Source: Mikrocytos mackini
Taxonomy: Eukaryota; Endomyxa; Ascetosporea; Mikrocytida; Mikrocytiidae
Length of the DNA: 45,222 nt
Assembly (NCBI GenBank): GCA_030180075.1
Contig: JASNJN010000008.1
Coordinates: forward strand, 1 to 45,222
Direction of reading: 5' to 3'
This document shows positions 1 through 45,222 of this stretch, piece by piece. The translations under genes and the position numbers were made by a program. The notes beneath the pieces are model-generated. The model was not told the DNA's origin and did no database searches. It saw only the letters and a list, made by a program, of their open reading frames with translations. Position 1 is the first letter of the stretch. Every line of letters starts with the position of its first letter.

Positions 1-284
1 AAATTAAAATTTAATATGTTGGTATCCAACTAATTTATTGATTATGAAATCAAAACAATAAAAAGCTTTTCAGATTAATAAATAAATACATAATTAACAA
101 TGCCATTCTTTATTATTAAAAAGCATCTTCAAAAAAGTCGAATGTTAATTCCTGTCTTTTTTGAGAAGTGGATCATAATAGGCCCAACCGTATTTTATAT
201 AATGGTTGTATAGACTTAAAGTGGGTCTATCCTTATTTTGAAACATTATAAAATTCCTAAGCTAATTTTTTAATTATTATTTAT
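1..284. other. AT-rich leader without recognised gene
   Basis: AT-rich sequence with stops in every frame and no recognisable coding or RNA feature. Confidence 0.6.
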
Positions 285-484
285 TTAACCCTTTGGCACC
301 GATGTCAGTCATTTTGACCTGACACAAAACTTTAGTCATCGAACATTTGTCAGTCATTTTGACCTGACAAAAAACTTTAGTTATCGATATTTTGTCAGTC
401 ATTTTGACCTGACATAAAATTTTAGTCATCGACCATCTGTCAGTCATTTTGACCTGTCACAAAAGTTTGATCAAAATTAATATG
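285..484 (+). repeat. piggyBac-like terminus with four 45-46 bp hairpin repeats
   Basis: A TTAA at 285-288 is followed directly by CCCTTTGGCACC, the shape of a piggyBac-superfamily end (TTAA target, CCCTTT start). Inside are four near-identical tandem units starting at about 303, 349, 394 and 439. Each contains GTCAGTCATTTTGACCTGAC, an imperfect palindrome that can fold as a hairpin. No matching opposite end and no piggyBac transposase were seen, so this is a solo or truncated end. The repeats are directly visible; the superfamily assignment is inferred from the terminus only. Confidence 0.55.
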
Positions 485-648
485 TATTCAATTTTAATTG
501 ATTCCTCGAACATTATATTACAACAGAACTTTCTGTTAGTCACGTACCCACTGGAGATTCATTTTTATGGATACACTATGGAGCTACGTCAAGTCACATT
601 CATGAATAAATCTATACATAATTAATTCAAAACTAAATGAAGATAGAT

Positions 649-1943
649 AATATAGTCATGTCCACTAAATTTGAATCACTATTTTATAGATGTAATTTTA
701 TATTTGAAATTTGAAAAATGTTTAGAATTTATTAATAAATTTAGTTTTATACGTAGAAATATTTTTTATTTAGTAAAAATTACTGTTTAAGTTTTTTTTC
801 ATTTTTTATGTATACAAAAATTGACTTCTGTTCATAAAAAATGAATCAACAAAAAAATTAAAATATAATTAACCATTTAAAAATTATGACACAAAAGTTA
901 CTTAACCCGTTCACCTCTTTTTGCAATGACATTTTCCAGACGCTCGTCAAGGCCATCAATAAGATTTTCGCAAAGTTCTGTTTCTAATGAATTCCAACAC
1001 TTATTGATTGCTATCCATAATTCTTGTATAGAACTATATACCTTCTTTGTTCTATACACTCTTCTAGTCATAATCCCCCAAAGATTCTCGATCGGATTAA
1101 GATCCGGCGAGTTTGGGGGCCATGTGAGAATATCGACCTTGTTACTTTTAAAAAACTCCTTAGAACTCTTGGCGGTGTGGCAGGTTGCGTTATCGTGCTG
1201 CCAAAAGAAGTTGTTTCTGTTAAATACCTTGTTTATGGCCGGCAAGACTTCATTCTTCATTAAATCTTGATATTTTTTCGCATTTAAAGTACCTTCTATC
1301 TTTGACAAAAAAATGGGTCCTGTACGGCAAAAAGCTCCGAAAATCATCAGTGATTTGTTCTGCTGATACTTTATAGATAAATACTTTTTGAATTTTCATC
1401 TCAGTGTTGACTTCCTGGTCTTTATGTTGCCAAACATTGAGCATTGAGTCCGGTCCTAACAGGTTAAACTTTTTCTCATCACTAAAAACAGTTATTTCGA
1501 ACAGTTTGGGTTGTAATATGTGATCGAAAGCAAAATCCATCCGTTTGCTCTTCTGTTTGGTGTTTAAACTTGGAATTAACTTTGTTCTTTTCTATAAATA
1601 CCCTTCTCTTTTCAAAAACCGCGAAACTGTTTGACGAGATACATGTAAATCAAGGTTATAAATTATTTCTTTTATAGTAGTCCCTCTGTGTTGTTTGATG
1701 TAACGTATTATACTTCTTCCTTTTCTTTCTGTAATCAAAAATTTTCGCCCTCGTTTGAATTTTATGTTGGGAATCTTTGTAGGTGCCAAAAGCCTGTAGA
1801 GTCTTGAATAAGGCATTCGCAAGGATTTTGCGGCCTTACGTATGCTTCCCGCATTGTGCACTTCATGGTCGAATAGTAAACGCTGTAGTAAGTGAGAATT
1901 TGACCTTGTAACTGCCATGAAAATTTTAATTTTTTAAAAATAT
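649..1943 (-). repeat. Left arm (1295 bp) of a head-to-head inverted duplication carrying a Tc1 copy
   Basis: The reverse complement of this segment matches 2049-3343 over its whole length with only scattered substitutions seen. The arms are the same length (1295 bp), separated by a unique 105-bp spacer (1944-2048). The inner boundary lies about 25 bp upstream of the transposase ATG. The outer boundary follows a tract of about 250 bp of AT-rich 3' sequence. No terminal inverted repeat pair was found at the arm ends, so the arms look like a duplicated segment rather than two complete transposons. Confidence 0.92.
898..1918 (-). pseudogene. Tc1-type (DD34E) transposase, broken copy 1
   Basis: This is a Tc1/mariner transposase reading leftward from the ATG at 1918. 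The N-terminal part has a homeodomain-like helix-turn-helix (segment ending at 1592). A TAG at 1592-1594 interrupts it where copy 2 has a tyrosine codon. The catalytic part continues at 1540-1250 with the first Asp (SDEKKF) and at 1347-898 with HDNATCHTA and the PDLNPIENLWG block. There are 34 residues between the second Asp and the Glu, as in the Tc1 family. A frameshift near 1370-1400 separates the last two parts and is shared with copy 2. The copy cannot encode a full enzyme as read. Confidence 0.95.
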
Positions 1944-2048
1944 CCACATTATCTTCACCATTTCTTAACAAATCACTATTTAATCAAAGGTAGATGTATA
2001 TTCCAACATTATATTACACTATTGATAAAATCTTATATTTTAAATAAC

Positions 2049-3343
2049 ATATTTTTAAAAAATTAAAATTTTCATGGCAGTTACAAGGTCAAATTCTCAC
2101 TTACTACAGCGTTTACTATTCGACCATGAAGTGCACAATGCGGGAAGCATACGTAAGGCCGCAAAATCCTTGCGAATGCCTTATTCAAGACTCTACAGGC
2201 TTTTGGCACCTACAAAGATTCCCAACATAAAATTCAAACGAGGACGAAAATTTTTGATTACAAAAAGAAAAGGAAGAAGTATAATACGTTACATCAAACA
2301 ACACAGAGGGACTACTATAAAAGAAATAATTTATAACCTTGATTTACATGTATCTCGTCAAACAGTTTCGCGGTTTTTGAAAAGAGAAGGGTATTTATAC
2401 AAAAGAACAAAGTTAATTCCAAGTTTAAACACCAAACAGAAGAGCAAACGGATGGATTTTGCTTTCGATCACATATTACAACCCAAACTGTTCGAAATAA
2501 CTGTTTTTAGTGATGAGAAAAAGTTTAACTAGTTAGGACCGGACTCAATGCTCAATGTTTGGCAACATAAAGACCAGGAAGTCAACACTGAGATGAAAAT
2601 TCAAAAAGTATTTATCTATAAAGTATCAGCAGAACAAATCACTGATGATTTTCGGAGCTTTTTGCCGTACAGGACCCATTTTTTTGTCAAAGATAGAAGG
2701 TACTTTAAATGCGAAAAAATATCAAGATTTAATGAAGAATGAAGTCTTGCCGGCCATAAACAAGGCATTTAACAGAAACAACTTCTTTTGGCAGCACGAT
2801 AACGCAACCTGCCACACCGCCAAGAGTTCTAAGGAGTTTTTTAAAAGTAACAAGGTCGATATTCTCACATGCCCCCCAAACTCGCCGGATCTTAATCCGA
2901 TCGAGAATCTTTGGGGGATTATGACTAGAAGAGTGTATAGAACAAAGAAGGTATATAGTTCTATACAAGAATTATGGATAGCAATCAATAAGTGTTGGAA
3001 TTCATTAGAAACAGAACTTTGCGAAAATCTTATTGATGGCCTTGACGAGCGTCTGGAAAATGTCATTGCAAAAAGAGGTGAACGGGTTAAGTAACTTTTG
3101 TGTCATAATTTTTAAATGGTTAATTATATTTTAATTTTTTTGTTGATTCATTTTTTATGAACAGAAGTCAATTTTTATATACATAAAAAATGAAAAAAAA
3201 CTTAAACAGTAATTTTTACTAAATAAAAAATATTTCTACGTATAAAACTAAATTTATTAATAAATTCTAAACATTTTTCAAATTTCAAATATAAAATTAC
3301 ATCTATAAAATAGTGATTCAAATTTAGTGGACATGACTATATT
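2049..3343 (+). repeat. Right arm (1295 bp) of the Tc1-bearing inverted duplication
   Basis: Mirror image of 649-1943. Unique sequence resumes immediately outside both arms. Substitutions between arms are few, for example a Val/Ala and a Trp/Cys codon in the transposase, so the duplication is recent or kept alike by gene conversion. Confidence 0.92.
2074..3094 (+). pseudogene. Tc1-type (DD34E) transposase, broken copy 2
   Basis: The ATG at 2074 opens the same transposase as copy 1. This copy reads through the position where copy 1 stops but has its own TAG at 2530-2532, where copy 1 has a leucine codon, just after the first catalytic Asp block (SDEKKF). The frame then shifts once between about 2596 and 2620, a defect shared with copy 1. 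The last part (2645-3094) has HDNATCHTA and PDLNPIENLWG. The transposition reaction would be DNA cut-and-paste at TA targets, as known for the family, but this copy is dead as written. Confidence 0.95.
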
Positions 3344-3568
3344 TTGTATTAACAATAATTAGTTATGAATGGCTTTCATGACACAAATATGTTTATTTTA
3401 TGATGTTAATATGATTCATCATATTCTATTCGTTTTATAATGTATATAAAAATAAAAAATTCTTACAAAATACGAAACGCTAAAATTGTTTAATAAACAA
3501 TCTCAATAATATTCCAAACATTTCTATATAATGTAAAAACGTATATTAAATTTAATAAAATGCATATT

Positions 3569-4435
3569 TTAGTTAACTTTTGGCTTTGATCTTCTTCTTA
3601 CCTTATTTTTTTTCAATGCAATCAATATAACTACAACAGAAATCGCCACAATACCTCCCCCAAGCAAAAAGAACAAAAAGTACGGTCTGGGTGTGTTTTG
3701 TGAAATTATTGTTTGTTCTTCAAACTCAATTTTCAATGTTTTAACGACTTCATCAAACATTTCCTGAGTATACAAGTTAAACTTCTTCATTCGGTAGATT
3801 GGAGTTATAAGATCATCGGGATTCAAGTCTGAAAGTGAAGTCTTTTCGCCCTTTTCGTTTGGATTTATATTCACAGTTATCTGGAGATTTTCTTTAAGAA
3901 TTTCTGTACTGAACCCTTCAATTTCCTCGTTATTTTTGAACTGAACAAACTTTGAAGAAGAATCTGATAGATCCTTTATGACCTCGAATGATATGGTGTG
4001 CTGTATTGTTTCTGTAGATCTGTGCTGTGCTTCTTCGAATACCGTTTTAAAATCTTCACCGTTAAACTTTTTATTGTGGGCCATAGTCGATAAACACGCG
4101 GCTACATCGTGTGCTCCCATTTCTGTATCAAAGTCAACTCTAGAAAAGAAAATAAACGGTCTAGAGATGTTCAGTTCTAAATCCAGAGAATCTTTCTTGT
4201 TTCCAGATTTTGTTGTCACACTTAAATCGTCGGGCTTGCTGCCTATATAAGCACATGTTATAACAATATAACTCTTATCGCCCACGTCGTATCCTGAAAT
4301 CACCATTTCGGCGCTGAATGGAACTTTACTGTAATCTGTTGAAATTTGAAGTGGGTCGCAGTTCAATTTAAGCGTAACAACACAATATAAAACAATTGGA
4401 TAACAGAAGTTGTTAATAAATTTGTTTCTTGTCAT
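3569..4435 (-). CDS. Predicted type I membrane protein, unknown function
   Basis: This is a 288-residue protein starting at an ATG at 4435. Residues about 9-25 are hydrophobic and followed by polar sequence, consistent with a signal peptide. Residues about 249-272 form a strong transmembrane segment (FFLLGGGIVAISVVVILIAL), followed by a short basic tail rich in Lys and Arg. The roughly 220-residue segment in between is polar with beta-prone stretches and few cysteines, so it would be secreted-side. The arrangement suggests a single-pass surface or endomembrane protein. No family was recognised. It reads in the same direction as the helical gene at 4784-5587, 348 bp away. Confidence 0.75.
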   Translation of the reverse strand: MTRNKFINNFCYPIVLYCVVTLKLNCDPLQISTDYSKVPFSAEMVISGYDVGDKSYIVITCAYIGSKPDDLSVTTKSGNKKDSLDLELNISRPFIFFSRVDFDTEMGAHDVAACLSTMAHNKKFNGEDFKTVFEEAQHRSTETIQHTISFEVIKDLSDSSSKFVQFKNNEEIEGFSTEILKENLQITVNINPNEKGEKTSLSDLNPDDLITPIYRMKKFNLYTQEMFDEVVKTLKIEFEEQTIISQNTPRPYFLFFLLGGGIVAISVVVILIALKKNKVRRRSKPKVN

Positions 4436-4783
4436 TTGAAATGGTTTAATCGTACGGAGTTACAACAATTAATTTTAAATTGAATTTTCTTGAACATTAC
4501 AAAAAGTGAATAAGAAACCTAATAAAAAGATATTTTGTATAAAATTAAAATTATCACCAAAATAATGATTAATTTTTATTCTAACATGACAGTATCAAAA
4601 TAAATAAAATATAATTTTGAAGTTTGTTTTGAACAGCTTTGATTTATTTTGTTAAACTTTTTTGAGAATAGAAAGAGACGCTTTGGGAGGTTCCCGGAAT
4701 AATATTTTATAAATGGAACCATTTCTTTATTTAATAACTGTATTATTATTATTAATTATTAACACATTGACAACATATAACCA
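4436..4783. other. AT-rich intergenic region
   Basis: About 350 bp between two minus-strand genes. No RNA gene or convincing signal was seen. Confidence 0.6.
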
Positions 4784-5587
4784 TTATATATTTAAGTCTC
4801 CGAATACATCGTCTAATATATTCTTTCCTTTTTTATGGTTGTCTTCTCTAACTTCGCAGTTTCTTTTAATTTCCACAACTCCGCATCTAGCAAGTTTATT
4901 GTTAACTCTATTAAAATTTGTGAGCCTTTTAATTGAATAGTAAGTTTCAATAATGTTTGCCCAGTACTCATTAAGCACATTACTAGCTCCTTGTTTTCCG
5001 TCTAAGTTATCATAAACCATTACTCTTTCAAACACACTTTCCAACAACTCTCCTACTTTATCTATCTTATTTCCTATTGTATTTTCATCCATATTCTCTT
5101 GCTCTAAGTTTATGTTGTTTCCCATAACTGCAAGTATTACATTTAACAACAGATGGATTACTTCAACTGTGTTACATTTAACCAGCACATTCAAAAGCTC
5201 TTCAGTACTAACTTTATTTCTGAGCACAGTTTCGTATAGTTTCTTCACACAAAGATTGTCTATTGCAGCCATGTATTCTCTTTCACTCTTTAATTCATTA
5301 GGCAACACTGAAAAAAGACTATCAATTCTGTAAAAGAATGTCTTTAAATCTTTATTGTACGTAAAAAGTCTAATTCTATACTTCACGATGACATTGATAA
5401 GTTTCTGCACAAACAATTTCTTACTGTTGTCCACTAACAATTCAAATAAGTCTTTATTAACAAACCCTTCCAACTTGTTTTCTAATTCATTAATTGTGTG
5501 AAGTTTATCTTGTATGCAAACTTCCTTGTTCCCAGTGAAACAGTTACTTGTGAAGAAATTAAACTTAGTCATACTTTTGAGCGCCAT
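4784..5587 (-). CDS. Helical hypothetical protein
   Basis: The first ATG gives 268 residues (start at 5587, MALKSM). The frame is open further upstream through an ambiguous base at 5591, but only from a TTG, so the ATG at 5587 is preferred. The protein is Leu-, Asn- and Lys-rich and looks almost entirely alpha-helical, with amphipathic segments (for example around ELENKLEGFV and LLNVLVKCNT) that could be a helical-repeat fold. It has no signal peptide or transmembrane segment. No family was recognised. The 5' flank joins a duplicated segment and an N, so the true upstream region may be misassembled. Confidence 0.65.
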   Translation of the reverse strand: MALKSMTKFNFFTSNCFTGNKEVCIQDKLHTINELENKLEGFVNKDLFELLVDNSKKLFVQKLINVIVKYRIRLFTYNKDLKTFFYRIDSLFSVLPNELKSEREYMAAIDNLCVKKLYETVLRNKVSTEELLNVLVKCNTVEVIHLLLNVILAVMGNNINLEQENMDENTIGNKIDKVGELLESVFERVMVYDNLDGKQGASNVLNEYWANIIETYYSIKRLTNFNRVNNKLARCGVVEIKRNCEVREDNHKKGKNILDDVFGDLNI

Positions 5588-5590
5588 TTC

Positions 5591-5591
5591 N
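5591..5591. other. Ambiguous base (N) at a repeat junction
   Basis: The only N in the window, four bases upstream of the ATG at 5587. It abuts a 55-bp segment (5592-5646) that recurs at 6202-6256 and, inverted, at 5909-5963. It marks a place where assembly or consensus calling was uncertain. Confidence 0.95.
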
Positions 5592-5646
5592 TTTATCAAA
5601 CACTTTTCATTTGACTTTATATCTTTCAACTTTATTTGTTCACATA
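5592..5646. repeat. Third copy of a 55-bp segment of the inverted repeat
   Basis: Matches 6202-6256 directly and 5909-5963 in inverse, with one substitution seen (CAAC versus CCAC). It overlaps the start of the left 349-bp arm by the six bases CACATA, a possible microhomology junction. Confidence 0.85.
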
Positions 5647-5989
5647 CAAACAAATAGACCCCGAACTCTCGTATATAAAGAGCTGGATTAACTTCCTATT
5701 ATTATGAGGAATACAACAAGGGAAATAGAAGATGCTGTAGCAATTAGTCAGGTTAAAGTTGCTATTTATTTGTGGACTTAGAAGTAGAGTTGGGTAAACT
5801 AAGATTAAAAGATTACAACTTCTATAACAACCCAAATGTATAAGGAAATGGAATAAAGTATCAGCGACAGCTTCATCCATAGTGTCAAAATCCTGAGAGA
5901 TCGTAAAATATGTGAACAAATAAAGTGGAAAGATATAAAGTCAAATGAAAAGTGTTTGATAAAGGAATATATAAATATCAAATAATTAA
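5641..5989 (+). repeat. Left arm of 349-bp inverted duplication
   Basis: Reverse-complement match to 6176-6524 with at least one substitution (near 5655) and no length change. The 186-bp spacer is 5990-6175. Open frames in both arms begin only at TTG and are not called as genes. Confidence 0.9.
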
Positions 5990-6175
5990 AATATTTAATA
6001 TTCTGCTGTGTTTTTAGGCCTTTTAATTTAGTTTATCCATATGTCTTTCGTTTCTGGCAAAATTTTTATACTTAATTGAATATATTATATTGATTTAATT
6101 TTCATTTGTAGATAAGAAAATAAAATTTGAACAATCGCACACTCATAGAATAAATTAATATAATAACTGCGTATG

Positions 6176-6524
6176 TTAATTATTTGATATTTATATATTC
6201 CTTTATCAAACACTTTTCATTTGACTTTATATCTTTCCACTTTATTTGTTCACATATTTTACGATCTCTCAGGATTTTGACACTATGGATGAAGCTGTCG
6301 CTGATACTTTATTCCATTTCCTTATACATTTGGGTTGTTATAGAAGTTGTAATCTTTTAATCTTAGTTTACCCAACTCTACTTCTAAGTCCACAAATAAA
6401 TAGCAACTTTAACCTGACTAATTGCTACAGCATCTTCTATTTCCCTTGTTGTATTCCTCATAATAATAGGAAGTTAATCCAGCTCTTTATATACGAGAGT
6501 TCGGGGTCTGTTTGTTTGTATGTG
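6176..6524 (-). repeat. Right arm of 349-bp inverted duplication
   Basis: Mirror of 5641-5989. The match breaks at 6175 and 6525 on either side, where the arms run into unrelated sequence. Confidence 0.9.
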
Positions 6525-8207
6525 TAGTATTAAATCTTCGCTTCTTATAAGAATTCGGACATAACCGTAATATGATGTAGTTGCTTGATGGGCTGAATAT
6601 TTGTCTGTGAGGAAGTATGTAATAGCTGAACTCGATGTATACTTTTTCTACAAATTTAAAATTTTAAAAACATAAATATAAATCTTAGCCCTAACATACA
6701 ACGGGAATAATTTAACAACAAGTCACTTCTATATATACCTAATTAGCTCGATTCTTTTGTTTTTAGTCATTTTAGTCAACCCTGCTCAAACACCGTTTTC
6801 AAAACATAAAATGCCCATTATCTCGCGACAGAGAAATATTTTATGATTTAAAATCTAAAAGAATGCGTTTTAATACATAAAATAACATATATTTATTTAG
6901 CCAAATCCAAGGGGCCGTAATTTGCGTGCAAAGAGACACGACGAAGTTTTATAACAAAGCGATGCGGTATATATCATAACTACAACAAGGTATCCCTTGT
7001 GTTTAAAACATCCTACCCCGTTTCTAAGGCTATCCTAACTCCCTGGTAACCACAAATTATAATTGAAAGTTGAATCATAAATGCACACCAATCTCATTCA
7101 TTATAACTTTGATAACCTAAATCGACCAGGGGCCTAACTAATAAACTATGACACATACGTATAAGGAACCGTTAAACCAAAAGCCGACGATCAACCTCAA
7201 AATTCTAAAAAAACTTATTTATCATTGGAAATAATTTCTGTAGGTTTCTAAGTTTGGCACGACATAATAAATTTTCAAAATAGAATTTTATATTTCTTTT
7301 TAATTCCAAACCACATATTCCTTTACACCCTACAGCTGCCACCGGATTCCCTTCTCGCCTCAATATACACCATAGCCCAACGATACCTTCATGTTCCAAT
7401 GACAAAGAGATAAACGCCCCCATACATTTAAAACGGCATAGTTGACGTGTAATCAGTAAAGAGTGGATATGGTGGTATAGCAAAGTGTTATCTAACTTCC
7501 AGAAATACATCTATTCTTCCTTAATCAAATCTCACCATGAGCTTTACAAATACAATAGTATTGCCTATCGTAAGAGACATATAGCTTTTCGACGACAATC
7601 CATGCAACCTTTTACCATGGATCCTCAAGATAACAAAGAAGATAGACAATTATATAGACATCTAAAAAGACTACAGACTTAAATAATGTATCTACTATAC
7701 ACTAACTAACAAAGCACTACTCCTTCAAAAGAACGAAAAGACAGCTAGAAATACAAATATTCATGTTGAGACACACCTTGTACATCTTTATATACAACGT
7801 GGATATGGCATTTTAACAAGACACCTACATGTTTCAACAAAATTGAACACTTTTATCAACTCCATTATTAAACAACACTCTACTCATGCTTTCTAATGAC
7901 TACATCTGAATACTCCACAGAAGGGATTTATTCAACAAAATGCAACGTTGATTTATAAACACACAATGAGGGTGTAGATTTATGTTTCTAATATTTAAGA
8001 TAGAATGAGATATATAAGATTTTTGACATGAAGTATTAATATAGGATAACTAATATATAAAAATATTAAACAACCATTAGAAAACTGCAATAATAACATT
8101 AGATATTATAGTTTTAAATTATTAGTTTATCTGTTATATCTAATTTTCAAACCATATTAAAGCATTATTATAATAATCATTAAGCCAATTCTTTTGTAAT
8201 TTAATTA
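6525..8207. other. Gene-poor region
   Basis: About 1.7 kb with only short open frames on both strands (for example near 7205-7510 and 7485-7682), which show no recognisable domain or plausible composition. The sequence is less homopolymeric than its flanks and may be an old transposon remnant, but nothing can be assigned. Confidence 0.5.
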
Positions 8208-9998
8208 TTATGCATCGCGCTGCAAACCAGCACGTCGCGGAATTGAATTGGGCCGCCCTCTATATCTTGTGTTTCCTATAGAATATAATAACCCAGTCAT
8301 TTTCAACTGTTTAGTGGCAACATAAAGTATGTGATCACATTTTCTTTGTATTCGATATTTTAAACAACCACAGAAGAAGCTTTCCCATCGTTTATCTCTA
8401 CTTGCATCATATACTACTATCTTCCTACTTAGAAATGCTTTATATTCGCGAAAAGAAACGAAATTAGAGCCTGTATATAATAGTTCTTTAGTTCTTTCGT
8501 CACTACACCGTTGTGTGTCATTTGAGTTCATTTCCTCGGCTAATAGGTAGTGAAATTGAGTCTGTACGTTACCAATTAAAGTGAAATCCATTTCAATCAC
8601 GTCTTTTGTAGAATAGAAAACATGATTGCTTCCCAAAAGTGAATGATAAATAGTATTGTTTGATTTGCTTTCTATCACTTTTCCCAATACATCAATTAAG
8701 GAAATTAGATGGTTCCGTCGATATGATGTATAATTTCGTTTTATGGCCGAGTTAAACCCCTCAATTGCGTTATTCGTGCTAGAACAAAAAAGATAGTAGC
8801 CTGTCCACCAATTGCAATTGTTATCTATGTAATTGTTTTTGAAGAATCTCAGAAACTCATCTAGAAAGGGGTATTCCTCATATTTCCTTAAAAAAACATT
8901 TACAGCTTTGTCGAAAATGGTTTTCGTTGGTGCTTTCTGAAGATAGTTTAAATCAGAATAACAGCGTCTCTTAATTTCTATATTTACATTTGGGATTTTT
9001 TTGTTTAAGTTCCTTGCCACGTGTGCCCAACATATGATGTGTTTAATACACTCAAAATTGATTCTCACTGCTGATTTAATAGAGGCAGCCCCGTCACTCA
9101 CAATTGCGTTTGGGGAAAACTGAATAACATTGTCATTACAGTAAGCTTTAAGTGTCGACAGAATAAAGTCATATGCGTTGGTTGTTTCTGAATTTGTCAA
9201 AGAAATGGAAACTAAACGAAATTTTCCTTCATGTGTGAGGCCTCCAACTATTATCACTACAAAAATTTGCCATGTAAGTTTATACGTGCCATCTAAACAC
9301 AAATTTTCGTAATTTTGTAATGAGTTAAGGAGACTATTAGTACTGTATATACTGTTGAATTTGTCACCTTCCAAATTACATCCTACACAAAAAAATCCTT
9401 TTTCTTCTTCTTTTAACGATCGTGAGTAAGCTAGTAATGAAGAGTTCGTAATCTGATGATCTTGTGGAGTTATCCTGTTAATTGTCCAATATCTGCGATA
9501 TACCTCTGGCTTAATATTGGACATAGTAGGGAATAATGTTGAAAGGCTTATCCACATAGCTTCAAATGATTGATATTGGCCTCCGGAGATCAAATCACGT
9601 AGTCGTGTTAGAAGTAAGGCTTTATCAAACCTATAAGAAACTTGGCACGTCTCCGAATGTTGATTTCTTATCATAATACTAAAAAAAGAATTTCGAAAAT
9701 TTCTTTTTAAAGAAAATCCAAACGTGCACATTCTGTTTGTTCTATCACAGTTATAGGTAATGTTGTGGATATTAACTCCAACTCTATCATTCTTCAATGA
9801 AAGTATGTCTTTTAAAAACATAAGCAACCAGTTGGCTTCAGCAGAATCAATTTTCATATTATCAGTAGTGTCAGACAAACTATGAAGAAAACTAGGTTGA
9901 ACAATGATGTTACGAAAATCTTGATAAAAATCAATTGTGTTTGTGGTTTCTGCGGATTTTCCAAGGTGTGGTTCTAGTATTCTTGAAACTATTTCCAT
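8208..9998 (-). CDS. MULE (Mutator-like) transposase with SWIM zinc finger
   Basis: The ATG at 9998 gives about 596 residues (an upstream TTG adds four). The RNase H-like core has catalytic Asp at about 236 (LDGTYKLTWQ), Asp at about 302 (IVSDGAAS), the CWAH pair at about 323-326 that is usual in MULEs, and Glu at about 413 (NNAIEGFNSAI). A SWIM finger of form CxC-x8-CxH follows at about 543-556 (CGC, then CDH). The C terminus is basic. The reading frame is complete, so it could encode an active cut-and-paste DNA transposase. No long terminal inverted repeats were found by eye around it, so the element boundaries are undefined. A tandem repeat lies just upstream (10154-10250). Confidence 0.93.
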   Translation of the reverse strand: MEIVSRILEPHLGKSAETTNTIDFYQDFRNIIVQPSFLHSLSDTTDNMKIDSAEANWLLMFLKDILSLKNDRVGVNIHNITYNCDRTNRMCTFGFSLKRNFRNSFFSIMIRNQHSETCQVSYRFDKALLLTRLRDLISGGQYQSFEAMWISLSTLFPTMSNIKPEVYRRYWTINRITPQDHQITNSSLLAYSRSLKEEEKGFFCVGCNLEGDKFNSIYSTNSLLNSLQNYENLCLDGTYKLTWQIFVVIIVGGLTHEGKFRLVSISLTNSETTNAYDFILSTLKAYCNDNVIQFSPNAIVSDGAASIKSAVRINFECIKHIICWAHVARNLNKKIPNVNIEIKRRCYSDLNYLQKAPTKTIFDKAVNVFLRKYEEYPFLDEFLRFFKNNYIDNNCNWWTGYYLFCSSTNNAIEGFNSAIKRNYTSYRRNHLISLIDVLGKVIESKSNNTIYHSLLGSNHVFYSTKDVIEMDFTLIGNVQTQFHYLLAEEMNSNDTQRCSDERTKELLYTGSNFVSFREYKAFLSRKIVVYDASRDKRWESFFCGCLKYRIQRKCDHILYVATKQLKMTGLLYSIGNTRYRGRPNSIPRRAGLQRDA

Positions 9999-10153
9999 TA
10001 TTTTAAACAATCGGTTTAATCACAAACTTTTCTTAATAAATAATATATAAAATGATACAATTAAAAACACAGAATTATCTATTTCTGCAAATAATGAATG
10101 TAAAATACGTGAAACTACGTCTTATAATTTTTTTTCAAATTTAAAATTAAAAA

Positions 10154-10250
10154 AATTTGGGGCAAATCAAAATTTGTGGCAGATGGAAGAATTTGGGGCA
10201 TATGGAAAATTTTTGGGGCAAATGGAAGAATTTGGGGCAAATGGGAATAA
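10154..10250. repeat. Degenerate tandem repeat upstream of the MULE
   Basis: About five diverged units of 18-24 bp built on TTTGGGGCAAATGGAAGAA. It lies about 160 bp before the transposase start and may be a subterminal repeat of the MULE element, though that is inference. Confidence 0.7.
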
Positions 10251-10278
10251 ACCAATATAAATAGATAAATCTACATTT

Positions 10279-10331
10279 AGACTATGTCTACGCTTCGCTA
10301 TTATTAATCGTGATTATCCCTAGTATAGATT
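10279..10331 (+). repeat. Direct repeat unit 1 (about 50 bp)
   Basis: Begins AGACTATGTCTACGCTTCGC and ends near CCCTAGTATAGATT. It recurs almost unchanged at 10421, 142 bp downstream. Confidence 0.85.
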
Positions 10332-10420
10332 TATTTAGAACTTTGAAGCTAACAACAGAAATTGAATTTATTATTAATATTTTATAGTATTTAAAAATAA
10401 AAATCACATTGCACATTTTT

Positions 10421-10472
10421 AGACTATGTCTACGCTTCGCTTTTATTAATCGTGATTATCCCTAGTCTATAT
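10421..10472 (+). repeat. Direct repeat unit 2 (about 50 bp)
   Basis: Second copy of the 10279 unit, with one A/T difference seen internally. It starts AGACTA and ends TAGTCT, so this copy has a six-base inverted terminus. The two units bracket AT-rich sequence. Confidence 0.85.
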
Positions 10473-10662
10473 TTTAAACCCAAATAAACAAGCCTGAATA
10501 TTCCAATTTTTCAAAAATCAAGATTACGAAGATAGCTACGGATAGATTTTTTGAATAGCCGAGGGTTGATTGTAAATATTTTTGTCTTTATCAGTTTACC
10601 ATTTGTAAATATAACTATGAATAATGTTTGTAATCTTATCTTCTATGACGTAAATACTTATT

Positions 10663-11085
10663 TCATATAAAAACGCCGAACGGATATTTTTCGTCGGGGT
10701 ATTTATCATTTATCATTTTAAAGTATTCTTCATCATAATAAGGCCTTGTCTGAGGAGCTCTTATTGCATCTCCTGGATGCGCATAGCTACATTTGTTCTT
10801 AAACTGACACCCCTTTCCTGTGGCCAGATCAACACATGGCTTGGACTTGTAGTTTTGAATCCTTATTCGTGGGTTCAGCTGCTCTGGGCCATGTGCGAAT
10901 TTGCACTCTACGCCATATTGACATTCCCGTTTGAATTTCCAATTGAAGCAAATTTGTGTTCGAAGAAACATCTCTTTCTTGGGGATCTGAACTGATCCGT
11001 ACGATACTTCTTCACCCATGTTTGAAATCAGGGGTATGCTCGCTTTGTGGTGTAAAGTAGCGTTTATGTCTACGGATTTAACCAT
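10663..11085 (-). CDS. Tandem CCCH zinc-finger protein (TTP/TIS11-like)
   Basis: A 140-residue protein from an ATG at 11085. Two zinc fingers are visible, both with exact C-x8-C-x5-C-x3-H spacing: Cys46, Cys55, Cys61, His65, and Cys84, Cys93, Cys99, His103. The fingers are 18 residues apart, the linker length of the tristetraprolin/TIS11 family, and the second has an NYKSKPC lead-in like the family's YKTELC. Family members bind AU-rich elements in mRNA and promote decay, so a role in mRNA stability is inferred. There is little sequence outside the fingers. It reads in the same direction as the Aurora kinase gene, 345 bp away. Confidence 0.9.
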   Translation of the reverse strand: MVKSVDINATLHHKASIPLISNMGEEVSYGSVQIPKKEMFLRTQICFNWKFKRECQYGVECKFAHGPEQLNPRIRIQNYKSKPCVDLATGKGCQFKNKCSYAHPGDAIRAPQTRPYYDEEYFKMINDKYPDEKYPFGVFI

Positions 11086-11430
11086 TATAATCTGTACTGT
11101 GAATTACTGAACATCGATTCGAAAATAGAATTTAAAATTTTAATTTCTTGGAAAATATATTTTCTTGTGGAGGCCGTAGATATATGTATTAATTAAATAT
11201 TCTACTCATAAATCAACAAATAAACATACAACGTTTTCTTGATATAATACAAATAAAACTGAAAGGAAATGGAATTCTGTTTTCTTTTTATCGTAGTTTA
11301 GTCTTATTTTAATCGGTATATTAAACACATTTTCATATTTTAAATAAAGGATTCGCCGAGTCGAATATTTCAGAGACGAATCTGTTACGAAACTTAAATT
11401 AATTAATTCTAACTAATTCAGTTAATAAAA
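11086..11430. other. AT-rich intergenic region
   Basis: About 345 bp between the CCCH gene and the Aurora kinase gene, both on the minus strand. No RNA gene was seen. Confidence 0.6.
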
Positions 11431-12255
11431 TTACATATTCAAATCAAATTTCTTGAACCATTCATGCTCTAACATTTCTTTTAAAGTTGATCTATCATTG
11501 GGTTTTTCTTTTAGACACCCTTGAATAAAGCCTTTGGCTTCATTTGATATTTTAATATTGTCTGGAAATTTAAAATTCACGTGTCTAATGTTTTCATATT
11601 GTTTTGTTGTGTCTTCATTTTCAAAGGGAGGTTTTCCTATAATGAGTTCAAAAGTTAAGACACCGATAGCCCAGATGTCCACAGACTCCCTGTAGTCATG
11701 CCTGCAGATCATTTCAGGTGACAAATAGTCCAGAGTCCCACATGTACTTTTCCTCTTTTTCAACGTGTGAACAGACCAGCCAAAATCTGCCAGCTTCAGA
11801 GTCCCTTCATGGTCGATTAATAGGTTCTCAGGTTTCAGGTCTCTGTGAATCACATTCTTGGAGTGCATGTAGTTTATAGCCTTCACAAGGGAATAGATAT
11901 ATTTTGCAGAATCTTTGTCCGAAAAGTAAAGGCGCCGTTTTAGCTCTTTGTACAAGTTCCCTTTGGCTGCGTATTCTAATATGAGATAGATGTTCCTCTC
12001 GTCGTAGAAATGCCCATAGAGCCGTAGTATATTTACATGCCTTAGACGGCTTTGTATTTCAATTTCTCGTTTTAGTAGTATCACACTGTTCATTTGGTAA
12101 AGTTTATCCTTCTTTATGACTTTCAAAGCACATAGAAATCTAGGCTCTTTATATATGGCTAGGTACACGTCTCCATAACGTCCAGAACCAAGACGTTCCC
12201 CTATTTCAAAGTCGTTGTAGTTCAGGGGCGGTTTGTTTGTCGAATCATTCAACAT
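11431..12255 (-). CDS. IPL1: Aurora/Ipl1-family serine-threonine kinase
   Basis: A 274-residue protein that is almost only the kinase domain, from an ATG at 12255. Visible motifs are the glycine loop GSGRYGDV (23-30), the ATP-anchoring Lys45 in CALKV, Glu64 of helix C, HRDLKPEN with catalytic Asp139, DFG at 157-159 inside LADFGWSVH, the activation loop STCGTLDYLSPE (170-181) and Asp193 in VDIWAIG. The DFGWSVH and CGTLDYL signatures are specific to Aurora kinases rather than Polo or PKA. The activation loop has Ser-Thr where Auroras are autophosphorylated. Aurora kinases correct kinetochore attachment and drive chromosome segregation. The N-terminal extension of animal Auroras is absent, as expected in a reduced genome. 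Confidence 0.93.
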   Translation of the reverse strand: MLNDSTNKPPLNYNDFEIGERLGSGRYGDVYLAIYKEPRFLCALKVIKKDKLYQMNSVILLKREIEIQSRLRHVNILRLYGHFYDERNIYLILEYAAKGNLYKELKRRLYFSDKDSAKYIYSLVKAINYMHSKNVIHRDLKPENLLIDHEGTLKLADFGWSVHTLKKRKSTCGTLDYLSPEMICRHDYRESVDIWAIGVLTFELIIGKPPFENEDTTKQYENIRHVNFKFPDNIKISNEAKGFIQGCLKEKPNDRSTLKEMLEHEWFKKFDLNM

Positions 12256-12563
12256 ATTATTTAAGATTTAAATTTTATAATTTTTAACCAAACAATGTTT
12301 CTCTAAGAGAATGAAAGAGGCAAATTAAGCTTTCCGTTATAAAATACTCCAATATGTTACGACGGAGGCGTTTAAAATTCGATTTTAAAATGGGGTGTGC
12401 CCAGTATTCGAATTTTCATGAAAGGTTTATTTTTTCACATTAAAACGATTTATTATATTCAAATAACCCAATAAAACGTTCCAATCACATCACGTCATCT
12501 ACATTGTTTATTCTAATACATTTCATTTAATCTCCAAAACGGTTAGACACATGTTCTAATTAA

Positions 12564-13028
12564 TTACTTCTTGCTTTCATTGAACGTCTTTATACTCTTG
12601 CTGATTTCTCCCGTCGCGTGTCTGGCCAATTCTCCGGGCAATATCAGTTGTGCTGCAAGTTGTATTTCTGTGGCAGAGATGGTCTTCTTCCCCGTCTTGA
12701 AACTCATCCCACTCGCTACCTTTATTATCTTGGCAAGTATATCATCGACAAAACTGTTCAGTATCAACATTGCCTTCCTACTAACTCCTATTTCTGTGTG
12801 TATGGACCTCAATAACTTGTAGATATAAGTGGCGAAACTTTCCGTCCTTTTCTTTTTCCTTTTTTGTGGAATTTTGATTGGAGCTGCCACATCACTGGAC
12901 ATCTTAGCTCCTTGGCCTATTTTGGATATCCCCGGGCGCATTTCAACCTGTGGAGTAGGCTTTATGTCTTTGGGGTGTGTAATAGGAGGGTTTTCTTCGT
13001 GGTGTGGTTGTTCTGATTTTCCTGTCAT
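12564..13028 (-). CDS. H2B: Histone H2B, copy 1
   Basis: A 154-residue H2B. The basic stretch at about 56-61 leads into the histone fold: TESFATYIYKLLRSIH (alpha 1), GVSRKAMLILNSFVDDIL (alpha 2), the KKTISATEIQ and LILPGELARHA blocks (L2, alpha 3 and alpha C), close to canonical H2B. The N-terminal tail is unusually long and Pro-rich, with Lys spread through it. It dimerises with H2A in nucleosomes. Its start is only 49 bp from the divergent gene at 13078. The protein is identical to copy 2 at 14670-15134. Confidence 0.96.
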   Translation of the reverse strand: MTGKSEQPHHEENPPITHPKDIKPTPQVEMRPGISKIGQGAKMSSDVAAPIKIPQKRKKKRTESFATYIYKLLRSIHTEIGVSRKAMLILNSFVDDILAKIIKVASGMSFKTGKKTISATEIQLAAQLILPGELARHATGEISKSIKTFNESKK

Positions 13029-13061
13029 TTTTTAAAAATTAAAATTTCTAAAAATTTTGAA
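13029..13061 (-). promoter_or_regulatory. A/T tract abutting the H2B copy 1 start
   Basis: On the minus strand the sequence runs into the ATG as AAATTTTAATTTTTAAAAAA-type sequence. The same 33 bp precede copy 2, and a related tract precedes uL5. It resembles the AAATTT-type start-proximal signal described in microsporidia. Function is inferred. Confidence 0.5.
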
Positions 13062-13077
13062 TCAAAATTGAACATGA

Positions 13078-13545
13078 ATGACTAATACCGAGTGTATTGA
13101 CCCAAAGACTGTGGAGACCTTCTTCAAATCACGACCAGGTAAGATACAGCTTTATCGTTTTTACCAACTTCTCCCTGACTCTACCAAGAAAATATTTTTC
13201 AGCTATTTACAAGACACCGAGATCGAAGATCTACAAGCTGACAAACATGAACATATATCGGAAGAGGAGACATCAGATGTATACCTAGAGGATGAGTTAA
13301 TTGTAGCCAAAGAGCATATACTCGACAAAAGCATTTCAGATCTTCAGTCTACTCATGACATGGACTCATTCCTGAGAATATTCAACGAAAACGACTACAA
13401 CAAAACGATTATTCCAAACTGCTCTAAAAGGAAAGACGATGGAAAGATTGTTCAGGTTATAAAAGTGCCCGAAAAGACGATCAATAACGCGAATGATATT
13501 TGTTTGGAATTTATCTTAACTCTGAAGAGTAATGAAAACCGATAA
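13078..13545 (+). CDS. Hypothetical acidic protein between H2B and uS3
   Basis: A 155-residue protein from the ATG at 13078; an earlier ATG at 13074 runs into a stop after three codons. The N-terminal third is mixed helical (KIQLYRFYQLLP), the middle is rich in Asp and Glu, and the C terminus ends in a beta-like LEFILTL segment. There is no signal peptide, membrane segment or zinc motif. No family was recognised. It diverges from H2B copy 1 and converges on uS3. The length, clean frame and tight spacing support a real gene. Confidence 0.7.
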   Translation: MTNTECIDPKTVETFFKSRPGKIQLYRFYQLLPDSTKKIFFSYLQDTEIEDLQADKHEHISEEETSDVYLEDELIVAKEHILDKSISDLQSTHDMDSFLRIFNENDYNKTIIPNCSKRKDDGKIVQVIKVPEKTINNANDICLEFILTLKSNENR

Positions 13546-13785
13546 CAAGTTTGTTGATGTATATTAAATATAATACAAAATTAGTATGTCCTCTAACAGG
13601 ACTACCAGGTTTTTCAATCTTCAAATGTACTTACTGTTTTTAATAAAGGTTAGATCTTCTCGTAATTTATAATCTGTAAATATACTTCATTGAACGAAAT
13701 AGATCCACTCTTCCCGTACGGCGAATTCCTTTCAGCAAATAAACAAATTAACTTCAGACTATAATAATTATATTATTTAATATGA

Positions 13786-14631
13786 TCACGCCCCGGGTTG
13801 TTCTTCGCCGTTAATTTCCACTTCCTCAATTTTTATTCCTTGGCCCTGGTTGAGGTCCGTTTTTTCGTCTTTGAATTTTTCGTCCATAACTTTGTTCAAG
13901 TCGTCAGCACTCTTTTCCATTCCGCTGTTAGGTTCGCCGGCTCTGTCTCTGTTCATTCTCTCCTGTCTCTTCTCATAGTTCAGTCTCTGTTTCTCCCTGT
14001 CCTCGTGCATCAATATTCTGTCCGGTAAGTCACTCCCGTCCTTAGGACCGGGCATCATGAAGGTGACCTTTATACCTATCACTCCTTGTTTGAGATTCAC
14101 ACTTTTGATGGCACTTCTAACGAACTTTCTGACAGCGTCCCCACTTCTTATTATAAACCCAGTTCTGAATTTCATAGTCTTAGCCCTTGCACCGCGAGAC
14201 TTCCCTGATACACGAACTTCGGCCCCACGTGCACCTGCTCTGATTGATGATCTAAGAACACCGTAGATAGCTCTCCTTGGTGCTATGCCGGAAGCTATTT
14301 TGGATGCTAGTACTTCTGCTTGGAAGCGAGCAGATATGTCGCCATTCTCTATCTCGTCGATGTTGGCTTTCACATTCATGGGCTCGTACCCGTATCTCAG
14401 AGCGACCATGGTCTCGATCTCATTCAGTCGTAGTCCGTTGTTCTCACTCAAATAGTCCCTGTCACCGGTGATTATAGAAAGAACCAGAGTGTCTGCAGTT
14501 GGATATGATATTTCAACACTGTCATAACCCGACCCTATAAATTTGGATAAGAGGTCGTTGATCTCAGCCTTTTGGATCCCTTTGTATATCACAAGGTGGT
14601 TGGAAGAAAGGTTGCAAGATACTGGTTCCAT
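13786..14631 (-). CDS. RPS3: Small ribosomal subunit protein uS3
   Basis: A 281-residue eukaryotic uS3 from the ATG at 14631. The KH-domain end is around LRLNEIETMVALRYGY (residues about 84-99), followed by AEVLASKIASGIAPRRAIYG, GARGAEVRVSGKSRGARA and the QGVIGIKV block, all diagnostic. The protein sits at the mRNA entry tunnel of the 40S subunit. The C-terminal tail beyond about residue 205 is long, charged and low complexity, making the protein longer than the roughly 240 residues usual in animals and yeast. Its start is 38 bp from H2B copy 2 on the other strand, so the two share a tiny divergent promoter. Confidence 0.97.
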   Translation of the reverse strand: MEPVSCNLSSNHLVIYKGIQKAEINDLLSKFIGSGYDSVEISYPTADTLVLSIITGDRDYLSENNGLRLNEIETMVALRYGYEPMNVKANIDEIENGDISARFQAEVLASKIASGIAPRRAIYGVLRSSIRAGARGAEVRVSGKSRGARAKTMKFRTGFIIRSGDAVRKFVRSAIKSVNLKQGVIGIKVTFMMPGPKDGSDLPDRILMHEDREKQRLNYEKRQERMNRDRAGEPNSGMEKSADDLNKVMDEKFKDEKTDLNQGQGIKIEEVEINGEEQPGA

Positions 14632-14636
14632 ACGCG

Positions 14637-14669
14637 TTCAAAATTTTTAGAAATTTTAATTTTTAAAAA
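14637..14669 (+). promoter_or_regulatory. A/T tract shared by H2B copy 2 and uS3 starts
   Basis: The 38-bp divergent intergenic region consists of this duplicated A/T tract plus ACGCG. It must hold any promoter for both genes. The role is inferred from position. Confidence 0.5.
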
Positions 14670-15134
14670 ATGACAGGAAAATCAGAACAACCACACCACG
14701 AAGAAAACCCTCCTATTACACACCCCAAAGACATAAAGCCTACTCCACAGGTTGAAATGCGCCCGGGGATATCCAAAATAGGCCAAGGAGCTAAGATGTC
14801 CAGTGATGTGGCAGCTCCAATCAAAATTCCACAAAAAAGGAAAAAGAAAAGGACGGAAAGTTTCGCCACTTATATCTACAAGTTATTGAGGTCCATACAC
14901 ACAGAAATAGGAGTTAGTAGGAAGGCAATGTTGATACTGAACAGTTTTGTCGATGATATACTTGCCAAGATAATAAAGGTAGCGAGTGGGATGAGTTTCA
15001 AGACGGGGAAGAAGACCATCTCTGCCACAGAAATACAACTTGCAGCACAACTGATATTGCCCGGAGAATTGGCCAGACACGCGACGGGAGAAATCAGCAA
15101 GAGTATAAAGACGTTCAATGAAAGCAAGAAGTAA
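14670..15134 (+). CDS. H2B: Histone H2B, copy 2
   Basis: Encodes exactly the same 154-residue protein as copy 1 (12564-13028), with the same histone fold and the same unusually long Pro-rich tail. The identity extends through the untranslated flanks to both arm ends. Together the two copies flank the hypothetical gene and uS3, so each H2B is divergent from a different neighbour. This gives a potential double dose of H2B and two different promoter contexts. Confidence 0.96.
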   Translation: MTGKSEQPHHEENPPITHPKDIKPTPQVEMRPGISKIGQGAKMSSDVAAPIKIPQKRKKKRTESFATYIYKLLRSIHTEIGVSRKAMLILNSFVDDILAKIIKVASGMSFKTGKKTISATEIQLAAQLILPGELARHATGEISKSIKTFNESKK

Positions 15135-15215
15135 TTAATTAGAACATGTGTCTAACCGTTTTGGAGATTAAATGAAATGTATTAGAATAAACAATGTAGA
15201 TGACGTGATGTGATT

Positions 15216-15509
15216 TTGTGTGACTTATGTTTAAAAAATGAATTTTAAAACAAGGATGTATGAATCAAACGAATAAAAAGTCCGTTATAATATCGTTCCT
15301 CATTTTATTTATCATAGATCGATTTATGTAACAAAATATAACTTCTAAAAATCTACACAATCAAAAATATTTTGAATTTTGAAAAATTAAATTTAAAATT
15401 CGGAATAATGAGATCGTACTCATGTCACGAATCGACGACTAGTTATGATAAATGGGCCTTATTAAAACAACAGTTGCTGGTCTAAAACTTAAACTTCAAA
15501 AATAAAAAA
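15216..15509. other. AT-rich intergenic region
   Basis: About 290 bp without a gene. The run of six T on the minus strand at 15504-15509 is the Pol III terminator of the tRNA next door. Confidence 0.6.
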
Positions 15510-15580
15510 CTCTCCGACTGGGAATCGAACCCAGGTCTTACATGTGACAGACGTAAATGATACCACTACACTATCAGAGA
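15510..15580 (-). tRNA. tRNA-Asp (GTC)
   Basis: A 71-nt tRNA without intron, including discriminator G. The acceptor stem TCTCTGA pairs with TCGGAGA (one G-T pair). The anticodon loop CTGTCAC gives anticodon GTC, closed by TACGT with ATGTA. The T arm contains GGGTTCGATTCCCA, which also serves as the B box, and the D arm carries the A box TAGTGTAGTGG. A G discriminator fits Asp tRNA. Six T follow immediately on the transcribed strand as a Pol III terminator. Confidence 0.96.
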
Positions 15581-15648
15581 TGTTATTGTTTAATACCTTT
15601 TATAACAATACACCAATATAAGTTTGTGAAAGAATTTTATTCAGAAGA

Positions 15649-16443
15649 ATGAAAACAAATAGTTATGTCTCCGTCGGAGACCTCATTAAATCCGACTTGT
15701 CTTCTGTACCAGGATTGGGTACTCATGTCACACACTCAGGATGTATAGCAGCTTCAGTTTCAGGGAAAATATCAAATACAGGAGCTCTTATTCGAGTAAC
15801 ACACCCAAGATCAATCTACGCCCCAGTCAATGGTGGGGTTGTAATTGGGAGAGTGATTGACGAGCTCAATGGCCCTTCTACATCGGATAGCAAGCTAAAG
15901 TTGAATATCCGTTCTTCAATACAAGCAAGTCTTCTATCTTCCAACATAAACCTTCCTTCTGGTGAGCAAAGAAAAAGAAATGAACAGGATATGGTCGAGT
16001 TACGGAAGATCTGTCCAAGCAATACATTAGTGTGTGCAGAGATTCAGAAAGTCACCCCAGACGAAGTCAGTTTGAAGGTAAAAGAAGGGGAGATGTTCGG
16101 AATTCTGGGACAAGGGATACTGATAGAAGCCATAATTTCAAAGGCAAATAGGAGGTTCTTGGAGATTGAGTACAATGGGATTATGGTTAAAGCAATTGCC
16201 AGTGACAATAGGTACGTATTTTTGTCCACAGAGGGATTGAATGAAGAAAATTTATGGGTTGCGGTTTATATTAGAAATTGTATCGTAGCAATGAATAATG
16301 TTGGAATTTATTTTCATAAAAACAATATTGAAAAGGTTCTAAAAATTATGGAAGATTTTAAAGAAGAGAACGGAATGTATTTAATAACGACAGAAGAAGG
16401 AGCGATGTATCTTAGTTCTAAAGTTGGAAATCCTAATAAATAA
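15649..16443 (+). CDS. RRP4: Exosome subunit Rrp4 (EXOSC2)
   Basis: A 264-residue protein. The N-terminal part has VPGLGTHVTHSGCIAASVSG, matching the Rrp4 block with the GHGTY position. The S1-domain region has YAPVNGGVVIGRVIDE. The most diagnostic stretch, SSNINLPSGEQRKRNEQD (98-115) followed by a GILGQGILIE segment (about 151-160), corresponds to the conserved LPGGE and KLGQGVL region of Rrp4 rather than Csl4. The C-terminal third is the KH-like domain. Rrp4 is one of the three cap proteins of the RNA exosome, which degrades and trims RNAs in nucleus and cytoplasm. It diverges from the tRNA gene 68 bp away. Confidence 0.9.
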   Translation: MKTNSYVSVGDLIKSDLSSVPGLGTHVTHSGCIAASVSGKISNTGALIRVTHPRSIYAPVNGGVVIGRVIDELNGPSTSDSKLKLNIRSSIQASLLSSNINLPSGEQRKRNEQDMVELRKICPSNTLVCAEIQKVTPDEVSLKVKEGEMFGILGQGILIEAIISKANRRFLEIEYNGIMVKAIASDNRYVFLSTEGLNEENLWVAVYIRNCIVAMNNVGIYFHKNNIEKVLKIMEDFKEENGMYLITTEEGAMYLSSKVGNPNK

Positions 16444-16562
16444 TCATACTTTTGTTATTTTGTTTAACAGATATAATTGACAAATATATAATGTAAACTA
16501 CACTAGGATTTCTTTAATGTTGGTCACTTAAAATTTTCAAATAAAACCCTCATAATTTAGTA

Positions 16563-17109
16563 CAGTAAACTACGAAGGTTTGGCCAATTTTAAGACTTAA
16601 TCACTCCATTTTTAGCAATTTTTAGGGGGTTTGGTCCAATTTAATTAAAAATATTTTACTGTTTAAGTGCTTCTGGGGCTCCGGAAATGATACAGGATCG
16701 TGAAAATATTGAATTTACCCCAAATCAATCGCTAATATATTGTTTTATTAAGTTCTTTAGGTGGGCAATATTCTAGTGTTAGTAAAATTACAAAATAATT
16801 TTGAAGTACCTGTAAATTGTGTTTATCCCCATTTTTAACCGAACTATGTGGTTAAAACGTTTCCCCGTAGTTTTACTTGTATTTGAAATTCACCATTTGT
16901 TTTTTATAGATGAAAATATATATTATCAATAGGTTTTATATGATTTTCCTGAATGGATGATACAATCAAGGGTCCCCCCTTGGGAAAACAACAAATGAGA
17001 TTTTTATTACCGAAATATATAAAGAGAATTTAGATGTCTTAGTCACTCTAATCTTAGCCAGTCCAAGGCATTTTTGGACAAAAACCGGCTAAACCTTAAG
17101 AGTTTACTG
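16563..17109. mobile_element. Tc1/mariner-like non-autonomous element, 547 bp
   Basis: Flanked by TA on both sides (16561-16562, 17110-17111). The left end CAGTAAACTACGAAGGTTTG and the inverted right end CAGTAAACTCTTAAGGTTTA agree at most positions over about 23 bp. No transposase is encoded. The interior recurs at 27994-28460, so this is a family with at least two members here. The TA target and CAGT ends point to the Tc1/mariner superfamily. Confidence 0.8.
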
Positions 17110-17639
17110 TAGCTATATTGTTTAAAAATAAACTTGCGGTGTAGTGACAAGACGACAACTGAACCCGGGAAAGCGGGTAGGAGTGACCTGAAAACAGGAT
17201 AAATTTAATTAATTAATTATATTTTATTTCTGTTTAAAAATAAAATACATAATTTTCTGATTTTCTGCTTTCTGATATTTTGACACGCTTTTGAAATATT
17301 GCCTAAATATTTTCGATTCATACATCTAAAATTAATCTATAATATTTCGTTTTATTTCTTAAATTACATATTTTAAAACGCCAGTATTATTTTCTAGCCA
17401 TAAAAACCATATTATCTTAAATTTAAAATAAAATTGTATCAGTCTAATATTTTTGACATGAGGTGTAGGTTTTATTAGAAAAATTTGATATTGATTTATA
17501 GAGCAGACAGAAAACATACCTCGAAAAATGAATAATATACCTATTTAAAAGTTACCTCGCCCACTGTAAGTTTTTTAAAATTTTGTAGTAAAATACCGAA
17601 ATTTACCTATAAATTTAAAACTAAGGTTTAAGTTTTATA

Positions 17640-18233
17640 CAGTAAATACTGGGTTAGTGGACACTTTGATAGTAGAATCACATTGATAATGGACTAATTT
17701 TCATCAATATTCGAACATTTTGGAAAATTAATTTTCTAAAAATTCGAAAAAAATTTGTTAAATTTTATTTTTAATAAGTTTTTAAGACCCGGTTTGCATT
17801 TATTATGACTTAAAATCTACTAATTTCACAAAATTTATATGTTTCAAAATTATAAAATTTGGTTAGTGGAGTGATGTCAAAACATAATTTTAACCTTGTT
17901 ATTTTTATTAAATTTAGCCCAAACCTTCTATAGGGTCATTTTAGAGTGTTTAAAAATACGCTGTGAAGATTGTTTTGAATATAAATGGTTTAATCATTCA
18001 TATAATCTAATGACAAATCCAAAATTTTGGTTAATAATTGTATATTTCAACTTTCACCAATTCATTGATATAATTCTAAAATTTAAACATTTATTTATCT
18101 TTTAAAGATCTATCATTTCCATATCTTTAACATAATATTGGTAATTTTATAGTTTATAAAAATGTAAATATCACCGATAGTGGACTAAATTTTAGAGAAA
18201 TAAATTGAAATTCCGCTATATCAATATTTACTG
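17640..18233. mobile_element. Tc1/mariner-like non-autonomous element, 594 bp
   Basis: TA flanks at 17638-17639 and 18234-18235. The left end CAGTAAATACTG and inverted right end CAGTAAATATTG differ at one position. The motif TTAGTGGAC and its variants recur near both ends. The longest open frame (69 codons near 17896) has no recognisable domain. It shares the CAGTAAA end with the 16563 element but not its interior. Confidence 0.65.
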
Positions 18234-18235
18234 TA

Positions 18236-19051
18236 CATAAATCAATATGAATGGAATACCAACCAGTCTTTTGAATACTCATTGGGTAGATTGATCAACT
18301 TTTATCCTTTTGTGTTTAATTTAATATACACCCCATGATACGCGTTTTGTTTAATATCGAAGGGGTATAGGATTCAACTTAAATAGTCAAGTTTATGAAT
18401 TTGATGATTGGGATTAAAACAGCATAGAATTTTTGAATTAATTATACATACTATGGCTATTTTAACTTATTTTGGAAATTTAAAAATTAGTGGTTATATT
18501 ATTTTAAACCTAATTTGAATATTACAAAAGGTATTGCAAAACATTGAAAGGAGACTTTAATCTTTTAATACCGAGAATAAAAGACAACAGAATTTTAATG
18601 GAAATTTTTGTATTTCTTTTATCCTTTAGTTATATATCTATGATTTATTTATGATATAAAAATAACAATATATTTGCTATAAAAATTTAAATATTAATTT
18701 ACACAGAACATATAATCAATCGTGGAATTATAAATAACTAATAAACTATTATAAATATAACATCTATTTAGAAGGTAAGGGTATATATGTTAGACACACC
18801 CAATGGTCTGGATTTTCTCAGTATCGGTGCGGTTAAATCTCGTTATCTACTTAAAAAGTTACCTTTCAGAATATTTTTGACAAAAATATACATTTATATA
18901 CTTGTGTGTAACGGCATTAAGCATTATGAGATGATTTTTTGACTAATTGCGCGTATAATCTAGCTCATTATAAAATTTTAGCAAAATATACCAAAGTTAC
19001 ATTTGTTCGCCCTAGTCATTACGCTAGAGTTGTATGTTTCCGGGAATTTGA
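18236..19051. other. AT-rich region without recognised gene
   Basis: About 800 bp of AT-rich sequence with no coding or RNA signal seen. Confidence 0.5.
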
Positions 19052-19059
19052 GTTGTGAT

Positions 19060-20103
19060 CAGGGTTCGGAATAGAGATTGGACATACGAATATTCGTCAA
19101 AAATCGAATTTCTGGCATTCGTTTTCCGAATATTTTTAAAATAATTTAAAATTTTGCGAAAATTTTCAAAAATATTCGAATATTCGTCGATTTTTTGATT
19201 TGAAAAATTAAATTTTGGAATTGAATAAAAACAAATTATGCAAAATTTAGATTTTAAAACCAGAATGACGAAATCGATATTAAAAATGAATTTATTTTGA
19301 AATTTTCAGTATATTAAGACATTCCAAAATTCCGAAGATTCTTCGAATATTCGTCTCCGTGGAAAATCGTGCTTCGAATATTCATACATTTTCAAGTGTC
19401 CTATCTTTAGTTCGGAAAATTCAGTGTTTTTTTGTAGTCGATTCCGTCGTTTATTTTTTGGTGGTTAAATTTATGAAAAGAAAATTTTCTAAACAAAATA
19501 AAAAGTAGAAATTGTTTTGGGAACAAAAAAATATGTTCAAAAATATTTTCCAAAAATTTCATGAGTAGCAAAAACACAAAAATCAAAATTGTTGCGCAAA
19601 ATGTTCAAAAATGACATATGTTGAAGATCTGAGTTTTCTATATAAAATAGGTTTCAAAGTCCTCACATGTAAGATATCTGAAACACATAATTTTTAAAAT
19701 TATTATATAAAATATAGTAAAATGTAAAATCAATTTATATGTATTCTCAGCTCGTCTAAACCCCAATAAGCCTGGTTTATGATATCTTGGTACGAATATG
19801 GGTTGTTTCGAGATATTAAATAATAGTTTCATGGAAGATAAATGAAATTTTTCAAAACACACAAAGAATCCAAATGAAAATCCTTAAATTATTAAAATAT
19901 TTCTTGTTTGGTTACTATTCGTCAAATAATTCCTTCCACATGTGTTTAAGATCATATAATTATTGGGAAAAAACTTCACATCGATCAACGAAGAAAGTGT
20001 TTGAACATTTTTTCGAAAATACAAAATACACGAAATCCGAAAATTTGCCCCTGATTCCGTGGTTTATTCTGTGTTTACGATTTACCGAAAATTCCGAACC
20101 CTG
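19060..20103. mobile_element. hAT-like non-autonomous element, 1044 bp
   Basis: The ends are a 13-bp perfect terminal inverted repeat, CAGGGTTCGGAAT. Eight-base flanks are GTTGTGAT (left) and GTTGTAAC (right), matching at six of eight positions, as expected of an aged hAT target duplication. The interior holds only short frames without domains and is rich in GAATATTCG-like palindromes near the left end. Confidence 0.75.
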
Positions 20104-20283
20104 GTTGTAACACACTTTCCTCGTAAATAATCTGTAATTTTAAGAGTTTATCATTTCTCGGGAAATAGGGGAATAAATTGTTTTTCTTTATATTTTGTAA
20201 AATACAGGTATGGAGAAATGGGAACTCTATTTTTCAACAATTTTTTTTTAATTTTTTAATTATACTTTTTAAAAAAATGAAAA

Positions 20284-20427
20284 TTGTTGGGCTAGCCCAA
20301 AATCTTTGAGTGTCCAGCCCATATAAAAATATTGGACTGGACCAACGTACAGCCCATGGGCTAGCCCAAAAATGGATAAAAAAACGTACAGCCCATGGTC
20401 CAGCCCAAAATTGGGCTGGCCCAAATT
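20284..20427. repeat. Cluster of GGGCTAGCCC-type palindromes
   Basis: Within about 140 bp are GGGCTAGCCC twice, CAGCCCATGGGCTAGCCC, CAGCCCATGGTCCAGCCC and GGGCTGGCCC, all of which are palindromic or nearly so. The GC-rich words stand out in very AT-rich DNA. Such motifs occur in subterminal regions of some hAT elements, but no element ends were identified here. Confidence 0.75.
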
Positions 20428-23400
20428 TTTTCCACTCTCACTATATTCGATAAAAACAACCCTCTGCCGCCTAAAACATTGTTATAAACCACCATATTTC
20501 TGTGTATTGGATGGAATGGAGGCAATAAAAAATAAAAATCTTGGAAAATTAAGAAACTCTGCTTTTAATACTAATCCAAAATTTGATGAACTTTTAAACG
20601 CATTTATATGATTAAAAAATCCATTCTAAAGTTATTCAGACGGTTTGGAAACGTTTCTAGTTGTTTTGAAAACTAAATATGTTCTGTATTATGTGTTTTT
20701 GGTTTTAAAAATTTTAATTTTCTTACAAAAAGAAGAACTTGAAATTACACTTAAACACAGGCCTTTGATAAGCTGTTTAAGAAACTTAGGACTTTCTCAT
20801 AGATCACATATACAATACCTTTTATAATAGTACCTTATCGACGCATTTGAACATATTTACAACGATAAGACCAGTTGTAAATTGTACACAGCTTACGACG
20901 TATTATATCATAGGCGCACAGGATAGGCTCGTTGTAATATTGTACAATTACCCGCGCATCTGAACAGCGAGCAATAATTTCGCATGTTAACAATTTTTTA
21001 GAGACAAACGGGGTGTATTGAATATTCACTTTATTTATATCACTGGCTTATCAAACGTGTAACAGAGAAACTCATTTTCCTGTTATACTTCCATTTAAGA
21101 TTACACAAGCAATTAAACACCATTATAAACTCAAATCGGGCTCTACAGGATACCATAAAGAAGTTCCCCTCATTCTGCCTATTTAAATGATTTTGAGCCT
21201 GTTCCACACTTCTATTCCACAAGTTTCGCAATATTTTCTCTTGCGTGATGGTTTACGTCTATTTCTTGTTTATAATGGATTTAAGCTCATTGTGAGCCCA
21301 TAGAAAGGAAGTTTACTGCCATGTGCTTCTATTCAATAGAGACTACTTAACATCCTTTTGGTCACACTTTTTATTTCCACATTAAATCAGGGTAACTCTA
21401 CAAAGCTTGGGATAGCTGAGTTCAATTTAAACACCCTCACAAGCTATACATAGCTGAGATGTGTTGACCGCATTTCTTGTATTATTCTACACATGCATAT
21501 AAAGTACTTTACTCGTTTCCTTTAACTAAAAGACACTTTAACTTACATGACTTCTTAGGAACTCTATATAGTTGTTTATAATGGATCGTTGGCATGTGTT
21601 ACACTTTAAAGATGTATATACATTACGGAGGGATTTTTCTGTGTCAACCGTGTGCATCTATTACCTAACAAGTAACAAGGTGTATCTATAATTATGATTT
21701 TGAATGTTGGAAAGATTAAAAAGAAGGACTGTCCGATAATTACATGATTTCATCCTTTCTTTACAATAATAGGTTATTTCGCGTGCAATTTGTGTTCCTG
21801 GACATAACTATTCATTGATTACAACCTTAAGAATTATTAAACAAAATAGCACCGTGATCATTATATATTATGTACACAATGAAAGACGAATTTTTAATAA
21901 GATAGTTTTACTGCATGAGTACTATAGGCGTTTGAACAAATTGTAATAATTATTGGGAAATCAAAAGCGATACCAAATTGCTAAACTAATGAACATGTTC
22001 CTTTTTAAATCGCTTCAAACCAAACTAGTTCTCACTGCGATTTTAATTAGTTTACCAAAGAAAGACTAACATCAAATATAAACTCTAGTATAATGGGAAC
22101 AGATTGATTTACTACAAAAGACTTCTTTGCTTACTCTCTTTCATACAACCCAATATTTAACTCTACTCTTAACATTGATAATTAGAAGAATTGCAACCAA
22201 ACGTCGCCATTCTACTTTATAATTTCTTACTTGGGTAAATGTATATCCGTGACATATTACAACAATTATTTGGACATTTACAGCATTCACTTACTTTTAC
22301 CTCACCAACATTTGAATTAAAGAATACTTAAATAGACATGGTTATTTAACCAAATTACTTTACATTCGACAATAATATATATCCCGTTTAAAACGAGGTA
22401 TTTACAACACTAACCAACAATGCCCTAGCATTGTTTTGCTGATTGATTCTAAAGGCAATAATATAGTATTTTTACTGAATTAACGTATATCAAATGAATT
22501 AGCAATATGGGTTTTATACTGATGGTTTTGGGTAGTATATTAACTCATGGAAACTTACTGATATGGGGTATTAAATGTGCTTAGTAATTTGGAAATCCCA
22601 GAATAATGAATTCTTAAAAAGTTTCAATACAGACAAACTGATGTTAGACAAATATATTGTTAACTCCACAGTTAATCTTATAATTCGAAGTTAACGAGTT
22701 TTATTGTTGAAATATAAAGACAATTACATAGAACAGAACACACGGGCTATGTCCTTATAATACTTTAGTGATTTAAATATAATTTGAAGTGCGAATCGGA
22801 TTGAAAAAACACTATGAACAGGATTAACAAAGTCGTTATACTCTGGATAGCAGTTAAAGTTCTGTTTTACTTAATAGACAAATAGAATGAAATCATACAA
22901 AATTTTGAAAATTCTTAATGGCCATACTTCGTGATACACAGGTTTAATTTCTTTACACTTGAAAATGCATAACTTATTATCATCGATTATTCATTTCGAG
23001 ACATTTACCAGGCTAATTTATTATTTATATATGCTCAGAAATCTACTTTACAGGGCTATTCAAAAGAGAGAAAATCTTAATCCTACATTTATATTGTGAA
23101 TTTATTCGACTGATTTTTGCATGTTTTCATAATTTACAAGAAGAGAAAGCAACTAGATCGAAGTTATAAACAACCAACAAATAGATTTCAAAAAGACTAC
23201 TTTTACTTATATGACACAGGATGAAATTAGATATGCATGTGTATTGATCAATAGGACGTTCAAATAATGATTTTATTATTCAATACAGAAAAACAAGAAA
23301 CTGAATCCAAATCTAGTTCCTGTCTACTTCCCAGTACTACATTTCGTTTCTCATGTCAGAGGTAGACATAGCTCAAGACAATACCTAGCTGTTTCTTTTA

Positions 23401-23685
23401 CAAATTCCCGAAAGTTTATTTACCAATTATACAACGTAAGAATTTCTTTTATATAATATGACAAAGCGATTAATATTTTCTTAGTACATGCCATTCTATA
23501 AGAAAATATATCGTATAAATTTTATACCGTAACGATTGGATTTACAAGAAATTGTCAGTATTAAATACAGTTTCTATAGGATAGAGATTTGCATATTAAC
23601 TTGACTTTGAAACTTTTAACTCAATACTAGCGGAAGAACAAATAATTGATTATTCAGAGTAATAATAAACATAATAATAGATTAC
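20428..23685. other. Long gene-free stretch downstream of the second MULE
   Basis: About 3.2 kb with no open frame beyond about 80 codons and no recognisable gene. From roughly 20830 on, the base order is mixed and largely lacks the long A and T runs that dominate the flanks, suggesting a different origin. No terminal repeats pairing it with the MULE were found. Confidence 0.5.
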
Positions 23686-25746
23686 TTAATGAAGACAACA
23701 CACGTAGTTCTGGGTTTTGTCTTTTACCTTTCCTTTCGACTTCAAACAGGTAAAATGATACCATTTCTCGCAAAGAAGACATCCTATCCAATCTAAAGAA
23801 GCAGCACTAAATTGGTCTTCTACAAAATAACATTCATGACAAAGTAGAAAAGTCTTTATTATTTCTTTGACTTTTGGCCCTCTTTTCTTGGCAAACTTTG
23901 TAAACTTTCCCTTATAGTCGTTCAGATCTCTTTGTTTAACAGTGACTTTTTGAGGATTGACTTCAAAAGATGATGGTGTTACAACAAATTCTTTACTTGG
24001 ATTCAAAGAAAGCAATTCGATGCATTCATCTACTTTTAATTGAATTTCTTTTGAGTTTGATAAGATAGATGACTCCTCCCTTATTGCTTCTAACTTCGCT
24101 GTTAGACTTGATACTGCTTTTGTAATAGTTGAAGAAGTTTCCGGAACAATACTTGACTCAGCCTTTGAAGGAACATTTGAGCTATTGTCTTCAAGTGATC
24201 TTTCCGAATCTTGTACCTGTTTGTGGACCTTATAGTAGAAATTCTTAAAGGAGTCAAAGAATCTTTTCTTGAACAGGTGAATAAAGAAATGATTCGCGAT
24301 AGCATGAATATGCTTGCAAATTTGTTTGGTTTTTAAAAAATTCAAACAATTGCATGTAAATTCATCAAAATGCAAAAAGCAATCAGGACATATAACTTTT
24401 GATTTGTCATAAGTATTATATTGCTTTATAAGTTTTATTTCATAATTTTTGCATTTGTAATCTGTAGTATTAATTTTTTTAAGTTCTTCTTTTTTGACTT
24501 CATTTATTTTTTTGTGGTTTTCTATATATTTTCTTACTCTATAACTATAGTTTGTAATTTTTTTTGATTCATTTTTTATTAAACTTTGGTTAACTATTAC
24601 TTCTATCATTGTTGTTAATATATTAAATAAATTGTCGAGTCTATTATTGGTTTTTCTTTTGAGATATTTATATTTCATTGTTTTAAAAAAGCTTTCCGAG
24701 TAATTATTTGTATTAAACCAACAATTTAGGCGGTATGGAAGACCCCAATTTTCAAATTTTGTTGAGTAATATGTTTTGAAATAGTGGTAAAATGTTGGTT
24801 CAATTTGTTCTATTGTAATAATAAGTGAATTCATTATTTTTTTAAATTCTTCGACATCAGTAGTTATTGATAAGTTATCTAAATATTCTATTATTAATTT
24901 TTTGTTAGTTTTATTCTTTATAAATTTGTTAATATTACGTTTCCAGCACTTTTTAACATGGAATTCGCAAAATATGTTCTTAGATTCGTGTTTAAAAGTT
25001 CTTTCCCAGGAATTATAGAAGCCTGAGTACATGTCTGAAACAACGTACGGCACTTTTTTCTCTTTGTTTATATGAATTTTTAAGTTTTGAAATACAAAAG
25101 TCAAAATATCTTCTCTTTCGCTTGAAGTAATTATAAAAATGAATGGGAAAAGTTCGAAAATGTCGGAAACAACAAACCCTACAGTTAGTGGATATTTGTA
25201 AATGTTTGTTCCGTGTGTAGAATCTATTAATATGCCTTTTTTATAAAAAGTTTCGTATTTTTCTAGTAAATTTTCTGTTGTAAAAGCGAATACTATTTCT
25301 TCATTTTTTTTATTGTACTTTGAAATATTGGTATCATATTCTTTAAAACAAATTTTTATAATTTCTTCATTTTCAATGTATTTATTTATCATCATTGTAA
25401 AGCTTATGTAATCGATTTTGTTAAGTTGCATTGTTCTTTCTACAAGTTGGCTTAAGTAATTTAAATAGTTCATGGTTAATGTTTGTGATTTCTTTATAAC
25501 TTTATCCTTTACAGATTTAACTAAATCAATATAAATCTTTGAAGTCGAAGTTCCATTTTGTATTTGTTTAAGAATATCTATTTTAATAACATCGGGTAGC
25601 TTTATTTGATCCCAATTAGGGGGATGAATATGAGAAAGATTGCTATTAATTTTAACGGAAGTGTTGGAAATATTATGAATAGTAATAAAGGCATAGCAAG
25701 GTTTTGTATTATTCTGTGTAAAGTTACATTTAAAATACTCAACCAA
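23686..25746 (-). pseudogene. MULE transposase with FLYWCH-like N terminus and PHD-like C terminus, no ATG
   Basis: An uninterrupted frame of 686 codons begins at a TTG at 25746. It stays open upstream only to a stop near 25780, with no ATG, so the 5' end is probably truncated or shifted. In order: a FLYWCH/WRKY-GCM1-like finger (Cys7, Cys17, His39, His41); an RNase H-like core with Asp175 (LIDSTHGT), Asp238 (VSDMYSG), the CEFH pair (260-263) and Glu351; a SWIM finger (Cys465, Cys467, Cys477, His479); a Ser-rich linker; and a PHD-like finger (Cys636, Cys639, Cys656, Cys659, His664, Cys667, Cys683, His686). The PHD finger would be a histone-tail or chromatin reader. All catalytic residues are present. 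Confidence 0.85.
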
Positions 25747-25809
25747 ATATCCCTTACTTCTGTTGTTCGAGAGATAGTTTTAGACCCAAATTATTTATTT
25801 AAATAAAAT

Positions 25810-26640
25810 TAGGCACATTGTGCCGAGTGCTTTATATGCACCTTGTCTCCGTGACTTCTCATCAAAACTCCATTATTTTCTTTGGCTGGACATCTGGTTA
25901 TATTTGTCTCAACGACGCCTTGGGCGTTGTATGACATACTTCACCAGGTGCGAGTTCCCCTGAGGGTATATTCCAGCGTCTAGTAGAAGGGACTTACGGC
26001 CTCTTCTGAAGGACTTATTGCCAAGCTTTTGTTCTTTCTTTCTTATTGGTCTTACAGCCCTTCAATTCTTATTGTTTTGGGTCTTATTGCCTATATCTCT
26101 TCTCAGAAAGAAGTTGGCTTGAACGACAACCTTGAGGCTGCCGTTCTATCTTCTAGCCAGAGGCTATGAAGTAACCATCATATCATACCCTAATGTGGGC
26201 TCTATGGTTGACAGCACAATGGTGGAACACACTCTGTGTCCAACTTTCAGAGAAAGTTTGGTGCAGAAAGGGAAGTCCGTGACTCATTTTGAGATGCAAG
26301 AGCTTTAGGACTCGGTACAAACTGTGATCTGAATCCGACTCCCCACCTTCTGTTGTTCTCTCGAACCGCGTTTGAGCGTTTGGGGTACAGTCCACATTGG
26401 ATCCCATGATGAGCATTTTCATCACCATGGGTGTGGTACAACCAAAGGTTGCTGGGAATTTCACCCAAGAGACCGTTTTGGAGGTCTGGTCCTTCTTTTG
26501 CCTTGGGCCTCTATTTCTCGGCTCGTCGACTCCAGTCGGACCTGCTCCGTGGATTATGCAATGTGCAACATCCTCTCGGAGTCTAACAACCGATGAATTG
26601 TCCTCAGTGAGGAATTTCAATGGTTGGAAAAAAAATTAAA
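25810..26640. other. GC-richer island of unknown origin
   Basis: This 0.8-kb stretch is visibly richer in G and C than either flank and holds overlapping open frames on both strands (145 codons at 26183-26620 minus; 80 codons at 26397-26639 plus). Neither product was recognised. It could be an insertion from another source or a decayed repeat. Boundaries are approximate. Confidence 0.5.
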
Positions 26641-26654
26641 AATTTAATTTTTGA

Positions 26655-26978
26655 ATAGCTCATTTTAACATTTTGATAATTTTTTCAAAATAAATTGAAA
26701 ATAAATTTTGTGGTTTTTAGGTCGACCAAAAAACACACTTTTTCAAAAATTTCAAATTTTTTTGAAAAGAAAAAAAAATCATATAAAATTTTTTTTACTT
26801 TATTTTTCTTATTATCGTCATTTAAACAAATTTCCACAAAAAATTTTTTGTACGAATTTTTTTCTTTTCAAAAAAATTTGAAATTTTTGAAAAAGTGTGT
26901 TTTTTGGTCTGCCTAAAAACCACAATATTTATTTTCAATTTTTTTTGAAAAAATTATCAAAATGTTAAAATGAGCTAT
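26655..26978. repeat. Foldback inverted repeat, arms about 125 bp
   Basis: The sequence starting ATAGCTCATTTTAACATTTT is mirrored by the sequence ending AAAATGTTAAAATGAGCTAT. The arms (about 26655-26780 and 26855-26978) share long runs such as GTTTTTTGGTC, with a few substitutions and small length changes. A central loop of about 75 bp is AT-rich. It looks like a foldback MITE; no target duplication was assigned. Confidence 0.8.
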
Positions 26979-27993
26979 ATTTTAACATATTTCTTTCGGT
27001 AAAAATTTTTTTCAATATGGGGCCTATAATCGTGACCCCATTTTTGGAGATTTATGTAGCATATTTTTTATTTTTTCATTTTACGATAAATAAAAATTCA
27101 GAAAATAATTCTGAGATATGGAATCGCGAGATCTCTTAAAAACACATAATTTATTAAAAAAAATTCAATTTATTTTTGAAATATTGTATATATTTTGAGT
27201 CAAACATTTTCTAAAAAATTCGTGTATACACCCTTAGAAAAAAAATTTTTTCGACAAAAAAATTTTTTTAATAAAATAGCGTGAATAAGCGTTTTCGATC
27301 ATAAAAATTTTTTTATTAGAAAATTTACCCTTGAAGTTTAGCTTTAAAATTTATTTTTTAAAAAATTAGTCAAAAAAAGTGACAAAAAATTGACTAATTA
27401 GTCAATTTCGAAAAAAATTGAATACGTCGATTTTTTGGCCAAATTGACTAAAGCCGACAAAATCAAATTGACAGTTTGTACCTAAAACGTGACACATTAG
27501 CCACCATTTCTAAAAAAACTGTCAATTGACTAAACGGCGCAATTAGTCAATCGCTGTGTTAGTCAAAACAAAATATTAGTCGGTTGACGAATTAGTCAAT
27601 TAGTCATTCAAAAAGTCCCATCTATGGTTAAAACAAAGTTGTTAATACCATGTTTTTGATAATTACAATTTTCCATATTTCATAGGAAATAACTTTTTCT
27701 CAGAATATGTTTATATGGGGCGAAAATGACTTATATCGGTTTTCAGCCGCTTTTAACGCTAATAATTTGTTCATTTTTGAATATTTTGAAAAATAAACAT
27801 CAATTGGCATTTTCAGTCTGTTTCTATAGCCGAATGCCTAATTTGTCGGAAAATTTCGGCACCGAAATCAAATTAAATTGAAAACCGAACCCAGGGCGTT
27901 ATTTATAAGATCGAGATCTACATATTAAGGCATATAAATGTTTATTGGTTATATATTTTTAAAAAAGTTATTTCCTATAAAATACGTTGTGTA
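26979..27993. other. AT-rich region with a TTAGTCAA motif cluster
   Basis: No gene. Between about 27365 and 27605 the word TTAGTCAA or its complement recurs about ten times, including the perfect 16-bp palindrome TTGACTAATTAGTCAA. The rest is A/T-rich with homopolymer runs. Confidence 0.6.
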
Positions 27994-28460
27994 TTTAATT
28001 AAAAATATTTTACTGTTTAAGTGCTTTTGGGGCTCTAAAAATGATACAGGATCGTGAAAATATTGAGTTTACCCCAAATCAATCGATTATACATTGTTTT
28101 ATTTAGTTCTTTAGGTGGGAAACATTCTAGTGTTAGTCAAATTAAAATTAATTTTGAAATACCTGTAAATTGTGTTTATCCCCATTTTTAACCGAACTCT
28201 GTGGTTAAAACGTTTCCCCGTGGTTTTACTTGTATTTAAAATTCACCATTCGTTTTTTATAGATGAAATAGAAATTATAAATAGATTTTATATGATTTTC
28301 CCGAATGGATGATACAACCAAGGGTCCCCCTGGGGGAACAACAAATTGAGATTTTTGTTACCAAAATATAAAAAGAGAATTTAGATGTCTTAGTCACTCT
28401 AATCTTAGCCAGTCCAAGGCATTTTGGGGCAAAAACCGGCTAAACCTTCAGAGTTTACTG
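27994..28460. mobile_element. Truncated second copy of the 16563 element
   Basis: Aligns in the same orientation with 16640-17109 over about 470 bp with scattered differences and small indels. The right end GAGTTTACTG is present, but the first 77 bp, including the left terminal repeat, are missing. It is thus a 5'-truncated or partly replaced member. Confidence 0.85.
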
Positions 28461-28577
28461 CAGTATAATTATTTATTATACAGTTTTTAATTTTAATTCG
28501 ATCCTAAATGAAGGTTCTTATATTTTATTGAATGGATAAACTGGCAGATAAACCCAATTTCAGATCTTAGCTATATA

Positions 28578-30889
28578 CAGGGTTGGGTTTTACCCATGGA
28601 TAATACGTTTTGGACAGGACACATGGATGAATCCGGTTTTAGACAAAACGATAAATTATATTATCCGTTTAAAATTATAAATATATTTTATAAATTATAA
28701 TTTATTTTTTCACTTTTTAGTTTCACAAAATATTTCAAAATTGTTTTTCAAAAAATCAAAAGTTTGGAAAATATATTTTATGCACAATATAAAACCTTTA
28801 TATTAACATTAGTAAGACTTTTCTTTTTAAATTTATATTATTATTTAAATTTCCTTTTGTTAATCTAATTAATTTCGTTTCTCATTCAACAAAGCATAAC
28901 AAAAAAGAAGTTTTCTTAATTTTTCCGTTGCCAATTTATTCCTCGTTTTGTTCTGAATATAAGAGCAATTGCTAAAAATTCGTTCAATTGATGCTGTCGT
29001 AGGATTTAGACTCAATAGCATAACAATATGATCAACAAAATCCTCGTTGATTCCATGAAATTTCAAGGCTTTCCACCAAGTTATGGGCTCTATTTTAATT
29101 GTAGGATCGTTGAAAAATTGTGTAGGGTAGGGTCTTTCACGTGCCTGTAAACGTAGCAACTCATTTACATACAACTCGTTAATATTTCCCAAGTAAGATT
29201 GCACCTTATATAGTTCATCATGGTCCAAGTTAATTCCCAGATATTTAGGATGAAACATATAGGTAACATAATGAGTATCAAATAACATTTGTTCTTTACG
29301 CTTTTGTAAAATCTCTTTGTGACGTGAACTCCAGGTGTAGCTTATTCCTTCAATTTTTTCATGAAATAAACAACGTCAGCAAGAGAAGCCTTGTTTGATT
29401 GCAACGCAATTATTGCTTCATAAATCGGTTCGAGCTTCGATAGTTCTGTTCGTACATTATTATGTAACTGGGTATTGAATATAGTGTCTTTTATGGCGCT
29501 GTCTTCGATTATTCCTTCTGTTTGAGTGGCGGTCATATAATGCTTTAAATTAGAAAGGAAATTTCCCAATGAAAGATATACAGAAGACCACCGTGTTGAA
29601 GCAGGAAGAATTGGTTTAAGTGCGTCTTTAATTGTACTTAGATATCCACATGCTTTGTGACAATATTTAAAATGTTTTTGAACTTTATTAACTTGTTCAA
29701 CTATTCTTTCGTTTGCCACATCTTTTGCTAATAGATTGAGTAAGTGAGATGCGCATCCAATTGTAACAATGCCAGGGTTGTTTTCGGATACCAATGTTCG
29801 CATTCTGTTCATTACGGCCGCGTTGTCTGTACACAGACCTATTATCCTCGTTTTAAAATCATCTGTTAGGACATTAATCGAAGTTTGTGCAAGTTGAGAC
29901 AAATATTCTGCATTTTTTATCTGTATTCCTGGAGTAAATAGATCAATTATGTAAGATTTTCCATCAACTAAAATTGAATTGGCCACAATGGATTCATTGC
30001 GTACATTTGTCCATCCATCTTGCATCAATGTTAGAGGCTTAAACTTTATCTTCTCCCTAAATTCTGCTAAAAGACTATTATAGACGGTGTTAAGTAGGTT
30101 GTTTGATAAGTATTGACGCGATGGGAGCTTATAGCCGGGTGCCATGCTAGTTATAAATGTCTTAAAATGCGTGTTCTCGACCTGTCTAAACGGCGCATTG
30201 GTTGAAATAATGTAATTTGTGAGAAGAATATCGTATTTGTCTTTTAAATTCTTGGTTTTGATAACCAACGAGGAGAGTAATTTTGGCTGCTCGAAGGGGG
30301 TTACATTATTATGTTCGCTTGTATCTTCGAGTTTATTATCGTCTAAAGGTTTAAGTAATAGGTTCTCTTTCTTCTTTGTGCATGTTAAAGCGTGCTTCTT
30401 CATTCTGTCTGCCTTAGGTGCACGAATCTTATTACAAGCATTACATTTAACCTTTTTAACACCATTGTCAAATACTTCAGTGGATTCAGACCACACGGAA
30501 TCGCGTGGTCGGCCTCCAGCTTGGTTGTTCATAAAAATTAATTTAAGTTTCAAAGTTTTTTGGCTCGTAAACGCGGTGGTTGATTCAAACAATAATACAG
30601 TAGACAAGTGTTGTTCAAATAAACCAAACCCTGGGTTTATATGAATATCCAAACATTCAAGTTGAAAATAACGATTTTTAATTATCCATATCAATTTATA
30701 GGGTGTTTGTACAAACATTATGGTTCTGACAATCCTATTGAATCATAGATAGAAACATACTCCCAAAACTTTAAACCAAGGTTTTGGACATTTTTAATTT
30801 TATTATGGCAAAAAGGTTTTATCCTGGACGGTTTATACCGGATTAAACCACCCTGGATTATACCGGCTGGTATAATCCTCCCAACTCTG
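28578..30889. mobile_element. hAT transposon, 2312 bp, with perfect 8-bp target duplication
   Basis: GCTATATA at 28570-28577 is repeated exactly at 30890-30897, the 8-bp target duplication of hAT insertion. The ends are CAGGGTTGGG and, inverted at the right, CAGAGTTGGG. The transposase lies on the minus strand inside. Both ends, the target duplication and the gene are thus all visible, and the exact duplication indicates a fairly recent insertion. Confidence 0.93.
28869..30532 (-). pseudogene. hAT transposase split by one frameshift
   Basis: The first part starts at the ATG at 30532 (MNNQAGGRPR; an upstream ATG at 30718 lacks family sequence). A BED zinc finger has Cys30, Cys33, His47 and Cys51. 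The RNase H-like part follows with LMQDGWTN, LCTDNAAVM, CASHLLNLLAKDV and ASTRWSSVYLSL. This frame stops at 29342 soon after KKLKE. A second frame, open from about that point, carries the C-terminal hAT dimerisation region: TWWKALK, ERIFSNCSYIQNKTRNKL and LRKLLFCYALLN (ATG at 29288). One frameshift near 29340-29350 is enough to explain the split. If the frameshift is real rather than a sequencing error, the copy is inactive. Confidence 0.92.
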
Positions 30890-30897
30890 GCTATATA

Positions 30898-31110
30898 AAG
30901 GATTAGCCGAAATATTAAATATATCAGCATGTTATTCTATAGATATAATACATGAAATTTGTTTTAATATTTTAAATGTCCCTGGGCAGTCAATTGAATA
31001 AAAGCATTTGGAGATATTTTCGGGAAATCGAAAATTTTTAATTTTTAAAATTGAAGAGATTTACTATTTAAGTAGATTCTTCCAAACTAGTCTTCATTTC
31101 ATTGAATATA
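30898..31110. other. Short intergenic segment
   Basis: AT-rich sequence between the hAT element and the pogo-like MITE. Nothing recognised. Confidence 0.5.
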
Positions 31111-31112
31111 TA

Positions 31113-31442
31113 CAGTGGTCCCTGGTTAAAAGCACACTTTATAAAACCACACCTCTTTAATGTCACCAAAAAACAGAAGGTCCGCCACCATAATTTCCAT
31201 AAGTGTGATATTAAAAAGTTTGCCAAAACCCAAATCTGAAAATGGGCCAAATGTCAACACATATGTTATTTGCCCCCAAAAAGTTATGATATAACAAAAG
31301 TATATCCAAAATGCTGATCTTTTCTTGGATTCTGCTATATGTAATCGATAGACGGATTTAAGCCACCATTCAAATTTCACCTGGTTAATATCACATAAAT
31401 TTGAAAAATTACCAAAAATATGCTTTTAACCAGGGATGACTG
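31113..31442. mobile_element. pogo/Tigger-like MITE, 330 bp
   Basis: The left end is CAGTGGTCCCTGGTTAAAAG and the inverted right end is CAGTCATCCCTGGTTAAAAG, 22 bp with two mismatches including the next CA. TA flanks lie at 31111-31112 and 31443-31444. The ends match the CAGTNNTCCCTGGTTAA form typical of pogo-type Tc1/mariner elements. No transposase is encoded. Interior subterminal repeats of the TGGTTAA type recur near the right end. Confidence 0.88.
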
Positions 31443-31444
31443 TA

Positions 31445-32195
31445 GTAAAATAAGAAAGATTATAAAACATCTTTAGTATATGTTTAAAATGTTCAAATTT
31501 TGTCCGAAATACGAATATGGACCTGCATAAATCATAACAAGCGAAATTATTTGGTTTATACACGATTTCATAATAACTTTTATATAGACCGCAATTAAAT
31601 AGGGGTTACATTTACGAGAAAACCTTTAACATCAAAAAAGAACCCGAGATGCCACAAAAAGGAAATTTATTTGAAAGGCCAAGTCATTGACCTCTGGAGT
31701 AGGCGTATTTAAATCAACAAAACCGGACACTTTTCTAATATCGTAAAGTATTGCTGCCATACTATATTCGTTTCATCTATTAATCTACCTTTATTTTATT
31801 AGTTTTTATCATCTCATCATTCAGTTATCTATATTTGTTTCATGTGTTTACCATGCAAAAAGACTGAAAATACTGATCAATAATGAAATATTTTAAATTT
31901 ATCTTAACAGAGATTGTGACTGATAGATATAGATCTAATAACACTAAATGTATATGAAACCCATAAATACAAGTTTGAGATATTTTCTTCCCATGTTTTA
32001 TCTTCTTTAATGTTGTATATCGTAGGATTTAAAAATTATGATCTCCAAAAAATTCAATATACCTTGTGCAAAACTTTAAAGCACAATATAAAATATAAAT
32101 TTCCTGGTTTAGGAAATCAAGCACTTAATATAATGATTAACATTTTAAATCAATATTTGTTGTTTTATAAGCGTCTAAACAGGTTACCCTACCGA
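31445..32195. other. AT-rich region without recognised gene
   Basis: About 750 bp. One 62-codon frame near 32010 shows no domain and is not called. Confidence 0.5.
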
Positions 32196-32960
32196 TAATG
32201 ATGCTATCAACAAATAGCACAGTTTACAAGAAATGATGGGAGATGTAAAACTCAGACCGGAATAAGAAGATTCCGCAATCACATCTAGCACCTGTATTGT
32301 TTCCAATGAAACAATGGGAAATTTTGTGTTAGACCTTAAAGGACATTTAGAGCGTGAGGCGATTAAATGCTTGCTAGTCATAGTGAACTACTACAGCAAG
32401 TGTCAGGAATAATACCAGTTGTCAAAATATCGAGCATGTAAATAATAAACAAGGCAAGACAAACGTGTATGAGATTTGGACACCAAAAGAAGTTGTCACT
32501 GACAATAGGATATAGTTGTTATCCAATGAATTCAATGAATTCCTAAAAGATAATGATAAATCACAATAGGGTGGCGTTATATGCATCACGCCAGAATGGA
32601 CTGTGCAGCAATTCGACCGCGTGATCGCGGATAAGCTTACAGAAGCTCAAAAGGTCATATGAAGCAAAAGAGAAACCACCAATGAGATATTGTTTCAGTA
32701 CAGAGATTTCGCCCTACGAACATATTTGTATAAGAATTTAAGGGGAGAAAGAAGATTGATTCTGAGGTAGTCAGGCAGAAACGGAACTTTCAAAAGAATA
32801 CCATTACCATTGAAACATTTTCCAATTTACAGATGTCCATATGAAGAAATAATAAAAATTAAAAAGATGAGGCGGTACACTACCTTGATCAACGAGGGCG
32901 AAGAAGGTGGGGAAAGCATCAATAGCTCCGATGAACTGGAAGAAACGGGGCTTAGGTAGG
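32196..32960 (+). pseudogene. Decayed Ty3/gypsy-type integrase
   Basis: Plus-strand translation gives broken pieces of a retrotransposon integrase. In order: LAPVLFPMKQWEI; then, in another frame, VLDLKGHL and LLVIVNYYSKCQE (family form IDL.GPL ... VIVDYYSK, with the Asp here Asn); TPKEVVTDNR and LSNEFNEFLKDN around 32480-32560; and TPEWTVQQFDRVIADKL near 32590-32640, where the catalytic Glu position reads Gln. Stops and frameshifts interrupt the rest. Lost catalytic residues show long-term decay. The remnant ends about 460 bp upstream of the giant gene. No LTRs were identified. Confidence 0.8.
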
Positions 32961-33421
32961 ACACATATATTCCAAGAAACCCCGATTAATATAAATCAAG
33001 CTGTAAACAGAATCAAACTCATTTATTTACGAACAGAATTTAACCATGAATAAAATTTTATAAAAGATATGAGAAGTGTCATTGCGATGCAAGTAAATAA
33101 AAAATAAAACCCCTTTTAAAAGTTTAACATAATAGCAACTTACTTAACCCCATACACAATTAAGTTGTAGTATAAACATAAATTAAGGTCAATATACCAT
33201 TTCTCCCCATTAGATTGTGTTGGTTAGAGAGTTCCTTTTAAATTCAGCCCTTTGTTTTTTTTTGCATTTTAGTTTATTTCGGATAATAATCAGTACTATT
33301 TGAACAAACCTGTTTTAAAAACTAGAGTTAAGGGTATAGAATTGTTTGGATATGCCTATAAACGCTGTATGGTTTTTACCCACTAAAAGAATGCGAAGTT
33401 TAACTTTTCAAAAAATATATA
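32961..33421. other. 5' flank of the giant gene
   Basis: AT-rich, 460 bp. The last bases run AACTTTTCAAAAAATATATA into the ATG, giving a start-proximal A/T tract like those of H2B and uL5. TTACCCACT about 45 bp upstream is a possible C-rich signal, but this is speculative. Confidence 0.45.
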
Positions 33422-36400
33422 ATGTTAACTGAAGATAGCAGAAAATCTCTTTCTGGGAAGAATACAACAACAAAAACCGCTAAAAGCGGCCGATCATTTA
33501 GATTGATTAAATTTGGTCTCTATTTCTTTCTGTTTATATTCATTGGATATTTGGTTGTGCTATTTTTGGCACTCAATGATGTGAACGACCAAACCAGAAG
33601 TATAGCAGCATATGACAGAATACAAAGGAGCAAAAAAAATTCCAAGCTAGTAATAAGCGGTGAAAATCTTCACGAATCCTCCAAGTACGATCCAGACCAC
33701 ACAAAAGTGGACCGTACCAACAAACAAATAAAAGACTCCTTTGGTTCGAACGAAATCAGAATAGACAATACTCCAGCTGTAGGAGTTACTGATGACGGAG
33801 TCAAGATTGGCTCCGCTAAAACAGAGTTTTTAGGAGAAAGTGTGGATATGGACGGGGATCTCTCATACAACAAAGAAGGGGCAAACATGCAACTTAATAT
33901 GAAGAATGCAGATGGCACCCTTCTTTCTCAGACTGTTGCTAAGAAGAATCCTGGCCACGATCTGGGTAGTCTCGAAGACGACCAGGGGGTTTATAGCTCG
34001 TCTGTTTCGTTTTCATCACAGTCCGGTCTGCATGCGAACTCAGAGGTTGAACCATACAACAACAAGGCATTGGCTAGCCTGTTCGAGATTGACGCATCGG
34101 CCGATAAAGACGAAGAATACGTTCCTAATACAGTTTGCAACACAAAAGAAAATGTCGCACTCTATAAGAACTTTAAAGCCAAACTTAAAGGCGAAATACA
34201 GAACAACAAACTTCCAAAGCTTGAAATACTTAACATACCAGACATATGTATCGGAAACTCTTCATTCAAACATAATAGCATAGAAATCGAACTCGTGCCC
34301 GGTTCGACTAGCAAGTACATCTATACATTCAAGACAACCGCAGTACTCAAAGGGTTGACCACAGAATTTCCTGAAGCGGGGGTCAAAATGAGCGGACACT
34401 TGGAAACTTCAAAGAAAGCTACCATACAATTAACAGGGCCTTTGAAAAAATTCAACTTCGGTACCGACAACAAAGTTAACGATTTCATCAAGTTAAAAAA
34501 CTGCTCTTTAAACTTAATTATATCCCCGGCCAAGACAGAACAATTTAGCGGATCGGTGAACTGTGATATACAGAACCTTTATATGTTCGAAGGAGGAGAC
34601 AACATAAACGTTGGGCACAATCAAGCTACAGTTGACATCCAAGACCTTCTTGTGGATAATCATAGAAACTATGTGACGATAAAAACAGATGGTAGTTTCA
34701 ACATAGAAGAGAAACTCATGCTTAGGAATGTCAACCTAAGGCTTATAACTATGAATGCGAAAACAACAGCTCTTATTCAAGGCAAGGTTGAGTTCAACTT
34801 GGGCCATAGCAATGCTTGGCTTTTAAAATGCCAAGGCATAGGAAGATCAAATGGCGCTGCTTCTTTCATAATAGATTCAGATTGCAGCTCTCTTCAATGG
34901 GCTGAAATTGGCACTCACCTAGAAAATATAATTCTCAACTATACCAAAGGACGAGGAGCACAATTAATAGCTGATTTAAGAGTGTTCGGGAGAGAGTTGA
35001 AAATAGATCAACAAATCAAAGACGTGAGGCATTTTAAGATCGAAATTCCATTCGATTTCAATTCGTTAAAACAGATATTTAACAGTCCCAGCGCAAAGAA
35101 CAACCTATTAAAAGAATTCATTGGACTACAAGCAGTAAAGAAGGAACTGTTGAATATAAAGTCAGGATACCTGGATTTTTCTAAACCAGTCCCAGCACTT
35201 ACATTCCCATTACTCGGTGTTTTACAAAAGAAAAAGTTAGAAATGAATAATGTCAAACTGCTATATTTAGGTTACAAAAAAGAAGACATAATAAACATGC
35301 GATTTTTGCTGAAAGATGTTAGCCTAAACGACTTTCTAATTTCGACTGAAGATAACACACTAAACTCTTTAGGCGCGAAGAAAATCAGATATTACAATGA
35401 GAGATTTAATTCCATAAACGTTACAATCGGGAATTTCATTTCTAGCCGGGTTGAAGGCTACACCACAGAAGATCAAGCCAACTTCAAAACAAACGGTGCA
35501 AGGTTTACCATCAATTCAGAGTTTTACAAATTGCTTGGTTCTAAAACAGGGTTTACCAAGTTAGATTCCCTCATTGTAAAAAACAGAATAATTGCTGACT
35601 TTACCAATAACAAACTTTTAAACGATTTGATTTTAGAAGAAGATATAAACATTGGGGATTTCATCAGTCTTAGCGAAGTGCAGTTCGAAATCACCGATGG
35701 AAAGATAACCATTAAAAAAGCAATAATCGACGTTAAAAAAGACGAAACGAATCTAAACCTAAATATGCTGGATAGTAAAACAACATCCGTTGAATTGAGT
35801 GACAATAAAATAGTGTTGAACATACCTGAAGCTATAGATACAGGTAGTAACAGTATATCAAATGTTAAACTAACAATACAAAACGAGGGAGGTAAACATA
35901 CATATACATTGGAAGGTCTCAAAACATTCACATCAAAAAACACGCGAAATTCAGTCCCTTTCAAAATAACATACCCCAGTGCCACGGGGATCGGTTATTC
36001 TGCATTTGTTGCCAATGAAGATACGGAAAGCGAAGACTTCAAAAAGCTATGCCCAGCCGCAATGAACCTCAATAAAGAAGTTCATCTGGGGAAACTCACA
36101 ATAAAAATAGAATACTTCCAACTGTCGACGGGTTGTGTTTCCATTTTGGCAAACTTGAGCCTATTCGGGAAGAACTATGAACTCAGGTTACAAAAAACTA
36201 AAATTAGTGCTGAAGAAAAAGAATCGTCATACTTAATCCTAAAAGGCTCTCTTTATGCAGAGAACTCTATATTCACTAAACCACTCAATATAGAGCTCAA
36301 CCTTCCGGTTAACCACGAAACGAAGGAGATAGGTTCTCCAATTGAACTCATAAAGATTAAATTAGAAGCTGAATTGAACTTATTCGGAGGAACTATAACA

Positions 36401-39400
36401 GCGCATATTGACAATCTAACCGATTCGACAAAACAGTGTGAGATTCGAGTTCACAACTTACCCATAAAAGGTGGATTTTTACTAATAAAAGATATAATAA
36501 TACAGTATAACCAAGAACATGAAGCTTTTTCTGCCGATGTGAATATATCTTTAAAAGACCATTTTGATGCCACATTATCGGGAAACTTCAAAACCCAAAA
36601 CAAGTCATGGGATTTAGAAGGATATGTGAAGAATCCGCTTCCAAACTTACCTAAAACAGAGACGGACCTTTTCAAATTGGTTGTTAAAAGTGATCCATTG
36701 TTTATCGCACTTGAAAGTAATTTTGACTTTAAGGGTTTCAAAGCACATGGGATGTTGGTATATGATCAATCAAAGGGAAGTTTCGATGTCAGTTTCCCAG
36801 TAATACAACTTGGGCCATACGTTAGGTTGAGTCAATTAAAAATGAACAACAAAACACCAGGTGAGGAAATTTATCAAGGTCAGTTGTCATTAGGCGAGTG
36901 CTCGGACGACAAATCTTCACCATTTTGCTTGAACTCTATGGGAGTTTCTGTAAAGAAAACCAAAGCAGAGCTTTCGGTAGACACAATGCTTGAAAGTCTA
37001 TCTATTAACACACCTTTCGGTTTAGAAATAGAAATGAGAGAGATTATTGTTCAAGTTAAGAAATATTTGGAAAAGAGTCCAGATAAACTAGAGAAGGACA
37101 GCACTATGTTACTCAATTTTGAGGATGCAAACGATGTCAAAGAACATAAAGATTACGATGTTCATCTGTCTGGGACAGGTGCAGTGAAGTTAAAGGGCGG
37201 CAAAGAATTTTTGTTGCAGACTAAATTAGAATTACACGATGATATGGTGCTCGAGTTCTCTGCATCAAACACAACACTGGCTTTAGTTGAATTGCTACAA
37301 GCATTGGGAGTTCCTGGCCTAGACAAACTTGGAAAATACCTCAACAGTCATGCGTCACAGTTCACAATAAAGATTACAAAGACAGGCGGGGTATTTGAGG
37401 CACTGGTAAAAGGGTCAGAAACCCTATCGAAGGAGAACCACCTATACATCTACTTCAACCATACAACAGAGAAATATGTGATTTCTTATGTAAAAACAAC
37501 ACCCACCGCTCTGTCGGAACTGTTCCCAGTAAACTCTAACTTCACAATACAAAACCTCAAACTGCAAGCAACTAATTGTGCAGCTACGAACAATTGTTCT
37601 GGTAACAAGGAAACTAATGAAGAAATTAACAAACTTCAAATCTTAGAAAACAATAAACTTATTCTGGAAGGCGAGGCTTCGTTCAGTTCGTTCTCTTCAC
37701 ACGCACAGGATATTCAGCCTGTTTTGAACCTCGGCGCCAAGCCGATATCAACAGTTAAAATTAGTACCAAAATAGATTTAATAAAGCCTTCAGACAACAC
37801 AATCTTAAAAGCAGAACTGGAGAATATAAAAATAGGAAACTCAGTTGATTTGAGTTTGAGTCTTGATTTAGAAGTGAAAGACAAGGAGTTACTTATACAT
37901 TCAAATTCTTCAATCATAATTGCGAAGAATAAATACCTAGAAGCTGCAGTAATCAACATGGAGTTCACAAGCGATTCGGATAAGGTGTTATTCTTTGTAA
38001 AAGGAGGCTCGCCAAACTCTAAGAGCGAAGCTTCGTCAAGAGATGTTGTGATCAAATACAACGACGTTTCTTTGTTGAAATTGGAAGATATAGACATAAA
38101 GCTTCAATTTAATAAAAACTCAAGCAAACTTGAGCAATCCCATTTCTACGGTACTATAAAGCTTCTTAAAATAAACAAAGAAATCAAAGCAACAATAGAG
38201 TTATTCAAGCCTGAAGAAGTGGGAGGCAGCGACGATTCGGGAAAAGTGAGCGAGATGACCATCGATCTCGACGTATCAAACCTCACTGTAGAAGACACCA
38301 TCAAATCGTTCGGAGATGACTCATCCATGCCCGATATAAAAATATTAGACAACAAACTAACGGAAAAGGGAGATATGAAGAAGGCACTTCGTAATGCAGT
38401 AGGGTCGGTGCAAATAAAGGTGCGCACAAAACCCGAAACATACGTTTTAATAGACATTAAATCCAGTAAGATTAACGCAAGTGGTGTAGTTATAAACTTC
38501 GACTTCGTGTTAGTTGTAGAGAATTTGGAGGGAAGCAAGAATGTGACTGTTATGTTCAAAATCAACGGAAAATCGAATTTGGTAGATTTACAAACTGTAA
38601 AAGCTAAGAATGAAAAACTTAAGAATATGACCATGTTCAAAGGGCTATTCCTTTTGTCATATTACTCAGACATCAAATCCATAAAGAAACTGTCACACAA
38701 ACTAGATACAGGAAACATTATAGAAGAGAACTGTAATTTTGATTTCTATAAGAAACAGACATCCTCTTCTTTGCCTTCGTTGAGTGAAACGGACGGCTCT
38801 TTATTTATTTGTTTCGACGCGGAAGTAGACAAGATTACAGATGCATTCGACTTCGACATTGACGTCGTGTTTGTCGGATATCTTAGTAAGAAACAAGTAG
38901 TAATATCCGGTGCATTAAACTACGTAAAGTACATAAACAAAAAGAGGGGCATAGATATTAAAATCGAGAATGCCAATTTGTTGATTGAAAAAACATTCAG
39001 TAGGAATGGAATCGTAATAAAAGCGGGCATTGAAGGAAGCGTGAAATTCGCAAATGGAAAGCAGTTTGTAGACTTTACAGGGTACATTGATTTAGAGGAC
39101 AAGAGTTTGCTTACTGAAATAGAAGTGAACGGAAGTCTGAACGTAATCGGCGACTTCTATCTGAATAACGCTAGACTTTACGTAACATTACGCCAAGAAG
39201 ATAAAAACGACTATATTAGGTTAGAGGGGATGACGGAAATAAGGGCACTTCCCAGTAGCTTCGCTCCGGTTAGTAAGGTGGCCACTGTGAAGAAGGGTTA
39301 CTTTGACATATTGCTTTACTTAGACCTAAATCAAATGAGATCGAGCATAACAGACATTAAAGAAGTAGGCGTGTTGTTGTTCTTAAAAGCAGAAAACTTC

Positions 39401-40942
39401 AACTTCGGGAGCCTTCTTCCAAAAGGAGATAGCCTTATAAGGACATATGTTCATCGTGCTCTATCAAAGATAGAAATAGGCAAGGTTTCGTTCATATTAA
39501 ACACACTGCCGGAAGTTGACCACGATGGAGATCCTGACTTCGATCCATTTGAAGACGAAGACGGAGAAGACAAGGCAACTAAAGACTACGGGCTAGTGAC
39601 AGAAAGAAACTTTAAAAAACTAGATTCTTTGGTGGTCAAGAGTGAGATATCCAAATTCCCTAAAGGAATAACATTTAATCTTGAAGACATTCGTTTTTTC
39701 AACTTCAGAGGATTAGCGAGGTTCAGACACCACAACGAGCTAGTAGAGGTGTATTGTGTAGTTTACCCACTGGAGATCAAACTAGGGAAACTACCAATTC
39801 TCACCATCAGAGGGTTAAACGAAAAGTTCCCCAATTTTGAAGTTGTACTCAAAAGAAATAAAGGCGTCTCGTTTGTACGTGTTAAAGGAGGCGTCTTTGT
39901 GTTTGGCGTTATTGGCGGGGCTGGGACAATAATAAGAGACGACGTAAAGGAGAATGGTGTTTGGAACATAGAAGGAGAGATTAAACTATTGGTCACTTAC
40001 CAGCTGACAATGAAGATTACCGGGGACAATTTACTAAAACCCAAGAAAATCGGAATGAGGATGTTTGCCGGACCAGCCTCTTTTTCTCAGGTGTTCGTCG
40101 ACATAGAAGAAAAGATCAACACAGGACAGGCGGATCTCGAAAAGAGCCTGAATAGTTCTCTCAGTCTTGAAACGATTGAAAATGCCTATATGGAAAGATT
40201 AAAGACACTCTATAAAGAAAAAGATGAGAGAATTATGGAAATATACAAAAAACAAAAGATCACAGATCAGGATCTTCAAGACTACATCAAGATTAATTTG
40301 GACATAGACGAAGACCAGCACAAAGAAGACATCCTCGATAAAGAACTTGATATAATGGAGAAGAAGAAAGAGGACGATGAGGATATGTTCAAATCTGTCG
40401 AGGCGAAGATAGGAGAAATGAAAAAACAGATAACCGAAAATCAACAGAAAATTAAAACTAGATGGTCTTGGTGCAAGAGATTCAGATTGAAGACCAAATC
40501 CATCTTTAAGTTCGACATAAAGAAAACTTTCGACGCGAAAGTAATTGAACTTAATCTCAGAATAGCGGCTGCCTGGGTTAAGTACATTCTGAAGAAGATA
40601 GGGCACTACACAATGAAGTATCTCGGGAAACCTCTACTTATATTGGCAAAGTGGATAGTGAGGGCACTTTCACTCGGCCAGGCCATTCTATCTGTCCAGT
40701 CTATGGAAGCGTTAGTTGAGGACGTGGACGCAAATAAAGAGATACAGGTTGCTAAGGTGACCCTCGTAACAGTAGTAGGACCCGATGAAATCAAAGTACA
40801 TCAAGAAATGAATGTAGGACACTTGACTTCGTATTGGACTCTTGTATCAACCCTGATAGTGCTAATAATAAAAGTGGTGATACAACTAGGAAAAGACTTA
40901 TTCAAAGTATTCAAAAAATTCGCAGCATTAGTCGGCGGATGA
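33422..40942 (+). CDS. Giant (2506 aa) membrane-anchored, beta-repeat-rich protein, unknown family
   Basis: One uninterrupted frame. Residues 1-30 are basic and hydroxyl-rich, followed by a transmembrane anchor at about 31-52 (LYFFLFIFIGYLVVLFLAL). Positive charge before the anchor suggests the N terminus is cytosolic and the rest lumenal or extracellular (type II). Residues about 240-2200 are long alternating polar/hydrophobic strands in repeated blocks with shared cadence, for example IGDFISLSEVQFEI, LGPYVRLSQLKM and IGNSVDLSLSLDL, with about 18 N-x-S/T sequons and few Cys. An acidic patch lies near 2033. A Lys/Glu-rich probable coiled coil spans about 2236-2343, then a hydrophobic helical segment and a second membrane segment at about 2471-2488. 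Extended beta-strand arrays of this kind resemble AsmA/TamB or bridge-like lipid-transfer proteins in general shape, but no family signature was recognised. The gene is the longest and least AT-rich in the window. Confidence 0.95.
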   Translation: MLTEDSRKSLSGKNTTTKTAKSGRSFRLIKFGLYFFLFIFIGYLVVLFLALNDVNDQTRSIAAYDRIQRSKKNSKLVISGENLHESSKYDPDHTKVDRTNKQIKDSFGSNEIRIDNTPAVGVTDDGVKIGSAKTEFLGESVDMDGDLSYNKEGANMQLNMKNADGTLLSQTVAKKNPGHDLGSLEDDQGVYSSSVSFSSQSGLHANSEVEPYNNKALASLFEIDASADKDEEYVPNTVCNTKENVALYKNFKAKLKGEIQNNKLPKLEILNIPDICIGNSSFKHNSIEIELVPGSTSKYIYTFKTTAVLKGLTTEFPEAGVKMSGHLETSKKATIQLTGPLKKFNFGTDNKVNDFIKLKNCSLNLIISPAKTEQFSGSVNCDIQNLYMFEGGDNINVGHNQATVDIQDLLVDNHRNYVTIKTDGSFNIEEKLMLRNVNLRLITMNAKTTALIQGKVEFNLGHSNAWLLKCQGIGRSNGAASFIIDSDCSSLQWAEIGTHLENIILNYTKGRGAQLIADLRVFGRELKIDQQIKDVRHFKIEIPFDFNSLKQIFNSPSAKNNLLKEFIGLQAVKKELLNIKSGYLDFSKPVPALTFPLLGVLQKKKLEMNNVKLLYLGYKKEDIINMRFLLKDVSLNDFLISTEDNTLNSLGAKKIRYYNERFNSINVTIGNFISSRVEGYTTEDQANFKTNGARFTINSEFYKLLGSKTGFTKLDSLIVKNRIIADFTNNKLLNDLILEEDINIGDFISLSEVQFEITDGKITIKKAIIDVKKDETNLNLNMLDSKTTSVELSDNKIVLNIPEAIDTGSNSISNVKLTIQNEGGKHTYTLEGLKTFTSKNTRNSVPFKITYPSATGIGYSAFVANEDTESEDFKKLCPAAMNLNKEVHLGKLTIKIEYFQLSTGCVSILANLSLFGKNYELRLQKTKISAEEKESSYLILKGSLYAENSIFTKPLNIELNLPVNHETKEIGSPIELIKIKLEAELNLFGGTITAHIDNLTDSTKQCEIRVHNLPIKGGFLLIKDIIIQYNQEHEAFSADVNISLKDHFDATLSGNFKTQNKSWDLEGYVKNPLPNLPKTETDLFKLVVKSDPLFIALESNFDFKGFKAHGMLVYDQSKGSFDVSFPVIQLGPYVRLSQLKMNNKTPGEEIYQGQLSLGECSDDKSSPFCLNSMGVSVKKTKAELSVDTMLESLSINTPFGLEIEMREIIVQVKKYLEKSPDKLEKDSTMLLNFEDANDVKEHKDYDVHLSGTGAVKLKGGKEFLLQTKLELHDDMVLEFSASNTTLALVELLQALGVPGLDKLGKYLNSHASQFTIKITKTGGVFEALVKGSETLSKENHLYIYFNHTTEKYVISYVKTTPTALSELFPVNSNFTIQNLKLQATNCAATNNCSGNKETNEEINKLQILENNKLILEGEASFSSFSSHAQDIQPVLNLGAKPISTVKISTKIDLIKPSDNTILKAELENIKIGNSVDLSLSLDLEVKDKELLIHSNSSIIIAKNKYLEAAVINMEFTSDSDKVLFFVKGGSPNSKSEASSRDVVIKYNDVSLLKLEDIDIKLQFNKNSSKLEQSHFYGTIKLLKINKEIKATIELFKPEEVGGSDDSGKVSEMTIDLDVSNLTVEDTIKSFGDDSSMPDIKILDNKLTEKGDMKKALRNAVGSVQIKVRTKPETYVLIDIKSSKINASGVVINFDFVLVVENLEGSKNVTVMFKINGKSNLVDLQTVKAKNEKLKNMTMFKGLFLLSYYSDIKSIKKLSHKLDTGNIIEENCNFDFYKKQTSSSLPSLSETDGSLFICFDAEVDKITDAFDFDIDVVFVGYLSKKQVVISGALNYVKYINKKRGIDIKIENANLLIEKTFSRNGIVIKAGIEGSVKFANGKQFVDFTGYIDLEDKSLLTEIEVNGSLNVIGDFYLNNARLYVTLRQEDKNDYIRLEGMTEIRALPSSFAPVSKVATVKKGYFDILLYLDLNQMRSSITDIKEVGVLLFLKAENFNFGSLLPKGDSLIRTYVHRALSKIEIGKVSFILNTLPEVDHDGDPDFDPFEDEDGEDKATKDYGLVTERNFKKLDSLVVKSEISKFPKGITFNLEDIRFFNFRGLARFRHHNELVEVYCVVYPLEIKLGKLPILTIRGLNEKFPNFEVVLKRNKGVSFVRVKGGVFVFGVIGGAGTIIRDDVKENGVWNIEGEIKLLVTYQLTMKITGDNLLKPKKIGMRMFAGPASFSQVFVDIEEKINTGQADLEKSLNSSLSLETIENAYMERLKTLYKEKDERIMEIYKKQKITDQDLQDYIKINLDIDEDQHKEDILDKELDIMEKKKEDDEDMFKSVEAKIGEMKKQITENQQKIKTRWSWCKRFRLKTKSIFKFDIKKTFDAKVIELNLRIAAAWVKYILKKIGHYTMKYLGKPLLILAKWIVRALSLGQAILSVQSMEALVEDVDANKEIQVAKVTLVTVVGPDEIKVHQEMNVGHLTSYWTLVSTLIVLIIKVVIQLGKDLFKVFKKFAALVGG

Positions 40943-41323
40943 GTGCGTAAATAAATATATTATGTCTATAAATATAAAACAAACGGATTTGTTTTTACTT
41001 ATTCAGAAAAATAGGCCGATATGTTGAATAAAAGCAATATTTCGCAAATTCGGACGTTGTGTTATACAAATGAGAATATTGTTGGTAAATTCGTTCTAAG
41101 TTTGTACAGGGAAATATTATGGTGTGTTGTAGAAAGCTTGGGGCTCGAAATGAATAAACATAGTCTTTGGTCGCTATAAACGATTAAATGGAGGAGGATT
41201 TGTATTTTCTTTTAATTTTCGGTTATATAGTTTTAGTGGGATGACGTCGTTATATTCAGCCAATGTTGTTTGATTTAGCTACCATACGACAAAAGCAAGT
41301 TTTGTAAAATTAATTTTTTAAAA
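40943..41323. other. Intergenic region between the giant gene and uL5
   Basis: About 380 bp, AT-rich. It contains TGACGTC-like sequence near 41240 and ends in an A/T tract before uL5. No RNA gene was seen. Confidence 0.55.
41300..41323 (+). promoter_or_regulatory. A/T tract abutting the uL5 start
   Basis: The start is preceded by AAAATTAATTTTTTAAAA, closely like the tract before both H2B copies and before the Tc1 transposase ATG. Role inferred from position and recurrence. Confidence 0.5.
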
Positions 41324-41845
41324 ATGACATCGACCAAAGCTAAAAACCCTATGAGAGAGCTAACAATTGCGAAAGTCGTCATCAATGCTTGTATTGGAGA
41401 CAAACCTGACCAGCTTCAAAAGGTCGCTGAGACGCTCAAGGAGTTTACCGGACAAGATTGTAAGTTCGGAAAGGCAAAAAAAACCATCAGACAATGGGAT
41501 GTTCGAAGAAGTAGAGGAATCAGCGTCTATGTCACACTGAGAGGAGAAAAGGCAATTGAAATATTAAAGAAGGGCATTTGTGCCAAAGAGTTCACTCTCA
41601 AATCAACTTGTGTCACACCTAAAGGGCACTTGAACTTTGGATTGAGCGAGCACATCGACTTGGGGATTAAGTACGACCCTTCTGTGGGTATATTCGGGCT
41701 TCATATGGCCGTCGTCATGAGAAGGAGAGGTCAACGAGTTGCCGATAGGAAAATAAAAAAGAGCAAGATCGGGAACAACCATAAGATAACCCCCGAAGAG
41801 TCGAGGGAATGGTTTAAAGAAGAACTCCAACTTGAATTTATTTAA
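41324..41845 (+). CDS. RPL11: Large ribosomal subunit protein uL5
   Basis: A 173-residue protein, the usual length of eukaryotic uL5 (RPL11). Diagnostic stretches are NPMRELTIAKVVINACIG (8-25), the FGKAKKTIRQWDVRRSRGI block, NFGLSEHIDLGIKYDPS and GIFGLHMAVVMRRRG. It binds 5S rRNA with uL18 in the central protuberance of the 60S subunit. The 3' end converges on the gene at 41961 with 115 bp between them. The frame is intact and intronless. Confidence 0.98.
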   Translation: MTSTKAKNPMRELTIAKVVINACIGDKPDQLQKVAETLKEFTGQDCKFGKAKKTIRQWDVRRSRGISVYVTLRGEKAIEILKKGICAKEFTLKSTCVTPKGHLNFGLSEHIDLGIKYDPSVGIFGLHMAVVMRRRGQRVADRKIKKSKIGNNHKITPEESREWFKEELQLEFI

Positions 41846-41960
41846 ATAAAGTAGTAAGTTATTATAAAGTATCACGAATAACAATTAAACAAAATATATA
41901 AAATTTCTATTTGATTCTAATTATGTTGAGAAATACTGGTATTGTCTGTAATGGTAAAAT

Positions 41961-43289
41961 CTATTTATTTACATGCTTGTATCTTTTCAACACTTTGTAC
42001 TTTTCCTTTAAACTGCTCAAATTTGTGACGTAAATATTGAAGAATAAGTACAGATCCTTTGCGTCTATGAAATTCAGTGTTAATTCAAACAACATTAGTC
42101 CCTTTGCCATGGTCTCGAACACTATGAGGTCCCTTGGTCGGTTAACAAGTTCGTAGTTTCCAAAAAACCACTCTTTGAAAAAGCCTGCCTTAATTCTGTT
42201 TATTTCTTTGCTTATTGTATTGTGTTTTTTATTACATCCTTGGTATATTTGATCCAGCGAGTCGGAGTCGTTAAAGTTAAACACGTCAATGTCGCTGTGG
42301 TTGATCAATTTCGCGCTTACATTCCAAATATACTCTGAAAACTTCTGTTCCAATAAGTCGAACTCATGTCTCAAAACCACCTCCTCAATGGCTGGGTTGT
42401 TTTGGATGGGGAACAGATGACAAATACAAAAAGACGAAAATTTGTTGAATATTACATCACTGTCTCTTCTGAAGAAAGAGTTGTCTGGCTTATTCGAAGA
42501 GCATATGCTGCAAACGAGCCCATCACTATAATCCATTCCAATGCGTTGCTGTGCTTCGTTGTAACCCAAACCATTGTCTCCACATTTCACACGTAGTTGT
42601 CTGTTGTTATCTCCAAGAAGATCCATGCTTCTCGCTTCCGAAGAGTGTGCCTGAAGTCGTTCTTTGTATCCCCAATTTGCCTTTTCTGCCATGAATATGT
42701 CTTTATGTACTCGGGCAGAGACTTCGGTAAGACTTGAGTTGAATGACCGTTCTTTCAAAATGAACTTCAGTCCACTCGCCCACGTATATATAATTGCCTG
42801 GTTAAATGCAATTAGAGTTAGCCGTTTTCTTGTGAAGAATTTTATGACGAGTTTAGGAAGGTAGACTGTTTCGTCACAGAAATAGTACTTCGCTCTCTTC
42901 TTTATTTTCACTTTGATTATATCACCGATGTCTACCTCTGATTTGGATAGTGATTTCTTCGAGGAATACCATCTGATCCTTCCCAGTCCAGGATCAAGTT
43001 CGAAAATATGAGGTTTATTTCCGTAAAAAAATTTCTTCCAAAATAAAGCACCTGACATCATTTTGTTGAGGTGTATCAAATTCTCTACATCATACGATAT
43101 GCTTTTATCAAGAACAGAACCTCGAGAAGGGCTATCGTTCACCAATATTGCTGGGGCAGTGTACGGAGTCGCTGTTGGTATGAAACATGAGTTTGTCGGC
43201 TTGGTAATGAAGTTCATAAAATAGACAATTTGATGTTGAAACAAACGACAGAAATTTATGTTATTTTTATGAAAAGCTAAATGCCGCAT
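41961..43289 (-). CDS. Hypothetical protein with possible PH-like domain
   Basis: A 442-residue protein from the ATG at 43289. Residues about 78-185 have the shape of a PLC-type pleckstrin-homology domain: ALFWKKFFYGN, a strand with IFELDPGLGRIRWYSS, VDIGDIIKVKI, then a strand with LVIKFFTRKRLTLIAF and the closing helix YTWASGLKFIL, with the Trp near the end that marks PH domains. PH domains bind phosphoinositides at membranes. The rest (186-442) is mixed helical with scattered Cys (VCSICSS) and no catalytic phospholipase block, so it is not a complete PLC. Assignment rests on pattern only. Confidence 0.6.
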   Translation of the reverse strand: MRHLAFHKNNINFCRLFQHQIVYFMNFITKPTNSCFIPTATPYTAPAILVNDSPSRGSVLDKSISYDVENLIHLNKMMSGALFWKKFFYGNKPHIFELDPGLGRIRWYSSKKSLSKSEVDIGDIIKVKIKKRAKYYFCDETVYLPKLVIKFFTRKRLTLIAFNQAIIYTWASGLKFILKERSFNSSLTEVSARVHKDIFMAEKANWGYKERLQAHSSEARSMDLLGDNNRQLRVKCGDNGLGYNEAQQRIGMDYSDGLVCSICSSNKPDNSFFRRDSDVIFNKFSSFCICHLFPIQNNPAIEEVVLRHEFDLLEQKFSEYIWNVSAKLINHSDIDVFNFNDSDSLDQIYQGCNKKHNTISKEINRIKAGFFKEWFFGNYELVNRPRDLIVFETMAKGLMLFELTLNFIDAKDLYLFFNIYVTNLSSLKEKYKVLKRYKHVNK

Positions 43290-43539
43290 TTTAAGTTGAA
43301 ATTTATATACGTTGTGCTTTCATCGAAGTCTTGTTAGGGTATTAATAAAACATATGTTTGTTATTGTGCGAATATTCTGTACTCTAATAAATCGATTTAC
43401 CTCACTACGAATGTTTTTTCAATAAAGTCTGAAAACGCCGAATTTTTTATTTTTGTTACGCATTTTTAAAACTTTAAAAGGTCATTCTAGGGTGAATAAA
43501 CAATTTAAAAGTTTACAAATAACTTTGGGCCGTTCTGAT
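43290..43539. other. AT-rich intergenic region
   Basis: About 250 bp upstream of the PH-like gene. No gene recognised. Confidence 0.5.
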
Positions 43540-43846
43540 TGGGGGTTCCAGTTGCCCGGAGACGAGAAATGGTGTTTTCAGTATAATTCATCCCAATCTA
43601 AATGTGTAAATTTGGGGCAAAATTTTGAAATCGAAATTTTCTCATATTAATTATCAGGAAATGTATTTTATACGGGCCATCCCACATGTTTATTATTGTA
43701 TTTTATCCTCAAAGTCAAAATTATAAGAAAATACGTCTTATTTTCCAAATTTAGATTTCCTAGAATTCTTAATTCGGTAGTTTTCGGGAAACGTAAAATG
43801 TAGTTTCTCTGTTATCGGGAAATCCGTTCCCGGGAATGGAACCCTA
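43540..43846. mobile_element. hAT-like MITE, 307 bp
   Basis: Ends TGGGGGTTCCAGTTGCCCGG and, inverted at the right, TAGGGTTCCATTCCCGGG share a GGGTTCCA core and a following C/G block. Eight-base flanks GTTCTGAT (43532-43539) and GTTTTGAT (43847-43854) match at seven of eight positions, fitting a hAT target duplication. No coding capacity. Confidence 0.6.
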
Positions 43847-43854
43847 GTTTTGAT

Positions 43855-44509
43855 GCCACCCTTGTGATTTGGTAAATGGGTGACAGTTTTATTTTATTAT
43901 AAACATAAATATCGTATTTAAAATCAAAATAAAACTTCATAAAAAAATCCAAAAATGAAGTGGAAAAGACATTATCGTTTTAAAGATCGTATTTTATAGC
44001 CATTTTTAAAAACTTAAAAAGTATTACTGGGCAAAAATTAATCTTTCCCATTGCTTTTCATATTCCACACTTCGATTTACTTTATCATGATTTTGCCAGA
44101 AACGAGGATTTAGTACAATTATATGGCCGTATGTTCGTATTGTCTCATATTATGCCTATTTAATATTGCCTATGAGTCTTTTAGTCTGCTTTTAGAGTTT
44201 AAAGGACATGTTCGATTTTCAAGCCAACCCGATTATCAAAACTTAGAAAAGCGGTCAAATATTAGTTTTATCGTTATATCGGATGATTTTAGGCTTAAAC
44301 ACACCATTGGTTGTTGATTATATATTAATTTTATGTTGGTACTATTTTTGATACTAAAATTGGCATGTGGTGAGAAATATATGAAAATTTAAGGAAAGAG
44401 TTTATTGTAATAGCAAATTATAACCTACTAAGAGGTTTATAATTGGATTCTATATTATAAAGAACTAAGGGTCAAGTTTTTATGTTTAATATTTTAAATT
44501 ATTATTTAT
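43855..44509. other. AT-rich region without recognised gene
   Basis: About 650 bp; only a 64-codon frame near 44123 that shows no domain. Confidence 0.5.
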
Positions 44510-44890
44510 TTAAAATATTGGAGAGTTCCAATTGACTCGGTATAGCCAATCGTAACTCTCTACACCTCCCGTCTTAGACTTCTTCACCCCGGGGTATTTA
44601 ACCCTTCCTATTTTGTTTCGGGGCCAGCTTTTATTTCCTTCAATTGCCACAGCTGATTTACTTGTGGTCTTGACTCTTTTGGGTTCTTTGTATTTTCCCG
44701 GCTTTTGCTTGAGGTATACCATGTCTCCGGCCTTTATAGGTTTCCGGTATGCTGCCTTGCGGCGATCATGGTTACTCTTCATAGCAGCCTGTTTTCTTTT
44801 AACAAAGGCCCTGTCTATTACTCCACTTTGTGGGTATTTGAAGGTTGCTGTACGTCTTTGGGGGGACTCAGCTCTGTTCTGGCTGGTATA
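44510..44890 (-). pseudogene. Retrotransposon integrase C-terminal fragment
   Basis: On the minus strand, the frame ending at 44510 is open upstream of its first ATG (44782) to about 44890. It contains KSNHDRRKAAYRKPIKAGDMVYLKQK, a basic helix followed by a GD-hV-hL turn, which is the usual start of the C-terminal DNA-binding domain of Ty3/gypsy and retroviral-like integrases, and ends in WLYRVNWNSPIF. The catalytic core is missing upstream, where a different frame (44896-45138) is found. This is a truncated remnant; which LTR family it comes from is uncertain. Confidence 0.6.
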
Positions 44891-44895
44891 TTTTA

Positions 44896-45138
44896 CTATT
44901 TTTTCAGGCCCGGGCTAGCATCTTCTATCGTGCTATTATTCTCCTCGAGTTCTCTGTTTATTTGGTTACTGCACTTCGTTGGTGCGTATTTAGACTCCGG
45001 CTTTATATATGCCTGGGATTTTGCAAAACTTCTTGTCACTGGCCTTCTAGGTACGAATGGCACGTGTTTACCTGTTCTTCTCGTAGGAGTGATTTCTTCA
45101 ACTTCCTCTTCGGAGATGTGGTAACAGGAGTTTGTCAT
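44896..45138 (-). other. Arg/Pro-rich open frame at the edge, possibly part of the retrotransposon remnant
   Basis: An 80-codon frame starting inside the first unit of the 19-bp tandem array. It is rich in Glu, Arg and Pro and has no recognised domain. It abuts the integrase fragment in a different frame, so it may be the same decayed element after a frameshift. Confidence 0.3.
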
Positions 45139-45222
45139 GTGTACAGGAGTTTGTCATGTGTACAGCAGTTTGTCATGTGTACAGCAGTTTGTCATGTGTA
45201 CAGCAGTTTGTCATGTGTACAG
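45125..45222. repeat. 19-bp tandem array running off the window
   Basis: Five copies of CAGCAGTTTGTCATGTGTA (first two with GGAG instead of GCAG) start at 45125, 45144, 45163, 45182 and 45201, with a sixth beginning at 45220. The array continues beyond the edge, which may be where assembly stopped. Confidence 0.97.

What the first reader, a model, noticed from the sequence alone, without database searches (positions are those of the whole stretch)
33422..40942. Uncharacterised 2506-residue membrane-anchored beta-array protein
A single long frame encodes an N-terminal membrane anchor, roughly 1900 residues of repeating amphipathic strands with many sequons, a Lys/Glu coiled coil and a C-terminal membrane segment. 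In a reduced genome with short genes, keeping such a giant intact amid transposon debris implies a strong role. The shape resembles AsmA/TamB or bridge-like lipid-transfer proteins, but the predicted topology puts the array in the lumen or outside the cell, unlike Vps13/Csf1-type bridges. It could be a lumenal lipid conduit, a spore or surface scaffold, or a new fold.
Basis: partly seen in the sequence, partly recalled or inferred. Interest (0 to 1): 0.78.

Follow-up and report, generated by a model that had tools for sequence, protein, structure and literature searches.

The report
Orphan giant anchored beta-sheet protein pair
A tiny oyster parasite carries two intact genes for giant, membrane-anchored, sheet-rich proteins that look built for the outside of the cell or the space inside its secretory system, and no known relative or function could be found for them with the tools at hand.

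Summary
The frame is real and intact: 33422-40942(+), 2506 aa. The window's assembly contains a contig of 76,988 bp, the maximum contig length printed for Mikrocytos mackini, an intracellular oyster parasite (PMC10245619). The held genome has a second intact full-length copy (P0002, 2383 aa, 27% identical). No significant match was found in Pfam, NCBIfam, PDB, one large protein set, or viral and prokaryotic contigs. Strand periodicity over 200-2220 is strong (z 8.8; Vps13 control 3.2). Not upheld: P0001's sequons are at chance (22 against 23.6), the C-terminal membrane segment is not conserved, and no sequence repeat was found. A lipid groove could not be tested: both models have mean pLDDT below 38. 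Best reading: a signal-anchored extracytoplasmic beta-array acting as a long tether or scaffold; a lipid conduit is a live, unproven rival.

The parts
33422..40942 (+). P0001, 2506-aa giant protein gene, single open frame
   Evidence: intact paralogue of 2383 aa, 27% identical over 2331 aligned positions
33422..33517 (+). residues 1-32, basic N-terminal segment (net +6), probably cytosolic
   Evidence: orientation inferred
33518..33574 (+). residues 33-51, signal-anchor type hydrophobic segment
   Evidence: Kyte-Doolittle 2.79; conserved in P0002 (20-38, 2.73)
34019..40081 (+). residues 200-2220, beta-array region
   Evidence: 170-degree moment z 8.8, 100-degree z -3.0; hydropathy at non-identical aligned positions correlates between paralogues (r 0.496; highest of 1000 shuffles 0.092)
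34136..34249 (+). conserved cysteine pair C239/C276
34502..34564 (+). conserved cysteine pair C361/C381
34829..34885 (+). conserved cysteine pair C470/C488
36050..36136 (+). conserved cysteine pair C877/C905
36899..36928 (+). conserved cysteine pair C1160/C1169 (spacing 9, in P0002 13)
37577..37597 (+). conserved cysteine pair C1386/C1392 (spacing 6, in P0002 4)
38732..38812 (+). conserved cysteine pair C1771/C1797
39755..39757 (+). conserved cysteine C2112 without a near partner
40085..40714 (+). residues 2222-2431, predicted helical, Lys/Glu-rich stretch
   Evidence: helices in a low-confidence model (mean pLDDT 37.5); helix moment z 1.5 in P0001 and 3.1 in P0002
40754..40813 (+). residues 2445-2464, predicted beta-hairpin
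   Evidence: low-confidence model
40832..40933 (+). residues 2471-2504, C-terminal hydrophobic or amphipathic helix
   Evidence: low-confidence model; hydropathy 2.06 in P0001, 1.42 in P0002

Best explanation
P0001 and its paralogue are a pair of giant secretory-pathway proteins of Mikrocytos mackini. Shown by sequence: one N-terminal hydrophobic anchor, about 2000 residues of strand-rich sequence, seven conserved close cysteine pairs, and a conserved C-terminal part that is predicted helical. Inferred: the protein enters the ER as a signal-anchored (type II) protein; the array folds outside the cytosol, held by short-range disulfides between neighbouring strands; the C-terminal helices and the terminal amphipathic helix contact a partner or a second membrane. 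Most likely it works as a long surface or lumenal tether and scaffold at the parasite boundary, the two copies serving related but diverged contacts. I rate location and class (extracytoplasmic anchored beta-array) at about 0.75 and the tether or scaffold role at about 0.5.
For: Two intact full-length copies at 27% identity. 15 of P0001's 17 cysteines (15 of 16 in P0002) are shared; chance of 15 or more at 27.2% conservation 2.5e-7, and 0.012 even if each cysteine had a 60% chance of being kept. Fourteen of the 15 form seven pairs with spacings of 6-37; 12 of 50,000 random placements are as tight. Pair spacing changes between paralogues while both partners are kept, as for loops closed by a disulfide. 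Charge bias at the P0001 anchor. ERO1 present, E 3.7e-40. Strand periodicity and its conservation between paralogues. PMC11069148, section 10: proteins with signal peptides are enriched in Ascetosporea-specific gene clusters without function (939 of 7004 against 102 of 6909 in shared clusters).
Against: No experimental datum. The paralogue's anchor shows no clear charge bias (+4 before, +3 after). Disulfides are inferred from conservation only; C2112 has no near partner; Vps13, cytosolic, has a similar cysteine density (6.5 against 6.8 per 1000), and its conservation could not be compared. Mikrocytids lie in host cytosol (recalled), which is reducing, so a surface-exposed array would meet reducing conditions. 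Models have mean pLDDT 32.7 and 37.5, so no fold is shown.
Confidence: 0.5

Rival explanations
1. Extracytoplasmic lipid conduit that works like AsmA/TamB/YhdP: anchored in one membrane, its array forms a long hydrophobic groove that carries lipids to a second membrane, either inside the secretory system or between parasite and host membranes.
For: Same layout as AsmA-type proteins (N-terminal anchor, extracytoplasmic strand array, membrane-facing C-terminus, and passages of PMC11014939). Alternating hydrophobic pattern with conserved hydropathy. Mikrocytids lie close to host mitochondria (PMC10245619 section 8; PMC9998036 passage).
Against: No Pfam match to any family at E 10 for P0001, which would include AsmA or TamB models if they were in reach. 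Groove not testable: pLDDT 32.7. Alternation also fits sandwiches and solenoids. Disulfide-rich arrays are not a stated feature of the family.
Confidence: 0.25
2. Diverged cytosolic bridge-like lipid transfer protein of the Csf1/BLTP1 or Fmp27/BLTP2 type, anchored in the ER with the array in the cytosol.
For: N-terminal anchor plus long strand-rich array and similar length. BLTP1_N found no other gene in the held genome, but that search rang in no control, so it does not show absence; the search with PF10344 did not complete.
Against: Charge bias of P0001 and conserved cysteine pairs point away from the cytosol. No Pfam match. The genome's Vps13 is a separate 3100-aa gene with a clear match and shows no similarity to this protein (hhalign E 0.26, BLASTP best E 1.1).
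Confidence: 0.07
3. Divergent member of a broad eukaryotic family of giant beta-array proteins with a coiled coil, a beta-hairpin and a final amphipathic helix, which I recalled from animal genomes; the function of that family is unknown to me.
For: A recalled C-terminal sequence found 26 real relatives at 43-58% identity, so that family exists. The order of elements at the C-terminus is alike. Segment 330-449 of P0001/P0002 aligns to that module with E 2.3e-4 for one comparison; 0 of 300 column shuffles reach the score.
Against: The expected C-terminal match is not significant: E 0.13 and 0.2, 10th of 43 windows, 9 of 200 shuffles as good. The 330-449 match is in the wrong part of the protein, is one of 43 windows, and a reversed template scores 23.5 against 28.4 in the same place.
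Confidence: 0.15

Closest known systems
AsmA superfamily (AsmA, TamB, YhdP) of diderm bacteria
   Same: N-terminal membrane anchor, long strand-rich extracytoplasmic region, large size
   Different: No profile match; eukaryote; seven conserved cysteine pairs; predicted helical C-terminal part; no groove shown
Repeating beta-groove / bridge-like lipid transfer proteins (Vps13, ATG2, BLTP1, BLTP2)
   Same: Giant length, strand-rich array; BLTP1 and BLTP2 also carry an N-terminal anchor (recalled)
   Different: Array probably not cytosolic; no chorein or other Pfam match; distinct from the genome's own Vps13
Giant eukaryotic beta-array family represented by P0003-P0028 (recalled from animal genomes, unnamed)
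   Same: Order of coiled or helical stretch, hairpin, terminal helix; one local profile match of 41 columns
   Different: C-terminal module itself not significantly matched; lacks the Cys-rich knot seen in P0003-P0027

Membership tests
AsmA/TamB superfamily | Match to an AsmA, AsmA_2 or TamB sequence profile | tested here: not met
   Pfam scan of P0001: 0 families at E up to 10; P0002 only MPI_cupin_dom 0.29 and DUF7908 0.42
AsmA/TamB superfamily | N-terminal membrane anchor with extracytoplasmic array | tested here: inconclusive
   Anchor clear in both copies; charge bias in P0001 only; cysteine pairs favour extracytoplasmic
AsmA/TamB superfamily | Continuous hydrophobic groove along the beta-structured domain | tested here: inconclusive
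   Single-sequence model of 860-1400 has mean pLDDT 32.7; no fold search made for that reason
Repeating beta-groove (BLTP) proteins | Head-to-tail modules of five antiparallel strands plus a crossing loop (PMC9719229 passage) | tested here: inconclusive
   No sequence repeat; model too poor
Repeating beta-groove (BLTP) proteins | Chorein or other BLTP sequence profile | tested here: not met
   no similarity to own Vps13
Repeating beta-groove (BLTP) proteins | Array in the cytosol at membrane contact sites | tested here: inconclusive
   Conserved cysteine pairs and P0001 charge bias speak against; P0002 charge pattern is neutral on it
Recalled giant eukaryotic beta-array family (P0003-P0028) | C-terminal hairpin plus helix module | tested here: inconclusive

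The most novel reading that the evidence does not exclude
A eukaryotic, disulfide-stapled lipid bridge that stands outside the cytosol: anchored in the parasite's membrane, with a groove that takes lipids from a second membrane, possibly one of the host (mikrocytids lie close to host mitochondria and lack a clear ATP importer). It would be an AsmA-like device invented or reinvented in a eukaryotic parasite.
Probability: 0.1. Interest if true: 0.9.

Novelty: new variant of a known kind. Interest (0 to 1): 0.5.

Why it matters
Mikrocytids have lost much metabolism and no clear ATP importer was found in them (PMC10245619, section 8), so proteins at the parasite boundary are where answers are expected. 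A pair of giant, intact, conserved, extracytoplasmic proteins without known relatives is a concrete candidate for that boundary. If the array proves to be a groove, it would be a bridge-like lipid carrier outside the cytosol in a eukaryote, a kind I do not know of (recalled; the one search on it, listed 8 of 148 papers and none of those 8 contained the bridge-like term).

Tried and rejected
Sequence relatives: full-length search scored 7987 candidates, none at E 0.01 or better; C-terminal part 2060-2506, 6228 candidates, none at E 1 or better. These searches need shared exact 5-residue words, and at 27% identity even the paralogue would share few, so absence is weak evidence. Viral and prokaryotic contigs: 166 and 121 pattern matches, none confirmed; only two short peptide patterns were used each time. 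PDB: none. NCBIfam: only RNaseP1Mthb at E 1.5 for P0002.

Organism: microsporidian first guess rejected. RF02542 gave no match, TLC transporter no match, though that search rang in no control, and ribosomal protein hits gave no microsporidian affinity. Contig length settled it.

Sequons as evidence of a lumenal place: rejected for P0001 (chance level); left open for P0002 (excess of 2.7 SD). STT3 gave no match, but the held assembly is 13.6 Mb of a published 49.7 Mbp, so absence of the enzyme is not shown.

Membership in the recalled giant family: not supported at the C-terminus; local match at 330-449 kept as a lead only.

Fold search: not run, because both models are below the confidence at which it means anything.

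Polyubiquitin as a Rhizaria marker: two weak ubiquitin-like matches, not informative.

Full report
What was checked. The window holds one open frame of 2506 codons at 33422-40942(+). It is by far the longest of the 46 frames of 80 or more residues listed (the next has 686). Its codon third positions (GC 0.41) resemble four cellular genes of the window (uS3 0.50, uL5 0.47, kinase 0.42, the 442-aa gene 0.44) and not the two MULE transposases (0.30, 0.25).

Where it comes from. The window is contig C7 of a held assembly of 13.6 Mb in 733 contigs. The 48 contigs whose length I saw (of 733) are all at least 10,135 bp, so the held copy is probably the subset above 10 kb of a larger assembly. Contig C27 is 76,988 bp. 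PMC10245619, Table 1 (section 5 read) gives 76,988 bp as the maximum contig length of the Mikrocytos mackini assembly (49.7 Mbp, 16,018 contigs, GC 33.6%); the other mikrocytid, Paramikrocytos canceri, has a maximum of 40,223, shorter than this window. Intron-poor genes, many transposons and the absence of a nucleotide transporter in that paper (passages and section 8) agree with what the window shows. M. mackini is in Rhizaria, Endomyxa, Ascetosporea.

A family of two. The held genome has a second intact frame of 2383 codons on C40 (P0002), 27.2% identical over 2331 aligned positions, with the anchor and the C-terminal part in place. Three other contigs carry short pieces of P0002: C568 (97% and 77% identical, the second with two stops), C452 (95%, and 81% on the other strand) and C41 (92%, one stop). 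So the old pair is intact while recent partial copies decay. At aligned positions that differ, hydropathy still correlates (r 0.511 over the whole length; highest of 1000 shuffles 0.084), which fits selection on a fold.

Topology. The anchor of P0001 (33-51) has +5 before and -1 after within 15 residues, favouring a cytosolic N-terminus; in P0002 it is +4 and +3, which favours neither. The stronger evidence is cysteine. P0001 has 17, P0002 has 16, and 15 are shared. At the average 27.2% conservation 15 or more of 17 has probability 2.5e-7; if cysteines are simply a well-kept residue (60%), it is 0.012. Fourteen of the 15 fall into seven disjoint pairs with spacings 37, 20, 18, 28, 9, 6 and 26; 12 of 50,000 random placements are as tight. 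In two pairs the spacing differs between paralogues (9 against 13; 6 against 4) while both partners stay. I read these as disulfides, and hence as an array that folds in the ER lumen or outside the cell. ERO1, the enzyme of oxidative folding, is present (E 3.7e-40). Sequons do not help: P0001 has 22 (23.6 expected); P0002 has 50 (35.9 +/- 5.3 expected), an excess; two columns are shared. STT3 had no match, but only about a quarter of the published assembly is held.

Fold. Strand-type periodicity over 200-2220 has z 8.8 in P0001 and 6.6 over 190-2095 in P0002, helix-type about -3; Vps13 of the same genome, a known strand array, has 3.2, and six other controls lie between -1.1 and 1.6. It is uneven along the chain (250-residue windows 0.7 to 4.2 in P0001), and a stricter measure, alternating runs, is only 2 SD above shuffles, no better than a transposase control. 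No internal sequence repeat was found (105 window pairs, best P 0.011). AlphaFold2 without an alignment gave strands of about 8-11 residues in 860-1400 but at mean pLDDT 32.7, and for 2018-2506 helices, a hairpin and a last helix at 37.5. I take only the secondary-structure hint from these and did no fold search.

Relations. No family: Pfam 0 for P0001 at E 10, chance-level names for P0002; NCBIfam likewise; PDB none; the protein set none; viral and prokaryotic contigs none. The genome's Vps13 is a separate 3100-aa gene with no similarity to this one. I recalled a family of giant animal proteins with a similar C-terminal order of elements. A typed recollection found 26 real relatives, but the profile test at the C-terminus failed (E 0.13 and 0.2; 10th of 43 windows, 9 of 200 shuffles as good). 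One 41-column match at 330-449 (E 2.3e-4, 0 of 300 shuffles) is a lead, weakened by the wrong place, 43 windows tried, and a reversed template scoring 23.5 against 28.4.

How it most likely works. Shown: gene, paralogue, anchor, strand periodicity, cysteine pairs. Inferred: secretory route, lumenal or surface array, disulfides, contact of the C-terminal helices with a partner or membrane. The commitment is an anchored extracytoplasmic tether or scaffold (0.5). An AsmA-like lipid conduit (0.25) is compatible with the layout but its defining groove could not be tested. A cytosolic BLTP-type bridge (0.07) is disfavoured by the cysteines. In the passages and sections that I saw of the mikrocytid papers (PMC10245619, PMC11069148, PMC9998036) no such protein is described; 'surface' and 'glycosylation' do not occur in the main text of PMC10245619 and 'VPS13' and 'glycosylation' not in that of PMC11069148. 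Searches for print on it listed only part of their hits, so this is not proof of absence.

Verdict. Real, conserved and without known relatives.

Noticed in passing
12564-13028(-) and 14670-15134(+): Two inverted copies of a 154-codon gene with identical translations (H2B-like by recalled motif) flank a 155-aa frame and uS3.
   Followed up: no
L014:83-676 (G000:C657): A fragment like the C-terminal part of EF-1alpha (below the family cut-off, 26.1 bits) ends next to a MULE-like frame; possibly host sequence carried by a transposon.
   Followed up: no
898-1347(-), 2074-3094(+), 8208-10010(-), 23686-25746(-), 28869-30718(-): Transposon remnants: DDE_3 (IS630/Tc1-like), two MULE transposases, hAT-like pieces.
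   Followed up: partly
3569-4435(-): 288-aa orphan with a hydrophobic N-terminus and a C-terminal hydrophobic segment followed by basic residues, like a type I membrane protein; no Pfam match.
   Followed up: no
L019:4973-6067(-) (G000:C40, downstream of P0002): 364-aa TM2 plus DnaJ domain protein, DNAJC22-like (recalled name).
   Followed up: no
45124-45222: Tandem array of a 19-base unit (5.2 copies, 98% matches) at the very end of the contig.
   Followed up: no
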